Of a DNA stretch of 64,000 nucleotides, positions 1 to 64,000 are shown in pieces. A program made the position numbers and the translations under genes. This DNA comes from Leeuwenhoekiella aequorea (lineage in GTDB: Bacteria; Bacteroidota; Bacteroidia; Flavobacteriales; Flavobacteriaceae): NCBI RefSeq assembly GCF_004104375.1, contig NZ_QOVM01000008.1:1-64000 (forward strand), in the 5' to 3' direction. The notes beneath the pieces were generated by a model. The model did not search any database. It had not been told where the DNA came from and saw nothing but the letters and a program-made list of their open reading frames with translations. Each line of letters begins with the position of its first letter. Within the stretch, counting starts at the first letter, position 1.

Positions 1-3000
1 TAATTCCCAACTGCCATCTCCATTATCTGTTAAATCGCCATCACCTTCTGTGTAGGTAACTCCGTTTACTAAGACAGAAATCTCATCAGCAGAATCTAAT
101 GTTCCCGTGATTGTTGGTGTGCTGGTGTTTGCTATAAGTTCATCAACTGTTGGAACTGTGGGTGCCACGGTGTCGATAATTAACTCATCTACTGTTGCAT
201 CATTAGCAGTATTACCCGCGTCATCAGTTACCATTACTTCAACATCATAAGTGCCATCAGGAATTTCATTTCCTACTGGAATAACTAATTCCCAACTGCC
301 ATCTCCATTATCTGTTAAATCGCCATCACCTTCTGTGTAGGTAACTCCGTTTACTAAGACAGAAATCTCATCTACAGAATCTAATGTTCCCGTGATTGTT
401 GGTGTACTGGTGTTTGCTATAAGTTCATCAACTGTTGGAACTGTTGGTGCTACAGTGTCGATAATTAACTCATCTACTGTTGCATCATTAGCAGTATTAC
501 CCGCGTCATCAGTTACCGTTACTTCAACATCATACGTACCATCTGGAATTTCATTTCCTACCGGAATAACTAATTCCCAAGTGCCATCTCCATTGTCAAC
601 TAAATCTCCATCTCCTTCTGTGTAGGTAACAGTATTTACAGTAACAGATATCTCATCAGCAGAATCTAAAGTTCCCGTGATTGTTGGTGTGCTGGTGTTT
701 GCTATAAGTTCATCAACTGTTGGAACTGTAGGTGCAACGGTGTCGATTGTTAATTCATCAACTGTCGTGTCATTAGCAGTATTGCCTGCAGCATCAGTTA
801 CTGTTACTTCAACATCATACGTACCATCTGGAATTTCATTTCCTACTGGAATGACTAATTCCCAAGTGCCGTCTCCATTATCTTTCAAATTACCATCACC
901 TTCTGTATAAGTAACTGTATTTACTGTAACAGAAATCTCATCAGCAGAATCCAATGTTCCGGTGATTTTTGGTGTGCTGGTGTTTGACGCAAGTTCATCA
1001 ACTGTTGGAACTGTGGGTGCTACGGTATCGATAATTAACTCGTCTACTGTTGCATCATTAGCTGTATTACCTGCAGTATCGGTTACCGTTACCTCTACAT
1101 CATAAGTACCATCTGGAATTTCATTTCCTACTGGAATAACTAAAGTCCACGTGCCATCGCCATTGTCAACTAAATCTCCATCTCCTTCTGTATAAGTAAC
1201 AGTATTTACTATTACTGAAATCTCATCAGCAGAATCTAATGTTCCCGTGATTGTTGGTGTGCTAGTGTTTGTTATAAGTTCATCAACTGTTGGAACTGTT
1301 GGTGCTACAGTGTCTATGATAAGTTCGTCCACTGTTGCGTCATTAGCAGTATTACCCGCAGCATCGGTTACCGTTACCTCTACATCATAAGTACCATCTG
1401 GAATTTCATTTCCTACTGGAATAACTAAAGTCCACGTGCTATCGCCATTATCTGTTAAATCACCATCACCTTCTGTATAAGTAACAGTATTTACTAAGAC
1501 AGAAATCTCATCTACAGAATCTAAAGTACCGGTGATTGTTGGTGTGCTGGTGTTTGCTACAAGTTCATCAACGGTAGGAACTGTAGGTGCCACGGTGTCG
1601 ATAATTAACTCGTCTACTGTTGCATCACTGGCAGTATTGCCTGCAGTATCAGTTACCGTTACCTCTACATCATAAATACCATCAGGAATCTCATTTCCTA
1701 CCGGAATAACTAATTCCCAGGTGCCGTCTCCATTATCAACTAAATCTCCATCGCCTTCTGTGTAGGTAACTCCGTTTACTAAGACAGAAATCTCATCTAC
1801 AGAATCTAAAGTACCCGTGATTACTGGGGTACTGGTGTTAGCCGCAAGTTCATCAACTGTAGGAACTGTAGGTGCAATGGTATCGATAATTAACTCATCT
1901 ACTGTTGCATCACTGGCAGTATTTCCTGCAGTATCAGTTACTGTTACCTCTACATCATAAGTACCATCTGGAATTTCATTTCCTACTGGAATAACTAATT
2001 CCCAAGTGCCATCTCCATTGTCAACTAAATCTCCATCTCCTTCTGTGTAGGTAACAGTATTTACAGTAACAGATATCTCATCTGCAGAATTTAAGGTACC
2101 CGTGATAGTTGGAGTATTTGTATTAGCTACAAGTTCATCAACGGTAGGAACTGTAGGTGCTACGGTATCGATAATTAACTCATCTACAGTTGCATCACTG
2201 GCAGTATTACCCGCAGCATCAGTTACTGTTACTACAACATCATACGTACCATCTGAAATTTCATTTCCTACTGGAATAACTAAAGTCCACGTGCCATCGC
2301 CATTATTTGTTAAATCACCATCACCTTCTGTATAAGTAACAGTATTTACTGTAACAGAAATCTCATCAGCAGAATCTAATGTTCCGGTGATTGTTGGTGT
2401 GCTGGTGTTTGACACAAGTTCATCAACTGTTGGAACTGTTGGTGCTACGGTATCGATAATTAACTCGTCTACTGTTGCATCATTAGCAGTATTACCCGCA
2501 GTATCAGTTACCGTTACCTCTACATCATAAGTGCCATCAGGAATCTCATTTCCTACTGGAATGACTAATTCCCAGGTGCCGTCTCCATTGTCAACTAAAT
2601 CTCCATCTCCTTCTGTATAAGTAACTCCATTTACAATCACTGAAATATCGTCAGCAGAATCCAAGGCACCCGTGATAGTTGGAGTAGCTGTATTTGCTAC
2701 AAGAGGATCTACCGTTGGAGCGGTTGGCGCTACAGTGTCGATTGTTAATTCATCAACTGTCGTGTCATTAGCAGTATTGCCTGCAGCATCGGTTACTGTT
2801 ACTTCAACATCATACGTACCATCTGGAATTTCATTTCCTACCGGAATAACTAATTCCCAAGTGCCATCTCCATTGTCAACTAAATCTCCATCTCCTTCTG
2901 TGTAGGTAACAGTATTTACAGTAACAGATATCTCATCAGCAGAATCTAATGTTCCGGTGATTGTTGGTGTGCTGGTGTTTGCTATAAGTTCATCAACTGT

Positions 3001-4130
3001 TGGAACTGTTGGTGCTACAGTGTCTATGATAAGTTCGTCCACTGTTGCGTCATTAGCAGTATTACCCGCAGCATCGGTTACTGTTACTTCAACATCATAC
3101 GTACCATCTGGAATTTCATTTCCTACTGGAATAACTAAAGTCCACGTGCCATCGCCATTATCTGTTAAATCACCATCACCTTCTGTATAAGTAACAGAAT
3201 TTACTATTACTGAAATCTCATCAGTAGAATCCAAGGTTCCTGTGATTGTTGGTGTACTAGTGTTTGCTATAAGTTCATCAACTGTTGGAACTGTGGGTGC
3301 TACAGTGTCGATGGTAAGTTCATTTATAGTTGCATCTGTAGCTGTTCCACCTATGCCAACTACGGTTGCTTTAACATCATATATACCATCAGTTAAAGCT
3401 GCAGGTATTACTAGCGTCCAAGTATTATCGGTATTATCGGTAAGATTCCCATCTCCTTCGGTATAAATTACACCATCTACTGTAACGGTAAGGACATCAT
3501 CGCTATCCGCAGTTCCAGTTATTGTTGGCGTTGTATTACTAGTTACTTGCGGTACTACTGTTGGCGTTGTAGGAATGGTATTATCGATAATCAACTCATT
3601 AAGCGTAATATCGCTCGAGCTATTTCCTGCTAAATCAACAGCTGTAACTGTAACATCATATATACCATTTGCTAATTCATTTCCTACAGGTATAATTAGT
3701 GTCCAAGTCCCATTAGCATTGTCTACTAAATTACCATCTCCTTCTAAATAAGTAATTGAATTTACACGAACTTCAATTAAATCAACTGAATCTGCAGTAC
3801 CCATAATTGTAGGTGTAGTGTCACTAGTTATTTGTGGAAAGACCGTAGGAATGGTAGGATCTATGGTATCAATGATTAGTTCATTTGTAGTATCATCACT
3901 AGCTGTGTTTCCTGCAGCATCTGTAACAGTCGCCACCACATTGTAGGTTCCATCAAGAATTTCATTTCCTGAAGGAATAATTAATGTCCAGGTACCGTCT
4001 CCATTATCTGTTAAATCACCATCTCCTTCTAAATACGTAACTGTATTTACTGTGACAGAAATCTCATCAACAGAATCCAGAGTTCCTGTAATTGTTGGCG
4101 TGGTATTATTTGTAATTTGAGATTCAACGG
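1..4130 (-). repeat. Tandem 285-bp coding repeats (about 14 units plus a partial one)
   Basis: A landmark equivalent to catcaactgttgg recurs at 141, 426, 711, 996, 1281, 1566, 1851, 2136, 2421, 2706, 2991 and 3276, exactly 285 bases apart. Further diverged landmarks lie at about 3555, 3840 and 4125. One unit is 276 bases long (about 3279-3555). Each unit encodes a 95-residue Ig-like domain of the giant minus-strand protein. Units nearest the left edge look almost identical in DNA, while the three nearest the N-terminus are clearly diverged. Identity was judged by eye and not measured. Confidence 0.95.
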
Positions 4131-6168
4131 TAGGTTTTGTTGGTGCTACAACATCTAGTAGATAGGTAATACTGGTTGAAACTGTTGTTTGACATAGCAG
4201 TTCTGTAGCCGTAACCTCAGCTTCAATCGTTAAATCTGTATCACCAATAAGCTGATTCCCGGGAACATTAACTGTAAAAGTTAATCCTGCAAGAACTGTT
4301 GTATCATACTCAAAAGTATTTACAGTAACTGTTACAGGATCTCCCACTTGCGCATCTCCTCCTACAGTACCAGTTACAGCAACTGGTCCTAAAGACTCCG
4401 ATTTATTAATAATTCCATCACCGGTTATTGGATCTAATGCAATTGTAGGTTGTGGCCCTGTATTTAAGGTTATTTCTACGACCTTTAGATCACCAGGTGC
4501 ATTCTCACAGCCGGTAACCGCATCCACAAGACTTATATAGATTTGCGTAGGGGTATTTGCTCCCGTCAAACCTTTAATTTCTAATTCACCTTCGGCATTT
4601 ATTTCATACGTTAGATCTCCATCAACCAGACCATTAGTTATTTCTACACTTCCGTTTGAATCTAAGTAATACTTAAAATTTCCTTCTAAAGTAGTTGTGG
4701 GTATAATATTTAAAATTTCAGGAATACATATAGGAAGATCTAGTCCTAATACTGTGATATCTCCCGACTCTGGCAATGGATTAACAGAAACTTCGACAGG
4801 AATTCTACCCGACTCCTCTGCGCAGCTTGGAAGATATGAAGCCACATAAAATGTGGTATCTTCAGTTAAAGCATCAGTTGTAAACGCGTCACCACTATTA
4901 ACCGTGGCCAGTAAATTACCACCACTTACGCTATCATACCATCTCAATTGTGCTCCAGCTGTATTTGTAGTTGCTGTTAATGAAGCGCTTTCTCCTACAC
5001 ATACTTCAGCATTTAATGATGCACTATCTAAAATAGGAATCCCCGAAGTTATTGCAACATCAAAAAGGTCTATGCGCTGAAAAAGACTGGCGTTTACTAA
5101 CGATTGATAACGTACTACTATACGATCTGCCGGACCAGCCACATCAAAAGGAACTTGTACAATAGCATTACTTTGTAATAGCCCTAGAAGATCTAAGTTT
5201 AAAAGAGATGTTAGATTTGAAGAACTTACTAATTGTGTGCCGTTGTATGCTACTAATTCGATATTGTTTGCCAGACCAACTGCTAGCAGCGTTGGATCTA
5301 CTCTCAAGCTTACTTTAAAATCCTCATCAGGTTGTGATGGTGTCTCAAAATAAATATTTTGCTCGACTGAACCGGCTACTGCCAATAACCCTAAACTTAT
5401 CTGTGAAAAAGTAGTTGGATCTGAATCAATTGCATTTTCCGGATTTGTAACTCCGGCTCCAGCTAATCTTAAGGCGTCTAGCGTAATACCGTTTGAACGA
5501 AATGAAGTAAATGCCGGCTCATTACAAATTGCATTTCCTGATGCAGTGAAAGCACCTGAAACATATGCATCCCGTGTGGTTCCTAATCCTAACAGCCCAT
5601 TTCCTGTAGAATTTGTAATACGAATGCTTGAATAAGTTTGATTCGGTTTAAGTGCTATAAAAAAATCACCGTTAGCATCAATTACAACGCGTACCCTATT
5701 TGTATTAAATGTATTTGGCTGCCGTGTGTCTGCCGTCAATACTGTAGTGTTTCCGTTTTTTGCCTCTATAACTAGACGTTGTCCACCAAGCACAATATCT
5801 AATACATCACCTACTAAGCCGCCAAGGGTTCCACCTAATAGTACATCTATAATTTGATCTTCGGCTTCTATTTTTACATAGGTTACAGCTTCGGCGGGAA
5901 TGGGGCTATCATATCCTAACTCAAGAACTCCTATCGTAGGAGGATTTAGAACTACACCCAATGCAGTAATTCCTGAGTAGGCGCGAATACGTGCTTCTGT
6001 ATTTAAATTACCATCTATTGCAAACGGTACAGATGTCACAAATTGACTATCTAATTCATTGGTCGCAAATGTTCTTGTTTGAGAAAATACTGACAAAATG
6101 GGAACTGAAAATAAGATCAAGAAAAATAACAGATTGATTTTTATTTTCTGAAATGTAGAGTTCTGCAT
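1..6168 (-). CDS. Giant secreted Ig-repeat surface protein (adhesin-like), C-terminus beyond window
   Basis: The minus-strand frame is open from an ATG at 6168 to base 1, giving 2056 codons with no stop, so the C-terminus lies outside the window. Residues 1-30 are a signal peptide (basic start, then a Leu/Phe-rich core ending near FSQ). Residues about 30-375 form a Bacteroidota-type globular region. An Ig-like segment containing VCVGES lies at about 378-450. From about residue 676 onwards there are tandem units of 95 residues with the motifs EGDGDL, DNGDGTW, VTDAAGNTA and ELIIDT. The Asp/Asn-Gly-rich turns suggest calcium binding. Such proteins are normally exported by the type IX system and anchored by a C-terminal domain, which cannot be seen here. 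A surface adhesin or biofilm role is inferred. No promoter is evident in the 512-base AT-rich upstream gap. Confidence 0.85.
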   Translation of the reverse strand, partial: MQNSTFQKIKINLLFFLILFSVPILSVFSQTRTFATNELDSQFVTSVPFAIDGNLNTEARIRAYSGITALGVVLNPPTIGVLELGYDSPIPAEAVTYVKIEAEDQIIDVLLGGTLGGLVGDVLDIVLGGQRLVIEAKNGNTTVLTADTRQPNTFNTNRVRVVIDANGDFFIALKPNQTYSSIRITNSTGNGLLGLGTTRDAYVSGAFTASGNAICNEPAFTSFRSNGITLDALRLAGAGVTNPENAIDSDPTTFSQISLGLLAVAGSVEQNIYFETPSQPDEDFKVSLRVDPTLLAVGLANNIELVAYNGTQLVSSSNLTSLLNLDLLGLLQSNAIVQVPFDVAGPADRIVVRYQSLVNASLFQRIDLFDVAITSGIPILDSASLNAEVCVGESASLTATTNTAGAQLRWYDSVSGGNLLATVNSGDAFTTDALTEDTTFYVASYLPSCAEESGRIPVEVSVNPLPESGDITVLGLDLPICIPEILNIIPTTTLEGNFKYYLDSNGSVEITNGLVDGDLTYEINAEGELEIKGLTGANTPTQIYISLVDAVTGCENAPGDLKVVEITLNTGPQPTIALDPITGDGIINKSESLGPVAVTGTVGGDAQVGDPVTVTVNTFEYDTTVLAGLTFTVNVPGNQLIGDTDLTIEAEVTATELLCQTTVSTSITYLLDVVAPTKPTVESQITNNTTPTITGTLDSVDEISVTVNTVTYLEGDGDLTDNGDGTWTLIIPSGNEILDGTYNVVATVTDAAGNTASDDTTNELIIDTIDPTIPTVFPQITSDTTPTIMGTADSVDLIEVRVNSITYLEGDGNLVDNANGTWTLIIPVGNELANGIYDVTVTAVDLAGNSSSDITLNELIIDNTIPTTPTVVPQVTSNTTPTITGTADSDDVLTVTVDGVIYTEGDGNLTDNTDNTWTLVIPAALTDGIYDVKATVVGIGGTATDATINELTIDTVAPTVPTVDELIANTSTPTITGTLDSTDEISVIVNSVTYTEGDGDLTDNGDGTWTLVIPVGNEIPDGTYDVEVTVTDAAGNTANDATVDELIIDTVAPTVPTVDELIANTSTPTITGTLDSADEISVTVNTVTYTEGDGDLVDNGDGTWELVIPVGNEIPDGTYDVEVTVTDAAGNTANDTTVDELTIDTVAPTAPTVDPLVANTATPTITGALDSADDISVIVNGVTYTEGDGDLVDNGDGTWELVIPVGNEIPDGTYDVEVTVTDTAGNTANDATVDELIIDTVAPTVPTVDELVSNTSTPTITGTLDSADEISVTVNTVTYTEGDGDLTNNGDGTWTLVIPVGNEISDGTYDVVVTVTDAAGNTASDATVDELIIDTVAPTVPTVDELVANTNTPTITGTLNSADEISVTVNTVTYTEGDGDLVDNGDGTWELVIPVGNEIPDGTYDVEVTVTDTAGNTASDATVDELIIDTIAPTVPTVDELAANTSTPVITGTLDSVDEISVLVNGVTYTEGDGDLVDNGDGTWELVIPVGNEIPDGIYDVEVTVTDTAGNTASDATVDELIIDTVAPTVPTVDELVANTSTPTITGTLDSVDEISVLVNTVTYTEGDGDLTDNGDSTWTLVIPVGNEIPDGTYDVEVTVTDAAGNTANDATVDELIIDTVAPTVPTVDELITNTSTPTITGTLDSADEISVIVNTVTYTEGDGDLVDNGDGTWTLVIPVGNEIPDGTYDVEVTVTDTAGNTANDATVDELIIDTVAPTVPTVDELASNTSTPKITGTLDSADEISVTVNTVTYTEGDGNLKDNGDGTWELVIPVGNEIPDGTYDVEVTVTDAAGNTANDTTVDELTIDTVAPTVPTVDELIANTSTPTITGTLDSADEISVTVNTVTYTEGDGDLVDNGDGTWELVIPVGNEIPDGTYDVEVTVTDDAGNTANDATVDELIIDTVAPTVPTVDELIANTSTPTITGTLDSVDEISVLVNGVTYTEGDGDLTDNGDGSWELVIPVGNEIPDGTYDVEVMVTDDAGNTANDATVDELIIDTVAPTVPTVDELIANTSTPTITGTLDSADEISVLVNGVTYTEGDGDLTDNGDGSWEL

Positions 6169-6680
6169 AATAGTTAGGTTTAAAAATGAGAGTTAAACGA
6201 AAGTGATTCACTTAAAAAATTGACAATAAGAACTTAGATCGAAAATGCATATAGCATTCAATCAATAGTCTAGGGGATTTTTTTGAAATTTGGAGAAGGA
6301 CTTAAATAACTCTAGAATGCACTAGAATTCTGACACTAGCTTTGAGAATTGTAATTTTGGAATCATAAATGAGAGTTTAATAGTTCTATATTAAAATTAC
6401 ATAAACACTCCTTTAAAGACATATTTAATCGATGTAATGCACATATTTAAATGTTATTACTTAAAAATAGCAATATTTTACAAGTGTAAATTAATTACTA
6501 TAACAACTTTTAAGTATGAATATCGGACACAAAACACAATTTTACTGAGAAATTTTTATAATATATGTATATAATACAATAATTATATAACTCAAAAAAA
6601 GTGTAAGCGCTTCTTCTGAAGTTTAATTTTTGTAAGAATTTATTTGTAGGAATTATTTGTTAAAGGTTACTTGAAGAGAA
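6169..6680. other. 512-base AT-rich intergenic region
   Basis: This gap separates the start of the giant adhesin from the end of the NADH dehydrogenase gene. It must contain the adhesin promoter, but I found no convincing TTG-N19-TAnnTTTG match on the minus strand. A 9-base inverted repeat (taaaggtta 6661-6669 and taaccttta 6682-6690) overlaps the stop codon of the dehydrogenase gene. It could help terminate that transcript, although it lacks a strong T run. Nothing else is recognisable. Confidence 0.6.
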
Positions 6681-7970
6681 TTAACCTTTAGAATCATCGG
6701 TCGATGAAATACTCTTTTTGGGTCTTATAATGAGACGTAAATCTTGGTTTTTGGTTAAATATTCAGTAGACCAATTGTAAAAGGTACGTACCCGGTTGCG
6801 ATAGTCAATTAATGCAAATAGATGAACAAATAGCCAAGCTCCCCAAGCGATAAATCCGTTAAGATGTAATCGTGGACTAGGCACATCTGCCACGGCTTTA
6901 TTGCTTCCTATAATAGCCATTGATCCACGGTCTTTATAAATAAATGGAATCTGAAGCTTATTAGAATTTTGTCTTTTTAAATTTTTTGCTAGTAATACAC
7001 CTTGTTGCATAGCTACTTGGGCTAACTGAGGATGCCCTTCAGGAAAACTCGGGTCTGCATAACAAATCGATGAATCTCCTATTGCGTATATCGCTTCCTG
7101 ACCCGTAATTCTGTTATAAGCATCAACCATTATACGGTTACCGCGTTTATAAACCTCATCGGGTATACCTTGAAATTTATAACCAGTTACACCTGTCGCC
7201 CATATAAGATTTTTGCTATAAATATGCGATCCATCTTTCATCATTACTTTCTCACCATCAAAATCTACAACACGAGTATTTAATAAGATCTCAACCCCCA
7301 TATCCTGCAGCTTTTTATACGTGTATTCCTGACTTTTCTTACTCATAGGTGAAAGCAGTTCTCCTCCCCCATTTACAAGATAAATTTTTGATCCCGATCC
7401 TATAAGTTCGGGAAATTCTTTACGGATGGTATTATTGCGTAATTCGGCAAAGATTCCCGAAATTTCAACTCCGGTAGGCCCACCTCCTGCGATAACCATA
7501 TTAAGGTACGGTAATCGCTCTGACTTATCATTTATTCTGGTAGCCTGCTCCAGACGTTGGAGTAACAAATTACGCATTTCTAAAGCATCCTCCAGTGTTT
7601 TCATAGGGATGGCATAACGCTGACATTGATCTAAGCCAAAAAAGTTGGTTTGGGTTCCTGTTGCCATCACCAGATAATCATAAGATAATTTACCAGTATC
7701 TAATACTATTTGTTTTAATTCTGGTTTTACTTCAAGCAACTCCCCCATTCTAAATCTAAAGTTTTGCTTTCCTCTAAAAAGATTCCGAAAAGGAAATGTT
7801 ATACTGGAAGGATCTAAAAAGCCGGTTGATACTTGATATAAGAGTGGTGGGAAAAAATTGTAGTTGTTTTTATCTACGAGAGTAACCTCAAAGTCTGAAG
7901 ATTTAATTAAATATTTCACAAGATTAATTCCTGCAAATCCTCCTCCTATTACTACTACTCGTTTACTCAT
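6681..7970 (-). CDS. ndh: Type II NADH:quinone oxidoreductase (NDH-2)
   Basis: The 429-residue protein is the usual length for single-subunit NDH-2, which passes electrons from NADH to membrane quinone without pumping protons. An FAD-binding Rossmann motif (VVIGGGFAGI) lies at residues 6-15. A second dinucleotide motif for NADH (AGGGPTGVEISG) lies at about 161-172. Around residue 295 IYAIGDSS is the typical second FAD contact, followed by the AQVAMQQG quinone-site motif. The C-terminal about 60 residues contain a hydrophobic stretch (WGAWLFVHLFALIDY) consistent with membrane attachment. The ATG at 7970 opens directly on the Rossmann strand. The gene is monocistronic, with divergent fbp upstream. 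Confidence 0.93.
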   Translation of the reverse strand: MSKRVVVIGGGFAGINLVKYLIKSSDFEVTLVDKNNYNFFPPLLYQVSTGFLDPSSITFPFRNLFRGKQNFRFRMGELLEVKPELKQIVLDTGKLSYDYLVMATGTQTNFFGLDQCQRYAIPMKTLEDALEMRNLLLQRLEQATRINDKSERLPYLNMVIAGGGPTGVEISGIFAELRNNTIRKEFPELIGSGSKIYLVNGGGELLSPMSKKSQEYTYKKLQDMGVEILLNTRVVDFDGEKVMMKDGSHIYSKNLIWATGVTGYKFQGIPDEVYKRGNRIMVDAYNRITGQEAIYAIGDSSICYADPSFPEGHPQLAQVAMQQGVLLAKNLKRQNSNKLQIPFIYKDRGSMAIIGSNKAVADVPSPRLHLNGFIAWGAWLFVHLFALIDYRNRVRTFYNWSTEYLTKNQDLRLIIRPKKSISSTDDSKG

Positions 7971-8029
7971 ATCTTATAAATAATTCTGAAAATTAAAAGT
8001 TTTAAGGCAGAACGATATCGTATTTATGT

Positions 8030-8062
8030 CAAAATTAGGGTTGAATTTAGTTATGTATTCAA
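8030..8062 (-). promoter_or_regulatory. Possible promoter of ndh
   Basis: On the minus strand TAATTTTG (8030-8037) matches the Bacteroidota -7 consensus TAnnTTTG. A TTG lies at 8060-8062, 22 bases upstream of it. The spacing is at the long end of the accepted range, so this is a weak call. It would give a leader of about 50-60 bases. Confidence 0.35.
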
Positions 8063-8255
8063 AATAACTGGTTAAGGACCTAGGAGGTAATTACATATAC
8101 GCTACGGATATCTCAAAATACCTTATACATAAGTTAGAATAGCATATTAATTTGATACTAAATTGATAAATTTTCGACCTCATAAAGAGGTAATTTATTG
8201 TAATTTGCAATCATTAACTTAATAATCAGCCCTTTTAAGACAACCACCATACATT

Positions 8256-9269
8256 ATGGAAAGACACACTACACTAGGTGAATTTATTATTCAGAATCAA
8301 AAAGATTTTCCATATGCAAAGGGAGAACTTAGCTCTCTTTTAAGTGCTATTCGTTTAGCCGGAAAAATGGTAAATCAGGAAATTAACAAAGCGGGACTTG
8401 CCGAAATTCGAGGTAAAGCCGGTCAAGAAAATGTACAGGGAGAATCACAAGCAAAACTAGATGTTCTTGCAAATGATATGTTTATAAGTACTCTCAAAGA
8501 TCGTGGTGAAATTTGCGGATTAGCATCAGAAGAGTTGGAAGATTTTTTAGTCTTTAATGAAGAAAAGCACAAAAATGCAAATTATGTAGTTCTAATTGAT
8601 CCACTAGACGGTTCTTCTAATATCGATGTAGATATCACTGTGGGAACAATCTTCAGCATATACAGACGTATAAGCCCGGTAGGAACTCCGGTAACCCTAG
8701 AAGATTTTCTTCAACCGGGAATTAACCAGGTTGCTGCGGGTTATCTTATCTATGGGACATCGACTATGCTGGTTTATACTACAGGTAATGGCACCCACGG
8801 ATTTACTTTTGATCCTGGGATAGGTTCATTTTTCTTATCACATCCTCATATGAAACATTCTGAATCTGGACGCATTTATTCTATCAACGAGGGTAATTAC
8901 GTACACTTTCCGCAGGGAATTAAAAAATTCATACGATGGACGCAAGAGTTAAATGAAGAAGAAAACAGACCTTTTACATCAAGATATATTGGTTCTTTAG
9001 TGGCAGACTTTCACAGAAATATGCTACTTGGTGGAGTTTATTTATATCCTACCGGAACAACTTCTCCTAAAGGAAAACTGAGACTTTTATATGAATGTAA
9101 CCCGATGGCTTTCTTAGCAGAACAAGCCGGCGGAAAAGCTTCAGATGGATACGGCCGTGTTATGGAACGCATCCCGACAGAGCTTCATGAGCGCGCTCCT
9201 TTCTACTGTGGTTGTAAAACTGAAGTTGAAAAAATAGAGTGGTTTCTTAACGAAGAAAAAACCAATTAA
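8256..9269 (+). CDS. fbp: Fructose-1,6-bisphosphatase, class I
   Basis: The 337-residue protein has the typical class I length and hydrolyses fructose-1,6-bisphosphate to fructose-6-phosphate, the committed step of gluconeogenesis in the cytoplasm. The metal-binding signature [10 protein letters not shown] sits at residues 115-124, preceded by the acidic pair in ASEELEDF (about 90-97). The C-terminal substrate loop [17 protein letters not shown] is intact. The start at 8256 gives the expected N-terminus, [10 protein letters not shown]. The gene is divergent from ndh and followed at once by a strong hairpin terminator, so it is probably transcribed alone. I saw nothing unusual in the protein. 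Confidence 0.97.
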
Positions 9270-9272
9270 ATG

Positions 9273-9308
9273 AAAATCCGGAGTAGCTTACTACTCCGGA
9301 TTTTTTTT
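9273..9308 (+). terminator. Intrinsic terminator of fbp
   Basis: A perfect 14-base stem (aaaatccggagtag at 9273-9286 and its complement at 9291-9304) has a 4-base loop and runs into eight T's. It starts four bases after the fbp stop codon. Confidence 0.92.
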
Positions 9309-9402
9309 ATAAAATATAAACCCACCATTACGTTATCGGATAATTTCCGTTAATGTGGATATTTTCCTTCTTTAGCATTTCAGAATATCTTAATTTTGAG
9401 TT

Positions 9403-10830
9403 ATGGAAGAAGCGAAGTTTGCCATCATAGATGTTGAAACTACAGGTGGCGGAATAAAGGATAATAAAATTACGGAGATTTGTATCATTGTTCTGCAAAA
9501 CGGTGAAGAGGTTAATCGTTTTGTAAGCTTAATTAATCCACAGCGTGATATTCCCTATTATATAGAGAAACTAACAGGAATTAATGATGCGATGGTTGCC
9601 CATGCTCCTCGATTTGAAGAAGTAGCATCAGCGATAAATGAAGTCACTCGTGATTGTATTTTTGTTGCGCACAATGTGGGTTTTGACTATAATGTTGTTC
9701 GCTCTGAATTTGAATCTGCAGGGATAGACTTTAATCGTAAACGACTGTGCACCGTCCGCTTATCTAAAAAATTGATTCCGGGATTATTTTCTTACAGCCT
9801 CGGAAATCTTTGTACTTCTATAAACATTCCCCATCGCGACAGACACCGCGCCCAAGGAGATACGGAAGCAACCGTACTATTGTTTAAACGTTGTTTAGAA
9901 CTTGATCCGGATTATGATGTGATTTCGGGGTTTTTAAATAGAAATTCTAAAGAATCTTATTTACCGCCTCATTTTAAATCTTCAGATTTTGAAAATTTAC
10001 CTACAACTGCAGGTGTGTATTTCTTCAAAGATAAAAAGGGCACTCCGCTGTATATTGGCAAAGCTATCAACATTCAGAAAAGAGTATTATCGCATTTTAG
10101 AGAGAAAAGCAATCGTAAATATGCATTGTTACAAGATACCCATACTATAGATTATGAACGTACTGGCAGTGAACTTCTTGCTCTTCTCAGGGAAGCCGAA
10201 CTCATTTTAAAATATTATCCAAAATTTAATAAAGCACAAAAAAATCCTGCAAAACCATATAAGCTTACCTCCTATTTAAATAAAAAAGGAATACATCAAT
10301 TTGCACTTCATAAAAATAAAATAGCTCCGGTAAGTTGGATGCAATTCTACACGCGTGAAGAAGCTATATTTTTTTTAGAATCAATTTGCGAGACTTATAA
10401 TTTATGTCCTAAATACTGCAGCTTACAGCAAAATAATGGAGAATGCAATCATTATAAAATCAAAGACTGTAGCGGTTTTTGCAAAGAAGAAATAGACCCT
10501 GTTACATACAACAAAAGAGTCGCCGAAGCTTTTGAATTTATTAGTACCTATGATGACTCCTGTCTCATTCTTACTGAAGGAAGAACCACAGAGGAGAAAT
10601 CTTTTATTTATCTGAAACAAGGCAAATATGCCGGTTACGGTTTTATAGAATCTACTGAAAATATAACCAAGGTTGAAGATTTTACAAACCAATTAATTCC
10701 TCAAAAGAGTTCAGCTTATGCAGATCGTATTATAAGTAGGTATTTAACGATGTCAGCAAATATTGAAAAAATACAATTACAAAAAGAAGCTGTTTTTGAG
10801 TATGACATTTTTGAGCGCTGGGTTTCTTAG
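9403..10830 (+). CDS. DEDDh 3'-5' exonuclease fused to a GIY-YIG endonuclease domain
   Basis: The 475-residue protein has two nuclease domains. Residues about 5-170 are a DnaQ-like DEDDh exonuclease, with D10/E12 in IIDVETTGG, VAHNVGFDYN in the middle, and the closing HRAQGDTEA. Residues about 200-290 are a GIY-YIG domain like the N-terminus of UvrC and Cho (AGVYFFKDKKG, then PLYIGKAINIQKRV). The remaining 185 residues contain Cys-rich spots (CPKYCSLQ, CNHYKIKDCSGFCKEE) resembling the UvrC Cys region. The architecture is known from several phyla and is usually annotated as a polymerase III epsilon-like protein; a DNA repair role is inferred. It is convergent with the next gene, with a gap of only six bases and no clear terminator. 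Confidence 0.9.
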   Translation: MEEAKFAIIDVETTGGGIKDNKITEICIIVLQNGEEVNRFVSLINPQRDIPYYIEKLTGINDAMVAHAPRFEEVASAINEVTRDCIFVAHNVGFDYNVVRSEFESAGIDFNRKRLCTVRLSKKLIPGLFSYSLGNLCTSINIPHRDRHRAQGDTEATVLLFKRCLELDPDYDVISGFLNRNSKESYLPPHFKSSDFENLPTTAGVYFFKDKKGTPLYIGKAINIQKRVLSHFREKSNRKYALLQDTHTIDYERTGSELLALLREAELILKYYPKFNKAQKNPAKPYKLTSYLNKKGIHQFALHKNKIAPVSWMQFYTREEAIFFLESICETYNLCPKYCSLQQNNGECNHYKIKDCSGFCKEEIDPVTYNKRVAEAFEFISTYDDSCLILTEGRTTEEKSFIYLKQGKYAGYGFIESTENITKVEDFTNQLIPQKSSAYADRIISRYLTMSANIEKIQLQKEAVFEYDIFERWVS

Positions 10831-10836
10831 TTTTCA

Positions 10837-11814
10837 TCAAATAGCTTCTGGTCTTCTTGCATATCGAGACGCGATCGTACTTATGATCATAATTTGTGAT
10901 GCGTGAAATAACATAAGTGGCAACAGTATAATTCCTAAAGTTGCCATATTGCCAAAGAGTATTTTAGAGAAAACAGTACCGTGCACCAGTGATTTTTTGG
11001 TACCACAAAATTGAGCCGTTATTTGATCTTCGGTATTAAACCCTAAAAGCTTACTCCCATAACTTGTAATTAGAAAAACACACACAAATAATACAATAAC
11101 ACCTAACAATAAAAGACTTAGATCTATAACAGAAACCGTACTGAATAAATTCTCAGAAAACGATTCTGCAAAACTCTTGTAAATTATAAGCAAGATAATT
11201 CCCTTATCAAATAGGGTTAGTTTAGAGCTGTGTTTTTGAACAAAATCGCTTAAATTTCTTTGCAATAACATCCCAAAAACTACTGGTAAAATTATCTGAA
11301 TGATAAGTTTTACATATATATCTGTAAAATTGAAATCACTCTGAGCAGGATCTACAAAAAGTCCCATCCACAAGGGTGTAAGAAGTATACCTATAAGTCC
11401 CGAAATACTCGCATTAAATATTGCCGAAGGAATATTTCCTTTTGCTATTGACACCATTACCACAGACGAACTCACAGTAGATGGCAGCGCTGCCAAGAAA
11501 AAGAATGCAAGCCATATTATTTCTTGAGATTCAGTAGCTATTAATGGCTTAGTAAGCAAAACTAAAAAAGGGAATATTACAAATGTTGAAGCCTGTATAA
11601 GTACGTGAAGCTTCCAGTTGCTTAAACCTTCTTTTAATTTTGACGGACTCAACTTTACGCCATAAAAAAAGAAAATTAATGAAACTCCAATTGTAGTAAT
11701 TAGATTGATAGGTATCAAGTCCTCTTGAACTCCCCAATCTGGAAAGAGATATGAAACCACTAATACTGCAATAATTGAAAGAACAAATTTATCAGGTTTT
11801 ATCGCCATATTCAT
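10837..11814 (-). CDS. Bile acid:sodium symporter family (BASS/SBF-like) transporter
   Basis: The 325-residue integral membrane protein has about nine or ten hydrophobic segments. It carries the SBF-like family hallmarks, notably TAQFCGTKKSLVHGT near the C-terminal third and the LPSTVSSSVVMVSIAKGN stretch around residue 115-130. Members move organic anions across the inner membrane with sodium, but most bacterial SBF-like proteins have no assigned substrate, and none can be read from this sequence. The ATG at 11814 is followed by an in-frame Met two codons later, which is an equally possible start. The gene stands alone and converges with the exonuclease fusion gene. Confidence 0.85.
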   Translation of the reverse strand: MNMAIKPDKFVLSIIAVLVVSYLFPDWGVQEDLIPINLITTIGVSLIFFFYGVKLSPSKLKEGLSNWKLHVLIQASTFVIFPFLVLLTKPLIATESQEIIWLAFFFLAALPSTVSSSVVMVSIAKGNIPSAIFNASISGLIGILLTPLWMGLFVDPAQSDFNFTDIYVKLIIQIILPVVFGMLLQRNLSDFVQKHSSKLTLFDKGIILLIIYKSFAESFSENLFSTVSVIDLSLLLLGVIVLFVCVFLITSYGSKLLGFNTEDQITAQFCGTKKSLVHGTVFSKILFGNMATLGIILLPLMLFHASQIMIISTIASRYARRPEAI

Positions 11815-11989
11815 ATTTAAAAATTAACTCGCTATTCATCGATCAAAGTTATATCAGAAGTTTTGAAAATATATTGGAGGCGATCATCTATATAGTAAGA
11901 ATGTAATAATTATAAATTTTTATTGATGTGACAAAAAAACATCAGAAAATGCATAACTTTTCATTCCAAAAACTAAAATATTCAGAATA

Positions 11990-13438
11990 ATGAAAGAAAA
12001 CTCCAAAACAGCCTCTACACCCAGAAGAGATTTTATCAAAAAAGCATCGTTGGCATCTATAGGAATATCTATTGTTCCGCGTCACGTGCTAGGTGGTGTA
12101 GGATTTACGGCTCCCAGTGATAAACTATTGATTGCAGGAATAGGTGTAGGCGGTAAAGGAGAAAGTGATATTAAAAGTTTTGCAGATTCTGGCAAAGCAG
12201 ACATCGCTTTCTTATGTGATGTTGATGATCGTAGAGCTGCAAATTCAAGAGCTCGTTTTCCTAAAGCTAAATATTATAAAGACTGGCGAGAACTACTTGA
12301 TAAAGAAGAGAAGAATTTTGATGCGGTTTCCATTGCAACTCCAGACCATAATCACGCAGCTCCTGCAATAGCTGCTATGAAATCTGGTAAGCATATTTAT
12401 CTACAAAAACCGCTTACTCACGATATTTATGAAGCGCGACAATTAACCAAAGCTGCTGAAAAATATAAAGTAGTTACGCAAATGGGAAATCAGGGCGCTT
12501 CTAATGATGGTACGCGTATTATGAGCGAATGGTTTGATGCAGGACTTATAGGTGATATTCAAGAAGTTTATTGTTGGACAGATCGTCCTGTATGGCCTCA
12601 GGGGATCCCGTGGCCTAAAACAGCTGCTCCTGTTCCCAGCGAATTAGATTGGGACTTGTGGTTAGGTACGGCTCCATACAAAGATTATGTAGGAGGATTG
12701 GTTCCTTTTAACTGGCGAGGCTGGTGGGATTATGGCACAGGTGCTTTAGGAGATATGGGATGTCATCTTGTAGAGGTTCCTATTCGTGTATTAAATCTTA
12801 AATATCCTAAAGATGTTCAATGTAGCGTAGGAAGTGTATATGTAGATGAGTTTAAGCGTGGTTACTTCCCAGAAGCTTGCCCTCCATCTAGTCATGTCAC
12901 TATGACTTTTGCACAAACAGATAAAACAAAAGGCGATGTAAAATTACATTGGATGGATGGTGGAATACAACCGGCACGTCCTGAAGAACTGGGTCCCAAT
13001 GAAGTTTTTGGAGATGGAGGAAATGGTGTGTTGTTTATAGGTACAAAAAGTAAAATGATGTGTGGTACCTATTCTGAAAACCCACGTCTCATCCCTACTT
13101 CAAAAACAGATCAAGTTCAGGTTGCTGAGAAGTACGAGCGAGTTCCAGGAGGTGCTAACGGTCATTATGCGCAATGGGTAGAAGCTTCACTTGCCGGCTA
13201 CGGAAAGAAAGAAGTGAGCTCGCCATTTAGCGTAGCAGGTCCTTTGACTGAAACATTACTTATAGCCAATTTAGCCATACGCGGTTTTGATGTGCGTAAA
13301 GAACGTAGCGATGGACGATTTGATTATCCAGGCCGCTACATTGAAATGCTTTGGGATTCTGAAGCTATGCGTGTTACTAATTTTGAGGAAGCAAACCAAT
13401 TTGTAAAACGTAATTATCGCGAAGGCTACACATTATAA
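11990..13438 (+). CDS. Tat-exported Gfo/Idh/MocA family oxidoreductase
   Basis: The 482-residue protein begins with a twin-arginine signal: TPRRDFIKKASL (about residues 10-21), a hydrophobic stretch, then a cleavage region near residue 40. It is therefore exported folded, probably with its cofactor. An NAD(P)-binding Rossmann motif follows (IAGIGVGGKGES). The family Lys-Pro dyad is seen in LQKPLTHD, with an aromatic-rich substrate domain after it. Family members oxidise or epimerise sugars; the substrate here is unknown. The SGNH hydrolase gene starts 20 bases downstream in the same direction, so the two probably form a carbohydrate-processing operon. They share the terminator at 14192-14231. 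Confidence 0.9.
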   Translation: MKENSKTASTPRRDFIKKASLASIGISIVPRHVLGGVGFTAPSDKLLIAGIGVGGKGESDIKSFADSGKADIAFLCDVDDRRAANSRARFPKAKYYKDWRELLDKEEKNFDAVSIATPDHNHAAPAIAAMKSGKHIYLQKPLTHDIYEARQLTKAAEKYKVVTQMGNQGASNDGTRIMSEWFDAGLIGDIQEVYCWTDRPVWPQGIPWPKTAAPVPSELDWDLWLGTAPYKDYVGGLVPFNWRGWWDYGTGALGDMGCHLVEVPIRVLNLKYPKDVQCSVGSVYVDEFKRGYFPEACPPSSHVTMTFAQTDKTKGDVKLHWMDGGIQPARPEELGPNEVFGDGGNGVLFIGTKSKMMCGTYSENPRLIPTSKTDQVQVAEKYERVPGGANGHYAQWVEASLAGYGKKEVSSPFSVAGPLTETLLIANLAIRGFDVRKERSDGRFDYPGRYIEMLWDSEAMRVTNFEEANQFVKRNYREGYTL

Positions 13439-13458
13439 ATAGTAATAACTGTAACGCA

Positions 13459-14166
13459 ATGCAACACCCTATTATGAATAGAAAACTTCGCCTTTTAATG
13501 TATTTGTTTCTTATTACTTTTGGTTCTTTATTTAGAGCAAATGCTCAGGATTGGGCAAATCTTAATAAGTATACTGAAGCCAATAAAATGATAGATAGTA
13601 CTAGTAACCTTCAGAAGAGGGTAGTCTTTATGGGGAATTCAATTACGGAGGGTTGGGTTACAAATGATCCTGATTTTTTCACTAAAAACAATATTGTAGG
13701 ACGTGGAATTAGTGGTCAAACAACACCACAAATGCTATTAAGATTTAGGCAGGATGTAATTGATTTAAATCCACAGGTAGTTGTTATATTGGCCGGCACA
13801 AATGATATTGCCGGAAACACAGGACCTATGACTGAAGCACAGATTGTGGGTAATATAATTTCGATGGCAGAATTAGCTGAAGCCAATTCTATAAAAGTTA
13901 TTATAGCTTCGATTTTACCTGCTGCAAAATATCCCTGGAAACCCGAAGTGAAATCAATAGAGCCCATTAAAAGAATCAATAACCAACTTCAAGCATATGC
14001 TGAACGTAAAGAGTTTATATATCTCGATTATTATTCCGCAATGGTTAATGCATCTTTCGGTATTAAAGATCCGCTTTCTTATGATGGTGTTCACCCTACG
14101 CTAGCAGGCTATAAGGTTATGGAACCATTGGCGCTAAAAGCTATTGAATCTGCTTTAAAAAAGTAG
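13459..14166 (+). CDS. Secreted SGNH/GDSL-family hydrolase
   Basis: The 235-residue protein has a signal peptide (RLLMYLFLITFGSLFRANAQ) and an SGNH esterase fold. Block I is FMGNSITEGW with the catalytic Ser, block III is VVILAGTNDIAGN with Gly-Asn-Asp, and block V is DGVHPTLAGY with the Asp and His. It resembles PAF-acetylhydrolase-like carbohydrate esterases that deacetylate polysaccharides. A second Met at 13474 (MNRKLRLL) gives a more typical signal peptide and may be the real start. It follows the Gfo/Idh gene closely, suggesting joint action on an exported sugar. The exact ester substrate is not deducible. Confidence 0.88.
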   Translation: MQHPIMNRKLRLLMYLFLITFGSLFRANAQDWANLNKYTEANKMIDSTSNLQKRVVFMGNSITEGWVTNDPDFFTKNNIVGRGISGQTTPQMLLRFRQDVIDLNPQVVVILAGTNDIAGNTGPMTEAQIVGNIISMAELAEANSIKVIIASILPAAKYPWKPEVKSIEPIKRINNQLQAYAERKEFIYLDYYSAMVNASFGIKDPLSYDGVHPTLAGYKVMEPLALKAIESALKK

Positions 14167-14191
14167 CTATTTCAGAACTTTACATAACTTA

Positions 14192-14231
14192 AAAAGCCGA
14201 ATACCAGTTTGAATATTGATATTCGGCTTTT
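14192..14231. terminator. Bidirectional terminator between the GDSL gene and the Cys-rich gene
   Basis: Arms aaaagccgaata (14192-14203) and tattcggctttt (14220-14231) form a perfect 12-base stem with a 16-base loop. T or A tracts on both flanks let it serve the two converging genes. Confidence 0.85.
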
Positions 14232-14250
14232 CATATGGATTATCATCAAA

Positions 14251-14499
14251 TTATGCCGCACCACTTTGAGGGGCCCAATGTGAACAAAGCATTTCTGGAG
14301 CTGCCTTTAAAGGATTTGCACAAGTAGGGCCATGAAATCTTGTACATGTAGTACAATTAGGATCATTTTTTAAAGCCTGCATCATAGTAAAACTATCACA
14401 GGTATAATTTGCATTTACTTGTACCCCGTGAATTTTACATTGATTTGTTGCCAAAAGATTCTCACAATTCGAACAACTATTACCGAGTCTGATTGCCAT
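14251..14499 (-). CDS. Small protein with a duplicated four-cysteine motif
   Basis: The 82-residue protein has eight cysteines in two similar blocks: C9-x2-C12-x8-C21-x12-C34 and C49-x2-C52-x7-C60-x11-C72. Each block ends in a Cys followed by Asp/Ser and an aromatic residue (CDSF, CSHW). His24, His56 and His74 are further possible ligands. There is no signal peptide. The spacing suggests two metal sites (zinc or an iron-sulphur cluster), and the two halves look like an internal duplication. Similar small proteins occur in other flavobacteria as far as I recall, but I know of no assigned function. The gene stands alone, sharing a bidirectional terminator with the upstream operon. Confidence 0.75.
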   Translation of the reverse strand: MAIRLGNSCSNCENLLATNQCKIHGVQVNANYTCDSFTMMQALKNDPNCTTCTRFHGPTCANPLKAAPEMLCSHWAPQSGAA

Positions 14500-14783
14500 C
14501 TTATTACACTTTTTGAGTTAATTATCTTGAATTTACGAATTAGATGATGGAGAATCAGTATAAATAACTAAATATCAGTAGTTTATATTTAGACCTTTTA
14601 AAATTAAACCTCGCGTTTCCTCTAATAATTCGTAAATGAGGCCTTAAAATCTAGATAAATTCGATTAAAATATCACAATACGAGGCGCACAAAATTGATT
14701 GTTAAATTAATTTTAATGAGTAGAAAATGTATAGTTTAACTTCTAATATATAGTACTTTTAGCCCCCCCTAAAACTTAAAGAA
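14500..14783. other. Intergenic region with a 12-base inverted repeat
   Basis: This 284-base AT-rich gap holds atttacgaatta at 14531-14542 and its exact reverse complement at 14626-14637, 83 bases apart. Inside lies a smaller pair (ctaaatat and atatttag). No promoter for either flanking gene was convincing. The structure may be a small repeat element or a long hairpin in a transcript. Confidence 0.4.
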
Positions 14784-15953
14784 TTGATACCCAAAGATAT
14801 TGTACGCATTCAGAAATTGGCAGACTTAGATCTGGACTACGAGGCTTTGCGCAATGAATTTGGTCCGCTTAGCACCTTAGCGGCAAAAGTTGCAGGCACC
14901 GAACTTTCTGAGGTTAATTTAATCGATAACTATACGCAGTGGACAGTTGCAAGTTCGTGTAACGAATTTTCTCAAATGAATCGTGAAGATTCTATTTGCA
15001 ATATCACGATTCAAGAAGATACTGACTTTAAGTCCAGAGTCGATTTAGATCCGCGGTTCAATCAGTCATCATTTGTCACAAAAGAGGGATACAAATTCTA
15101 TTATGGTATTCCGCTTAAACTTAATGATAATATCGCAGTAGGAACACTTTGTGTAGGTAGTAAACATATCGAAGACCTGTCTGAAGCACAGATTCAGCAG
15201 CTACATATAATTGCTAAACAAATTGTAAAACAACTCGAATTAAAATACGAATTACAAAAGGCAAAGCAATCTATCTATGATGAAAAACTTATTAAACTAA
15301 GACTCGCCCACGATATTAGAAGTCCGTTGAGCGGTATATCTCAACTTGTCGAACACATAGATTATGAGAATTTATCAAAAACTGAAATCAAGGAAATCGT
15401 CGATTCGATTTCATCCGCTGCTGCAGGTATTCTCCAATTAACCAGCGATATCTTAAAAGATGACAATTTTGGTTCTACACATGTAGACGAAGCTACATTT
15501 ACAGTTGAATCTTTAGGTAAAAAGTTAACTGATTTATATGCACCGCAGGCAAAATCAAAAGGAATTTCTCTTTCAATAAATGCGGAGTCTAATCCTTTAA
15601 AGTTTCCTAAGCGAAACTTATTGCCTCTAGTGGGCAATCTAATTGCAAATGCGATAAAGTTTACTCAATCACAAGAACAAGTTGAAGTAGCGCTTAATAT
15701 AACAAACTCAGAACAAAGAAAAATCCTTTCTATTACTGTAGCAGATTCAGGAATTGGAATGACACAATCACAGGTTAATTCTATTTTAAATACCCAATCT
15801 GTACATAAAAATGGCACCTCTGGTGAATTAGGTTATGGAATGGGACTATTGTTTGTAAAAGAACTAGTAGCAAACTTAGAAGGAATAATGTCGATTGAAA
15901 GCGAGAAAAATAATGGAACAAAAATTCAAATTCAGATTCCTATTGTTGAGTAG
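14784..15953 (+). CDS. GAF-domain sensor histidine kinase
   Basis: The 389-residue protein has a GAF-like sensor region (about residues 20-150), then a HisKA dimerisation helix with H176 in LRLAHDIRSPLSG. The HATPase domain shows the N box (PLVGNLIANAIKFT), G1 (ADSGIGMT) and G2 (YGMGLLFVKEL). It has no transmembrane segment, so it should sense a cytoplasmic signal. No receiver domain or response-regulator gene is adjacent, so its partner is unknown. The start is a TTG at 14784: an in-frame stop lies at 14760 and no ATG falls between them. It converges with the capsule operon and shares a bidirectional terminator with it. Confidence 0.88.
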   Translation: MIPKDIVRIQKLADLDLDYEALRNEFGPLSTLAAKVAGTELSEVNLIDNYTQWTVASSCNEFSQMNREDSICNITIQEDTDFKSRVDLDPRFNQSSFVTKEGYKFYYGIPLKLNDNIAVGTLCVGSKHIEDLSEAQIQQLHIIAKQIVKQLELKYELQKAKQSIYDEKLIKLRLAHDIRSPLSGISQLVEHIDYENLSKTEIKEIVDSISSAAAGILQLTSDILKDDNFGSTHVDEATFTVESLGKKLTDLYAPQAKSKGISLSINAESNPLKFPKRNLLPLVGNLIANAIKFTQSQEQVEVALNITNSEQRKILSITVADSGIGMTQSQVNSILNTQSVHKNGTSGELGYGMGLLFVKELVANLEGIMSIESEKNNGTKIQIQIPIVE

Positions 15954-15972
15954 GACCTAAGTTTGAAAAAAT

Positions 15973-16007
15973 AAAAAGCCCTTAGAATTAAATTCTAAGG
16001 GCTTTTT
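15973..16007. terminator. Bidirectional terminator ending the capsule operon and the kinase gene
   Basis: A 17-base perfect inverted repeat (15973-15989 and 15991-16007, around aagcccttagaatt) begins with five A's and ends with five T's. It can terminate transcription in both directions, closing the 28-kb capsule operon on the minus strand. Confidence 0.92.
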
Positions 16008-16030
16008 ATTAATGATGTATTTAAAACTAT

Positions 16031-18412
16031 TTAGAAGCTATTTTTAAAGCGCTCCCATAAACTAGGTTGTGTTTGTCCATATGCATAACCATATTTATTA
16101 CCATAACCGAAGTTTGCATTTTTCACATCATTTATTACAAAACTTACATCGTGTAATTTACCCTCATTTGTCGAATCTACGGCAAATTGTAACAAACGTT
16201 TCTCGGTGTAACCTGCTCGCGTAACATATAAAATTAGATCTGCGTGCTTGCTAATTAAAAATGTGTCGGTAACGAGCATTGACGGTGCAGTATCTACAAT
16301 TACATAATCAAATTTCGCCTGAAGTTCCTTTAACATTGTTCCAAATTTGCTCTGTCTTAATAATTCAGATGGATTAGGAGGAATACTACCTGATAAAAAT
16401 AATTTAAGATTATCATGAAATTTAGAATCGTGTACCAAATCTTTGAGATCGTGATCATTATTCACTAAATAATCACTTACACCTAAAAGACTTTTAGAAC
16501 CCGTATCGTAACGCTGTAATTGCGGGTTACGTAAATCTGCACCAATTAACACAACCTTTTTACCGGTATTAGCTAATGTCATAGCGAGGTTGATTGAGGT
16601 AAAGGTTTTCCCTTCTCCTTTTACAGTTGAGGTAGTATAGATACAATACCCTTTATCCTCATTTTTTGCATTAACTAATAAATATTGCAAATTAGTTGTA
16701 AGTATTCTGAAAGACTCCGCTAAAACAGAACGGTCATTTTCTACAATAAGATCAGACTCTCCTTTTGCGATGCTAGGTAGCTCTCCAACAATAGGTATAG
16801 ATTTAGTGATTTTCTCAATATCCTCTCTACGCTCAATTTTATTATTAAGTAAACGCTTAATATAAATTACCAGAAAAGGTATTGCCAAACCTAGCAATAT
16901 AGCAGCAGCTAAAACAATTTTAGGTTTTGGAGATAGGGGTATGTTTAAAGAATAGGCACTATCTACAATTTTTGCTTTAGGTGCTGTTGCAGCTAACGAT
17001 AAAGAATTCTCTTCCCGTTTTTGTAGCAAAAATATATATAATGCTTCTTTGATATTTTGTTGTCTTGAGATATCTCTAAATTGACGCTCTTTAGCAGGAA
17101 CCTTAGAAATTTCAGAACCTATTAAACGAGATTGTCTGTTTAAATCATTCTCAGCAATTCGTAAGTTAGATAAGGTTTGTTCAAGCCCGTTTATAATATT
17201 AGCCTTAAGCTGATTAATCTGAGAATTTAAACGGGTAACGGTAGGGTTCAACTCCGTAGCACCGGCTAAGATACGGTTGCGTTCTAAAACCAATTGGTTA
17301 TAGTTGGCAATTTGTGTGTTTACAGATTCGCTCTCTAATCCTACATTAGCGGGTAACAGCCCACTGTTGTCGGAATCATTTTTAAGAAAACTCAGCATCG
17401 ATCGCGATATAGACAGTTGTGTTTGCAATTCCTGCTCGCGCTTTCGATACTCACTCGCATTTTCAATAATAAGAGAGGCTTCGGCTTCGATGTTGGTAAG
17501 GCTGTTGTCTTCTTTAAATTCTTCAAGCCCTACCTCTACCGTGTCGAGTTCGCCACTAATTATTTTCAAACGCTCGTCAATAAAACGCGCGGTACTTACC
17601 GCCACTTCATTTTTATCTTCAATGGCCTCTTTATTGTATTCAAAAATTAATTGATCTAAAATATTTTGAGCCTTTTCTTTAACCGTACTTCCTAAGCTGA
17701 ACTCCAGAAGTGTGGCATTATCATCTATTAAATTAATTTGTACAGCTTGTCGGTATTTATCGGCTACGTCAGCAACTTTTTTAACCTTTACCAATACCCG
17801 GTTTTTTGCAGAGACCTCTTCTCCATTCCCATTAAAACGATTATCCTTAAACATAAACGTACCAAATGGTAAATTGACCAGTTCCCCAATTTTTACCAAT
17901 TGGGAGTTCCCGGTTTCCACAAAGGTTAAGGTCAGGGTTCCTTGTTCTTTAGGTTCTACCGTAAACACATTTAACGCTGCGCTGGCGGCTTTACTAAGTA
18001 AAGCTTCATCTAAGGTGATAACTTCAACGAGAAAGGGTGTATTTAAATACAACTCATCTTCCTTAACACCCTCTAAATCATAATACTCTACATTCGCTTT
18101 AAGCGCCTGTATTGTACTAATCATCAAACGACGGGATTTTAGAAGTCCTATTTCATTTTCTATACTATTGGTGCTCATACCTCCCAGGAGACCCAAATCG
18201 GCAAATCCGGCAGCATCACCTAACCCACCACCTTTGCTTTCTTCATCTTTGATGATGACACTGGCTACGGTCTGGTAAACAGGCACACTCAATTTTAAAT
18301 AAACAAAGGCAATAATTAAAGCGGTAAGCACGCCTAAAATAAACCATGGCCAGTAGCGTAAATACTTATCAAGTTCTTCTCTAATATTGATTTCTTCATT
18401 CAGATCATTCAT
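16031..18412 (-). CDS. wzc: Wzc-type polysaccharide co-polymerase / tyrosine autokinase
   Basis: The protein has 793 residues from the ATG at 18412; a TTG four codons earlier (18424) is an alternative. A Wzz domain begins with a membrane helix (WPWFILGVLTALIIAFVYL), followed by a long periplasmic coiled-coil region and a second membrane helix near residue 505-525. The cytoplasmic BY-kinase has a Walker A motif (STVKGEGKTFTS) at about residue 600, Walker A' (LIGADLRNPQ) and Walker B (YVIVDTAPS). The tail has a Tyr cluster (FGYGNKYGYAYGQ) for autophosphorylation. Wzc controls chain length and export together with Wza. It is the last gene of the capsule operon. No cognate Tyr phosphatase gene lies beside it. 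Confidence 0.95.
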   Translation of the reverse strand: MNDLNEEINIREELDKYLRYWPWFILGVLTALIIAFVYLKLSVPVYQTVASVIIKDEESKGGGLGDAAGFADLGLLGGMSTNSIENEIGLLKSRRLMISTIQALKANVEYYDLEGVKEDELYLNTPFLVEVITLDEALLSKAASAALNVFTVEPKEQGTLTLTFVETGNSQLVKIGELVNLPFGTFMFKDNRFNGNGEEVSAKNRVLVKVKKVADVADKYRQAVQINLIDDNATLLEFSLGSTVKEKAQNILDQLIFEYNKEAIEDKNEVAVSTARFIDERLKIISGELDTVEVGLEEFKEDNSLTNIEAEASLIIENASEYRKREQELQTQLSISRSMLSFLKNDSDNSGLLPANVGLESESVNTQIANYNQLVLERNRILAGATELNPTVTRLNSQINQLKANIINGLEQTLSNLRIAENDLNRQSRLIGSEISKVPAKERQFRDISRQQNIKEALYIFLLQKREENSLSLAATAPKAKIVDSAYSLNIPLSPKPKIVLAAAILLGLAIPFLVIYIKRLLNNKIERREDIEKITKSIPIVGELPSIAKGESDLIVENDRSVLAESFRILTTNLQYLLVNAKNEDKGYCIYTTSTVKGEGKTFTSINLAMTLANTGKKVVLIGADLRNPQLQRYDTGSKSLLGVSDYLVNNDHDLKDLVHDSKFHDNLKLFLSGSIPPNPSELLRQSKFGTMLKELQAKFDYVIVDTAPSMLVTDTFLISKHADLILYVTRAGYTEKRLLQFAVDSTNEGKLHDVSFVINDVKNANFGYGNKYGYAYGQTQPSLWERFKNSF

Positions 18413-18434
18413 ACGTGTATTCAAGTTTAATCTT

Positions 18435-19235
18435 TTATCTTACAAATAAAACCACTAGAGATATCAACACGGAAGCAACTGATATAAATAACCCACTATT
18501 CGGGTTTAAACTTCCTGCCTGTCGTTGAGAATCATTGAGCTCTACGTATAACACATCATTTTGTTTTAAATAATAATATTCCGAATCAATAATGCTGTTA
18601 TCGGTAAGGTCTAAGTAGGCTTTGGTAACTTTATCATTTTCCTCACGCATTACCAGAACATTATCACGACGTCCAAAGATCTGCATATCCCCGGCTAAAC
18701 CTAAGGCTTTGGGTATGGTTAAATATTCATTTGTAATCGTATAGGTACCAGGATTCCGTACGGCTCCCAATACCGAAACCTGAAAGTTAGAGAGTTTTAC
18801 ATTGACAATAGGTTTGGTTACATAGGCAGTAATCATTGTTTTCAATTTCTCCGCCAGAGCAACACGGGTTAGACCTCGTACATAAATAGTACCCAATACC
18901 GGAAACTCAATATTCCCGTTCTGATCTACCAAATAGGTTTGTAACTGAGAGCCGCCCCCTATGTTGACGGACCCTCCAGATATTCTGCTAGAACCTGTTA
19001 TTGGGGGATTGAAAGGAAGTGCGGCTTCTTGCTCAATTGCACTCACCGTAATGGTCAATTCATCATTAGGCTGTATCGTAAGAAATGATTTTGAAGGCTG
19101 CTCCATGGTTATCGTCGCGGGTATATGCAATTCTTTAGACTCGTAAAAGTAGGTAGTATCTTTACGAGATACGCAGGAGCTAAAGAATAACAACAGTCCA
19201 ACTATATAAAAACTAAAAATTGAAATACGTTTCAT
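18435..19235 (-). CDS. wza: Wza-type outer-membrane polysaccharide export lipoprotein
   Basis: The 266-residue protein has a lipoprotein signal with the lipobox Cys at residue 21 (LLFFSSC). Residues about 50-145 form the polysaccharide export domain (FLTIQPNDELTITV, then GNIEFPVLGTIYV). An SLBB domain follows (VSVLGAVRNPGTYTI). The C-terminus is hydrophobic (GLFISVASVLISLVVLFVR), the helix that crosses the outer membrane in Wza octamers. It lies 22 bases upstream of wzc, the usual partnership for capsule export across both membranes. The length suits the shorter Bacteroidota members, which have a single SLBB domain. Confidence 0.93.
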   Translation of the reverse strand: MKRISIFSFYIVGLLLFFSSCVSRKDTTYFYESKELHIPATITMEQPSKSFLTIQPNDELTITVSAIEQEAALPFNPPITGSSRISGGSVNIGGGSQLQTYLVDQNGNIEFPVLGTIYVRGLTRVALAEKLKTMITAYVTKPIVNVKLSNFQVSVLGAVRNPGTYTITNEYLTIPKALGLAGDMQIFGRRDNVLVMREENDKVTKAYLDLTDNSIIDSEYYYLKQNDVLYVELNDSQRQAGSLNPNSGLFISVASVLISLVVLFVR

Positions 19236-19292
19236 AGGTAAATTTTGCTCAAAAATAGTATTATCTTTTTAAGAAGAAACATTTAATTTAGG

Positions 19293-20639
19293 TTAGTAAG
19301 CTTTCTCCTCGCCCTGAATGGCGTTTAGCACTGTTTTGATAATTATTTTAATATCCAACCGCAGCGACCATTTTTCAACATAAAAGATATCGAGTCGCGT
19401 ACGGTTGACAATATCAGCCTGTTGTACGATTTCACCCCGGTATCCACGTACCTGTGCCAAACCGGTTATTCCGGGTTTGACAAAATGCCGAACCAAATAC
19501 TTATCTACAGAGCTTTGATACAGCTCGGTATGCAATTCCATATGGGGTCGTGGCCCTACTACGCTCATATCACCCAGCAGTACATTATAAAACTGCGGTA
19601 ACTCATCAATACTGGTGCGGCGCAAAATACGCCCCAGCTTGCTCACCCGTTTATCGTTTTTGGTCATCATAGTTTTGTCGGCATCGGCTGTAGTGGTCAT
19701 CGATCTAAATTTATAACACCAGAATACCTTGCGATCTACCCCATGCCGCTTTTGCTTAAAAAACAGGGGTTCATGAGAATCAAAACGCTGCAAGATAAAA
19801 ATTAGAGGACTCAACCACGACAAAATGCAAACGATTACTAATAATGAAAAGATCACATCAAAAGTACGCTTAGACCAGTGCGCCCATAGCGTGTCTAGAG
19901 GCAATTCCCGCATATTTAAAACGGGTACAGATCTATACATCTCAATCGTCATCGCCCGGGTAAATATTTCTTTATTATCAGGAATGATTTTCAGCTTTTT
20001 CATATTGTTATCTGCAAAAGCCATCAGGTTGAGCAGTTCTGCCTGTGACAAGCGGGAAACAGTACAAAAGATCTGATCGATATTGTAGTTCAATACATAC
20101 TGAAAACACTCTTCTATTTTACCCAAATACGTAGGGCTTTTTGAATGTTGATTGTCAAAATAGCCTTTATAGCGATACCCCAAATCGCCTTCATCAAAAA
20201 CACTACGCAATTTTTTTAAATTCCGGTCCCGACCGATCACCACGACATTGACCTGATTCCCCCCCATCTCGCGATAGCTACTACGCGCCCAAAAAAACGA
20301 AATCCGATAGACCAAAAGGCACGCGTAAATAACACCTAAGGCAAAGGATGGATTCCCAGATGCTGTGATACCCGCTCTTCTAAAGCCAAACCAGGCAAAA
20401 AACGCCAACCCAAAAACGATTAACAACTGTACAAATCGGTGGAAGTTTTCCCAAAAACGTTCCTTACGCGCAGTAGGATAGAAATTAAGCCAGTAGGCGC
20501 TCAATATCCAGGAAAAATTGAAGTACACAATTGCCCAAAAATTCAGATAGGTTTCGGGTACAAAAAATCCGAGAATTCCATTGATAAGAACTAAATGGAT
20601 AACAATAGATATCGGAATGGTATATTTTGAGAAGCGCAC
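19293..20639 (-). CDS. Polyprenyl-phosphate sugar phosphotransferase (WbaP/WcaJ type)
   Basis: The 448-residue protein begins synthesis of the repeat unit by moving a sugar-1-phosphate onto undecaprenyl phosphate. The N-terminal half has four or five membrane helices and a CoA-binding-like domain (NVVVIGRDRNLKKL). The C-terminal half is the bacterial sugar transferase domain: one membrane helix (TFDVIFSLLVIVCILSW), then FKQKRHGVDRKVFWCYKFRS, and SIDELPQFYNVLLGD with GPRPHM. The start is a GTG at 20639; an in-frame stop lies two codons upstream. The first sugar cannot be read from the sequence. A gap of 57 bases separates it from wza downstream. Confidence 0.93.
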   Translation of the reverse strand: MRFSKYTIPISIVIHLVLINGILGFFVPETYLNFWAIVYFNFSWILSAYWLNFYPTARKERFWENFHRFVQLLIVFGLAFFAWFGFRRAGITASGNPSFALGVIYACLLVYRISFFWARSSYREMGGNQVNVVVIGRDRNLKKLRSVFDEGDLGYRYKGYFDNQHSKSPTYLGKIEECFQYVLNYNIDQIFCTVSRLSQAELLNLMAFADNNMKKLKIIPDNKEIFTRAMTIEMYRSVPVLNMRELPLDTLWAHWSKRTFDVIFSLLVIVCILSWLSPLIFILQRFDSHEPLFFKQKRHGVDRKVFWCYKFRSMTTTADADKTMMTKNDKRVSKLGRILRRTSIDELPQFYNVLLGDMSVVGPRPHMELHTELYQSSVDKYLVRHFVKPGITGLAQVRGYRGEIVQQADIVNRTRLDIFYVEKWSLRLDIKIIIKTVLNAIQGEEKAY

Positions 20640-20650
20640 GAACTACAGGT

Positions 20651-21418
20651 TTAGGTAGGAGTATTAAAAATACGAGGTGCCAGATATTGCGGGATTTTAC
20701 GCGCAATTTTGAATGCTAAGGTAAATACACCCCACAGGCCATAGCGCCTGATGATGTGTAAATCTTCTGCAGATTTCTTTTTCTGAAGTGCAGCGGTCGT
20801 ACTTTTTCCTCCCAAACGCATTTGGACCAACCATCGGTCTAAAAAATAAAACTGAATATCGGGATTTTTAAACCAGCGTAAACTCAGCTCATAATCCCCA
20901 GCAATGCGATACCCTTCTTCATACATTCCATACGTTTCAAATACAGCCGCTGTAGCATACATGGTGGTATGTAAGGGTACCCAGCCGTAATTCAGCAAAG
21001 CTTTTCTAAAGGGAGCACTTTTATACACCCGCTTGATCTGAGAAGGATCTTCCCGGTTTACAAACATCCCGTTCCCGTAAACCACATCGGCATGGGTCGC
21101 TTCAAAAGCGGCTGCCACCTCGCCTAATGTGGAAGAATTAGGATAAAAATCATCGGAATGTAAAATACCGATGATATCTCCCGTAGCTGCACGTATTCCC
21201 TTATTTAAGGCATTGTACAGCCCGGTATCGGGTTCCGAAATATAATAACCTAGATTATTTTGGTATTTTTCAATAAGTTGCTGCGTTCCGTCTGTAGAAC
21301 CACCATCAATTACTACATGCTCTATATTGGGATAGTCCTGACTTAAAACCGCTTGTAAACAGGATTCGATCGTATTTTTATTGTTATAGACTATGGTAAT
21401 TACCGAAATTTTTAGCAT
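20651..21418 (-). CDS. Family 2 glycosyltransferase
   Basis: The 255-residue protein has a GT-A fold with no membrane segment. Its N-terminus is VITIVYNNKNTIESC, the nucleotide-binding acidic motif is VVIDGGSTDGT, and the DXD-like motif is LHSDDFY. It resembles WcaA/PGL-type enzymes that extend a lipid-linked oligosaccharide at the inner face of the membrane. It sits between the initiating transferase and uxs in the GC-richer distal part of the operon, so it may add the second sugar of a core shared among strains. Donor and acceptor are unknown. Confidence 0.9.
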   Translation of the reverse strand: MLKISVITIVYNNKNTIESCLQAVLSQDYPNIEHVVIDGGSTDGTQQLIEKYQNNLGYYISEPDTGLYNALNKGIRAATGDIIGILHSDDFYPNSSTLGEVAAAFEATHADVVYGNGMFVNREDPSQIKRVYKSAPFRKALLNYGWVPLHTTMYATAAVFETYGMYEEGYRIAGDYELSLRWFKNPDIQFYFLDRWLVQMRLGGKSTTAALQKKKSAEDLHIIRRYGLWGVFTLAFKIARKIPQYLAPRIFNTPT

Positions 21419-21424
21419 AACGTA

Positions 21425-22360
21425 TTATAGAAGTGTTTCAAAATACCTGATGGTTTTAGACAAACCGGTTTTTAAATCTGTTTGAGCCTTCCAACCCTCT
21501 AATTGAGAAAACGCTAACGAAACATCGGGCTGCCTTTGCTTAGGATCATCCTGAGGTAAGGGCATAAATCGGATTTGAGAGGCAGACCCCGTTAAACTCA
21601 AAATTGTTTCCGCCAGTTCAAGCATCGTAAATTCTTGGGCATTTCCTAAATTAACAGGACCAGAAACGGCTGATCCCGTATTCATCAGGCGGGTTAGACC
21701 TTCAATCAAATCACCTACATATTGAAACGACCGGGTTTGTGTACCGTCACCAAATATGGTAATATCTTCGCCCTTCAACGCCTGTACGATAAAATTAGAG
21801 ACCACGCGCCCATCCTGAGGATGCATATGAGGCCCATACGTATTAAAAATACGTGCGATTTTAATGGCTACATGGTTCTGGCGGTGATAATCTACAAATA
21901 AGGTTTCGGCACAACGTTTCCCCTCATCATAGCACGACCGCGGACCTATAGGATTTACATTACCCCAGTAGCTTTCGGGTTGTGGGTGTACGATGGGATC
22001 GCCATATACTTCAGAGGTACTGGCCTGTAAAATTTTGGCTTTTACCCGTTTGGCAAGCCCCAGCATATTGATGGCTCCCATAACCGAAGTCTTCATGGTT
22101 TTAATAGGATTATACTGGTAATGTACGGGGCTGGCGGGACAGGCTAAATTGTAAATCTCATCCACCTCGGCATAATAGGGTTCGGTGACATCATGCCGCA
22201 CCAACTCAAAATAGGGGTTGTCAAGCAAATGAATAATAGTTGATTTGCTACCGGTAAAATAATTATCTAAACAGATCACTTCGTGCCCCTCCTTTAAGAG
22301 ACGTTCACATAAATGCGAACCAATAAATCCGGCGCCTCCGGTAATTAAAATACGTTTCAA
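21425..22360 (-). CDS. uxs: UDP-glucuronate decarboxylase (UDP-xylose synthase)
   Basis: The 311-residue SDR enzyme decarboxylates UDP-glucuronate to UDP-xylose, using bound NAD. The Rossmann motif is [10 protein letters not shown]. The family blocks [20 protein letters not shown] (with the Tyr-x3-Lys catalytic pair) and [12 protein letters not shown] fit UXS rather than 4-epimerases. It has no membrane anchor, unlike animal Golgi UXS, but the core is strikingly similar to the eukaryotic enzyme. The substrate comes from ugd (41815-43209) in the same operon. The start is a TTG at 22360 that overlaps the end of the upstream acetyltransferase gene by four bases, which suggests translational coupling. 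Confidence 0.92.
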
Positions 22361-22917
22361 TATAACTTAATTTTTCGTTCACGAATAGCCTTTGCCGGAT
22401 TTCCTTGATAAATCATATTTTCCTCAAATATACCAGAGCCAACAGAACCTGCTGTTAATATTGAATTTTTTTTTAAATAAGAATTTGGGCCTAAAAAAAC
22501 ACTTGCTCCAACCCAAGAGCCATCTTCTAAACTAATAGGTCCATTGCGATAACGAAATGATACATCGCTATAATCGTGATTTCCACCGCATAAAAAAGCA
22601 CGTTGACTAATACAAACATTATTCCCTATAGTAATAAATTCAAAATTTAATATAAACACTTCCTCTCCAATCCAAACATAATTACCAATTTGTAATTTCC
22701 ACGGCATATGAATGTTTACTCGAGGCTTAACTACAACGCCTTTTCCAATTTCTGCGCCAAAAAGCCGCAGTAAAATACATTTAAATTGATTAGGATAAGG
22801 CAATGCGCTCAAAAAGAACAGAATCTTGGTAAGATACCATAGAATTTCTTTTGATTTTGAGGCACCGCGGTCCAAGCCATGGGTAGAAGTAAATTTATCT
22901 AGTCTAATGCGATTCAT
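22357..22917 (-). CDS. WcaF-like hexapeptide-repeat acetyltransferase
   Basis: The 186-residue protein carries left-handed beta-helix hexapeptide repeats from about residue 75 ([15 protein letters not shown], then [13 protein letters not shown]). The acetyl-CoA site resembles colanic-acid acetyltransferase WcaF (CGGNHDYS, with the likely catalytic His, and [11 protein letters not shown]). The N-terminal 50 residues are the WcaF-type extension. It probably O-acetylates one sugar of the repeat unit. It marks the boundary where the AT-rich central part of the locus begins on its upstream side. It overlaps uxs by four bases. Confidence 0.88.
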
Positions 22918-22918
22918 T

Positions 22919-23848
22919 CTAATCCACAGTATGTTTCTTGGTTAAAAATTTAATGAGATTTTTTGGAAGAGTACTAAATGTTTTAAAGGAATAAAATTTG
23001 TACAATTTTATAGCTCTTATTGGATCAATAAACAAATAAACTAAATGCGCGTGATTCTGTTTTTTTAAATAATTTCTTATTGTCTTTTTAATAGCACTTT
23101 CCGAATATCCATAGTTAGATGAATCGAGCAGTATTTGAATATAATACCTAAATTTTAGTCTTGAAACTTTTCGCAAGCTAGCATAACTTGCATTTCCCGG
23201 ATTAAAGATTATATATTTTTTACTGGTGACATAAACGTTCCCTAAAGAACAGCTATAAAGTGAAAATATTAAAGGTGCTGCTAGATTATGAAATAAATTA
23301 TGACCTCTCAATATTAATATATTTTCAGGTCTATAAACACAAGCAGTTATAAATAAAAGCGAACCGTAGTTTTCTTCAAATAAATTTAAACCTATATTTT
23401 TATTATCTTTAAAAAACCCATTTATTCTATGGGCTGATTTATCAAATACCGTATAGTTCAACAAAAGAAAATTTAAATCTGGATTTCTATTTAGAATTTC
23501 AAGTACAAATTTGAAAATACCTTCTTTTAAGTGATCATCATCACTAACAAACCACAAAAAGTCAGTTTTACAATCTTTTGCAACAACATGGAGATTACCG
23601 ACCAATCCCAAATTCTCAGTATTAACCCGATAATCTAAAAAATTATATTTCTGCTGATATGACTTTACTATTTCAAAAGTATTATCATCAGAACAGTTAT
23701 CACTAATGACAAACTTAATGCTTTTAAGAAGTGTTGGATAGCACTCAACCTCTTTACCTATAAAATCCAAAGTACGATTTAAATACTTGGAGCGATTATA
23801 AGTTGGTATACACACTGTCAACTTACTTGTTGAATGATTGTTATTCAC
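22919..23848 (-). CDS. Family 2 glycosyltransferase
   Basis: The 309-residue protein has GT-A motifs: VCIPTYNRSKYL at the N-terminus, VISDNCSDDNT for the nucleotide, and FVSDDDHLKEG as the DXD region. The C-terminal third is basic and aromatic, common in membrane-surface transferases. The GTG start at 23848 overlaps the preceding gene by eight bases. Base composition is strongly AT-rich, as in the rest of the central locus, which is typical of serotype-specific genes. The sugar donor is unknown. Confidence 0.87.
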   Translation of the reverse strand: MNNNHSTSKLTVCIPTYNRSKYLNRTLDFIGKEVECYPTLLKSIKFVISDNCSDDNTFEIVKSYQQKYNFLDYRVNTENLGLVGNLHVVAKDCKTDFLWFVSDDDHLKEGIFKFVLEILNRNPDLNFLLLNYTVFDKSAHRINGFFKDNKNIGLNLFEENYGSLLFITACVYRPENILILRGHNLFHNLAAPLIFSLYSCSLGNVYVTSKKYIIFNPGNASYASLRKVSRLKFRYYIQILLDSSNYGYSESAIKKTIRNYLKKQNHAHLVYLFIDPIRAIKLYKFYSFKTFSTLPKNLIKFLTKKHTVD

Positions 23849-24953
23849 TTTGAATTACGCTTTTAATAATGGAAATTTGTCTCTCAGGATTAAAATAATT
23901 ATCAATTTGAGCATAACAGGAATTACGTATAATCTCTTCTTTCCCATTACTCAAACTCAACCACTTTTCTATCTTGCTAGCAAGATCAGTACTATTTTGA
24001 TATTTAAAGAACATTCCTGTTAGACCTTCTTTTATTGCTTCAAATTCTGGCATTTGATTTGGAAAGTTATCATGGGTAATAACTGGACAACCATAAGTCA
24101 TTGCGTGAATAGCAGTCAAACCCACATTACCAGGGGAGACACAAACGTCCGCAAGTTTATATAAACTAGCAAGTACAGATTCTTCATAACAAGCTCCAAA
24201 AAAATGACAATTATCTTCCAAATTTAATTCTGTGACCAATTTTTTTAAACCTTTGCATTCGGGTCCATCACCAATTATAAGAGAATTGACAATAATTCCT
24301 CTTTTTACTAGTATTTCTTGTGCCTCTAAAAGTAAATCAATGTTTTTAATTTTTGTTAAACGCCCTGTAAAGATTATAACAGGTGCTTTATCCTTAAAAT
24401 TAATGTCTTCTATTGATGTGGATGGAGCTGAGTCTCTAAATTGAATTTGATTAAAGTAATCTAAAGAATTATAAATAACGTGTAATTTGTTAGCCTTCAA
24501 ACCTTCTTCGATCATTAAGTCTCTAGCATAATTACCATAAAGCAAAACCCCAGTTGATAATCTAAAAAAGACTTTTTTTAAAATTTTCTTTACAAGATTC
24601 TCACGGCCATACCATCCATGACACCACAAATATGTCTTCTTTCCTGTTATATAATTAATTATTAGCATTACCCAAACGGAAATTATAAATGGGTCTCCAG
24701 TTAAAATATAAGATTCATAAGGAGCAAAAGATTTTCTAATAGATTTTTTTAAGATTATAAAATTACCAATGACTTTAATTGTCTCTAATTTCTTTGGATT
24801 GCCTTCGAATAAATTATAGTCTATGGGCTTGATCTTTCCTTCCTCGACATCCCCAAAATAAAAGTCGCATCCTAATTCCTGTTCCATTATCAGAAATATA
24901 GCTTCTCTATAATGAGGAGGATAATTGAAAATACAACATACTTTGTTTTCCAT
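23841..24953 (-). CDS. Family 4 (GT-B) glycosyltransferase
   Basis: The 370-residue protein has the two-domain GT-B layout. The C-terminal donor domain shows FTGRLTKIKNIDLLLEA and, near residue 275, SPGNVGLTAIHAMTYGCPVI, a variant of the retaining family 4 E-x7-E region. The N-terminus holds hydrophobic patches for the membrane surface (SVWVMLIINYITG). It overlaps the following transferase gene by eight bases. One step of repeat-unit assembly is inferred; donor and linkage cannot be deduced. Confidence 0.88.
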   Translation of the reverse strand: MENKVCCIFNYPPHYREAIFLIMEQELGCDFYFGDVEEGKIKPIDYNLFEGNPKKLETIKVIGNFIILKKSIRKSFAPYESYILTGDPFIISVWVMLIINYITGKKTYLWCHGWYGRENLVKKILKKVFFRLSTGVLLYGNYARDLMIEEGLKANKLHVIYNSLDYFNQIQFRDSAPSTSIEDINFKDKAPVIIFTGRLTKIKNIDLLLEAQEILVKRGIIVNSLIIGDGPECKGLKKLVTELNLEDNCHFFGACYEESVLASLYKLADVCVSPGNVGLTAIHAMTYGCPVITHDNFPNQMPEFEAIKEGLTGMFFKYQNSTDLASKIEKWLSLSNGKEEIIRNSCYAQIDNYFNPERQISIIKSVIQSE

Positions 24954-24960
24954 CTAAATT

Positions 24961-26208
24961 TTAAAAATTCGTTATTACAGTTTTTGAAGAATGGTAATTC
25001 AAGAAAAAAAGTGGAAGGCACGACCAAAAATAACTAATCGTGAAAATACCACCAGAGGTCATTGTTGTAATGAACAAAAGAAAACATAGAATAGATATTA
25101 AAACATTAAAATCGTTTTCTCTTGAAAAATTAAACTTTATATGCTTATAAATACTGTAAAATAAAAACAGGATTGGGATTAAACCAATTATCCCGGTCGC
25201 CATCAAAACTTCTAAAAAAAAATTATGAGGATAAAAATTATCGAATTTATTTAAATAAGAGTCTCCAATAAAAGGAGAATCCTGGAATTGATTCCAAGCA
25301 CTTTCCCATTCAAAATCTCGGGCTTCTTTCTTATCCATTTTACGATTATCAATAGACTCGGTAATTCTAATAAATGTTTTTGTTTGAATTAAATTGTCAT
25401 AATACAGTGTAACAAGTGCTATAAATCCCAAAAAAGCAAATATGATAAAAAAGAAAATTTTATGAATTTTATATTTGTTCTTTTTAATATAATAAAAAAT
25501 AACAAAAACACTACAAATTAAAAGATTTAGAACGGGTCCTCGTGAACCTGCAATTAATACTGCGATAAGACCAAAACCAAATGTCATTACATAATGCCAC
25601 TTGTAACGCAAGATCAAAATATTGAATAAACTCGATACTGCTAAAGCAGAACCATATATACCTATTAAGATAGAGTTTATTACAAACTCCCCTTCTGTAG
25701 CATCAGTAGTCCCTGACAATTGTATACGTGTATTAAATTGACCAAAAATAGCAAACCCATATTGAATGCCTATCAATAAGAGTAACAGAGTTACTGTTAT
25801 AGTCAATACGAGATGAATTTTTGATTTTAATTTCTTTACATCTATTTCTCTTAGATATAAAGAAATAGCCAATATTGGTAACAGACCATTAGCTATAGTC
25901 ATAGCGAAGACAAAATAATCGGGTCGAGAGGAAAAAGAAATATTTTTAAAAATTATATCAATACTCAACCTTATTATATAAATAACAAAAAAGATTACCG
26001 TTGCTATTAACCAGCTTTTTGGTCTCCGGAAAGAATTAAGTTTTAATATAAATAATAACATAAAAACTCCAGCATACAAACCTCTACTTAAAATATTTAC
26101 TATACCTGAATCTAAACCAAATAAAAGTGCGAAGGCAGACTGTAGTGGATACCCAAATGAGGATAAAACACAAAACCAAAGAGCAATTTGTACGCTATTG
26201 AACCTCAT
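24961..26208 (-). CDS. Wzy-type O-antigen/capsule polymerase
   Basis: The protein has 415 residues from the ATG at 26208; a TTG at 26223, overlapping the upstream gene, is an alternative. It is very hydrophobic with about eleven membrane helices. A large soluble loop lies between the last helices (about 285-335, containing ESAWNQFQDSPFIGDSYLN and YPHNFFLEV). This loop is the signature of Wzy and O-antigen ligase-like proteins. With Wzx, Wza and Wzc in the same operon it should polymerise flipped repeat units in the periplasm. It is the only polymerase candidate in the locus. Ligase activity cannot be excluded. Confidence 0.85.
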   Translation of the reverse strand: MRFNSVQIALWFCVLSSFGYPLQSAFALLFGLDSGIVNILSRGLYAGVFMLLFILKLNSFRRPKSWLIATVIFFVIYIIRLSIDIIFKNISFSSRPDYFVFAMTIANGLLPILAISLYLREIDVKKLKSKIHLVLTITVTLLLLLIGIQYGFAIFGQFNTRIQLSGTTDATEGEFVINSILIGIYGSALAVSSLFNILILRYKWHYVMTFGFGLIAVLIAGSRGPVLNLLICSVFVIFYYIKKNKYKIHKIFFFIIFAFLGFIALVTLYYDNLIQTKTFIRITESIDNRKMDKKEARDFEWESAWNQFQDSPFIGDSYLNKFDNFYPHNFFLEVLMATGIIGLIPILFLFYSIYKHIKFNFSRENDFNVLISILCFLLFITTMTSGGIFTISYFWSCLPLFFLNYHSSKTVITNF

Positions 26209-26219
26209 TGAAATTATAA

Positions 26220-27392
26220 TCAATTATAAATAACACGATGAGCGAATTCTAATGGATTTCGCTCATTTAAAAAAACTAAAGTTTCTGGTTCTACTTCTTT
26301 CTCTGATATGTCTAAAGTCGAGATTATAGCATTAGCAATCTCATTTGGTGTAATATCGCTAATCAAGAAGCCTATTCTATAGTTCTCAACCAGCCTTTTT
26401 ATCAAGCCGGAATCAAGAGCGATAATTTTCCTATTGGAGGCGACTGCATGACCTAAAATCCCACTTGATGCCTCTGTATTTTTATTAGTCATCAATACAA
26501 TATGTGCAGCATTAAAAGTAATCTTCATCATCTCGTTAGTAACAAAGTCTTTATACCATAAAATTTGTACATCACATAACTTTTTAGCTTTTTCAATGGT
26601 TTCACTAATTTTTAATCCAAATTCTTCAGAACTAGATTTGCCGACAATTAATAGGCAAATTTTATTCTGTAAAGCTGAAGGTAGTAAACTACAGGCTTCA
26701 ATACATTCAAGCGTACCTTTTCTATCACTTAGACCTCCAAAATGTAAGTAGATCAATTTTTCTTTACTTATTCCCTTATAAAAATCATCGAACTTAATAT
26801 GCCCAGAAATATTAATTTTAGGTATTGGATCTGGCAGTGTTTTAAATATATGAGTGTTGAAAGAAGTATTTAAAGATTTTACAGATTTAGCATCATTTAA
26901 GATAAAGATGCTCTTGATACGACTGTTTTTAAGATACAATAAGGTTGTAATTTTTTTTCTAAAATACTTTAGATTATTCTTAACACCAGAAATATCCATA
27001 GCAGAAAATTGCTGAAAAAGAATTCCTTTAATTCTATATTTATCTCTTTTGAGAATGCAAGATATTTGTAATGTATTAAAATATAGAGCGATAATTTCAT
27101 CAACATTGTACTTTTTTGCGTACTTCATCATCAAAGAATACTCTAGAAACGATCTTCTAATTAGATTAGACCGAAATATTTTTTTTAAGCTTTCTCCCTC
27201 TACATATTTCCAAAATACATTATTTAAATCCTTAGTCTTATCTACTATAAAACTGAAATCTGAATAAAAATTTGTGTTAACAACAAAAATAAATAAACCT
27301 TTAGGTTTATTTGTTTGTAAATACGTAGCTATATGGTCAATGTATTCAGAATGGTGCCCTGTCGACTGAATATCAAAAAACAGAACCTTCAT
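26220..27392 (-). CDS. Family 4-like glycosyltransferase
   Basis: The 390-residue protein begins VLFFDIQSTGHHSEYIDH, a common opening for GT-B enzymes that bind a lipid-linked acceptor. The C-terminal domain contains YLHFGGLSDRKGTLECIEA, a nucleotide-binding loop, and LGHAVASNRKIIALDSGLI, the acidic donor-site region in weaker form. It is AT-rich and Lys/Asn-rich like its neighbours. It overlaps the upstream family 2 gene by four bases (27389-27392). Assignment to family 4 is by motif only. Confidence 0.8.
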   Translation of the reverse strand: MKVLFFDIQSTGHHSEYIDHIATYLQTNKPKGLFIFVVNTNFYSDFSFIVDKTKDLNNVFWKYVEGESLKKIFRSNLIRRSFLEYSLMMKYAKKYNVDEIIALYFNTLQISCILKRDKYRIKGILFQQFSAMDISGVKNNLKYFRKKITTLLYLKNSRIKSIFILNDAKSVKSLNTSFNTHIFKTLPDPIPKINISGHIKFDDFYKGISKEKLIYLHFGGLSDRKGTLECIEACSLLPSALQNKICLLIVGKSSSEEFGLKISETIEKAKKLCDVQILWYKDFVTNEMMKITFNAAHIVLMTNKNTEASSGILGHAVASNRKIIALDSGLIKRLVENYRIGFLISDITPNEIANAIISTLDISEKEVEPETLVFLNERNPLEFAHRVIYN

Positions 27393-28177
27393 AATTTAAA
27401 TTTTAGTTTATACTTAAGATGGCTCATAAATAGATTTAGAATTGCTATAATTAGATAAATCTTATTAGATTTTAAAGGAAATATAATCAACAACGACTTA
27501 ATTCTCTCTAAATAAACCGGATTGCTTTTTGTATATATATTAGATATACGCTCTTGATCATGCCTCAAATAAATATAAAGTGGCTTTTCTATGTAAATCA
27601 ACGTATCTGCCAATAATGCTGCTTTTTGAAAATAATCGACATCTTGATTTCTATTTAACTTCTCATTCCATTTTACCTTATCTGCCAATTTTCTTAAAAT
27701 TAGTGGCGATCCACACCCAAATGATCCGTGGGTTTTTAAAATTTTTTTTATTCTAGCAGCATTAGAATGATATACAGTAGTGCCTGAAGGTATATACTTC
27801 ATAATAAAATCACATAGCATAAAATCAGCTTTGAGACTTTGAGAATTTTTAATTTGAATAGAAAATTTATTGGACTCAATTAAATCATCACTATCCAAAA
27901 ATTGAATAAAATCACCACTACTTAAGCTATAGCCATAATTGCGAGCAGCGGGAGCACCTTTATTAATTTGCTTTTGAGCTATTATTTTAAAATCTACGGC
28001 ATTTTTCTTTTGTTGATAATTCTTAATAATTTCAAATGATTTGTCACTTGAACCATCATCAATCAAAACTAACTCTATAGGTCTATAGTCTGAATTATAA
28101 ACACTATCTAAAGTTTTTAAAATAAATTCTTCCCGGTTATAAACAGGTATTATAACAGAAACTAAGTTATCTGACAT
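27389..28177 (-). CDS. Family 2 glycosyltransferase
   Basis: The 262-residue protein has clear GT-A motifs: VIIPVYNREEFILKT at the start, LVLIDDGSSDKS, and FLDSDDLIESNK as the metal-binding DXD region. QDVDYFQKAALLA at about residue 180 is the acceptor-side acidic motif. A hydrophobic tail (IYLIIAILNLFMS) may attach it to the membrane. It begins five bases after the flippase gene ends. The donor is unknown. Confidence 0.9.
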   Translation of the reverse strand: MSDNLVSVIIPVYNREEFILKTLDSVYNSDYRPIELVLIDDGSSDKSFEIIKNYQQKKNAVDFKIIAQKQINKGAPAARNYGYSLSSGDFIQFLDSDDLIESNKFSIQIKNSQSLKADFMLCDFIMKYIPSGTTVYHSNAARIKKILKTHGSFGCGSPLILRKLADKVKWNEKLNRNQDVDYFQKAALLADTLIYIEKPLYIYLRHDQERISNIYTKSNPVYLERIKSLLIIFPLKSNKIYLIIAILNLFMSHLKYKLKFKL

Positions 28178-28182
28178 CTAAA

Positions 28183-29658
28183 CTATTTTTTTCTATTGAA
28201 AAAATTCTTTCCTCTAATTTTATTCTTATAAAAATTCAATAGCAACATTTTAAATTCTGAATTAAAAAGTAAAATAACGAAAAAAGATATCCCAAATAGC
28301 ACTGATTTTAGGATTAAAAAAATAACGTGTGAATCTATTATTAAAAATTTTTCGACAAGTTTAAACTCAAAACCTATAATTAAAGTAGATATCAATGGAA
28401 AATAAAAAATCTTTAAAAAATTCTTAAATGATTTCTTTAAACCAATATGTATTAAAATATAGAAACCCTGGTTAAAATTTATTATAAAAGCAATTAATAA
28501 ACTTATAGGAATAAAATATATCTCGTTTTTAACATAAACCCCATAAATAATGGCGGTCAGCATTACAAAAGCGCTAAGTAATCCAGATTTAAACAACAAG
28601 TCTGTTCTATTTATAGCCTGAAAAATTGATCCAGAACTTGATAAAACCATCTGTATGCCTATTGAAAGGGATAAAATCTTAAACACCGGAATTGCCGCTA
28701 TCCATTGATTACCATAAAGAATAGTAATAATTTGTTCACCACTAAAATATAAGAACACTGAAAGCGGAAAACCGATTGTAGCAAGGACTTTGACCACCTT
28801 TTCATATGCTTTATAAATACGAGAATAATCATTTTGGAAGTCTGATAAAACCGGTAATAGAACTGGCGTTATTACGTGAGTTAAATTCTGAACAGGCATC
28901 ATCATTAAACGATAGGATTTATCATATAACCCTAGAGGAGCAGCACCAAAAACTTTACCTATCAATAAATTATCTGCATTTCTTGAAAAATAATTAATAA
29001 AATTAAATAGGAATTGATAGCTCGCAAAACTGTAGATTTTTTTCAAAGCAGATTTTTCTATTTTGAAATGAATACCTAGTGGCGAAAGGTAATAACTGCC
29101 TAAAAATATAAGGAAACTGTCGAGTAAACTTCTTATAACTAATGCCATGTACCCCATTCCACGAAAAGCTAAAACTATAGCAAGGGCTCCGGTTATCGCT
29201 TGTACAACAATTTGTATTACACCTATTTTTTTAAATAAAAGTCTTTTGTAGTTTAATGATTTTGGCACAATGTTACAAGCGTACAAAAAAAGTGCTAAAG
29301 AAAGATATCTCAACACATTAGTCAACGCATCTTGATTATAAAAAGCACTAATTATCGGAGCAACTGTATAAAAAAGAGCAGCTCCTAAAAAACCTATTAT
29401 AATGGTAAAAAAAAATATAGATTTTATATCCCTTTCACTTAAAGCTTTGCTTTGAATTATTGCAGGGCCGATTCCAAAGTCACTAAGCAGCTGAAAAAAA
29501 GTAATAAACACCAATGCTATAGCAACTATACCAAATTCTGCGGGAGTTATTAATCGCGCTAGAATTGATGTAATTACTATCGTTAATCCTATTCCTGAGT
29601 ATTTGGATAATGCGGTATAGAAGATACCTGTAGTAACTGATTTTTGGGTTGAGCTCAT
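28183..29658 (-). CDS. Wzx-type polysaccharide flippase (MOP superfamily)
   Basis: The 491-residue membrane protein has about 14 predicted helices. The opening (TGIFYTALSKYSGIGLTIVI, then ARLITPAEFGIVAIALV) is typical of the WzxC/MOP flippases, and FGAAPLGLYDKSYRLM in the middle is a strong family marker. It moves the undecaprenyl-linked repeat unit to the periplasmic face. The C-terminus is basic (Lys/Arg/Asn) and cytoplasmic. It sits among the glycosyltransferase genes, as expected for a Wzx/Wzy-dependent locus. Confidence 0.93.
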   Translation of the reverse strand: MSSTQKSVTTGIFYTALSKYSGIGLTIVITSILARLITPAEFGIVAIALVFITFFQLLSDFGIGPAIIQSKALSERDIKSIFFFTIIIGFLGAALFYTVAPIISAFYNQDALTNVLRYLSLALFLYACNIVPKSLNYKRLLFKKIGVIQIVVQAITGALAIVLAFRGMGYMALVIRSLLDSFLIFLGSYYLSPLGIHFKIEKSALKKIYSFASYQFLFNFINYFSRNADNLLIGKVFGAAPLGLYDKSYRLMMMPVQNLTHVITPVLLPVLSDFQNDYSRIYKAYEKVVKVLATIGFPLSVFLYFSGEQIITILYGNQWIAAIPVFKILSLSIGIQMVLSSSGSIFQAINRTDLLFKSGLLSAFVMLTAIIYGVYVKNEIYFIPISLLIAFIINFNQGFYILIHIGLKKSFKNFLKIFYFPLISTLIIGFEFKLVEKFLIIDSHVIFLILKSVLFGISFFVILLFNSEFKMLLLNFYKNKIRGKNFFNRKK

Positions 29659-29691
29659 AATAGCCTGACCTCGAATGAAATTAAGTCTACA

Positions 29692-30558
29692 TTAGGAATC
29701 ATGTCTATGAAAATATTTTAAAAAGCTCTGGTAATATTTAAGTCGAAATGAATAAAAATAAAAAGAGCTAAATGAGTAATCTGAGGAAGTTATGTAAGTA
29801 TTTCTAATATAATTAATTTTAGGCGGCATAAAGTCTTTAACAAAATCTATCAAGCCATACTTCTTTTTTAAAAAACCAAATCGATCTGGATATTTGGTAA
29901 TAAGAATCCGCTGCCCATCTTGAACCCGTTTCAATTTAATTTTTTTTTCTTTATGGTTTCTGGGTGGATGATATACTTGACAACTAGCATCAAATATTTG
30001 ACTTAAAGACGCGTTATGTACTCGATTCCCAAATTCAAGATCTCCTCCAGATCTTAATTGATTATCAAAGCAACCCACACTATCAAACACTTTTTTCTTA
30101 ACAAAAAGATTAGCCGTAACCCCAAAAAACAAGTTACTCATGTAACTCTCTATCTTAAATGCAGTACAATAATCGTGGTATTCAGAAATACTTTTAACCT
30201 GGTCTAAAATTATTTTTACATCACCCGCTAAATAATCATAGTTAGTGATGCCTTTAACTCCCCGTTCAAGCCATGTTGGCGAGACAATGATATCTGCATC
30301 TAAAAAAGCTAAAATTTCACCACGTGCACTTTCTACACCCCTATTTCTAGCATTGTAAGAACCTTGATTAGGATAAATATTCTCAACTTTTATATTTTTC
30401 TCTTTACAAAAACTATCAATACGAGTATCTCCACCATCGTTAACAACAATAATCTCAAAATGAGAATACGACTGTTGTTGCAGAGAATTAAGTGTGATTT
30501 TAAGACCTTCAAGGTCTCTATAAACAGGAATTATGATGGAAACTCTTGAAAAACTCAT
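29692..30558 (-). CDS. Family 2 glycosyltransferase
   Basis: The 288-residue protein has VSIIIPVYRDLEGLK at the N-terminus, VVNDGGDTRIDSF for nucleotide binding, FLDADIIVSPTWL as the DXD region and GGDLEFGNRVHNA as the acceptor-side ED-type motif. It is close to the galactosyl/rhamnosyl GT2 group by layout, but the donor cannot be named. It lies between the flippase (33-base gap) and a GT-B gene (20-base gap). It is AT-rich. Confidence 0.9.
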   Translation of the reverse strand: MSFSRVSIIIPVYRDLEGLKITLNSLQQQSYSHFEIIVVNDGGDTRIDSFCKEKNIKVENIYPNQGSYNARNRGVESARGEILAFLDADIIVSPTWLERGVKGITNYDYLAGDVKIILDQVKSISEYHDYCTAFKIESYMSNLFFGVTANLFVKKKVFDSVGCFDNQLRSGGDLEFGNRVHNASLSQIFDASCQVYHPPRNHKEKKIKLKRVQDGQRILITKYPDRFGFLKKKYGLIDFVKDFMPPKINYIRNTYITSSDYSFSSFYFYSFRLKYYQSFLKYFHRHDS

Positions 30559-30578
30559 TTTTTATACTAATCCCTATA

Positions 30579-31697
30579 TTAACTAAAATTATTTAATAAA
30601 AGCTTTTCTATTGATTTCTCAAAAGATGAAATACTAAAAAGTTTTTTAAATTTAAGTTCGGTCATTTTCTGATAGCCTTGAATATCAAATTCTGTGTTCA
30701 TTAAAATATTTATAGTAGTAGCAATAGAATCTGAGTTTAAATTTTCTGATAAATAAAGTAAATTACGATCAAGACCAAACTCAACGATTGCATTAGACTT
30801 TTGAGTAACCATTGGAATACCCAAACTGATTGTATCCACAACCTTATTTAAAAGAACAGTTTTTGCCATTAATGTGTCTCCAAAACTTCCTAAGGAAATA
30901 TCACAGTTATTTATTAAATAACTTTCCAATCCATTAGAAAAAGTCAAATTATCATAAACATTGACTTCGATATCAAAATTACATTCAGATACTAATTTTT
31001 TGAGATAGTTTGCGCGAGATTTATTATTTTCAAAAAGATTTAATTTAAAATCTTTACGTATTCCTTGAAGGTCTTTTAATCCTAACAATAAATTTTCAAT
31101 ACCATGCAACTGTGAGGCTTTACCCCACCAACATATATTATAAATGCTTTTGTTTTTAAATGCTTTCAACTTAGCTTTTTTTCGAAGAGGTCCTTTTAAA
31201 GGTATAATATTAACATTCTTATTCTTCAGCTTAGGGTCAAGTAATTCTTGATAAAAGGAGACTTCACTTTCGCTTAAAAATATAACTGCAGTAGAATATT
31301 TTAAAGAATATTGGTCAAATTTCTTTGTATATTTTTTTTCCGAATTTTTTCCAAGTTTGATGTTTTCAATACTTACTAAATACCGAGAATTATAAAAATC
31401 GAAAATTGTTTTTTTTCCAAAAAAATTCGCAAGTTTTAATGTCCATAGAAACCTAGTATTCATTGGCAAATAAAAAAGAATATCACATCTAAGAATTGCC
31501 AAAATAGCTAAGAGGCTATACAAGAGATATATGAAGAAATTTAAAAATTTAGAGATAAAGCTACTACCAGAAAAGAAATAGTAATTTACAGGTAGTAAAG
31601 TAACTGAATATTCATAATTTCTATTGCTGAAATAATTCAGTATTAGCTGTGATCTATAAGACCCAATAATATCACCGACTAAAAATATTCTTTTCAT
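30579..31697 (-). CDS. Probable GT-B glycosyltransferase
   Basis: The 372-residue protein is the least recognisable transferase of the locus. It has an N-terminal domain with a membrane-associated hydrophobic stretch (FISKFLNFFIYLLYSLLAILA). A GT-B-like C-terminal domain contains YNICWWGKASQLHGIENLL and the late motif VDTISLGIPMVTQKSNAIVE, which corresponds to the donor-site region of family 4. Codon use is extremely AT-rich. Its ATG overlaps the end of the upstream flavoprotein gene by four bases. It may attach the dideoxyhexose made by the genes just upstream, but that is a guess from position. Confidence 0.75.
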   Translation of the reverse strand: MKRIFLVGDIIGSYRSQLILNYFSNRNYEYSVTLLPVNYYFFSGSSFISKFLNFFIYLLYSLLAILAILRCDILFYLPMNTRFLWTLKLANFFGKKTIFDFYNSRYLVSIENIKLGKNSEKKYTKKFDQYSLKYSTAVIFLSESEVSFYQELLDPKLKNKNVNIIPLKGPLRKKAKLKAFKNKSIYNICWWGKASQLHGIENLLLGLKDLQGIRKDFKLNLFENNKSRANYLKKLVSECNFDIEVNVYDNLTFSNGLESYLINNCDISLGSFGDTLMAKTVLLNKVVDTISLGIPMVTQKSNAIVEFGLDRNLLYLSENLNSDSIATTINILMNTEFDIQGYQKMTELKFKKLFSISSFEKSIEKLLLNNFS

Positions 31698-32959
31698 AAA
31701 TATTTCTTTGCTGCCTTAAATCCACTTTCCATTGCCTGATGGCTCCAGTAATATTCCCAAGCTCCAAACCTTCCCGCTAGTGTCACTTCTTTTTTCTTAA
31801 GCCAGGCACGCACAACTTCCCTATCATCTTCCATACCCTTATAAAATACCACATTACCGTGGGATAAATGATCATATTTTATAAATTCTATATCCTCATC
31901 ATTCGCCAACTTCATTTTCTTGAGAGCATATAGACAATTTGCCTTAAGCTCGTCGACCGTGTGCTTTAAGGGGGTTAAAGCAGAATAATAGATTTCAAAT
32001 TGAACAGAAGATTTTCCTTCTGGGCAATTATCAGGTGATTTTAAACTTGGCGAATAAACTCTTGAAGCTAAAATGTCCTCATCATAAATATAAAACCATA
32101 AATCTTTGGGTATATCAGGCTTATTAAAGCCAATGGAAATAAGATGTAATTTGGTAGACCAGAGCCTTGCTGCACGTTTTTTTACCTCATCAGGCACTTC
32201 TTTGATACATTCAATCAACTCTGGTAGTGGAATAGTACTAATCAAATTAGAGAATTTATATTGATTTTGATTTTCAGTTTTCAAAATCCGATTATCTAAA
32301 TCTAATTCTATTATTTTTTCATTATAACTAACATCCAGTTTCTCAATCAAGGGATTTAAAAAAGCTTTGTAACCACCCTTCTTTGGATAGCGCATTTCTT
32401 TAGCATAATAAACGTTTTCAGTTTCAGAAGTATAAGATCCTTTCAAAACTTCTTCTATATCCGGGCGATACATTCTATTACCAATCCAATCAACACCTAA
32501 ATTTTCAGCATTTACAGTCCAATATTTTTTAGTGTACTTTATAGGATAATCTAATGCAAATTGTTCACCGTATTGATAAATTAGCCAATCTCTATAATTT
32601 TCAATATCAATCTCTGGTCGATTTATAAAATCATTTATTATCTTAACTTTTTCATCAACTGGCAAAGGTGCTAAATTATTCTGAACAGGATGTCGTAACC
32701 AATACTTTCGATCAAAATTTTTGGCTTCTGGATTGTGCTTGTAATAGGGGGTTTGATCAAAAATAGATCTAACTTCCGGTTGATCGGCAAATGATAAATG
32801 TATTGCTTTATCAAAACGGAAACCCCGATATTCAATTTTGTCTAGTAACCCACCATAGGTATTTTGCATTTCAAGAATTTCAAATTCTTTACCTGCTTTT
32901 TTTAATTGATATGCCGCAGAAAGACCAGCTATACCTGCACCTAGTATAATAGTTTTCAT
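31694..32959 (-). CDS. FAD-dependent UDP-galactopyranose mutase-like oxidoreductase
   Basis: The 421-residue flavoprotein opens with IILGAGIAGLSAAYQLKKAG, an FAD Rossmann motif. It has the layout of UDP-galactopyranose mutases and protoporphyrinogen oxidase-like amine oxidases: FDKAIHLSF, LRHPVQNNL, RYPKKGGYKAFLNPL, and the C-terminal FAD contact AGRFGAWEYYW. It could ring-contract a nucleotide sugar to a furanose form, or oxidise one. It overlaps tyv by four bases and is translated directly after the CDP-dideoxyhexose genes, so a CDP-sugar substrate is possible. It could equally be a plain UDP-Galp mutase relative. Confidence 0.75.
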   Translation of the reverse strand: MKTIILGAGIAGLSAAYQLKKAGKEFEILEMQNTYGGLLDKIEYRGFRFDKAIHLSFADQPEVRSIFDQTPYYKHNPEAKNFDRKYWLRHPVQNNLAPLPVDEKVKIINDFINRPEIDIENYRDWLIYQYGEQFALDYPIKYTKKYWTVNAENLGVDWIGNRMYRPDIEEVLKGSYTSETENVYYAKEMRYPKKGGYKAFLNPLIEKLDVSYNEKIIELDLDNRILKTENQNQYKFSNLISTIPLPELIECIKEVPDEVKKRAARLWSTKLHLISIGFNKPDIPKDLWFYIYDEDILASRVYSPSLKSPDNCPEGKSSVQFEIYYSALTPLKHTVDELKANCLYALKKMKLANDEDIEFIKYDHLSHGNVVFYKGMEDDREVVRAWLKKKEVTLAGRFGAWEYYWSHQAMESGFKAAKKYL

Positions 32960-33981
32960 TTCAAATTAAAATTAGCCCATTCCAAACTTTGCTCAATACC
33001 CGATCGGGTATTTGTATTGATTTTCCAATCTAAAATTTTGTTTGCTTTGGTATTGTCTGCGACAAAAACTAGTTGATCGCTTTCTCTAAATGGCAGCTGC
33101 TTATATTCCATTTTTATATCTAGTAATTCTTCTAAAAGCTTAAAAAGTTCTAAAAGGGATAAACTGTTCACAATACCTCCACCTATATTAAAAACATTGC
33201 CTTTTGCTGTAGCAATATTATCTACTGCCTTAAAATACAGATTTACAACATCATCAGCGTGTAATACATCCCGCACCTGCTTACCATTTCCAGATATAGT
33301 AAACTTTTGCTGGACACTACCCTTCTTGATTTCTAAAGCTTTTTGGATAAACCAGCCTACCCAACCCTGATCTATAGTTGCATGCTGGTTACCACCATAC
33401 ATAGAAGAGTGTCTAAACACAACCGTCTTTAAACCATAAATCCTATGAAAATCTAATAAATATTGATCTGCTGCTCCTTTTGAACAACCATAGGGAGAAT
33501 GAAAATCTAAAGGATACGTTTCTGGAAAACCCTTAGGATATTCTGTACAAACATATCGGGTATCTTTTTCTTCAAAATTTAGATCGGCAAAATCTCCATA
33601 TACTTTATTGGATGAAGAATATAGTATTTGAGCATCAGGTGCATATTTGCGAATACTTTCTAATAAGTTGAAAGTACCTAATGCATTAATTTCAAAATCC
33701 ATTCTGGGATTTGCAATGGAAGTTGTCATAGCAACCTGACCGGCAAGATGAAATACAACATCTGGCTTTTCCGTTCTTATAACGGTTTCAACATCGTTCG
33801 CATTTCTTATATCAAATGGGTAATATTTAAAATCACCTTTTAACCTTAGCCAATCGAGATTTGAAGAACTTCCAAAACGAAAAAGATTATCAAAAACAAC
33901 TAACTCTTCACCTCTTTTTAGTACTTCTGCCGCTAGATTACTTCCTATAAATCCACATCCGCCTGTTATTAAATATTTCAT
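32956..33981 (-). CDS. tyv: CDP-paratose 2-epimerase (CDP-tyvelose epimerase)
   Basis: The 341-residue SDR protein opens YLITGGCGFIGSNLAAEVL. It keeps blocks I associate with Salmonella RfbE/Tyv, namely FHLAGQVAMTTSI, NPRMDFEINALGT, YSSSNKVYGD, LDFHSPYGCSKGAADQY and FRHSSMYGG. Tyv converts CDP-paratose to CDP-tyvelose by epimerisation at C2 with tightly bound NAD. The five genes that make its substrate are directly upstream in pathway order. It overlaps prt by four bases. The similarity was recalled, not computed, but it is extensive. Confidence 0.88.
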   Translation of the reverse strand: MKYLITGGCGFIGSNLAAEVLKRGEELVVFDNLFRFGSSSNLDWLRLKGDFKYYPFDIRNANDVETVIRTEKPDVVFHLAGQVAMTTSIANPRMDFEINALGTFNLLESIRKYAPDAQILYSSSNKVYGDFADLNFEEKDTRYVCTEYPKGFPETYPLDFHSPYGCSKGAADQYLLDFHRIYGLKTVVFRHSSMYGGNQHATIDQGWVGWFIQKALEIKKGSVQQKFTISGNGKQVRDVLHADDVVNLYFKAVDNIATAKGNVFNIGGGIVNSLSLLELFKLLEELLDIKMEYKQLPFRESDQLVFVADNTKANKILDWKINTNTRSGIEQSLEWANFNLK

Positions 33982-34859
33982 TTATAATTTTTTAAAGTTT
34001 TTTGTATTCCTTCATCAAGGCTATACTTAGGTACCCATCCTAAATCTGCTAAAGTTGAGTTATTTAAAACAGGTTCCATAATTTCAGCTTCCCTGTAAGC
34101 TACTGCACCAAAATTCAACTTACTAACAACATCTAACCCTTTAAGATCATATAATTGCTCTGCAATTTTTAATATAAAGGCTTTTACGCTTGTAAATTTT
34201 TGAGTTGCTAAATCTAATTCGTTCCAACCAGAAAGTTTGTCTCTATGTTTAATAACTAAATTAAATGCGTCAACTACATCATCAATAAAAATAAAATCTC
34301 TCTTTTGTATGCCAGAAGTTAAGTTTATAAGTGACTCATTAGAATCAATCATCTTAGAAACTAACCAGTTTATAAATTTATTAGAATCATCTAATGGTCC
34401 ATACATATGCTCAATTCTAAAATTTATAACATCAATAACATGAGACCTAGATTTTAACCAAGTTGCAAATTGCCCCTTAGACAAGCTGTAATCATTAATG
34501 CTACGCGGCAATAATGTATCTGTATTAATAAATACCTTAACGCCTACTCTTACCGCCTGTTCTAAAATTTTACATCCAAGCAGTATGTTAGTATCAATTA
34601 ATTCACTGAGATCACTTCCTTTTCTGCCATAATTGCAAATAGTATGAATAACTAATTCTGGTTTAGATTCTGAAAATATTTCTTCAATAGGCTTTTCATT
34701 AATATTAAAAGCTTTACATACTTTCAATTCTTCTTCTATTCTCCAGATATTTGATTCTGATCTTTTTAATATTATTACTTCAAAACCTCTACTTAGAAAG
34801 TTCTTTACTAGATAACTTCCCAAGAATCCCGTAGCACCAGTGATTAGTATTTTTCGCAA
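33978..34859 (-). CDS. prt: CDP-3,6-dideoxyhexose synthase (CDP-paratose synthase-like SDR)
   Basis: The 293-residue SDR protein has the Rossmann motif ILITGATGFLGSYLV, the catalytic pair in NDYSLSKGQF (Tyr-x3-Lys) and TSGIQKRDFIFIDDVVDAF. The layout matches RfbS (CDP-paratose synthase) and RfbJ (CDP-abequose synthase), which reduce the 4-keto group of CDP-4-keto-3,6-dideoxyglucose. Because tyv follows at once, and Tyv needs paratose, the paratose form is favoured. The start is a TTG at 34859; a stop two codons upstream rules out an earlier ATG. It overlaps tyv by four bases. Confidence 0.78.
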   Translation of the reverse strand: MRKILITGATGFLGSYLVKNFLSRGFEVIILKRSESNIWRIEEELKVCKAFNINEKPIEEIFSESKPELVIHTICNYGRKGSDLSELIDTNILLGCKILEQAVRVGVKVFINTDTLLPRSINDYSLSKGQFATWLKSRSHVIDVINFRIEHMYGPLDDSNKFINWLVSKMIDSNESLINLTSGIQKRDFIFIDDVVDAFNLVIKHRDKLSGWNELDLATQKFTSVKAFILKIAEQLYDLKGLDVVSKLNFGAVAYREAEIMEPVLNNSTLADLGWVPKYSLDEGIQKTLKNYK

Positions 34860-34862
34860 AAT

Positions 34863-36188
34863 TTAAAAATTTAATCCAAAAAATTCTTCCAGTTTTTCCC
34901 CAACAAAATCAAAATGTTCCTGTCCTAAAGCAGGATAAATGCCAATCCAGAAGGTACTGTTCATTGTTTCATCTGTGTTTTTCAGATCCCCTACAACTCG
35001 ATAATCAACATCCTTGAAGTAAGGTTGTTTGGTTAAGTTTCCTGCAAAAAGTAGTCTAGAACCTATTTTATTGTCATCTAAGTATCTCAATAAATCTACT
35101 CTATTAACTCCTGCTTCTTCTTTAAGAGTTATAGGAAATCCAAACCAGGAAGGGTTACTATTGGGAGTTGTCACCGGTAATTTAATAAAATCGGTCAATG
35201 ATTCCAGTCTGCTATATAGTAACTTAAAGTTTTCTCTTCTCTTATCAATAAATCCCTGAGCCTTATCAATCTGAGCAAGACCACAAGCCGCCTGCATGTC
35301 TGTTATTTTAAGATTATACCCTGAATGTGAATAAACGTATTTATGGTCATAACCGTACGGTAACTCGCCATGTTTTTGCTCAAAGCGGCAGCCGCAAGTG
35401 TTATCACAGCCCGGTGGACAATAACAATCTCTACCCCAATCTCTAAAAGATTCTGCAATTGTTTTTAATTCTGAATTGTTTGTAAATACAACTCCTCCTT
35501 CACCCATGGTGATATGATGTGCAGGATAAAAACTTAAGGTAGCAAGATCTCCAAAGGTTCCGCAAAGTTGACCATTGTAGGTTGCCCCCAATGCATCGCA
35601 TGTATCTTCAATTAACCAAAGCTTATACTTATTACATAGGGCACGAATTTTACCTAAATCAAAAGGATTACCTAAGGTGTGTGCCAGCATGATTGCTTTA
35701 GTCTTAGGCGTAATTGCTGCTTCTACAAGGTCGGCATTGATGTTGTGTGTATCTATATCAACATCAACAAAAACGGGAACTGCCCCAAATTGGATAATGG
35801 GATTTACAGTTGTGGGAAAACCGGCTGCTACTCCTATTACTTCATCTCCCTTTTTAATGGCGCGATCACCCAATTTTGGAGAGGTAAGTGTTGAAAACGC
35901 AACTAAATTTGCTGAAGATCCTGAATTCACAGTCAAACAATGTTTAACCCCAAGAAATTTTTCAAGCTTCCGCTCAAAAAGTTCATTAAATCGACCGGTC
36001 GTTAACCAGCCGTCTAATGAAGCTTCAACCATATTTAGAATTTCGTGCTTGTCTAAGACTTTTCCCGCAGGAGGTATCACCGTTTTCCCGGGCTCAAATG
36101 CTTTAGGTTTGTATTTTTCTTCTGCAAATTTCGTTACCAGATCTGCAATTTCTTTACGCAATATTTCTTCTTTATTTACTGTTTCCAT
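34863..36188 (-). CDS. ddhC: CDP-4-keto-6-deoxyglucose 3-dehydrase (E1, RfbH/DdhC)
   Basis: The 441-residue protein has the aspartate aminotransferase fold, binding PMP instead of forming a Schiff base. The residue that is Lys in aminotransferases is His224 here (SFYPAHHITMGEGG at 219-232), the hallmark of the E1 dehydrase. Cofactor-loop D195 (IEDTCDALG) is present, and Cys197 plus the Cys cluster DCYCPPGCDNTCGC near residue 252-267 fit the [2Fe-2S] site. It removes the C3 hydroxyl of CDP-4-keto-6-deoxyglucose with electrons from the DdhD reductase encoded upstream. It is tightly packed, five bases after ddhB and three before prt. Confidence 0.95.
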   Translation of the reverse strand: METVNKEEILRKEIADLVTKFAEEKYKPKAFEPGKTVIPPAGKVLDKHEILNMVEASLDGWLTTGRFNELFERKLEKFLGVKHCLTVNSGSSANLVAFSTLTSPKLGDRAIKKGDEVIGVAAGFPTTVNPIIQFGAVPVFVDVDIDTHNINADLVEAAITPKTKAIMLAHTLGNPFDLGKIRALCNKYKLWLIEDTCDALGATYNGQLCGTFGDLATLSFYPAHHITMGEGGVVFTNNSELKTIAESFRDWGRDCYCPPGCDNTCGCRFEQKHGELPYGYDHKYVYSHSGYNLKITDMQAACGLAQIDKAQGFIDKRRENFKLLYSRLESLTDFIKLPVTTPNSNPSWFGFPITLKEEAGVNRVDLLRYLDDNKIGSRLLFAGNLTKQPYFKDVDYRVVGDLKNTDETMNSTFWIGIYPALGQEHFDFVGEKLEEFFGLNF

Positions 36189-36193
36189 TTTAC

Positions 36194-37264
36194 CTAATTA
36201 TAATTAGCAATTTCTTTTTTACACAATTCTTGAACATCAGCCCCCTTTAACCAGGATTGATGCCAGGAAATAATTCTCGAGAGCGTTTCTTGTAAATTCC
36301 AGGTGGGCTCCCACTTTAATTGGGCTTTGGCTTTAGAACAATCTAATTTTAAAAAACCCGCCTCATGAGGATTCGTGTTTTTATCCAATTCCCAGGTTGC
36401 TGTTCCCTCCCATTTTTCGACCATTTCATCCAATATCCAGGTCACCGGTCTACAATCTTCGTCCTTAGGACCAAAATTCCATCCTTCTGCATAAGAAGCT
36501 CCTTGTTCATATAATGCTTCTGCCAAAATTAAATAACCAGACAAAGGCTCCAATACATGTTGCCAGGGGCGCGTAGATAGGGGGTTACGTATCACTACAG
36601 CTTCCTCTTTCTCAAAAGCTTTTAAAATATCTGGTATCAACCTGTCTACAGCCCAATCTCCACCTCCGATTACATTTCCTGCACGTGCAGAAGCAAGATT
36701 AGCGGTATTCTCTGTTGAAAAAAAAGATTTCCGATAAGCAGCTGTTACCAATTCTGCACAACCTTTACTAGCACTGTAGGGGTCGTGCCCTCCCATAGGC
36801 TCATATTCGCGATAGCCCCAGGGCCACTCTTTATTTTCATAACATTTATCTGTAGTAACAGATACGATAGCTTTTAAATTCTTAGAACTTCTGGCAGCTT
36901 GCAAGACATTTGCAGTACCCATAACATTGGTCTCAAATGTTTCAAGTGGCTCTTCATAAGATAGTCGCACCAAAGGCTGCGCTGCCATATGAATAAGTAC
37001 ATCAGGATTAAATTCTTCAATAGATTTTTTTAAATTTTGAAAATCACGTATATCCCCTATTTCAGAATTTACCAGTTCAGCTATTCGAGCTTCTTCAAAC
37101 AGAGCCGGTGTTGTATTTGGAGCTAGTGAATATCCTTTGACTTCAGCACCAAGTTCAGATAACCAAATGGATAGCCAACTTCCTTTAAAACCGGTATGCC
37201 CTGTAAGAAATACTTTTTTTCCCTTCCAAAATGAGGGATTTACCCTTCTATTTAATCCTTCCAT
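36194..37264 (-). CDS. ddhB: CDP-glucose 4,6-dehydratase
   Basis: The 356-residue SDR protein has the dinucleotide motif [19 protein letters not shown] and the catalytic Tyr-Lys pair in [30 protein letters not shown] and [20 protein letters not shown] are typical of CDP-glucose dehydratase (RfbG/AscB). It makes CDP-4-keto-6-deoxyglucose from CDP-glucose using bound NAD. Its 5' end overlaps ddhA by 13 bases, so the two are translationally coupled. All family blocks are intact. Confidence 0.96.
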
Positions 37265-38028
37265 AATTTCCAGGGGGCTTTATTAGAATCCCAGAGCTCT
37301 TCCAGCATATTCTTATCTCTCAGCGTGTCCATAGGTTGCCAGAATCCATTATGACTGTAACTCATAAGCTGGCCATCTGTTGCAAGACCTTTTAAAGGTT
37401 CTTGCTCCCAAGTTGAATCATCTCCGGGAATACGATCTATTACTTTTGGTGAGAGCACAAAAAAGCCACCATTAATACGAGCTCCATCTCCTTTAGGCTT
37501 TTCCTGAAAGCGCTTTACCTGGTTATCTTGAATATCTAAAGCTCCAAATCTTCCCGGAGGAAATGTTGCTGTTAGTGTGGCGTCTTTACCATGAGATTTG
37601 TGAAAATTAATCAATGCCTTAATATCGATATCTGAAACTCCATCCCCGTAAGTAAAACAGAAAGCTTCTTCATCTTTCAGATACTCTGATACGCGTCTAA
37701 GTCTACCACCGGTCATAGACTCATCACCAGTATCTACAAGGGTTACGGTCCAGGGTTCAGCTCGCTTTTCATGAACAATCATTTTATTATCTTTCATGTT
37801 AAACGTAACATCCGATTGATGCAGAAAATAATTAGCGAAATATTCTTTTATAACGTACCCTTTATACCCACAGCAAATGATAAAATCATTAATCCCGTGA
37901 TGAGAGTACATTTTCATAATATGCCATAGAATAGGTTTACCCCCAATTTCTACCATAGGCTTTGGTTTTGACACCGTTTCTTCACTTAAACGGGTTCCGA
38001 GCCCGCCTGCTAAAATTACAAGTTTCAT
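37252..38028 (-). CDS. ddhA: Glucose-1-phosphate cytidylyltransferase
   Basis: The 258-residue nucleotidyltransferase has the pyrophosphorylase motif [16 protein letters not shown] and the [17 protein letters not shown] block specific to RfbF/DdhA. The [10 protein letters not shown] motif carries the metal-binding Asp. It couples CTP with glucose-1-phosphate to give CDP-glucose, the first step of all CDP-dideoxyhexose routes. The length is normal. It lies seven bases downstream of the ddhD reductase and overlaps ddhB. Confidence 0.97.
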
Positions 38029-38035
38029 ACTTAAA

Positions 38036-39022
38036 TTAATTTGAGATTACAAAGGCATCAGAATAAAAATTAGATTCCTGAAGGCCGTTATCAGTTAACA
38101 ATTTTTGAGATGTATTGATCATGGCTTCAGAACCACAGGCATATACCTGAGCATTCGTAAGGTTAATATTTTGTTGTATCACTACATCTTGAACATAACC
38201 TATATCACCAGTCCAATCTTGATTTGATCTGGATAAAACAGGTATATACTTCAAATTTAACTTTTTAAACTCCGGCTCCCAGAAAAAATCAGGAGTAAAA
38301 CGACCTCCCCAAAAAAGATAAATTTCCGTTTTAAGAGTTTCTTCTTGTTCGGCTAGTTTTTCTAAAATAGCTTTTATTGGAGCTATACCGGTACCTGTAG
38401 CCAGAAAAATAACGGTCTCCACGTTCGCTATATTTCTTAAAAAAAAAGTACCTAACGGACCTTCAATTCTTAAAAGATCTCCTATGGTAGCTTCATTAAA
38501 CCAGTAATTACTCATCACCCCACCTGGATAGTTTTTGATAAGGAATTCCAGCTTACCGTCAGAACGTAGGGAATTTGCGATTGAATAACTCCGCTTGATA
38601 TCTGCTTTAATAATGTTTACATATTGACCTGATAGAAAATTAAGCTTCTGTGCGGGTGGGGTACGAAATACGATTTGAACAACATCTTTTTTAAGATAAT
38701 TAATCGCATCAATCTTTGCGGGGATGGTTTTAGTATCTGGTATATTATACGAACCTAAATCTTCAATATCCAATTCTATATCTGAACACGGCTTAGCATT
38801 ACAAGTCAAGGTATATCCTAGTTCTTTTTCTTCGCTTGATAATACAAATTCATCTTGGATGTTTTCAACTTGACCCTTTATAATTAATGCTCTACAACTT
38901 TTACATCGTGCAGTCAAACAACTATGCTCCAATAATATACCATTTCGTTTCGCTCCTTGGAAAATGGTTTCTGAGCTTTCGCAAGTAAAAGTTTTTGAAT
39001 CTTTTAATTTTACTTCAAACAT
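38036..39022 (-). CDS. ddhD: CDP-6-deoxy-glucoseen reductase (E3, DdhD/AscD)
   Basis: The 328-residue protein combines an N-terminal plant-type [2Fe-2S] domain with a ferredoxin-NADP reductase module. The cluster ligands are visible as C35-x4-C40-x2-C43-x30-C74. The flavin motif RSYSIANS lies at about 139-146, and the nucleotide motif [15 protein letters not shown] follows at about residue 206. It transfers electrons from NAD(P)H through FAD and the cluster to the DdhC intermediate, giving the 3-deoxy sugar. It opens the six-gene cassette ddhD-ddhA-ddhB-ddhC-prt-tyv, four bases after fcl. Confidence 0.93.
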
Positions 39023-39025
39023 GCT

Positions 39026-40153
39026 TTAATTTTTATACCACTGGTAGGCTTGTTCAACTCCAGATTCAAGCATTACCTCATACTCCCAACCCAACGCTTT
39101 TAATTTGGAGACATCGGTCAGTTTTTTCATGGTTCCATCAGGCTTCTCGGTATTAAAATAGAGTTCTCCGTTAAAACCTACCGTTGTTTTAACTAGATGT
39201 GCCAGATCGTAAATGGAAATATCTTCTCCCGTGCCAATATTGATGTGGGTGTTGCGAATTTCACCGGTATTGCCCTTTTGCCCCTCGACTGCGCTCGGGG
39301 TGACATCACTAAAATCGCGGTTTTCCATAATAAAGACACAGGCATCGGCCATATCTTCACTCCACAAAAATTCGCGCATAGGTTTACCAGTTCCCCAGAT
39401 CTCCACCCGTACCGAGTTCCCCTCCTGACCTTCCCCAAAGGGGAAGGTACTACGTATTCCGTAGTTGCCTAATATTGTAAGTATAGCCTCTTCTGAAGCA
39501 TTACCATCTACGCCTTCAATCGGCAGCTTATTCAAGTCTTTCCGAAGCGCTTCCCAGTTATTTTGCTCCAGAGCTTTACCTAGATGCATTTTACGAATTA
39601 AAGCCGGAAGTACATGTGATTTCTCTAAATCAAAATTATCATTAGGTCCATACAAATTAGTAGGCATCACCGAAATAAAGTTGGTACCGTATTGCAGGTT
39701 ATAACTTTCACACATCTTAATCCCCGCAATTTTTGCAATAGCATACGGTTCGTTCGTATATTCTAAAACATCGGTCAGCAGATACTCCTCTTTCATAGGT
39801 TGCGGACAGTTCTTCGGGTAAATACAGGTACTCCCCAAAAACAACAGCTTTTTCACCCCATGTAAATACGCCTGATGAATCACATGGTTTTGAATCATGA
39901 GATTCTCATAAATGAAATCGGCTCTATACGTGTTGTTCGCTACTATACCTCCAACTTTTGCCGCAGCAAGAATCACATATTCGGGTTGTTCAGCTTCAAA
40001 AAATGCAGCTACTGCATTAGAATCTCTTAAGTCAAGTTCGCTACTGGTACGATACACCAGATTGGTATATCCCTTAGATGTGAGATTATTTACAATCGCA
40101 GAACCCACCAGTCCGCGATGTCCTGCTACATATATTTTAGAATCTTTATTCAT
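39026..40153 (-). CDS. fcl: GDP-L-fucose synthase with two in-frame repeat insertions
   Basis: The 375-residue SDR enzyme epimerises and reduces GDP-4-keto-6-deoxymannose to GDP-L-fucose. The N-terminal motif is VAGHRGLVGSAIV, with the catalytic Tyr-Lys in EPYAIAKIAGIKM; WGTGKPMREFLWSEDMADAC and HINIGTGEDISIYDL are normal. It follows the longer Bacteroidota layout, but two surface loops carry residues encoded by palindromic repeat DNA. These are STFPFGEGQEGN at about 236-247 and DVTPSAVEGQKGN at about 283-294. The reading frame is kept through both, so the enzyme is probably active. The substrate is made by gmd, 515 bases upstream across the GxxExxY gene. Confidence 0.93.
   Translation of the reverse strand: MNKDSKIYVAGHRGLVGSAIVNNLTSKGYTNLVYRTSSELDLRDSNAVAAFFEAEQPEYVILAAAKVGGIVANNTYRADFIYENLMIQNHVIHQAYLHGVKKLLFLGSTCIYPKNCPQPMKEEYLLTDVLEYTNEPYAIAKIAGIKMCESYNLQYGTNFISVMPTNLYGPNDNFDLEKSHVLPALIRKMHLGKALEQNNWEALRKDLNKLPIEGVDGNASEEAILTILGNYGIRSTFPFGEGQEGNSVRVEIWGTGKPMREFLWSEDMADACVFIMENRDFSDVTPSAVEGQKGNTGEIRNTHINIGTGEDISIYDLAHLVKTTVGFNGELYFNTEKPDGTMKKLTDVSKLKALGWEYEVMLESGVEQAYQWYKN
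39281..39306 (-). repeat. Short GC-rich palindromic repeat inside fcl
   Basis: On the minus strand CCCCGAGCGCAGTCGAGGGG is nearly self-complementary. It is far richer in GC than its surroundings and is translated as TPSAVEG within fcl. Its 12-base core CGAGCGCAGTCG recurs exactly in trpF at 52136-52147. I recall similar sequences as dispersed intergenic repeats in many Bacteroidota genomes. Confidence 0.7.
39428..39448 (-). repeat. Second palindromic repeat inside fcl
   Basis: Accttcccc and ggggaaggt are perfect 9-base arms around a 3-base loop. The minus-strand reading is in frame and gives TFPFGEG in fcl. The motif is of a type I remember as a common dispersed repeat in Bacteroidota, but copy number must be checked in the genome. 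Confidence 0.65.
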
Positions 40154-40165
40154 ACGTTTATATCA

Positions 40166-40193
40166 CAGATTTTAATTTTGATTGCGCGGATTA
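40166..40193 (+). repeat. Left inverted repeat flanking the GxxExxY gene
   Basis: The 28-base arm begins cagatt and ends gattgcgcggatta. It is the reverse complement, with a one-base length difference and few mismatches in the two conserved blocks, of the arm at 40622-40650. Confidence 0.65.
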
Positions 40194-40196
40194 TGC

Positions 40197-40583
40197 TCAG
40201 ATTGCTGACGTATTAATTAATCGTTTCCAGGTCAGACTTTTTTCACCGAAATTAATTAGCAGTCCGACCTGTTTATGTGTTGCTTTTAAATAGTTAATCA
40301 CCTGTTTTTCCATTGATTTATTTATAAAGGTAGCAGTCTTTAATTCTAAAATAATACGATCAAAACACAGAAAATCAGCCCTATAATACTTATCTAACTT
40401 TTGACCCTTATAATAAATGGGTAGTAGTTTTTGATCCTCAAAAGGTATTTCTTCTTCTATAAATTCTCTGCATAACACTTCTTGATAAACAGATTCTAAA
40501 AACCCAGAGCCGAGATTACGATGAACGTTCATACACACGCCTATTATTTTAAAGGTTTGATCCTCATATAATAATCCTGACAT
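40197..40583 (-). CDS. GxxExxY family protein (PD-(D/E)xK nuclease-like)
   Basis: The 128-residue protein contains the name-giving motif in GSGFLESVY (residues 26-34). Its core is PD-(D/E)xK-like: RADFLCFDRIILELKT has the acidic and Glu-x-Lys residues, and a QVINYLKATHKQVGLLINFG helix-strand follows. The family is common within polysaccharide loci of Bacteroidota, and its function is unknown to me. Here it separates gmd from fcl, genes that act consecutively, and is bracketed by inverted repeats. It looks like a passenger gene inserted into the operon rather than a sugar-pathway enzyme. Confidence 0.88.
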   Translation of the reverse strand: MSGLLYEDQTFKIIGVCMNVHRNLGSGFLESVYQEVLCREFIEEEIPFEDQKLLPIYYKGQKLDKYYRADFLCFDRIILELKTATFINKSMEKQVINYLKATHKQVGLLINFGEKSLTWKRLINTSAI

Positions 40584-40621
40584 TTGATTCTAAAAATAAA
40601 GGCAAATGTGATCTTCATTTA

Positions 40622-40650
40622 TAATCCGCGTAATCAGCTTTTCGAATCTG
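40622..40650 (-). repeat. Right inverted repeat flanking the GxxExxY gene
   Basis: Read on the minus strand, this 29-base arm starts cagatt and ends gattacgcggatta. It matches the left arm at 40166-40193 with 13 of 14 bases in the terminal block. Together the arms define a unit of about 485 bases that holds only the GxxExxY gene. Confidence 0.65.
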
Positions 40651-40667
40651 CGCAATACCATCTCTAT

Positions 40668-41780
40668 TTACTCGAAATAATTTAAGATACGATACCCGCC
40701 ATCCTTCAAGTACTGATCCTTTTTCATAAGCTTCAAATCACTCTGCATCATATCAGTAACCAGGTCTTTCAATTCATATTCCGGAACCCAACCTAATTTT
40801 TCTTTGGCTTTGGTCGCATCTCCAATCAATAAGTCAACTTCCGTAGGTCTAAAATATTTAGGATCTACCGCTAAGACTTCCTTCCCAATTTCAAGTTGGT
40901 ATTCGGGGTTGTTACAGGCTTTGACATAACCTTTCTCTTCAACGCCTTCACCTTTAAATTCGAGTTCAATACCCGCGTGTCCAAAAGCCATACGTACAAA
41001 ATCACGTACCGGTGTAGTTTTATTGGTTGCGATTACCCAGTCTTCAGCTTCGTCTGCCTGTAAAATCATCCACATCATACGTACATAATCTTTGGCATGT
41101 CCCCAGTCGCGTTTCGCATCCAGATTTCCTAAATAAATTTTATCCTGAAGTCCTAAAGCAATACGCGAAGCTGCGCGGGTTATTTTACGGGTTACAAAAG
41201 TTTCTCCACGTATTGGAGACTCGTGATTGAATAAAATACCATTACACGCATACATCCCATAGGCTTCGCGGTAATTCACAGTAATCCAATACGCATACAT
41301 TTTTGCAACTGCATATGGAGAACGTGGGTAAAAAGGAGTCGTTTCCGTTTGTGGAACTTCCTGTACTTTACCATATAACTCGGAAGTAGACGCCTGATAG
41401 ATTCGTGTTTTATCGCCTAAGCCTAATAAACGCACGGCATCTAGAATACGTAATGTTCCTAAACCATCTGCATTACCCGTATATTCCGGAACTTCAAACG
41501 ACACCTGAACATGACTCATCGCCGCAAGATTGTAGATTTCATCAGGTTGTATTTCCTGTATTAAGCGGATTAGGTTTGTACTATCGGTCATATCCCCATA
41601 ATGCAATATAAAATTACGATGTTCTACATGAGGGTCCTGATATAAATGATCAATACGATCGGTATTAAACAACGAAGATCTACGCTTTAAGCCGTGTACC
41701 TGATATCCTTTTTTTAATAAAAACTCACTTAAATATGCGCCGTCCTGCCCCGTTACGCCGGTGATTAATGCTACTTTCAT
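40668..41780 (-). CDS. gmd: GDP-mannose 4,6-dehydratase
   Basis: The 370-residue SDR enzyme converts GDP-mannose to GDP-4-keto-6-deoxymannose with bound NADP. The N-terminal block [19 protein letters not shown], the [17 protein letters not shown] loop, the catalytic Tyr-Lys in [15 protein letters not shown] and [18 protein letters not shown] are all diagnostic. Length and motifs are complete. It supplies fcl for GDP-L-fucose. No mannose-1-phosphate guanylyltransferase lies in the window, so GDP-mannose must be made elsewhere. It starts 34 bases after ugd ends. Confidence 0.97.
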
Positions 41781-41814
41781 AATTGATGGGTATAAAAAAT
41801 AAAATTTAAATGTG

Positions 41815-43209
41815 TTACGAACCTATGGCATAAAATTCAAATCCCAGAGCTTCCAGTTCGTGACGGTCTAATAATCTGCGTCCGTCAAACAGAAATGCCG
41901 GCTTAAGCATATTGTGATACACTTGCTTCCAGTCTAATGTTTTAAAAGCATCCCACTCAGTCATAATGGCAACAGCATGGGCTCCCTGGGTTGCTTCCAA
42001 GGCGCTATTCACTACGGTAATGTTTGCGCGGTTTTCTTCGGCGCTTCGGGTGTTTAAATAATCTAAATCGGCTAAGATTTGCTCTTCACTCACTTTAGGA
42101 TCATAAACTACGACTTCGGCCCGCTCATTCAATAAATAATCAGCTACATAAATCGCGGCAGATTCTCGCGTATCATTGGTATCTTTTTTAAACGCCCAGC
42201 CTAGCATGGCTATTTTCTTACCCGAAACAGTATTGTACAAGGTCTTTACCATCTTAGCTGCAAAACGACGCTTCTGGTGATCGTTCATGATAATTACCTG
42301 CTCCCAATAATCGGCCACTTCAGTTAAACCCAATGATTTTGAAATATAAACCAAATTCAAAATATCTTTTTGAAAGCATGACCCCCCAAATCCTACAGAA
42401 GCCTGTAAAAATTTAGGTCCTATACGACTGTCCATACCTATAGCCTTAGCCACTTCTTTAATATCTGCACCTGTTTGCTCACACAATTCCGACAAGGCGT
42501 TAATGCTGGAAACACGCTGCGCTAAAAAGGCGTTTGCCGTTAATTTAGAAAGCTCGGAAGACCAAACATTGGTTGTTAATATATTTGTTCTAGGAACCCA
42601 ATGTGCATACACGTCAACCAGTGCGTTAATCGCTTCTTTACCGGCTTCGGTATCGAGATCACCTCCTATCAACACGCGATCGGGAGCTTGTAAATCGTTA
42701 ACAGCAGTTCCTTCCGCTAAAAATTCAGGATTGGAGAGAATTTGAAAATTCACCCCATTACCCGTATTATCTAAAATACTCTTCAAGGCTTCTGCAGTTC
42801 GTACTGGCAAAGTAGATTTCTCCACTACAATCTTATCGGTTGTAGAAAACCGTGCTATTTGTCGTGCACACAACTCGATAAACTTTAAATCAGCAGCCAT
42901 CCCTTTACCAATTCCATAGGTCTTGGTTGGCGTATTTACCGAGATAAAAATCATATCGGCTTCATCAATAGCTTTATCAACTTCCGTGGAAAAAAATAAA
43001 TTACGACCTCTGGCTTCTGCTACGACTTCAGCAAGTCCCGGCTCATATATCGGAATATTTTTAACATCTGCATCATTCCAGGCTGCGATACGTTTCTCGT
43101 TGATATCGACAACAGTTACTTTAATACCAGGTGCTTTTTGAGCTATGATCGCCATCGTAGGACCTCCTACATAACCCGCACCAATACAACAGATGTTTTT
43201 AACTTTCAT
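41815..43209 (-). CDS. ugd: UDP-glucose 6-dehydrogenase
   Basis: The 464-residue enzyme oxidises UDP-glucose twice to UDP-glucuronate with NAD. The Rossmann motif is [18 protein letters not shown], the catalytic Cys lies in [13 protein letters not shown], and the C-terminal domain has [18 protein letters not shown]. The sequence is of the animal/plant type ([31 protein letters not shown]) rather than the shorter type typical of E. coli Ugd. Its product feeds uxs in the same operon. It is the first biosynthetic gene after the antiterminator gene, separated by a 112-base gap with two small hairpins. Confidence 0.96.
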
Positions 43210-43245
43210 TATATCACTTTTTAATTAATCTTATTTCAAATTCTT

Positions 43246-43284
43246 ATCACGGCTTCGCCGTTGTAAGTCCCATTTAGGACTCAC
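43246..43284 (-). other. Pair of small hairpins between the antiterminator gene and ugd
   Basis: Within the 112-base gap, acggc-ttc-gccgt (about 43250-43262) is followed by agtcc-n6-ggact (about 43265-43280). There is no T tract, so they do not look like terminators. They could be RNA structures in the operon leader or remnants of a dispersed repeat. Confidence 0.4.
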
Positions 43285-43321
43285 TTATAAATTACCAATC
43301 TCAAATTATCTCAGCTAATCG

Positions 43322-43801
43322 CTAAGCTTCAAGCACATCTTTAAACTTTGCCTGAACAACCATTCCCAGACATTTAAGATATAGCCTCATTTTATTACCA
43401 CTTACTTCTATGATTTCTGCATCGCGTCCCTTCAAAACACCTTTAGTGAGTTGAATATTGCTTCCGGGTACATAATTCTCCAATTCTATATCTTCCAGAT
43501 TATCATGATCAAGCCATTTTTTTATAGTCTCGATCTCCTCATCTCGTACCACTGCAGGTTTCCCTAACCAAAATAAATAGCGTACCGCTCCCGGAACACT
43601 AAATACTAAATTGCGTTCTGATGCGCTAAGATTAACAAATATATAGGATTTAAAAAGGGGAGTTATTACTTTCTTTTTTCGGTCACTCCAAATCCTGGTT
43701 TCTGTAATGGTAGGGCAAAAAACTTCTATACCTTTATCTTGAAGTGCCGAAGTTACTTTCTTTTCAGATTTGGATTTAACATACAGTACATACCAGCTCA
43801 T
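43322..43801 (-). CDS. UpxY-type NusG paralogue (capsule operon antiterminator)
   Basis: The 159-residue protein has an N-terminal NGN domain (MSWYVLYVKSKSEKKVTSAL, then CPTITETRIWSDRKKKVITP and PLFKSYIFVN). A C-terminal KOW-like segment follows (LTKGVLKGRDAEIIEVSGNK). It is not housekeeping NusG, which sits beside ribosomal genes. In Bacteroides such proteins, first in capsule operons, bind RNA polymerase near the 5' leader and prevent early termination. Here it is the first gene of a 28-kb minus-strand operon, right behind a good promoter. That placement supports a cis-acting antiterminator role for the whole polysaccharide locus. Confidence 0.9.
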   Translation of the reverse strand: MSWYVLYVKSKSEKKVTSALQDKGIEVFCPTITETRIWSDRKKKVITPLFKSYIFVNLSASERNLVFSVPGAVRYLFWLGKPAVVRDEEIETIKKWLDHDNLEDIELENYVPGSNIQLTKGVLKGRDAEIIEVSGNKMRLYLKCLGMVVQAKFKDVLEA

Positions 43802-43860
43802 GAAACTAAGACTCTGATTTTATATCTCTAATTAATAAATAATTAAGATTTAATTCGCCG

Positions 43861-43890
43861 CGAAAATAAAGCAAACCAACCGTTAAGCAA
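43861..43890 (-). promoter_or_regulatory. Promoter of the capsule operon
   Basis: On the minus strand TTG (43888-43890) is followed after exactly 19 bases by TATTTTCG (43861-43868), one mismatch from the Bacteroidota -7 consensus TAnnTTTG. The start would fall about 50-55 bases before the antiterminator gene. No other promoter-like site was seen further along the operon. Confidence 0.65.
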
Positions 43891-44000
43891 GGGTAATTTA
43901 GCATTAAATTAAGAAACCACAATCAAGCAGTATACTATATCTTGGTTCGCAAACGATATAAGCTTAATCTTTAAATGTACCTATCCTTAGTTTAACTAGG

Positions 44001-44029
44001 AACAAAAAAAAGAGCCCGTTGGGCTCTTT
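44001..44029. terminator. Terminator downstream of the rhodanese gene
   Basis: Aaagagccc (44009-44017) and gggctcttt (44021-44029) form a 9-base stem with a 3-base loop. On the minus strand it runs into eight or more T's, ending the thioredoxin/rhodanese transcript before the capsule promoter. Confidence 0.88.
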
Positions 44030-44050
44030 CTTTTGCTTACCTTTTAACTC

Positions 44051-44371
44051 CTATTCTTCCTGATAGGTAACCTCTCCATCCCATTCCATAAAACCTCCTA
44101 TAAGATTATAAGTGGTTTCAAAACCCAACTGATCCATCAACTGAGCAGCCTGACCACTACGGTTTCCAGATCGGCAATAGATGTAGTAATTTTTAGATTT
44201 ATCCAGCTCATTTACCTTATCTATAAAACCCTGACCTTCATAAATATCTATATTGTGAGAGTTTGGTAAAATCCCCTCATCCACCTCATTCTGAGTGCGC
44301 ACATCTAATATATAAGCATTGTCATCTTTCGCAAGCTGCTCCTCCCACTCTTCTTGTGTTATATTTTTCAT
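44051..44371 (-). CDS. Single-domain rhodanese-like protein
   Basis: The 106-residue protein is one rhodanese domain with the catalytic loop CRSGNRSG (Cys66) and the early block YILDVRTQNEVDEGILPNSHNI. It could transfer sulphane sulphur or act in thiol redox chemistry in the cytoplasm; there is no signal peptide. It lies 66 bases after the gene for an exported thioredoxin-fold protein and is followed by the strong terminator at 44001-44029. The active-site loop is intact, so it is probably functional. The physiological acceptor is unknown. Confidence 0.9.
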   Translation of the reverse strand: MKNITQEEWEEQLAKDDNAYILDVRTQNEVDEGILPNSHNIDIYEGQGFIDKVNELDKSKNYYIYCRSGNRSGQAAQLMDQLGFETTYNLIGGFMEWDGEVTYQEE

Positions 44372-44437
44372 CTTATGTGTATTTAAATTTGATACTCAAA
44401 AATAAGAATTGTTCCTTTCTTAATCAGATTTTCACGC

Positions 44438-45055
44438 TTATTCTTTAATTGAACAACCTATCGCTTTCGTAGTCGTTGTCTTTATATCCTCATCACTAAG
44501 AAGTGAATTAATGGCGTTTTCTACATATTTTTCGGTTACCGTTTCAGAATCACGCACACTGTTATCAATAGCTCCTATATATTTAACAACTAAATCATTT
44601 TCCTTTTTTAAGATAAATACGTGAGGAGTTTTTGTTGCTCCGTACTGCGGATAAACCTGCTGCCCTTCATCAAATAAATAAGGAAACGTGAAGTTTTTCT
44701 CCTTGGCGCGTTGTTGCATCGCTTCAAAACTATCACCCGGACTTACAACGGGGTTATTGGGATTTATGCCTATTACCGGGAATCCGACCGACTTATATTT
44801 TTTATCTAGTGCTAGTATGCGTTCTTCGTTAGCAATTGAAAACGGACAAGTATTGCACATGAAAACTAGAATAAACCCTTTTGCATCATTAAACTGAGAT
44901 AAGGAAACTTGATTACCACTAACATTTTTTAAACTGAAATCTGTAGCTATATCGCCCACTTCGTATCCTGATTTGTAATCCCGCATTCCAAAAATTACGG
45001 CAGCTGCTGCAACTAAAGCAACCGTTAACAGGAATAATATTTTTAATGTTTTCAT
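44438..45055 (-). CDS. Exported AhpC/TSA-family thioredoxin-fold protein
   Basis: The 205-residue protein has an N-terminal membrane helix or signal peptide (ILFLLTVALVAAAAVIFG). A redoxin domain follows, with C67-x2-C70 in VFMCNTCPFS and the downstream cis-Pro block KTPHVFIL. The spacing after CNTC (IANEERILALDKKYKS) is typical of the DUF-type redoxins often annotated as thiol:disulphide interchange proteins. It probably acts in the periplasm. The gene lies 11 bases downstream of a TlpA-like gene, with which it should be co-transcribed. Exact partners are unknown. Confidence 0.85.
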   Translation of the reverse strand: MKTLKILFLLTVALVAAAAVIFGMRDYKSGYEVGDIATDFSLKNVSGNQVSLSQFNDAKGFILVFMCNTCPFSIANEERILALDKKYKSVGFPVIGINPNNPVVSPGDSFEAMQQRAKEKNFTFPYLFDEGQQVYPQYGATKTPHVFILKKENDLVVKYIGAIDNSVRDSETVTEKYVENAINSLLSDEDIKTTTTKAIGCSIKE

Positions 45056-45066
45056 AGTATAATGTC

Positions 45067-45603
45067 TTATTCTTCTAATAATTCTTCGATTTCAAGCGCT
45101 AAATCCCTATAAGAAAATGACTTTTCAAAAAATTTGTAGCTGTCTTGAGTGATTATTACGGTTGCAGGGATTGCACCACTCCAGTCTTCAGAAACTTGCG
45201 GTATCCATTTGTTACCATACGGGTCGTCTAAAAATAAGATTTTAGATTTTAATTTTTGCTTTTGAATAAATGGAATTACACGGCTAACAAGTTGCCCAGG
45301 AAAATCTAAACTAACCAGCGTTACCTCCACCCCGTTGTCTTTGTAATTAGTATTAAGCTTTTCAAAAACAGGAAGTTCTTCTACACAAGGCGCACACCAG
45401 GTAGCCCAAAAGTTAATGACCTTTATCACTTTGTCTTCAGGGTTATCAAATAAAGGTTTTAGACTTTCAAAGTCGTGTACTTCTAAAGCTACATCTCCCT
45501 CTTTTACAATTTTATTTGGTATCAGAATTCCAGCACTTGTGTTAACTGAAGAACAACCACTTATAAGAAGACTAAGGAATATTGAGAGAAGAAAATATCG
45601 CAA
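45067..45603 (-). CDS. TlpA-like thioredoxin lipoprotein
   Basis: The 178-residue protein has a lipoprotein signal with Cys17 (LLISGC) and a TlpA/ResA-type thioredoxin domain. The redox pair is C70/C73 in FWATWCAPCVEELP, and cis-Pro is seen in GAIPATVII. It should reduce or isomerise disulphides in the periplasm. The start is a TTG at 45603; no in-frame ATG precedes it before a stop at about 45621. It is the first gene of a three-gene thiol-redox group (TlpA-like, redoxin, rhodanese) and is divergent from the marR operon. Confidence 0.86.
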   Translation of the reverse strand: MRYFLLSIFLSLLISGCSSVNTSAGILIPNKIVKEGDVALEVHDFESLKPLFDNPEDKVIKVINFWATWCAPCVEELPVFEKLNTNYKDNGVEVTLVSLDFPGQLVSRVIPFIQKQKLKSKILFLDDPYGNKWIPQVSEDWSGAIPATVIITQDSYKFFEKSFSYRDLALEIEELLEE

Positions 45604-45763
45604 AATAGAAACTAATGATTACGTGCACAAACTTAACGAATTAGCGTATTCAGTTTAGCGTTTTAAGATTTGTATAACATTTTCAGCATCCTTTGAAAAT
45701 AGTTCTGGCTATTAAATATTAGTTAAAATTAGAATTAACAAAAAATTGAACACTGACTTGCAT

Positions 45764-45782
45764 TACATTTGTACCTACAAAT
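45764..45782 (+). promoter_or_regulatory. MarR-type operator overlapping a -7 box
   Basis: TACATTTG (45764-45771) matches the -7 consensus TAnnTTTG. It overlaps a perfect palindrome ATTTGTA-cc-TACAAAT at 45767-45782, which sits 20 bases before marR. The nearest TTG is only 15 bases upstream of the -7 box. The palindrome length suits a MarR dimer, so autoregulation is inferred. Confidence 0.6.
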
Positions 45783-45801
45783 ATTGTATCAACAACATTA
45801 A

Positions 45802-46260
45802 ATGAAAATAGAAGACGCACTTAAATTAAGTTCGAACACAGATCTTAAATCAAAGACTTTAATAAATCTGCATTATACCTCCAGATTTTTTGAAGAACGT
45901 TTTGCATCGTTATTAAAAGAGTTTGACCTCAGCGTTCCTCAGTTTAATGTGTTGCGCATTCTTAGAGGGCAGAAAGGGAAGCCGGCGAGTTTAGCGTGTA
46001 TTCAAGAACGTATGGTCGATAAAAACAGTAATACCACCCGTCTGGTTGACAAACTCATTCTTAAAAATCTCGTACTACGTAAAGTATGTCCTGAGAATAG
46101 AAGAAAAATAGAAATAACCATTACAGAACAAGGTCTGGATTTACTTAAGACTCTTGACCCAGTAACCCAAAAAAGCAACGCCGATCATACTTCGGCTTTA
46201 AATACCGAAGAGTTAGAATTATTAAATAATCTATTAGATAAACTTAAAAGTCATGAATAA
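45802..46260 (+). CDS. MarR-family transcriptional regulator
   Basis: The 152-residue protein has the winged-helix layout of MarR: LSVPQFNVLRILRGQKG in the first helices, the recognition helix region CIQERMVDKNSNTTRLVDKL, and the beta wing RKVCPENRRKIEITITEQG. There is no Cys in the position used by OhrR sensors (the Cys present, C60 and C83 regions, lie elsewhere). It overlaps the nitroreductase gene by eight bases and is followed by yceI, so it probably controls this operon. A perfect 7-2-7 palindrome just upstream is the likely operator. The inducer is unknown. Confidence 0.88.
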   Translation: MKIEDALKLSSNTDLKSKTLINLHYTSRFFEERFASLLKEFDLSVPQFNVLRILRGQKGKPASLACIQERMVDKNSNTTRLVDKLILKNLVLRKVCPENRRKIEITITEQGLDLLKTLDPVTQKSNADHTSALNTEELELLNNLLDKLKSHE

Positions 46261-46885
46261 CTATATCGAAGATTTAAAATGGCGCTACGCCACTAAGAAG
46301 TTTGACGCAACTAAAGAAGTTAGTCCGGAAGAACTCGAAAACCTAAAAGAGGCTGTTCAACTATCAGCGTCATCGTATGGCTTACAACCTTATAAAATAC
46401 TCATTGTTAAAGATTCTAAGGTTAAAGCTCAACTTAAAGAAGCTGGTTACAATCAATCGCAATTCACAGATGCTTCAGAAATATTTGTATTTGCACATCA
46501 AACCGATTTTGGTCCTGAATTAGTAGACAGTTATATCGCTCATGCAGAACGCATTCAAGATGTAGAAAAAGGAAGTATGGATGACTATGCTAATATGATG
46601 AAAGGTAGCCTTGTTTCTCTTCCGCAAGAAGCAAAAGCGGGATGGACAGCAAGACAAACATATATAGCTATTGGAAACTTATTAAGTGCTGCTGCAACTT
46701 ATAAAATCGATGCGTGCCCAATGGAAGGTTTTGATGCTGAAAAATTTGATGAAATTCTAAACCTTAAGGATACCAATTTACACGCAATAGCAGTAGTTGC
46801 TATCGGCTACCGAAGTGAAGATGATAAATATCAACATGGCAAAAAGGTAAGACGTCCTCAATCTGAACTTTTTAAAACTATATAA
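46253..46885 (+). CDS. NAD(P)H-dependent nitroreductase-family flavoprotein
   Basis: The 210-residue protein is the usual length for FMN-dependent nitroreductases of the NfsB/DrgA type. The N-terminal block YIEDLKWRYATKKFD and the SASSYGLQPYKILIVKD region bind FMN. SAAATYKIDACPMEGFDAEKF is the conserved central helix, and AVVAIGYRSEDDKY is the C-terminal FMN contact. It reduces quinones or nitro compounds with NAD(P)H; the physiological substrate is unknown. Translation is coupled to marR by an eight-base overlap, which suggests a stress-inducible operon together with yceI. Confidence 0.92.
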   Translation: MNNYIEDLKWRYATKKFDATKEVSPEELENLKEAVQLSASSYGLQPYKILIVKDSKVKAQLKEAGYNQSQFTDASEIFVFAHQTDFGPELVDSYIAHAERIQDVEKGSMDDYANMMKGSLVSLPQEAKAGWTARQTYIAIGNLLSAAATYKIDACPMEGFDAEKFDEILNLKDTNLHAIAVVAIGYRSEDDKYQHGKKVRRPQSELFKTI

Positions 46886-46917
46886 ATCAACAATAAATAA
46901 TCTAAATACATATTATT

Positions 46918-47484
46918 ATGAAAACCACTATTAAATCAATTCTTATTCTTGCTGTGGGCGTTGCAGCAGCATCATTTACCTCAAAACCCGTAGAGCGCGT
47001 AACTGTCAAAAAAAGTACCATTAACTGGGAAGGAGAAAAAGTAACCGGATCACACAACGGTACAATTAATCTTAAAGAAGGTTATTTTGAAATGGACGGT
47101 GATGCAATAACTGGTGGCGAATTTGTTATCGATATGACCAGCATCGCTGTAACCGATCTTGAGGGTGATAGTAAAGGACAACTAGAAGGACACCTTAAAA
47201 GTGATGACTTTTTTGGCACAAGCTCTCATGCTACTGCAAAACTTGTAATCACCAAAGCTGTAAAGCAAGGATCTACTTATAAAGTAACTGGAGATTTAAC
47301 TATTAAAGACATAACTAAACCGATTAGTTTTGATTTAAACAAAGCGGGCAACACGCTGTCAACAGAGCTTACAGTAGATCGCACAAAATATAATGTTCGA
47401 TATGGTTCTGGAAGCTTCTTTGATAACCTTGGAGACAAAACGATTTATGATGACTTTAAATTAGATATTAAACTATACATATAA
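46918..47484 (+). CDS. YceI-family exported lipocalin-like protein
   Basis: The 188-residue protein has a short signal peptide (KSILILAVGVAAASFTSKP) and a YceI beta-barrel domain. The family blocks STINWEGEKVTGSHNGTINL, GGEFVIDMTSIAV, GHLKSDDFFG and VTGDLTIKDITKPISF are present. YceI proteins bind isoprenoid or polyprenyl-like lipids in the periplasm. It is the third gene of the marR-nitroreductase-yceI operon, 32 bases after the nitroreductase. A redox-active lipid or quinone link between the two is possible. No clear terminator separates it from the trp promoter 29 bases downstream. Confidence 0.92.
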   Translation: MKTTIKSILILAVGVAAASFTSKPVERVTVKKSTINWEGEKVTGSHNGTINLKEGYFEMDGDAITGGEFVIDMTSIAVTDLEGDSKGQLEGHLKSDDFFGTSSHATAKLVITKAVKQGSTYKVTGDLTIKDITKPISFDLNKAGNTLSTELTVDRTKYNVRYGSGSFFDNLGDKTIYDDFKLDIKLYI

Positions 47485-47512
47485 ATTTTTTAAAAGTTAT
47501 TTTGAATTTTGT

Positions 47513-47542
47513 TTGTTAGCTGTTCTTCAATAATTATCTTTG
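47513..47542 (+). promoter_or_regulatory. Promoter of the trp operon
   Basis: TTG at 47513-47515, a 19-base spacer, and TATCTTTG at 47535-47542 give a perfect match to the Bacteroidota promoter consensus (TTG-N19-TAnnTTTG). The start codon of the trp leader peptide is only eight bases after the -7 box, so the transcript should have a 5' leader of about 0-5 bases. Confidence 0.85.
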
Positions 47543-47550
47543 ATGTAAAT

Positions 47551-47598
47551 ATGAAAAACAAAGCATTAAATATTTGGTGGTGGATCTCGCAACAGTAA
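47551..47598 (+). CDS. trpL: trp operon leader peptide
   Basis: The 15-codon ORF reads MKNKALNIWWWISQQ and ends with TAA. Three consecutive Trp codons at positions 9-11 make it a classical sensor of charged tRNA-Trp: a ribosome that stalls there favours the antiterminator over the terminator that follows 39 bases later. It begins eight bases after a consensus -7 box, so it is probably translated from a nearly leaderless mRNA. It was identified by reading the region upstream of trpE. Confidence 0.93.
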   Translation: MKNKALNIWWWISQQ

Positions 47599-47599
47599 C

Positions 47600-47665
47600 G
47601 TCGTGAACAAACCTTGTATTTAAAATTCAAATAAAGAAAGGCCTGTCTCACGACAGGCCTTTTTT
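47600..47665 (+). promoter_or_regulatory. trp attenuator: antiterminator segment and terminator
   Basis: Gtcgtga (47600-47606), right after the leader stop codon, is exactly complementary to tcacgac (47648-47654). The latter covers the loop and the first bases of the 3' arm of the downstream terminator. This pairing would block formation of the terminator. It is only seven base pairs long, so additional contacts may exist. Confidence 0.75.
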
Positions 47666-47666
47666 G
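47637..47666 (+). terminator. trp attenuator terminator hairpin
   Basis: Aaaggcctgtc (47637-47647) pairs perfectly with gacaggccttt (47652-47662), with a 4-base loop, and is followed by more T's to 47665. It lies between trpL and trpE and should terminate when leader translation is completed. Confidence 0.92.
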
Positions 47667-47688
47667 TTATTAGCAGATCAACATCATA

Positions 47689-49086
47689 ATGAAATACACT
47701 TTAAAAACTTTTAGAAAAAAAATACTTGCAGATACGATAACTCCTGTTTCAGTATACTTGCGTTTGCGGGATAAGTTTCCTAATAGTCTACTACTTGAAA
47801 GTAGTGACTACCGGGCTAACGACAACACCTTCAGTTACATTTGCTGTAAACCCATCGCGTCTATTACGGTTCAAGATGAATGTGTAAAAGAGATTTTTCC
47901 TGACGGCACTACCAGAGAAACAAATATTACTTCAGAAACCGATGTGGTAGGTATTATTGAGGTTTTCGCTAAAACTTTTGATACAGATACAAATGACCAG
48001 AAATTTATTCAAAACGGTCTTTTTGGTTATATGAGTTATGATGCTGTGCGTTATTTCGAAAATATTTCGGTTACTAAAAAAGAAGGGGCTTTACAAGTGC
48101 CTGATATTTATTATGCAGTCTATCAAAATATTATTGCAATAAATCACTTCAATAACGAGGCACATATTCTCTCTCACACCTATAATGAAGATAATAATCT
48201 GGAAGAAATCGCTCAGTTACTTAAAATCAAAAGCTTTGCAGAATATAGTTTTAAGTTAGAAGGTGAGCGCACAAGTGTTACCACAGATGAAGAGTTTAAA
48301 GAACTCGTAAGCACTTGTAAAAAACATTGTCAACGAGGTGATGTTTTTCAGATTGTACCATCAAAACGGTTTTCACAAGCGTTTAGTGGTGACGAATTTA
48401 ATGTTTACAGAAGCTTGCGCAGTGTAAACCCTTCTCCATATCTGTTTTATTTTGACTATGGAAACTTTAAAATTTTTGGCAGCTCTCCTGAAGCACAATT
48501 AATTGTTCAGGATGGTAAAGCTGAAATTCATCCTATTGCAGGTACTTTTAAACGTACAGGTAATGATGAGCAAGATGCAGATTTAGCTAAGAAACTTTCT
48601 GAAGATGCTAAAGAAAATAGTGAGCACGTAATGCTTGTTGACCTCGCGCGTAATGATCTTAGTCGCAATGGTTCTAATGTTAAGGTTGAAACCTATAGAG
48701 AAGTACAGTTCTTTTCTCACGTAATTCATTTAGTGAGTAAAGTTACTGGTACTAAACACCCGGAAACGTCAACTATGCGTGTGGTGGCAGATACTTTCCC
48801 TGCAGGCACCTTAAGTGGTGCACCTAAACACAACGCAATGAAATTACTTGAAAATTATGAGCCTATTAATCGTGACGTTTACGGTGGGGCAATTGGTTTT
48901 ATGGATTTTAATGGCAATTTTAATCACGCCATAATTATTCGTTCATTTTTGAGTAAAAATCACAAATTACATTACCAAGCTGGAGCTGGTGTTGTTAGCG
49001 ATAGCGTTCCTGAAAAAGAATTGGAAGAGGTTTATAACAAACTAGGAGCACTTACTAAAGCACTTGAACTGGCTGAAGAAATTTAA
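47689..49086 (+). CDS. trpE: Anthranilate synthase component I
   Basis: The 465-residue protein forms anthranilate from chorismate with ammonia from TrpG. The Trp-feedback motif LLES is present at residues 35-38. The catalytic chorismate-binding domain occupies the C-terminal half: FQIVPSKRFS, SPYLFYFDYG, HPIAGTFKRTG, LVDLARNDLSR and GAGVVSDSVPEKE. The feedback motif indicates allosteric inhibition by tryptophan in addition to attenuation upstream. It is the first structural gene of the trp operon, 23 bases after the terminator, and is followed by trpG after a 100-base gap with two small hairpins. Confidence 0.97.
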   Translation: MKYTLKTFRKKILADTITPVSVYLRLRDKFPNSLLLESSDYRANDNTFSYICCKPIASITVQDECVKEIFPDGTTRETNITSETDVVGIIEVFAKTFDTDTNDQKFIQNGLFGYMSYDAVRYFENISVTKKEGALQVPDIYYAVYQNIIAINHFNNEAHILSHTYNEDNNLEEIAQLLKIKSFAEYSFKLEGERTSVTTDEEFKELVSTCKKHCQRGDVFQIVPSKRFSQAFSGDEFNVYRSLRSVNPSPYLFYFDYGNFKIFGSSPEAQLIVQDGKAEIHPIAGTFKRTGNDEQDADLAKKLSEDAKENSEHVMLVDLARNDLSRNGSNVKVETYREVQFFSHVIHLVSKVTGTKHPETSTMRVVADTFPAGTLSGAPKHNAMKLLENYEPINRDVYGGAIGFMDFNGNFNHAIIIRSFLSKNHKLHYQAGAGVVSDSVPEKELEEVYNKLGALTKALELAEEI

Positions 49087-49186
49087 AATAATTAATTCGC
49101 AGACAGAATTAATTTCTTTGCTTCTGCTCTTAAAGTAGAAGCGTAAAATAAATAATGAATAGTAAAGCATTTTATGCTAATTAAAT

Positions 49187-49810
49187 ATGGAAACTAATAA
49201 TACAAATACAAAAGCGTCAGCATCTTTAGAAGGCTCTAAACAGCTTAAAATATTAGTTATAGATAACTATGACAGCTTTGTATATAATTTAGTACACTAT
49301 CTGGAGGAATTGGATTGTACGGTTACTGTTAAACGCAATGACCAGTTAGATCTTAATGAGGTAGAGCAATACGATAAAATACTACTATCTCCGGGTCCCG
49401 GTATTCCTGATGAAGCAGGATTACTTAAGGAAATTATCAAACAATATGCTCCTACAAAGAGTATGCTTGGTGTTTGCCTTGGTCAACAGGCAATAGGAGA
49501 AGTTTTTGGTGGTAACTTGACTAATTTAGACAAAGTTTTTCACGGAGTTGCAACCTCAGCAACACAATTAGTGGAAGACGAGCCGCTTTTTAAAAACATT
49601 AATAAAGAATTTGAAATAGGTAGGTATCATTCTTGGGTAGTTTCTTCTGAAAATTTCCCTTCAGATTTAGAGATTACCTCACTGGATCAAAACGGACAAA
49701 TAATGTCATTGCGACACAAACACTATGATGTACGTGGCGTGCAGTTTCACCCGGAATCTGTATTAACTCCTGAAGGAAAAAAAATGATTAAGAACTGGGT
49801 GGAAAGTTAA
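49187..49810 (+). CDS. trpG: Anthranilate synthase component II (glutamine amidotransferase)
   Basis: The 207-residue protein is a class I amidotransferase. The nucleophile is Cys97 in LGVCLGQQAIGEVFGG, and the His-Glu pair lies in VQFHPESVLTPEG. An extra 19 polar residues (ETNNTNTKASASLEGSKQ) precede the usual start KILVIDNYDSF. They look unstructured, and no alternative ATG exists closer to the domain. It supplies ammonia to TrpE. Flanking gaps of about 100 bases on both sides are longer than usual within an operon. Confidence 0.95.
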   Translation: METNNTNTKASASLEGSKQLKILVIDNYDSFVYNLVHYLEELDCTVTVKRNDQLDLNEVEQYDKILLSPGPGIPDEAGLLKEIIKQYAPTKSMLGVCLGQQAIGEVFGGNLTNLDKVFHGVATSATQLVEDEPLFKNINKEFEIGRYHSWVVSSENFPSDLEITSLDQNGQIMSLRHKHYDVRGVQFHPESVLTPEGKKMIKNWVES

Positions 49811-49937
49811 TTTTTTCACTTCAGCTACAGCGCCAAGCAACCTATTTCTAAAAGTAGACTTGGAAGCTTTTATAATATAATTACCAATTAAAAACAGTTC
49901 TCTCTAAATGGGGAGATGCCTTGAGCAGCGAGCAATT

Positions 49938-50936
49938 ATGAAAACTATATTAAACAGACTCATTAATCACGACCAACTCTCTAAAAGCGAAGCACGTGAG
50001 GTATTAGTAAATATATCTGAAGGAAAGTATAATTCGAGTCAGATTGCTGCATTTATTACTGTTTATATGATGCGCAGTATTACCGTAGAAGAGCTTGCCG
50101 GTTTTAGAGATGCTCTTTTAGATTTGTGTATCGCCGTTCCCTTTGAAGGTTATAATACTATTGATTTATGCGGTACAGGAGGTGATGGTAAAGATACTTT
50201 TAATATCTCTACGCTATCCTCATTTGTAGCAGCAGGTGCAGGTGTTCAGGTTACAAAACACGGTAATTACGGAGTCTCTTCTGTAAGTGGAAGCAGCAAT
50301 GTGATGGAACATTTAGGAATTAAATTTAGTAGCAATAAAGATTTTTTAAAACGTTGCCTTGATGAAGCAGGTATTTGTGTGTTGCACGCTCCCCTATTTC
50401 ATCCCGCAATGAAAAATGTAGGTCCTATACGTCGTGAATTGGGAGTTAAAACCTTTTTTAATATGCTCGGCCCTATGGTTAATCCTGCATTCCCGCAGAA
50501 CCAATTGGTAGGTGTTTTTAATTTGGAATTAGCAAGAATGTATGGCTATTTATACCAGCAGGCAAATAAGAATTTCACCATTCTTCATAGCATAGATGGA
50601 TATGACGAAATTTCTCTTACAGGAGCTACAAAAGCGATTAGAAACAAAAGTGAACGCATGTTATATGCTGAAGACTTTGGGGTAAAACAGATTACTCAAA
50701 AAGAAATTTATGGCGGTGATACCATAGAATCCTCTGCAGCTATATTTAAAAAAGTAATAAGTGGCAAAGGCACTGAAGCACAAAATAATGTGGTAGCGGC
50801 AAATGCAGGAATGGCCATTGCAACTGTAAATAATCTCGAGCCCAAAGAAGGTTTTGACCTGGCAAAAGAATCTTTACTTAGTGGTAAAGGTTTAGAAAGA
50901 TTGAATAAACTAATCGAATTAAGCAAAAATCACTAG
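49938..50936 (+). CDS. trpD: Anthranilate phosphoribosyltransferase
   Basis: The protein has 332 residues from the ATG at 49938, which gives the normal N-terminus MKTILNRLINHDQLSKSEA. An upstream in-frame ATG at 49908 would add ten unlikely residues (with Cys and Arg). The PRPP-binding motif is DLCGTGGDGKDTFNIST, and HGNYGVSSVSGSSNVMEHLG and GPMVNPA are conserved. It attaches the phosphoribosyl group to anthranilate. It is fully intact and lies in order between trpG and trpC. Confidence 0.96.
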   Translation: MKTILNRLINHDQLSKSEAREVLVNISEGKYNSSQIAAFITVYMMRSITVEELAGFRDALLDLCIAVPFEGYNTIDLCGTGGDGKDTFNISTLSSFVAAGAGVQVTKHGNYGVSSVSGSSNVMEHLGIKFSSNKDFLKRCLDEAGICVLHAPLFHPAMKNVGPIRRELGVKTFFNMLGPMVNPAFPQNQLVGVFNLELARMYGYLYQQANKNFTILHSIDGYDEISLTGATKAIRNKSERMLYAEDFGVKQITQKEIYGGDTIESSAAIFKKVISGKGTEAQNNVVAANAGMAIATVNNLEPKEGFDLAKESLLSGKGLERLNKLIELSKNH

Positions 50937-50988
50937 TTGAAAGCTGATTGCTTAAAAGTTTTTATTAATAGTATTAGAAAATTATAAC

Positions 50989-51768
50989 GTGAATATTCTA
51001 GATAAAATAGTCGCAGATAAATACAAGGAAGTTGCACTAAGAAGGCAGTTAATCCCGATAAAACAACTTGAAAATTCAGTATTATTTGAACGCAGGTGTA
51101 CATCTCTTGCAGCTGCTTTAAGTAAGAGTAATTCTGGAATCATCGCAGAGCATAAAAGACGTTCGCCCAGTAAATCTACCATAAATAATGGTTTAAACGT
51201 TCAGGATGTTGCAATGGGTTATCAGAATGCCGGAGCCTGCGGAATGAGCGTTTTGACAGATGGTAAATATTTTGGTGGTTCCTTAGATGATCTAATACTT
51301 GCACGTGCAGCAACAAGTTTTCCCTTATTACGTAAAGAATTTATAATTGATACCTATCAAATTCTGGAAGCTAAAGCTTGCGGTGCAGATGTTATTCTTC
51401 TCATTGCGGCTGTTCTTTCTCAGCAAGAAATTAAAAATCTTTCTGAATTTGCAAAATCGTTAGGTATGGATGTTTTATTAGAGGTTCACGATCTTGACGA
51501 GTTGCAAAAATCTATTATGCCGTCGCTGGATATGCTGGGTGTAAATAATAGAAATCTCAAGACTTTTGAAGTAAGCCTGGATATAAGCAAAACATTATCA
51601 ACTTCGATTCCCGATGATTTTATAAAAGTATCAGAAAGCGGAATTAGCAGTGTTGCTGCAATAAAAGAACTGATGCCTTATGGCTATAAAGGTTTTTTAA
51701 TAGGTGAAAACTTTATGAAAACAGATAATCCAGGATTAAACGCGGAAACGTTTATTAATCAATTATAA
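50989..51768 (+). CDS. trpC: Indole-3-glycerol phosphate synthase
   Basis: The 259-residue TIM-barrel enzyme has a GTG start at 50989. The catalytic Lys block is IIAEHKRRSPSKSTIN. FPLLRKEFIIDTYQILEAKA contains the second Lys and Glu, LGVNNRNLKTFEV is the substrate Asn loop, and SESGISSVAAIKELM is the C-terminal phosphate site. It closes the indole ring, giving indole-3-glycerol phosphate. TrpC and TrpF are separate proteins here, as in most Bacteroidota, not fused as in E. coli. A 52-base gap precedes it and 29 bases separate it from trpF. Confidence 0.97.
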   Translation: MNILDKIVADKYKEVALRRQLIPIKQLENSVLFERRCTSLAAALSKSNSGIIAEHKRRSPSKSTINNGLNVQDVAMGYQNAGACGMSVLTDGKYFGGSLDDLILARAATSFPLLRKEFIIDTYQILEAKACGADVILLIAAVLSQQEIKNLSEFAKSLGMDVLLEVHDLDELQKSIMPSLDMLGVNNRNLKTFEVSLDISKTLSTSIPDDFIKVSESGISSVAAIKELMPYGYKGFLIGENFMKTDNPGLNAETFINQL

Positions 51769-51797
51769 ATTAAGATCTCATAACTGAAATACACAAG

Positions 51798-52547
51798 ATG
51801 ACACAAAATAATAGTCCATCTTCTAGCAATAATTTGGCTCCTGAAAAAGCGGAAGCATTACGTATTAAAGTTTGCGGAATGAAGTCGAACACAGCTGAGG
51901 TTTCGAGACTTCTGCCAGACTATTTAGGATTTATATTTTATGATAAAAGTCCGCGTAATTTTGAGTTGCAGCAAATACCATCTATACCAGAAGGTGTAAA
52001 AAAAGTAGGTGTATTTGTCAATGCGGAGATTGATTTTATTTTAGAAAAAGTGCAGCAGTTTAACTTTGATGTAATTCAACTGCACGGTAGCGAATCACCG
52101 GAATATTGCCAGGAACTGAGAAAACGCTGTCAGATCGAGCGCAGTCGTGATCTGCAAAAAAATGCTACACCGACTGCATTCGAGGTGTCTTCCGGAAATC
52201 AAATCAAACTCTGGAAAGTTTTCAGTATTAAAGATGCTTTCGATTTTTCAATATTAGAAAGCTATGAGGCGGTAGTCGATGCATTTTTATTTGATACAAA
52301 AGGGAAAGAGAAAGGTGGGAATGGGTATACTTTTGATTGGAATGTGCTAAAAGCTTATTCTTCAAAAAAACCATTTGTTCTGAGTGGTGGTATTGGACTC
52401 GAAGAAATTGAATCTGTAAAAGAATTGATAAAATTAAATCTTCCCCTCTATGCTATCGATGTTAATAGCAAATTTGAAATAGAACCGGGATTAAAGAATA
52501 CAGCTGATTTAAGTGATTTATTTTCAGCTTTTAAAACTAAAAAATAA
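51798..52547 (+). CDS. trpF: Phosphoribosylanthranilate isomerase with an in-frame repeat insertion
   Basis: The 249-residue protein is about 40 residues longer than typical TrpF. The catalytic blocks are present: RIKVCGMKSNTAEVSRL with the Cys, FDVIQLHGSESPEYCQEL, FDTKGKEKGGNGYTFDW with the Asp, and LSGGIGLEEIESV for phosphate. Two regions explain the extra length. One is a polar 22-residue N-terminal extension. The other is an insertion at residues about 111-132 (CQIERSRDLQKNATPTAFEV), encoded by a GC-rich inverted repeat between ELRKR and IKLWKVFS. The frame is kept. It sits on a surface loop before a core strand, so activity is probably retained. Confidence 0.92.
   Translation: MTQNNSPSSSNNLAPEKAEALRIKVCGMKSNTAEVSRLLPDYLGFIFYDKSPRNFELQQIPSIPEGVKKVGVFVNAEIDFILEKVQQFNFDVIQLHGSESPEYCQELRKRCQIERSRDLQKNATPTAFEVSSGNQIKLWKVFSIKDAFDFSILESYEAVVDAFLFDTKGKEKGGNGYTFDWNVLKAYSSKKPFVLSGGIGLEEIESVKELIKLNLPLYAIDVNSKFEIEPGLKNTADLSDLFSAFKTKK
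52131..52187 (+). repeat. Imperfect inverted repeat inserted in trpF
   Basis: Cgagcgcagtcg (52136-52147) and cgactgcattcg (52171-52182) are arms matching at 10 of 12 positions with a 23-base loop. The arms extend to 52131 and 52187 with 13 of 17 matching. The left arm is identical to the core of the repeat in fcl (39281-39306), 13 kb away. Confidence 0.75.
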
Positions 52548-52580
52548 AAAATCTGTCCTCGCGGAAATAAAAATAATTAT

Positions 52581-53765
52581 ATGAATTACAACGTAAACGA
52601 GAAAGGATACTATGGTGATTTTGGAGGTGCATACATTCCAGAAATGCTTTATCCTAATGTAGAAGAGTTGCGCCAGAATTACATAAAAGTAATGCAGGAG
52701 CCAGAATTTCAGAAAGAATTTAATGAGCTTCTTAAAGAATATGTAGGACGCCCTACTCCACTGTATTTTGCCAAGCGATTTTCTGAAAAGTACGGGGTTA
52801 AAATATATCTCAAGCGTGAAGACTTATGCCATACAGGAGCGCATAAAGTAAACAATACCATTGGTCAGATCTTAATGGCAAAACGTCTAGGTAAAACGCG
52901 TATTATAGCAGAAACGGGTGCAGGACAACACGGCGTGGCAACTGCAACAGTTTGCGCTTTAATGGGACTAGAATGTATTGTCTATATGGGTGCTGTGGAT
53001 ATTAAGCGTCAAGCACCTAATGTTGCTCGTATGAAAATGCTGGGTGCCACGGTCGTATCTGCAGAATCTGGTAGTAAAACATTAAAGGATGCTACTAACG
53101 AAGCAATTCGTGATTGGATCAATAATCCTACAGACACACATTATATTATAGGCAGTGTGGTGGGACCTCATCCTTACCCGGATATGGTGGCTCGTTTTCA
53201 GAGCGTTATTTCTGCGGAAGTAAAAAAGCAATTACTTGAAAAAGAAGGACGAGAAAATCCAGATTATGTAGTTGCTTGTGTGGGTGGCGGCAGTAATGCA
53301 GCAGGTATTTATTATCATTATCTTGATAATCCAGAAGTAGGTATAATCGCTGTAGAGGCAGCAGGAAAAGGAATTCATAGTGGTGAAAGTGCGGCTACTT
53401 CAGCCTTAGGTAAGGAAGGAATAATTCACGGTAGCAAAACGTTGCTTATGCAAACGGCAGACGGTCAAATTACAGAGCCTTATTCTATCTCTGCAGGTCT
53501 CGATTACCCAGGTGTAGGACCTATGCATGCTAATTTATTTAGAAGTGGCAGAGGTGAATTTATTAGTGTCACTGATGCTGATGCTATGAAAGCCGGTCTT
53601 GATTTGAGTAAATTAGAGGGTATTATTCCTGCTATAGAAACTTCCCATGCACTTGCTATTTTTAACGATCGTAAGTTTAAAAAGGATGATATTATAGTTA
53701 TTAATTTAAGTGGCCGGGGTGACAAAGACCTTAATACGTACATCGAATATTTTGACTTAGCATAG
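52581..53765 (+). CDS. trpB: Tryptophan synthase beta chain
   Basis: The 394-residue PLP enzyme joins indole with serine to make tryptophan. The PLP Lys is K89 in [14 protein letters not shown], the phosphate loop is [14 protein letters not shown], and the catalytic Glu lies in [12 protein letters not shown], upstream of the Lys. The N-terminal [12 protein letters not shown] and the COMM-domain region are normal, as for the standard TrpB1 type that works in complex with TrpA. The length is typical. It is followed by a repeat-like GC-rich patch before trpA. Confidence 0.97.
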
Positions 53766-53929
53766 GGGCGCTTCCCTACTCTATTGAGCAGGGTCGGGCT
53801 TTCGGCAGTCGCTTTTTTCAAATAGTATTTACTACTTAAAAAAGAGCTCCAACAAAGTCTCAATCCCTAACTCGAATTCAAAACATATAATAATTTCCGC
53901 CTTTGCAGAAATAACTAAAGACATCTCAA
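53766..53929 (+). repeat. Repeat-like GC-rich patch between trpB and trpA
   Basis: The 164-base gap is unusually long for this operon. Its first half contains gcttccctactctattgagc and gtcgggctttcggcagtcgc, richer in GC than the genes around it. It runs into an imperfect stem (gcttttttcaaatagta against tactacttaaaaaagagc). The layout resembles dispersed intergenic repeats I remember from Bacteroidota. It does not look like a strong terminator. Confidence 0.45.
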
Positions 53930-54694
53930 ATGAATAGAATAAATAAACGATTACAAGAAGATAAAGAGCTTCTATCGATATACTTCACCGCCGGTTATCC
54001 AGATTTAGAAGATACCGTTCCTGTACTTGAAGAGCTAGTAAAATCTGGAGTTGATATGATTGAAATAGGTCTTCCTTTTAGTGATCCACTTGCAGACGGA
54101 CCAACAATACAGCAGAGCTCTACAGCAGCATTAAAAAATGGAATGACTACTGCAAAGCTTTTTGACCAAATAAAGGATATTAGAAAAACAGTAGATATTC
54201 CGCTTATTGTAATGGGATATTTTAATCCAATGCTACAATATGGCGTTGAGGCTTTTTGTGCAAAATGCGCCGAAATAGGAATTGATGGTCTAATAATGCC
54301 AGATTTACCACTTGCCGAATATCAAGAGCACTATCAATCAATATTTGAAAAGTATGATTTAAAAATGGTCTTTTTGATTACTCCACAAACTACAGACGAG
54401 CGCATAAGACAAATCGATGATGCTACTAATAGCTTTATTTATATGGTGAGTAGTGCAAGCACTACAGGTAAAACATCAGGTTTTGGTAATGTACAAACCG
54501 ATTACTTTAAACGTATCGCAGCATTATCACTTAAAAATCCGCAAATAGTAGGATTCGGAATAAAAGATGAAGACACTTTCAAGGCTGCTACGGCAACAGC
54601 TAAAGGAGCAATAATAGGATCTGCTTTTATAAAAAGCCTTACTGAAAATGGCATTTCCGGGATTGCCGACTTTATTAAATCTATTCGACCTTAA
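53930..54694 (+). CDS. trpA: Tryptophan synthase alpha chain
   Basis: The 254-residue TIM barrel cleaves indole-3-glycerol phosphate to indole and glyceraldehyde-3-phosphate. Both catalytic acids are visible: Glu45 in MIEIGLPFSDP and Asp56 in LADGPTIQQSS. SSASTTGKTSGFG and GFGIKDEDTF are the phosphate-binding loops. It is the last gene of the seven-gene trp operon (E-G-D-C-F-B-A). A terminator is not obvious directly after it; the next strong hairpin is at 54954. Confidence 0.96.
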   Translation: MNRINKRLQEDKELLSIYFTAGYPDLEDTVPVLEELVKSGVDMIEIGLPFSDPLADGPTIQQSSTAALKNGMTTAKLFDQIKDIRKTVDIPLIVMGYFNPMLQYGVEAFCAKCAEIGIDGLIMPDLPLAEYQEHYQSIFEKYDLKMVFLITPQTTDERIRQIDDATNSFIYMVSSASTTGKTSGFGNVQTDYFKRIAALSLKNPQIVGFGIKDEDTFKAATATAKGAIIGSAFIKSLTENGISGIADFIKSIRP

Positions 54695-54808
54695 ATATTT
54701 AAATCTTAAACCGTTTAGTTGCTGAGTCTTAACCTTGTTTTAGGATGCCGTTATAATATATTAACAAGGCTACTTTGTAAATTTATAATGAACTAAAAAA
54801 CAAGAATC

Positions 54809-54937
54809 ATGGATAAGAAATTTGATAGAAAAACAGACCAAACAACTCCCACTAATCCAACGGGAAATAGAAATATAAAAACAAATAAAGTTGATATTGA
54901 TGAACCAACAATCAAGGATCAGCAAAACAAAAAATAG
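54809..54937 (+). CDS. Small polar hypothetical protein, 42 residues
   Basis: The ATG at 54809 opens a 42-codon frame ending in TAG at 54935-54937. The product is highly hydrophilic (MDKKFDRKTDQTTPTNPTGN at the start, many Lys, Asn, Asp and Thr), without Cys, Trp or hydrophobic segments, so probably disordered. A strong terminator 17 bases after the stop supports a real, separately transcribed short gene. Its position after trpA gives no functional clue, and I recognise no family. Confidence 0.5.
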   Translation: MDKKFDRKTDQTTPTNPTGNRNIKTNKVDIDEPTIKDQQNKK

Positions 54938-54953
54938 CTGAATTATTCAGCAT

Positions 54954-54988
54954 AAAAAAAGGCATTACTAACGTAATGCCTTTTTTTT
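54954..54988. terminator. Terminator between the small ORF and the SulP gene
   Basis: Seven A's plus ggcattac (54961-54968) pair with gtaatgcc (54973-54980) plus eight T's, leaving a 4-base loop. The symmetry suits both the plus-strand small ORF and the converging SulP gene. Confidence 0.92.
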
Positions 54989-55004
54989 ATTTAAGCTCGA
55001 AATA

Positions 55005-56546
55005 TTATTCTGTTTTGTTTTCAACAAGCTTATACGTAGGATCTTCCATAATATTTACATCTATTATAGCCTCTGCATTCTTTAACAAGCGAATGCAGTC
55101 TTTACTTAAATGTCGCAAATGAACTTTCTTACCTACCTTATGATAACGCTGCGTGACAACATTTAAGGCTTCAATTGCAGACATATCTGAAACGCGACTA
55201 TCTTTAAAATCGATAATCACTGTTTCGGGATCGTTTACTACATCAAATTTCTCTATAAAATTTGTCGTTGACGCAAAAAATAACGGTCCGTATATCTCAT
55301 AGTGTTTAATACCATCCTCGTCGACAAATTTTCGAGCTCTAATGCGTTTAGCACTTTCCCAAGCAAAAAACAAGGCCGATAAAATCACACCTACAAGTAC
55401 TGCTAACGCAAGGTTATGAAGCACTACTGTAATTACAGCAACAATTATAACTAAGAAGATATCCTTTTTAGGTACTTTATTAAAAATTTTAAGACTTACC
55501 CATTCAAAGGTTCCTATAGCTACCATAATCATAACTCCTACTAAAGCCGCCATAGGTACCTGCTCGATTATAGGAGCACCAAATAAAACGATCATTAATA
55601 TAGTTAGGGCAGCGATTATTCCAGAAAGACGTGCTCTTGAACCTGCTGATAAGTTTACAAGGGTTTGTGCAATCATCGGGCATCCTCCCATCCCGAAGAA
55701 AAAGCCATTAAGCATATTAGAACTTCCCTGAGCAATACACTCTCTATTGCCATTACCTTTTGTTTCAGTAATCTCGTCGACAAGATTTAAGGTAAGTAAA
55801 CCTTCTGTAAGACCTACTGCAGCCATCACCATAGAATAGGGCGCAATAATTTTCAATGTTTCAAAACTTATGGGAATATTTGGGATATGAAATGGAGGGA
55901 AACCACCACTCACCGATGCAATATCTTTAACCGTTTTAGTATCTATTCCTAAGAAATAAACCAGTACAAATACAACAATTATAGCTACTAATGAAGAAGG
56001 TACTGCTTTGGTGAATTTTGGTAAAAAAACAACTATAGCAATAGTGAGAGCAACAAGACCAGCCATTATTAATAAAGGTGTACCGGTTAACCAGGCAATC
56101 TCTCCATTAACAATAGTCTTAAACTGTTTAATTTGTGACATAAAAATCACAATAGCAAGACCATTCACAAATCCAAACATTACAGGATGTGGTACCAGCC
56201 TAATAAATTTACCCAGTTTAAACAGACCTATCAAGATTTGAATCACTCCGGCTAAAGCTACTGCGGCCAGAACATATTCTAGACCATTAGAATTCATTAA
56301 AGCAATTAAAGTAATCACTGTGGCTCCTGCCCCACCAGAAATCATACCTGGTCTTCCTCCAAATATTGCTGTTATTAATCCTGCTATAAAAGAAGCATAC
56401 AATCCCATTAAAGGAGAAAAACCAGCTAAAATGGCAAATGACAATGATTCTGGAATCATTGTCATTGCAACGGTAAGTCCTGCAAGAATTTCGGTTTTGT
56501 AATTTACTTTTTGTGTTAAGTCGAAGAGGTTAAATACTTTTCTCAT
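55005..56546 (-). CDS. SulP-family anion transporter with STAS domain
   Basis: The 513-residue membrane protein has about 11-14 hydrophobic segments. The SulP opening (DILAGLTVAMTMIPESLSFAILAG-like region at about residues 20-45) is followed by PLMGLYASFIAGLITAIFGG. The C-terminal 110 residues are a cytoplasmic STAS domain (ETVIIDFKDSRVSDMSAIEA). SulP proteins transport sulphate, bicarbonate or other anions with sodium or protons. No carbonic anhydrase or sulphate-assimilation gene is adjacent, so the substrate is open. It stands alone, with a terminator on its 3' side and a long AT-rich gap on its 5' side. Confidence 0.93.
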   Translation of the reverse strand: MRKVFNLFDLTQKVNYKTEILAGLTVAMTMIPESLSFAILAGFSPLMGLYASFIAGLITAIFGGRPGMISGGAGATVITLIALMNSNGLEYVLAAVALAGVIQILIGLFKLGKFIRLVPHPVMFGFVNGLAIVIFMSQIKQFKTIVNGEIAWLTGTPLLIMAGLVALTIAIVVFLPKFTKAVPSSLVAIIVVFVLVYFLGIDTKTVKDIASVSGGFPPFHIPNIPISFETLKIIAPYSMVMAAVGLTEGLLTLNLVDEITETKGNGNRECIAQGSSNMLNGFFFGMGGCPMIAQTLVNLSAGSRARLSGIIAALTILMIVLFGAPIIEQVPMAALVGVMIMVAIGTFEWVSLKIFNKVPKKDIFLVIIVAVITVVLHNLALAVLVGVILSALFFAWESAKRIRARKFVDEDGIKHYEIYGPLFFASTTNFIEKFDVVNDPETVIIDFKDSRVSDMSAIEALNVVTQRYHKVGKKVHLRHLSKDCIRLLKNAEAIIDVNIMEDPTYKLVENKTE

Positions 56547-57002
56547 AAAATATATAAGGTTGCATTCGGTAATTATAGTATCGCTATTTTCAATTCAAGT
56601 GGCATTCTACGATGCTTAAAGAATAATTTAAAGAGCGATTAATACTTAGAAAAACCGAAAATGACTGTAACTAAAGGGGTTAATTTTTATACATTCAAGC
56701 TGCAAAATTAACCTTTTATAAGAGAAGAGTAGTCTAGACTTTTAAAGAATAGTTTATATAAAATAAGAGAAACATTTTATGGAAGTTTCAGTTTAAAACT
56801 GCTGCTATATAAAATTGATTTGATTCTTATAATTAAGCCTAAAACTTTATCAAATTAGAAAATATCGAGCTTATCCATAAGATTTCTAATAATTATAAGT
56901 AGTTCGTAACCTGTATTTACACTCCCGTTAAATTTATACTAATGCGCTGATATAAAGTCAATGCAAAATTCTTATATATTATTTTCGTAAAAAATTAAAT
57001 TT
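56547..57002. other. 456-base AT-rich intergenic region with a 10-base inverted repeat
   Basis: This gap divides the divergent SulP and sugar dehydrogenase genes and must hold both promoters, yet no full consensus promoter was found. Ggttaatttt (56678-56687) and aaaattaacc (56704-56713) form a perfect 10-base inverted repeat around a 16-base loop, possibly an operator or a hairpin. Nothing else is recognisable. Confidence 0.5.
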
Positions 57003-58274
57003 ATGAAAACATATCTCTACGCCGCAGTTAGTTTATTGATGCTTTCGGCATGTAAAAATGAAAAATCTGTTTCTGATGCTGAGAAAGAAGAACTAGCAGA
57101 CAATGGAATTACTACAGTACAAACTGCTGTAGGTTCGCTAGATCTTGTAGCTCCTTTTTCATCTGAATCTCAAGTAAAAGAGAGTAAAGTTGTAGGATGG
57201 GAAAATGGGAAAACACCTATTGCTCCAGAAGGTTTTGTTGTAACTCGTTTTGCAGACTCTTTAGAACATCCTCGATGGACGTATGTAGCTCCTAATAATG
57301 ATATTTTTGTTGCTGAAGCAAACACAAAAAATAGCGCTAATCGCATTACACTTCTTAGAGATAGTAACAATGATGGTGAAGTTGATGAACGTTTTATCTT
57401 TAAAGATGGTTTAAATCAAAACTTCGGAATGCTTGTTTTAAACAATTATTTCTATATCGCCAATACAGATGGTTTGTACCGATACCCATACAAAGAAGGC
57501 CAGACCAAATTAGAAGGTGAAGGAGAAAAAATTGTCCCTCTTTCTGCTAGTGGTTATAATAATCACTGGACTCGTAATATTATCACCAACAGTGCTAAAG
57601 ATAAAATTTATATTTCTGTAGGATCTGCTAGTAATGTAGGTGAACAAGGAATGGAAAAAGAAGAACGTCGCGCAACAATACTAGAAGTAAATCCAGATGG
57701 TAGTGGTGAAGTTGTTTATGCATCAGGTCTTAGAAATCCTGTAGGAATGGACTGGAATCCAGTAACCGGAGATTTATGGACAGCTGTTAATGAGCGTGAT
57801 GAATTAGGAAATAACTTAGTACCAGATTACGCAACTAGCGTTCAAAAAGGAGGTTGGTATGGATGGCCTTACAGTTATTACGGCCAAATTAAAGATCCGC
57901 GTTGGGCAGATGATCCACACCAGGATTTAGTTGACAAAGCTATTATGCCAGATGTACCGTTAGGATCTCATACTGCTTCATTGGGCTTTACTTTTTATAA
58001 GGCAGACAAGTTTCCTGCAAAATATAAGAATGGAGCATTTGTAGGTCAGCACGGCTCTTGGAATCGTGTTCCTTTCTCAGGTTACAAGGTGGTTTTCATA
58101 CCTTTTAAAAATGGTAAACCTCAACCTGCAGAAGATTTCTTAACTGGATTTATTGCTAATGATGGAGAAAATGAAGTTTACGGTAGACCAGTAGGAACAA
58201 CTGTAGGCCCTGACGGATCATTATTAGTAAATGATGATGATAGTGGCATTATCTGGAAGATCTCTGCAAAATAA
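57003..58274 (+). CDS. PQQ-dependent-type sugar dehydrogenase lipoprotein (sorbosone dehydrogenase-like)
   Basis: The 423-residue protein is an exported lipoprotein (lipobox Cys17 in LLMLSAC). It has a six-bladed beta-propeller fold of the soluble glucose/sorbosone dehydrogenase group. Diagnostic stretches are HPRWTYVAPNNDIFVAEAN, YASGLRNPVGMDWNP, YGWPYSYYGQ and FVGQHGSWNRVPFSGYKV. Related enzymes oxidise sugars in the periplasm using PQQ bound with calcium. No PQQ biosynthesis gene is in the window, so PQQ, if used, would come from elsewhere or from outside the cell. The TonB receptor gene starts four bases later, so the two are an operon. Confidence 0.88.
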   Translation: MKTYLYAAVSLLMLSACKNEKSVSDAEKEELADNGITTVQTAVGSLDLVAPFSSESQVKESKVVGWENGKTPIAPEGFVVTRFADSLEHPRWTYVAPNNDIFVAEANTKNSANRITLLRDSNNDGEVDERFIFKDGLNQNFGMLVLNNYFYIANTDGLYRYPYKEGQTKLEGEGEKIVPLSASGYNNHWTRNIITNSAKDKIYISVGSASNVGEQGMEKEERRATILEVNPDGSGEVVYASGLRNPVGMDWNPVTGDLWTAVNERDELGNNLVPDYATSVQKGGWYGWPYSYYGQIKDPRWADDPHQDLVDKAIMPDVPLGSHTASLGFTFYKADKFPAKYKNGAFVGQHGSWNRVPFSGYKVVFIPFKNGKPQPAEDFLTGFIANDGENEVYGRPVGTTVGPDGSLLVNDDDSGIIWKISAK

Positions 58275-58277
58275 TCT

Positions 58278-60365
58278 ATGAATAACATAGCTATTCTTTT
58301 TCTGCTGTTACTTTCAACTTTTGCTCAGGCACAAGTGAAGGCAACAGCAGATTCTGTTTTGACCCGTAACGCACTAGGCGAAGTTTATATAACTTCTACT
58401 CCTATTCAAAATGAATTGCAACGCATACCTGCTTCGGTAAACGTAATCAGTTCTGAAGACTTACAACGTGGCGATCAACTTTCTATCGCAAACGAAATAA
58501 ACAAAAATCCTGGAATACAAATGCAGCAAGGCGCACTCAATACGAGTCGTATTAGCATAAGAGGTCTGGGAGCTCGCAGTCAATATTCTACTAATCGAGT
58601 TAAAGCTTATATTGAAGGTATTCCCCTAACCACCGGTGAAGGTGAAACCACACTTGAAGATATAGACCTCAACTTGATAGACCGCCTTGAAATAATTAAA
58701 GGTCCGGCAAGTAGTAGTTATGGAGCCGGTTTAGGTGGCGCGATTAATATTTCGGTTATAAAACCTAAACCACAAAGTACTTCTGTAAGATTAAATAGCC
58801 TAGGTGGCTCATTTGGTCTTTTTAAAGGTGGTGCTACAGCTATGCTTGCTTCAGAAAACACAGCCGGCTATTTTAGCTATAATCATCTTGAAAAAAATGG
58901 ATATAGAGCTAACAGCAATTACAATCGCAACACGTATACCGCTTATGCCAAGACTCAAATTAATGCAGTAAGTGCTCTTACTTTTTTTGGTAATTATACG
59001 CGCTTAAAAGCTTTTATACCGAGCTCCATAAACGAAGATGATTTCAAAAACAATCCTGAGAAAGCAGCTTTCACCTGGGCTCAGTCACAGGGGTATGAAT
59101 CTTACGATAAAGGGTTAGCCGGGCTTTCTTATAATTGGAATTTAAATGAATCAAATTCCTGGACGACCAGCATATTTACAAATTTTAGAGATGGCTATGA
59201 GCCTAGACCGTTTGATATTTTGGACGAAAACTCAGTTGCTTTTGGAGTACGTAGTAATCTAGCTTCTTCCTTTTCAGTTTTAAATATTCCCATAAGCAGC
59301 AATATTGGTGTTGAATATTTTGATGAGCATTATAAAGCAAAACTGTATCAAAACCTATACGAAGATACTAATGGCAACGGCAGTTTACAGGGAGATCTTT
59401 TTAGTAATCAGGAACAAGATCGTAAATATCTCAATTTATTTGCTCAGGCAAATCTTAAGTTGTCAGCGCGTTTACAAGCTGAAATTGGGCTTAATTATAA
59501 CCATAGCAGATACGTACTTGATGATTATTTAAACGAATCAGAAATAGATAATTCTGGAGTGTATACGTATCCGCGTTTGTTTTTACCTCAAGCAGGATTA
59601 ACCTACGAACTAGTGAATGATAAATTCTTATATGCCACAGTGAGTCGTGGTTTTTCACTACCTACAGTTGCAGAAACACTTACTCCTGAAGGAGCCATTA
59701 ATCCTGAAATTAAACCAGAAACCGGATACAATTATGAACTGGGTCTAAAAGCACAATGGCTTGATAAAAAACTATACACAGAACTAGCCTTTTATACGGT
59801 TCAAGTTTCAGATTTACTAGTTGCAGAACGTGTAGATAATGATCAGTTTGTAGGTAGAAATGCTGGAAAAACTTCTCATAATGGAATAGAAGTTTTGATG
59901 AATTATAAAGATCTTACGTTTAATTCGCTATTAATTAATCCTTACGCTTCACTTACTATTAACGATTATTCATTTGAAGATTTTACCGATAATGATATTG
60001 ATTTTGCGGGGAATGACCTTACCGGAGTGGCAGACAAAGTATTTAATCTTGGTTTGGATTTAATTCACGATTCGGGTTTACGCTTTAATGTAAACTATAG
60101 ACATACTGGAGAAATCCCACTAGATGATGCAAACAGCATTTACAGTGACAGTTATAATCTTGTAAATCTGCGGGCTGATTACGAGTTTAAAATAGCTCAG
60201 CACTTTACTACTACGCTTTATAGTGGTGTAAATAATGTTTTTGACACCAATTATGCCGCTCAGGTTTTACCTAATGCAACAGGATTTGGTGGTGCTGCAC
60301 CCCGTTATTATTATCCCGGAGATCCGGTTAACTTCTATATTGGACTTAATTTGAATATCTTTTAA
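58278..60365 (+). CDS. TonB-dependent outer-membrane receptor
   Basis: The 695-residue protein has a signal peptide (NIAILFLLLLSTFAQAQ). A plug domain lies at about residues 45-160 (QRIPASVNVISSEDLQRG, RISIRGLGARSQYS, EIIKGPASSSYGAGLGG). The 22-strand barrel ends in a C-terminal Phe (NFYIGLNLNIF), as needed for BAM recognition. It lacks the N-terminal carboxypeptidase-regulatory domain of SusC proteins, and no SusD follows, so it is more like siderophore, cobalamin or metal-type receptors. Tight coupling to the sugar dehydrogenase suggests import of its cofactor or product. The ligand is not deducible. Confidence 0.92.
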   Translation: MNNIAILFLLLLSTFAQAQVKATADSVLTRNALGEVYITSTPIQNELQRIPASVNVISSEDLQRGDQLSIANEINKNPGIQMQQGALNTSRISIRGLGARSQYSTNRVKAYIEGIPLTTGEGETTLEDIDLNLIDRLEIIKGPASSSYGAGLGGAINISVIKPKPQSTSVRLNSLGGSFGLFKGGATAMLASENTAGYFSYNHLEKNGYRANSNYNRNTYTAYAKTQINAVSALTFFGNYTRLKAFIPSSINEDDFKNNPEKAAFTWAQSQGYESYDKGLAGLSYNWNLNESNSWTTSIFTNFRDGYEPRPFDILDENSVAFGVRSNLASSFSVLNIPISSNIGVEYFDEHYKAKLYQNLYEDTNGNGSLQGDLFSNQEQDRKYLNLFAQANLKLSARLQAEIGLNYNHSRYVLDDYLNESEIDNSGVYTYPRLFLPQAGLTYELVNDKFLYATVSRGFSLPTVAETLTPEGAINPEIKPETGYNYELGLKAQWLDKKLYTELAFYTVQVSDLLVAERVDNDQFVGRNAGKTSHNGIEVLMNYKDLTFNSLLINPYASLTINDYSFEDFTDNDIDFAGNDLTGVADKVFNLGLDLIHDSGLRFNVNYRHTGEIPLDDANSIYSDSYNLVNLRADYEFKIAQHFTTTLYSGVNNVFDTNYAAQVLPNATGFGGAAPRYYYPGDPVNFYIGLNLNIF

Positions 60366-60383
60366 AACATAAACAGCTGCTTA

Positions 60384-61151
60384 CTAGCCGCCTTCTGACT
60401 CCTTATTAAAGTTTTCAAGCTCAGCTTTAAAATTTGCACTTAGTTTCATCAAGGCGTCTAGTAAATCTAGCTGATGTTCGGGTAGTAGAAGTTCTCCCTT
60501 TAACTGCATAGCATCACAGTACTCAAAAAATAAATTTTGATAGTAAGGTTCGATCTCTAATTGACGGGTTAAAAATTGCTGATCAAAATAATCACTAGTA
60601 TTAAATAGCTCTTGATACTGCTCATACGTAATAGGTGAATATTCCATTTGTTGCTTTGACGGATCTTTTTTGAATAACCCCATAAAACGCTTAGCCAGCA
60701 TTATAAAATCTACCCCATTACTGGTATATTGAGGTCTGTATTTTTGAGGATTTTGCTTGATGTCATTTTGAATTAGGGTATTAACTTCGGCGGTATATTC
60801 TTCCTGACTAAATTTTTTCTCCTTTGGGGCTTCCGTAAGACGCACCTCATCTAATTCATTTAAGTTTTCATTAAGCTCTACTACCCAACGCTTTTCTAGC
60901 TGAAAAGGTTCTATGATAAAAATTTGAGTTTCCATAAAGGGAGCGCTAAAAATCAAAGAGTCATTGATTCTTGCAGCAATACTAAAATCGCCTTCATCTG
61001 TAGTTACCATACTCCTATTTTGAGTACGATTTTCTACCAGTACTCCCGGTACTCTTTTATCTCCAGCGTAAACTTTACCGCTAGTATTTTGTGAATAGCC
61101 TGAGAAGGTCAATATAAATATCCCCAGAAATAGAAGTACTTTATAATTCAT
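60384..61151 (-). CDS. Exported carboxypeptidase-regulatory-domain protein
   Basis: The protein has 255 residues from the ATG at 61151; a TTG at 61157 is an alternative. It begins with a signal peptide (VLLFLGIFILTFSGYSQ), then a CarboxypepD_reg-like beta-sandwich of about 90 residues (GKVYAGDKRVPGVLVENRTQ, TTDEGDFSIAARINDSLIF) and an alpha-helical C-terminal half. It is a clear paralogue of the next gene, sharing the NELDEV block and the Asn-Pro-Tyr/Pro-Gln region. These proteins are common in Bacteroidota and have no firm function. They are exported, probably to the cell surface or periplasm. Confidence 0.82.
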   Translation of the reverse strand: MNYKVLLFLGIFILTFSGYSQNTSGKVYAGDKRVPGVLVENRTQNRSMVTTDEGDFSIAARINDSLIFSAPFMETQIFIIEPFQLEKRWVVELNENLNELDEVRLTEAPKEKKFSQEEYTAEVNTLIQNDIKQNPQKYRPQYTSNGVDFIMLAKRFMGLFKKDPSKQQMEYSPITYEQYQELFNTSDYFDQQFLTRQLEIEPYYQNLFFEYCDAMQLKGELLLPEHQLDLLDALMKLSANFKAELENFNKESEGG

Positions 61152-61175
61152 ATACAAAACTAGAGATTAAATGTG

Positions 61176-61931
61176 TTAGTTTTCGGTAATTGCTAGATCG
61201 TGGAATTCATCGCTTCTCTTCAATAAAAAATCTAAAAACCGAATTTGATTCTTTTTATCTAATAATCTGGAATCTATCTGCTGACTTTGACAATAGTCAA
61301 AAAATGTAGGCTCCTCTTTTTTAGAAACGGCTAATTGATTCCGAAGCAAATCTTCATTAAAAAAATCATCTTTCTTAAAGAAAACAATTAATTCTTCAAG
61401 ACCTAAAATTCTAAAACGCTTGGCTGCCTGATTATCATTTCTCTTTTGATTATTAATACCCTTAAGTATCATTTTGCCTAAAGCAATAACATCGATTCCG
61501 TCCCCAGAAGATTGCGGACTATAAGCGTAGGGGTTATCTCTAATATCTTTTTGAAGCCAGTTGTTAAAGTTTTTGCTGTACTCGGCAACACTAAACTCCT
61601 TCGCCTTAGACATACCCGTTAAAAGCACCTCATCAAGTTCGTTTCTATTTTCTAATAATTCTACAACCCAAACCTCATTTAAGTGATATTCTTGTACACG
61701 AATTATTTGAGTTTTAAAAAAGGATGCGCTAAAAACTAAAGAGTCGCCAATATTTGCAGCAAAATTAAAATCTCCTTTAGCATTTGTTGAAGCCATGCTA
61801 TTTTGAGTAGTATTAATTATCAACACACCTTCCATAGGTTTGTTATCTGCATACACCTTACCCGTAGTTTTTTGAGAATAGCCCTTAAAAACACTAAAAA
61901 GAATAATGATAACTAGAATTTTTCTCAGCAT
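61176..61931 (-). CDS. Exported carboxypeptidase-regulatory-domain protein, paralogue
   Basis: The 251-residue protein has a signal peptide (ILVIIILFSVFKGYSQ) and the same plan as its downstream neighbour: a beta-sandwich with GKVYADNKPMEGVLIINTTQ and GDFNFAANIGDSLVFSA, WVVELLENRNELDEVLLTG, then a helical C-terminal half. It lies 24 bases upstream of the paralogue, so the pair is a tandem duplication and an operon. Sequence drift is strong in the C-terminal halves. The function is unknown, as for the neighbour. Confidence 0.82.
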   Translation of the reverse strand: MLRKILVIIILFSVFKGYSQKTTGKVYADNKPMEGVLIINTTQNSMASTNAKGDFNFAANIGDSLVFSASFFKTQIIRVQEYHLNEVWVVELLENRNELDEVLLTGMSKAKEFSVAEYSKNFNNWLQKDIRDNPYAYSPQSSGDGIDVIALGKMILKGINNQKRNDNQAAKRFRILGLEELIVFFKKDDFFNEDLLRNQLAVSKKEEPTFFDYCQSQQIDSRLLDKKNQIRFLDFLLKRSDEFHDLAITEN

Positions 61932-61983
61932 AAAATAGATCTGTTAATTAAAGACCTATTCGCTATCAAAAAGTTGCAAAGAT

Positions 61984-62436
61984 TTAAATGCGGACAGCGT
62001 CTGGTACCAACCCCGTGTAGTCACCTCCGTTACGTATAACGTCTCGCACTATTGATGAGGAAATATAACTTTTTCCAGATGATGTAAGCAGGAATACGGT
62101 TTCAATTTGAGAAAGTTTTCTATTTGTATGTGCGATTGCCTTTTCAAATTCAAAATCTCCAGGGTTTCTGAGTCCACGCAATATAAAAGCACTATCTGTT
62201 TCATTACAAAAATCAACCGTAAGTCCTTTGTAGGTCATTACCTTAATTTTTGGCTCGTCTTTAAATGATTCTTTCAAAAAAGTTTCTCGCTGTTCTAAGG
62301 TGAACATATACTTTTTATCTGCATTAACACCTATAGCTAAAATAATCTCGTCAAAGAGTTTTAACCCACGCTCAATAATATCGTAGTGACCTAAGGTAAG
62401 TGGATCAAAAGATCCTGGAAAAACTGCGCGTTTCAT
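61984..62436 (-). CDS. coaD: Phosphopantetheine adenylyltransferase
   Basis: The protein has 150 residues from the ATG at 62436, which gives the normal N-terminus MKRAVFPGSFDPLTLGH. An ATG 20 codons earlier would add a hydrophobic stretch not known in CoaD. The nucleotidylyltransferase motif lies in FDPLTLGHYDII, and SGKSYISSSIVRDV is the C-terminal ATP site. FILRGLRNPGDFEFE is conserved. It makes dephospho-CoA from 4'-phosphopantetheine. It lies downstream of ddl in the same direction, an arrangement common in flavobacteria. Confidence 0.95.
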   Translation of the reverse strand: MKRAVFPGSFDPLTLGHYDIIERGLKLFDEIILAIGVNADKKYMFTLEQRETFLKESFKDEPKIKVMTYKGLTVDFCNETDSAFILRGLRNPGDFEFEKAIAHTNRKLSQIETVFLLTSSGKSYISSSIVRDVIRNGGDYTGLVPDAVRI

Positions 62437-62539
62437 AGACGTTATATCGATTGAAATTAAAAGTACAAAATGTATGAGGAATATGTATTGAATCAATTAA
62501 GCTTTCAACTGAAAGCCTATTGACACTTTTATATAACCT

Positions 62540-63520
62540 CTATTGGTTAAGCGCTTGCTCGATTACATTATCAAATAAATCTGCCAGACTGATGCCTGCT
62601 ACTTTTGCCTGCTGGGGAATTATACTAGCAGGACTCAAACCCGGAGTAGTATTTACTTCTAGAAAATGAGGCTCCCCATTATGAAAAATAAATTCTGCAC
62701 GTGTAAGGCCTTTTAGTTTTAATGCTTTAAAAACCTTTTCTGCTTCTCGCTGTACTGCGCTTGTTTGCTCATCGCTGATGCGTGCAGGAGTGATTTCTTG
62801 TGATTTACCAGCATATTTTGCTTCATAATCAAAGAAGTCATTGTCGCTTACAATCTCGGTGACTGGTAACGCTTGTATTTTTCCGTAGTAATTAATTACA
62901 CCTACAGAAACTTCTGTACCCTCTAAAAACGATTCGATTATAATTTCGTCATCCTCTTTAAACGAAATTGCAATGGCCGCTTCGAGTGCGTCTTCTTCAT
63001 ATACTTTAGACACCCCAAAACTGCTACCTGCTTTATTGGCTTTTACGAAACACGGTAAACCTACCTTCGCAACAATTTCTGAAGTATTTATAACATCTCC
63101 TTTATTTAAAAAATAATTTGTCGCCGTTTTAATACCATACGCACTAAGTACACTTATACAATCACGCTTATTAAACGTAAGGGCTGCTTCATAATAATCA
63201 CAAGCTGTTTGAGGAATACCCAGCAACTCTAAATAGGCTTGAAATGTGCCATCTTCTCCGGGAGTTCCGTGAATTGTATTAAACACACAGTCAAATTTTA
63301 TCTTTGTACCGTCTATAGTAATAGAAAAGTCACTTTTATCTACCGGAAATGGTTTGTGATCAGAATGGCTGCAAAACCAACCTTCCTTTATTATAGAAAT
63401 AGGATAAACTGTATACTTTGAAGTGTCAAGATGTTTACAAACTGTATTTCCGCTAAGCATTGATATCGCTACCTCGCTAGAAAAACCACCCATTATAACC
63501 GCTATATTTTTTTTTGACAT
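62540..63520 (-). CDS. ddl: D-alanine--D-alanine ligase
   Basis: The 326-residue ATP-grasp enzyme joins two D-Ala for peptidoglycan. The N-terminal block is IAVIMGGFSSEVAISMLSG. IHGTPGEDGTFQAYLELLGI contains the substrate loop, GLPCFVKANKAGSSFGVSK the ATP lid, and GEPHFLEVNTTPGLSPASI the metal-binding Glu/Asn. All domains are intact. It is divergent from the PASTA gene, a pairing typical of Bacteroidota peptidoglycan neighbourhoods. Confidence 0.97.
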   Translation of the reverse strand: MSKKNIAVIMGGFSSEVAISMLSGNTVCKHLDTSKYTVYPISIIKEGWFCSHSDHKPFPVDKSDFSITIDGTKIKFDCVFNTIHGTPGEDGTFQAYLELLGIPQTACDYYEAALTFNKRDCISVLSAYGIKTATNYFLNKGDVINTSEIVAKVGLPCFVKANKAGSSFGVSKVYEEDALEAAIAISFKEDDEIIIESFLEGTEVSVGVINYYGKIQALPVTEIVSDNDFFDYEAKYAGKSQEITPARISDEQTSAVQREAEKVFKALKLKGLTRAEFIFHNGEPHFLEVNTTPGLSPASIIPQQAKVAGISLADLFDNVIEQALNQ

Positions 63521-63610
63521 AGTAAATAATAACTCTTTGCGTTTCTTGATAATAAATCGGGTTCAAAGAACGCTATTTTTAGAATAAATAGGCAAAAAAA
63601 ATGATTGCAA

Positions 63611-63641
63611 TTGAGGGTCACCCAATTTTAAACTAAGTTTG
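63611..63641 (+). promoter_or_regulatory. Promoter of the PASTA gene
   Basis: TTG at 63611-63613, a 20-base spacer and TAAGTTTG at 63634-63641 fit the Bacteroidota consensus TTG-N19-TAnnTTTG, with one extra spacer base. The predicted start is about 15 bases before the ATG at 63663. Confidence 0.65.
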
Positions 63642-63662
63642 TAGCCGCAAAATCGCATGTGT

Positions 63663-64000
63663 ATGGGACTAATAAAATTTATATTTAGCAAAGCATTTTT
63701 AATGCAGCTACTTCTTGCCTTAATCGTATTGGTTATTTTAGGATTTGCCTTTATGTTTTGGCTTAGCTCTTCTACAAATCATGATGAGCGCATTGCAGTT
63801 CCCGATCTTAGTAAAATGTCGTTAAGCTTAGTAAAGCAAGAGCTTGACAATGCTAACTTAAATTACATTGTGATTGATTCTTCTAATTACAATCCAGATT
63901 ACCCTACGTACTCTGTCATAGAGCAAAATCCTGCAGCAGGAAAATTTGTAAAAGAAAACAGAAAAATATATCTCGTTCTAAATCCTTCAGGATACCGCGA
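63663..64000 (+). CDS. Membrane-anchored PASTA-domain protein, C-terminus beyond window
   Basis: The ATG at 63663 opens a frame to the right edge with at least 112 residues. A membrane helix (LLLALIVLVILGFAFMFWL) is followed by a PASTA repeat (VPDLSKMSLSLVKQELDNAN, then VIEQNPAAGKFVKENRKIYL). PASTA domains bind uncrosslinked peptidoglycan. In flavobacteria this single-pass protein has no kinase domain and lies beside ddl, and a pseudouridine synthase gene often follows. A cell-wall-related role in the periplasm is inferred. Confidence 0.88.
   Translation, partial: MGLIKFIFSKAFLMQLLLALIVLVILGFAFMFWLSSSTNHDERIAVPDLSKMSLSLVKQELDNANLNYIVIDSSNYNPDYPTYSVIEQNPAAGKFVKENRKIYLVLNPSGYR

Follow-up and report, generated by a model that had tools for sequence, protein, structure and literature searches.

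The window analysed here is a 64-kb stretch of the Leeuwenhoekiella aequorea genome; all coordinates are positions within it, and L-numbers (L006 and the like) are labels of compared loci. It carries the trp operon trpEGDCFBA on the plus strand, preceded by a short leader ORF that lies only 66 nt from yceI. The following features were located.

47513-47515, plus strand: TTG, the -33 element, read in the sequence
47528-47647, plus strand: match to RF01692 Bacteroid-trp, whose first model positions fall on the promoter
47535-47542, plus strand: TATCTTTG (TAHHTTTG), the -7 element, read in the sequence
47547-47548, plus strand: predicted transcription start (A), leaving a 5' UTR of 4 or 3 nt
47551-47598, plus strand: leader ORF of 15 codons, MKNKALNIWWWISQQ plus TAA, with its ATG at 47551 and its stop at 47596-47598
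47566-47623, plus strand: hairpin 1:2 (protector), joining the Trp-codon region to its downstream partner in the window fold
47575-47583, plus strand: three Trp codons, the proposed stalling site, from sequence and comparison
47600-47606, plus strand: segment 2, GTCGTGA, the 5' side of the antiterminator, from sequence, pairing counts and alignment
47637-47665, plus strand: intrinsic terminator, stem 47637-47647/47652-47662, loop TCAC, T run 47660-47665
47648-47654, plus strand: segment 3, TCACGAC, terminator loop and start of the 3' arm, pairing with segment 2
47689-49086, plus strand: trpE, first gene of the controlled operon, an ORF with Pfam PF00425 and PF04715
49187-54694, plus strand: trpG, trpD, trpC, trpF, trpB and trpA, from ORFs and Pfam

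The promoter elements, the 15-codon ORF, the terminator and the seven-base pairing reported in a preliminary description of this DNA are all in place. The spacer between TTG and TATCTTTG is 19 nt (47513-47542), and 8 nt (47543-47550) separate the box from the leader ATG.

The covariance model of RF01692 Bacteroid-trp scores the region at 54.7 bits, above its gathering cut-off of 49, and this is the sole Rfam family to reach its gathering score within the 64-kb window; no T-box model did so in the same scan. The family appears in Weinberg et al. 2010 (PMC2864571). The window resembles it in the trp genes downstream (trpEGDCFBA, in a Bacteroidota host), the Trp-rich ORF and the hairpins, but the Rfam model takes in about 20 nt before the AUG, and in the window those nucleotides are the promoter. 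The attenuator belongs to this known family, and its conserved, predicted near-leaderless start is a lineage-specific variant. In a draw of 198 genomes from the phylum, run with stricter filters that miss weak matches, RF01692 was found in 18 genomes at E <= 0.001, of which the 16 above the cut-off, the window's genome counted, all belong to the window's own family; it was also found in one of 14 control genomes, Bacteroides ihuae. Among the matches listed for TrpE, the best named ones are from Leeuwenhoekiella, with 88-89% identity, and identity reaches 93% to one further genome of the genus. Attenuation by stalled ribosomes had been described as established in proteobacteria; it is not confined to them, as indicated by the RF01692 match and by the clues for leader-peptide attenuation at amino-acid operons that a passage of PMC9723704 draws from the Flavobacterium psychrophilum transcriptome.

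Leader ORF and competing hairpins

We fetched the best 80 of 587 confirmed trpE loci (more existed) and examined 81 with the window included; L013, L020 and L040 were excluded for too little upstream DNA, which left 78. An in-frame ATG...Trp-Trp ORF was present in all 78 loci of this set, with three Trp codons in 74 and two in L027, L029, L033 and L078. Together with 17 leaders from the RF01692 search, whose recovery depends on the motif, 95 leaders were compared, and the first Trp codon lies 24 nt from the ATG in 86 of them. The script found no leader at L266, a trpE locus of the same genus. Classical attenuators are arranged in this way, a short ORF containing tandem Trp codons preceding the first structural gene. 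A Trp-sensing device that works without leader translation (T-box, TRAP-like or other RNA) is highly improbable: a strong terminator alone would fit it and no specific support for it was found, whereas RF01692 as the only Rfam family at gathering score and the in-frame Trp codons in every locus of the best-80 set plus window argue against it.

Some leaders depart from the common form. Leeuwenhoekiella marinoflava and L. aestuarii (L006, L007) have 30 additional in-frame codons that separate the near-leaderless ATG from the Trp codons. In Salegentibacter salarius (L041), ATA replaces the near-leaderless ATG of its relatives and the next in-frame ATG is 38 nt from the box, which makes this leader a natural test case.

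The region 47545-47680 folds at -33.9 kcal/mol against a shuffle mean of -21.6 kcal/mol (z -3.7) and beats all 200 shuffles. A terminator is present in all 94 leaders handled by script; the window's own leader and terminator were entered by coordinates, outside these 94. A simple terminator scan marked the window hairpin on the minus strand only, and in the plus-strand fold the pairing of the terminator stem extends into the T run. Segment 2 can pair with the terminator loop and 3' arm over at least six contiguous pairs in 88 of the 95 leaders (2.3 expected from shuffles), and over at least five in 94 (11.6 expected), L220 and L221 fitting poorly. The seven-base antiterminator pairing previously described is present, but it is not the sole alternative: it is one of three mutually exclusive pairings, predicted and conserved as protector, antiterminator and terminator hairpins.

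The position of segment 2 was compared with that of the Trp codons. Of the 92 leaders that have its CGTG core, 89 carry it 18-20 nt downstream of the final Trp codon, whereas measured from the stop codon the core sits at -7, -2, +4, +6, +8 or +10 and occurs in all three frames. The RNA, and not the end of the peptide, thus seems to be under selection. Considering the size of the ribosome footprint, the CGTG site seems to be left free by a ribosome on the Trp codons and covered by one at the stop codon.

Covariation was examined in an alignment of 68 of the 95 leaders, from which near-duplicates and long inserts were omitted by hand. The six inner pairs of the antiterminator are kept in 62-68 of the 68, and two of them are each double-changed in a single leader; the outermost pair is kept in only 35. 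Paired cells reach 91% against 45% in a control slid by +3, although the covariation score of that control is 0.086 vs 0.055 for the structure itself. The terminator shows double changes at 6 of its 10 predicted pairs. In hairpin 1:2, 84.1% of cells are paired in the apical helix, where 4 of 6 pairs show double changes, and 67.7% in the basal helix; overall, 73.5% of cells are paired vs 55.6% in a control slid by -3, in which 8 pairs and 32 cells are double-changed vs 7 and 30 for the structure. These counts support the three predicted structures, short of proof, and covariation of the 2:3 pairing is thin. The Trp codons and hairpins are kept in relatives and a few compensatory changes are seen in the pairing of 47600-47606 with 47648-47654, which are the signs that the preliminary description had proposed to look for. 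Its reading of the locus as a ribosome-type trp attenuator is borne out by the RF01692 score, the in-frame Trp codons of all 78 loci and the 2:3 pairing in 88 of 95 leaders, and the attenuator itself, a prediction from sequence, is strongly supported by the comparison.

Promoter position and proposed mechanism

The promoter had been called perfect. Its elements are present, but the pattern alone is at chance level, and place and conservation decide. TTG-N19-TAHHTTTG was rejected as stand-alone evidence with 2 matches in the window vs 1.34 expected, as was TAHHTTTG-N4-8-ATG with 288 matches in the genome vs 257 for the reversed pattern. A background sample of 264 kb (the window plus ten stretches of the genome) provided 135 ORFs of at least 120 aa with an upstream gap of at least 50 nt, their starts taken as the first ATG and some of them wrong; a box stands within 200 nt of the start in 50 of the ORFs, 9 of which have it at 4-9 nt. 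Of the 78 trpE loci, 76 have an exact box no more than 60 nt from the leader ATG. Among the 95 leaders, 90 have a usable exact box, and TTG stands at a spacer of 18-20 nt in 65 of these vs only 3 of the 50 background boxes.

According to PMC6847099, transcription from probable promoters of F. johnsoniae starts 4 or 5 nt after TAHHTTTG, and 87% of leaders there are longer than 10 nt; PMC9723704 places the F. psychrophilum box at -12 to -5. About 3.7% of B. thetaiotaomicron 5' UTRs are shorter than 10 nt (PMC7366714). Because the box-to-start spacing in Flavobacterium is 4-5 nt, the window RNA is expected to start at 47547 or 47548, 4 or 3 nt before the AUG, a well-founded prediction from the promoter position. 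Such a UTR would leave no room for a Shine-Dalgarno site ahead of the leader ATG, in agreement with the preliminary description. The latter had also put the UTR at about 0-5 nt; the ORF does lie almost at the predicted 5' end, while truly leaderless forms are predicted in the loci of other genera with a 5-nt distance (29 of 78), where the UTR would be 0-1 nt.

The distance between box and ATG is 4-9 nt in 57 of the 78 trpE loci (best-80 set plus window), in 19 named genera and 14 rows without a genus name. It falls at 4-6 nt in 32 loci (exactly 5 nt in 29), at 7-9 nt in 25 and at 10-12 nt in 15; the outliers are two loci at 18 nt, one each at 30 and 38 nt, and two without an exact box. The value for L006 and L007 was set by hand to 9 (the script gave 0, an ATG overlapping the box), and L010 and L012 were entered for the tree with TATCTTTA at 8 and 11 nt, as seen by eye. 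Besides the window, 11 TrpE loci of the genus were compared, some of them probably conspecific with the named ones: ten are at 7-11 nt, and L266 is the one without a leader by script. The 17 added RF01692 matches comprise nine from one genus (g15, perhaps Flavobacterium) at 16-20 nt, two from other genera at 16 and 18 nt, five at 5-7 nt and one without an exact box. The g15 forms thus differ from the window at 8 nt and its relatives, often at 5 nt. On the TrpE tree, four distance classes need 14 changes against 37.3 in shuffles, so the trait is clustered yet has moved several times. A short distance is not required for this trp attenuator, because two of the 78 loci have no exact box, 15 are at 10-12 nt and four are at 18 nt or more.

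It is unlikely that the attenuator works as described while its main transcripts start further upstream, with an ordinary 5' UTR on which ribosome loading would be nothing unusual. As yceI is so close and a terminator scan of 46500-48500 showed no other terminator-like site, read-through could give longer transcripts, and the nine g15 matches have their boxes at 16-20 nt. Leaderless starts are also uncommon a priori: 5.5% of 890 F. psychrophilum mRNAs are given as leaderless (PMC9723704). An upstream start would, however, not account for a sigma-A type box kept beside the ATG in most trpE loci of the best-80 set plus window, nor for the enrichment of TTG at 18-20 nt over background.

The best explanation, and a likely one, is a ribosome-mediated attenuator of trpEGDCFBA whose RNA starts 3-4 nt before the leader AUG. 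RNA polymerase would start at about 47547-47548, and a ribosome, needing no Shine-Dalgarno pairing, would load at the 5' end and read MKNKALNIWWWISQQ. With ample Trp-tRNA, the ribosome at the stop codon would cover segment 2, the terminator would form and transcription would end. With scarce Trp-tRNA, the ribosome would stall on the Trp codons and break hairpin 1:2, but segment 2 would stay free, its core being 18-20 nt downstream of the final Trp codon; free segment 2 would then pair with 47648-47654, and the polymerase would continue into trpE. In the absence of translation, segment 2 would be held by hairpin 1:2 and the operon would be off. In E. coli trpL, tandem Trp codons precede protector, antiterminator and terminator hairpins, and the position of the ribosome decides between them. 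The window shares this logic of tandem Trp codons and three competing hairpins, but differs in its three consecutive Trp codons, in having no Shine-Dalgarno site, in its predicted 5' UTR of 3-4 nt and in an antiterminator core whose partner is the terminator loop together with the first part of the 3' arm.

We tentatively consider that in many Flavobacteriaceae the trp attenuator may depend on a leader ORF with a UTR of 0-4 nt that is kept by selection; ribosomes would load directly on the 5' AUG of the nascent RNA, and this would set the timing of transcription-translation coupling. That the near-leaderless layout is real but neutral, any short UTR working and the distance drifting between lineages, is a possibility to which we give somewhat less than an even chance. 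The 14 changes on the TrpE tree and the presence of the same hairpins in the 16-20 nt forms speak for drift, whereas the distance of exactly 5 nt in 29 of 78 loci speaks against it, as spacer sequences are varied (the 32 such leaders among the 95 have 17 different spacers). The concentration of 57 of 78 distances at 4-9 nt also speaks against drift, though indels could shift them.

Other amino-acid leaders and precedents

Leader peptides were also found in the window's genome before hisG (MKRTALHHHHFYSRTQAR, L091), pheA (MLNVPYFYSRYYFFFFIRETGPL, L192) and thrA (MKANTCITNFTIATRIGFATAFIITPRGII, L222). The thr leaders have a canonical box 17-20 nt before the ATG in four of the five stretches scanned (three of the genus and one of another genus; L226, of the same genus, has none). 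The distance is 19 nt in this genome, which would thus combine a near-leaderless trp leader with a thr leader of ordinary short UTR. Of 20 phe loci, 11 (10 of them same-genus) have a non-canonical TACTTTAG box 18-22 nt before the leader ATG, at 22 nt here; in three loci the box is at 11 nt, with a second in-frame ATG 9 nt further. A simple contrast with trp is blurred by L185, from another family of the same order, whose phe leader has a canonical TACTTTTG box at 8 nt. Of 13 same-genus his loci, 10 show the non-canonical box TAAATTCG 9-10 nt before the leader ATG, one has TATTTTCG at 7 nt and two lack a box; outside the genus the box is 17-27 nt away or absent. Both non-canonical forms were added after the sequences had been viewed, and they recur in the genus. 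By their box positions, his leaders in this genus may likewise be near-leaderless. The distances of the thr leaders (17-20 nt) and of the 11 phe leaders at 18-22 nt do not bear out a near-leaderless layout for all attenuators of the genus, and indicate that attenuation in these cells can do without a short distance. For ilvD (17 loci read, seven rescanned), the same-genus loci listed showed no leader except for a 10-aa ORF in L176; Ile/Val/Leu-rich ORFs precede ilvD of other genera in L164, L165 and L168.

The coupling of transcription and leader translation at this locus had been called mechanistically unusual. To judge by the title, Canestrari et al. 2020 reportedly treat mycobacterial polycysteine leaderless sORFs as amino-acid attenuators, with cysteine instead of tryptophan. 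In Sinorhizobium meliloti, the AUG is the first codon at the very 5' end of the trpL RNA, and Ribo-seq shows its translation, as stated in passages of PMC7298713 and PMC10117765. This trpL (rnTrpL) is likewise a trp attenuator with its leader ORF at the RNA 5' end, but it belongs to another phylum, and the 3-4 nt UTR of the window is a prediction. The trpL1 of Streptomyces lividans, MFAHSTRNWWWTAHPAAH, is described in parts of PMC8079986 as leaderless and followed by two hairpins and a uridine-rich stretch; like the window, it has three consecutive Trp codons ahead of trpE, but its host is an actinobacterium in which 17% of transcripts are leaderless (PMC8079986). The portion of PMC3890552 that names Corynebacterium glutamicum leader peptides does not mention leaderless starts. 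The leaderless leader peptides of S. meliloti and S. lividans mean that the mechanism is not new to biology. The new part would be its Bacteroidota variant, in which the ribosomes do without Shine-Dalgarno pairing; the titles and abstract openings of the matches listed in the open-licence literature name no near-leaderless attenuator from this phylum.

In Bacteroidota, where Shine-Dalgarno pairing is not used and leaderless mRNAs are a small minority, the way in which start codons are found is under study. A conserved near-leaderless ORF that has to be translated quickly enough to settle a termination event, such as the trp leader, would offer a natural and tunable readout of leaderless initiation in these bacteria. 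The longer-UTR relatives and the thr leader of the same genome would serve as its built-in controls.

Further observations in the trp operon

At one site of TrpF (52128-52202 in the window, within trpF at 51798-52547; L283-L291 in relatives), a loop contains an insert that differs in length and sequence within the genus. The inserts of same-genus relatives include HAELVSAS and VPRTEPVEV-repeat stretches, and the pattern looks as if interspersed repeats had entered the gene of an enzyme in frame more than once. For the 75-nt insert of the window, neither the window nor ten stretches of 20 kb showed a conspicuous second copy. In L024, L041, L051, L066 and L077, and by a matching fragment also in L038 and L073, the attenuator is separated from trpE by a small ORF for a GIY-YIG nuclease domain; its Pfam assignment (PF01541) comes from the L066 copy, the sole copy scanned.
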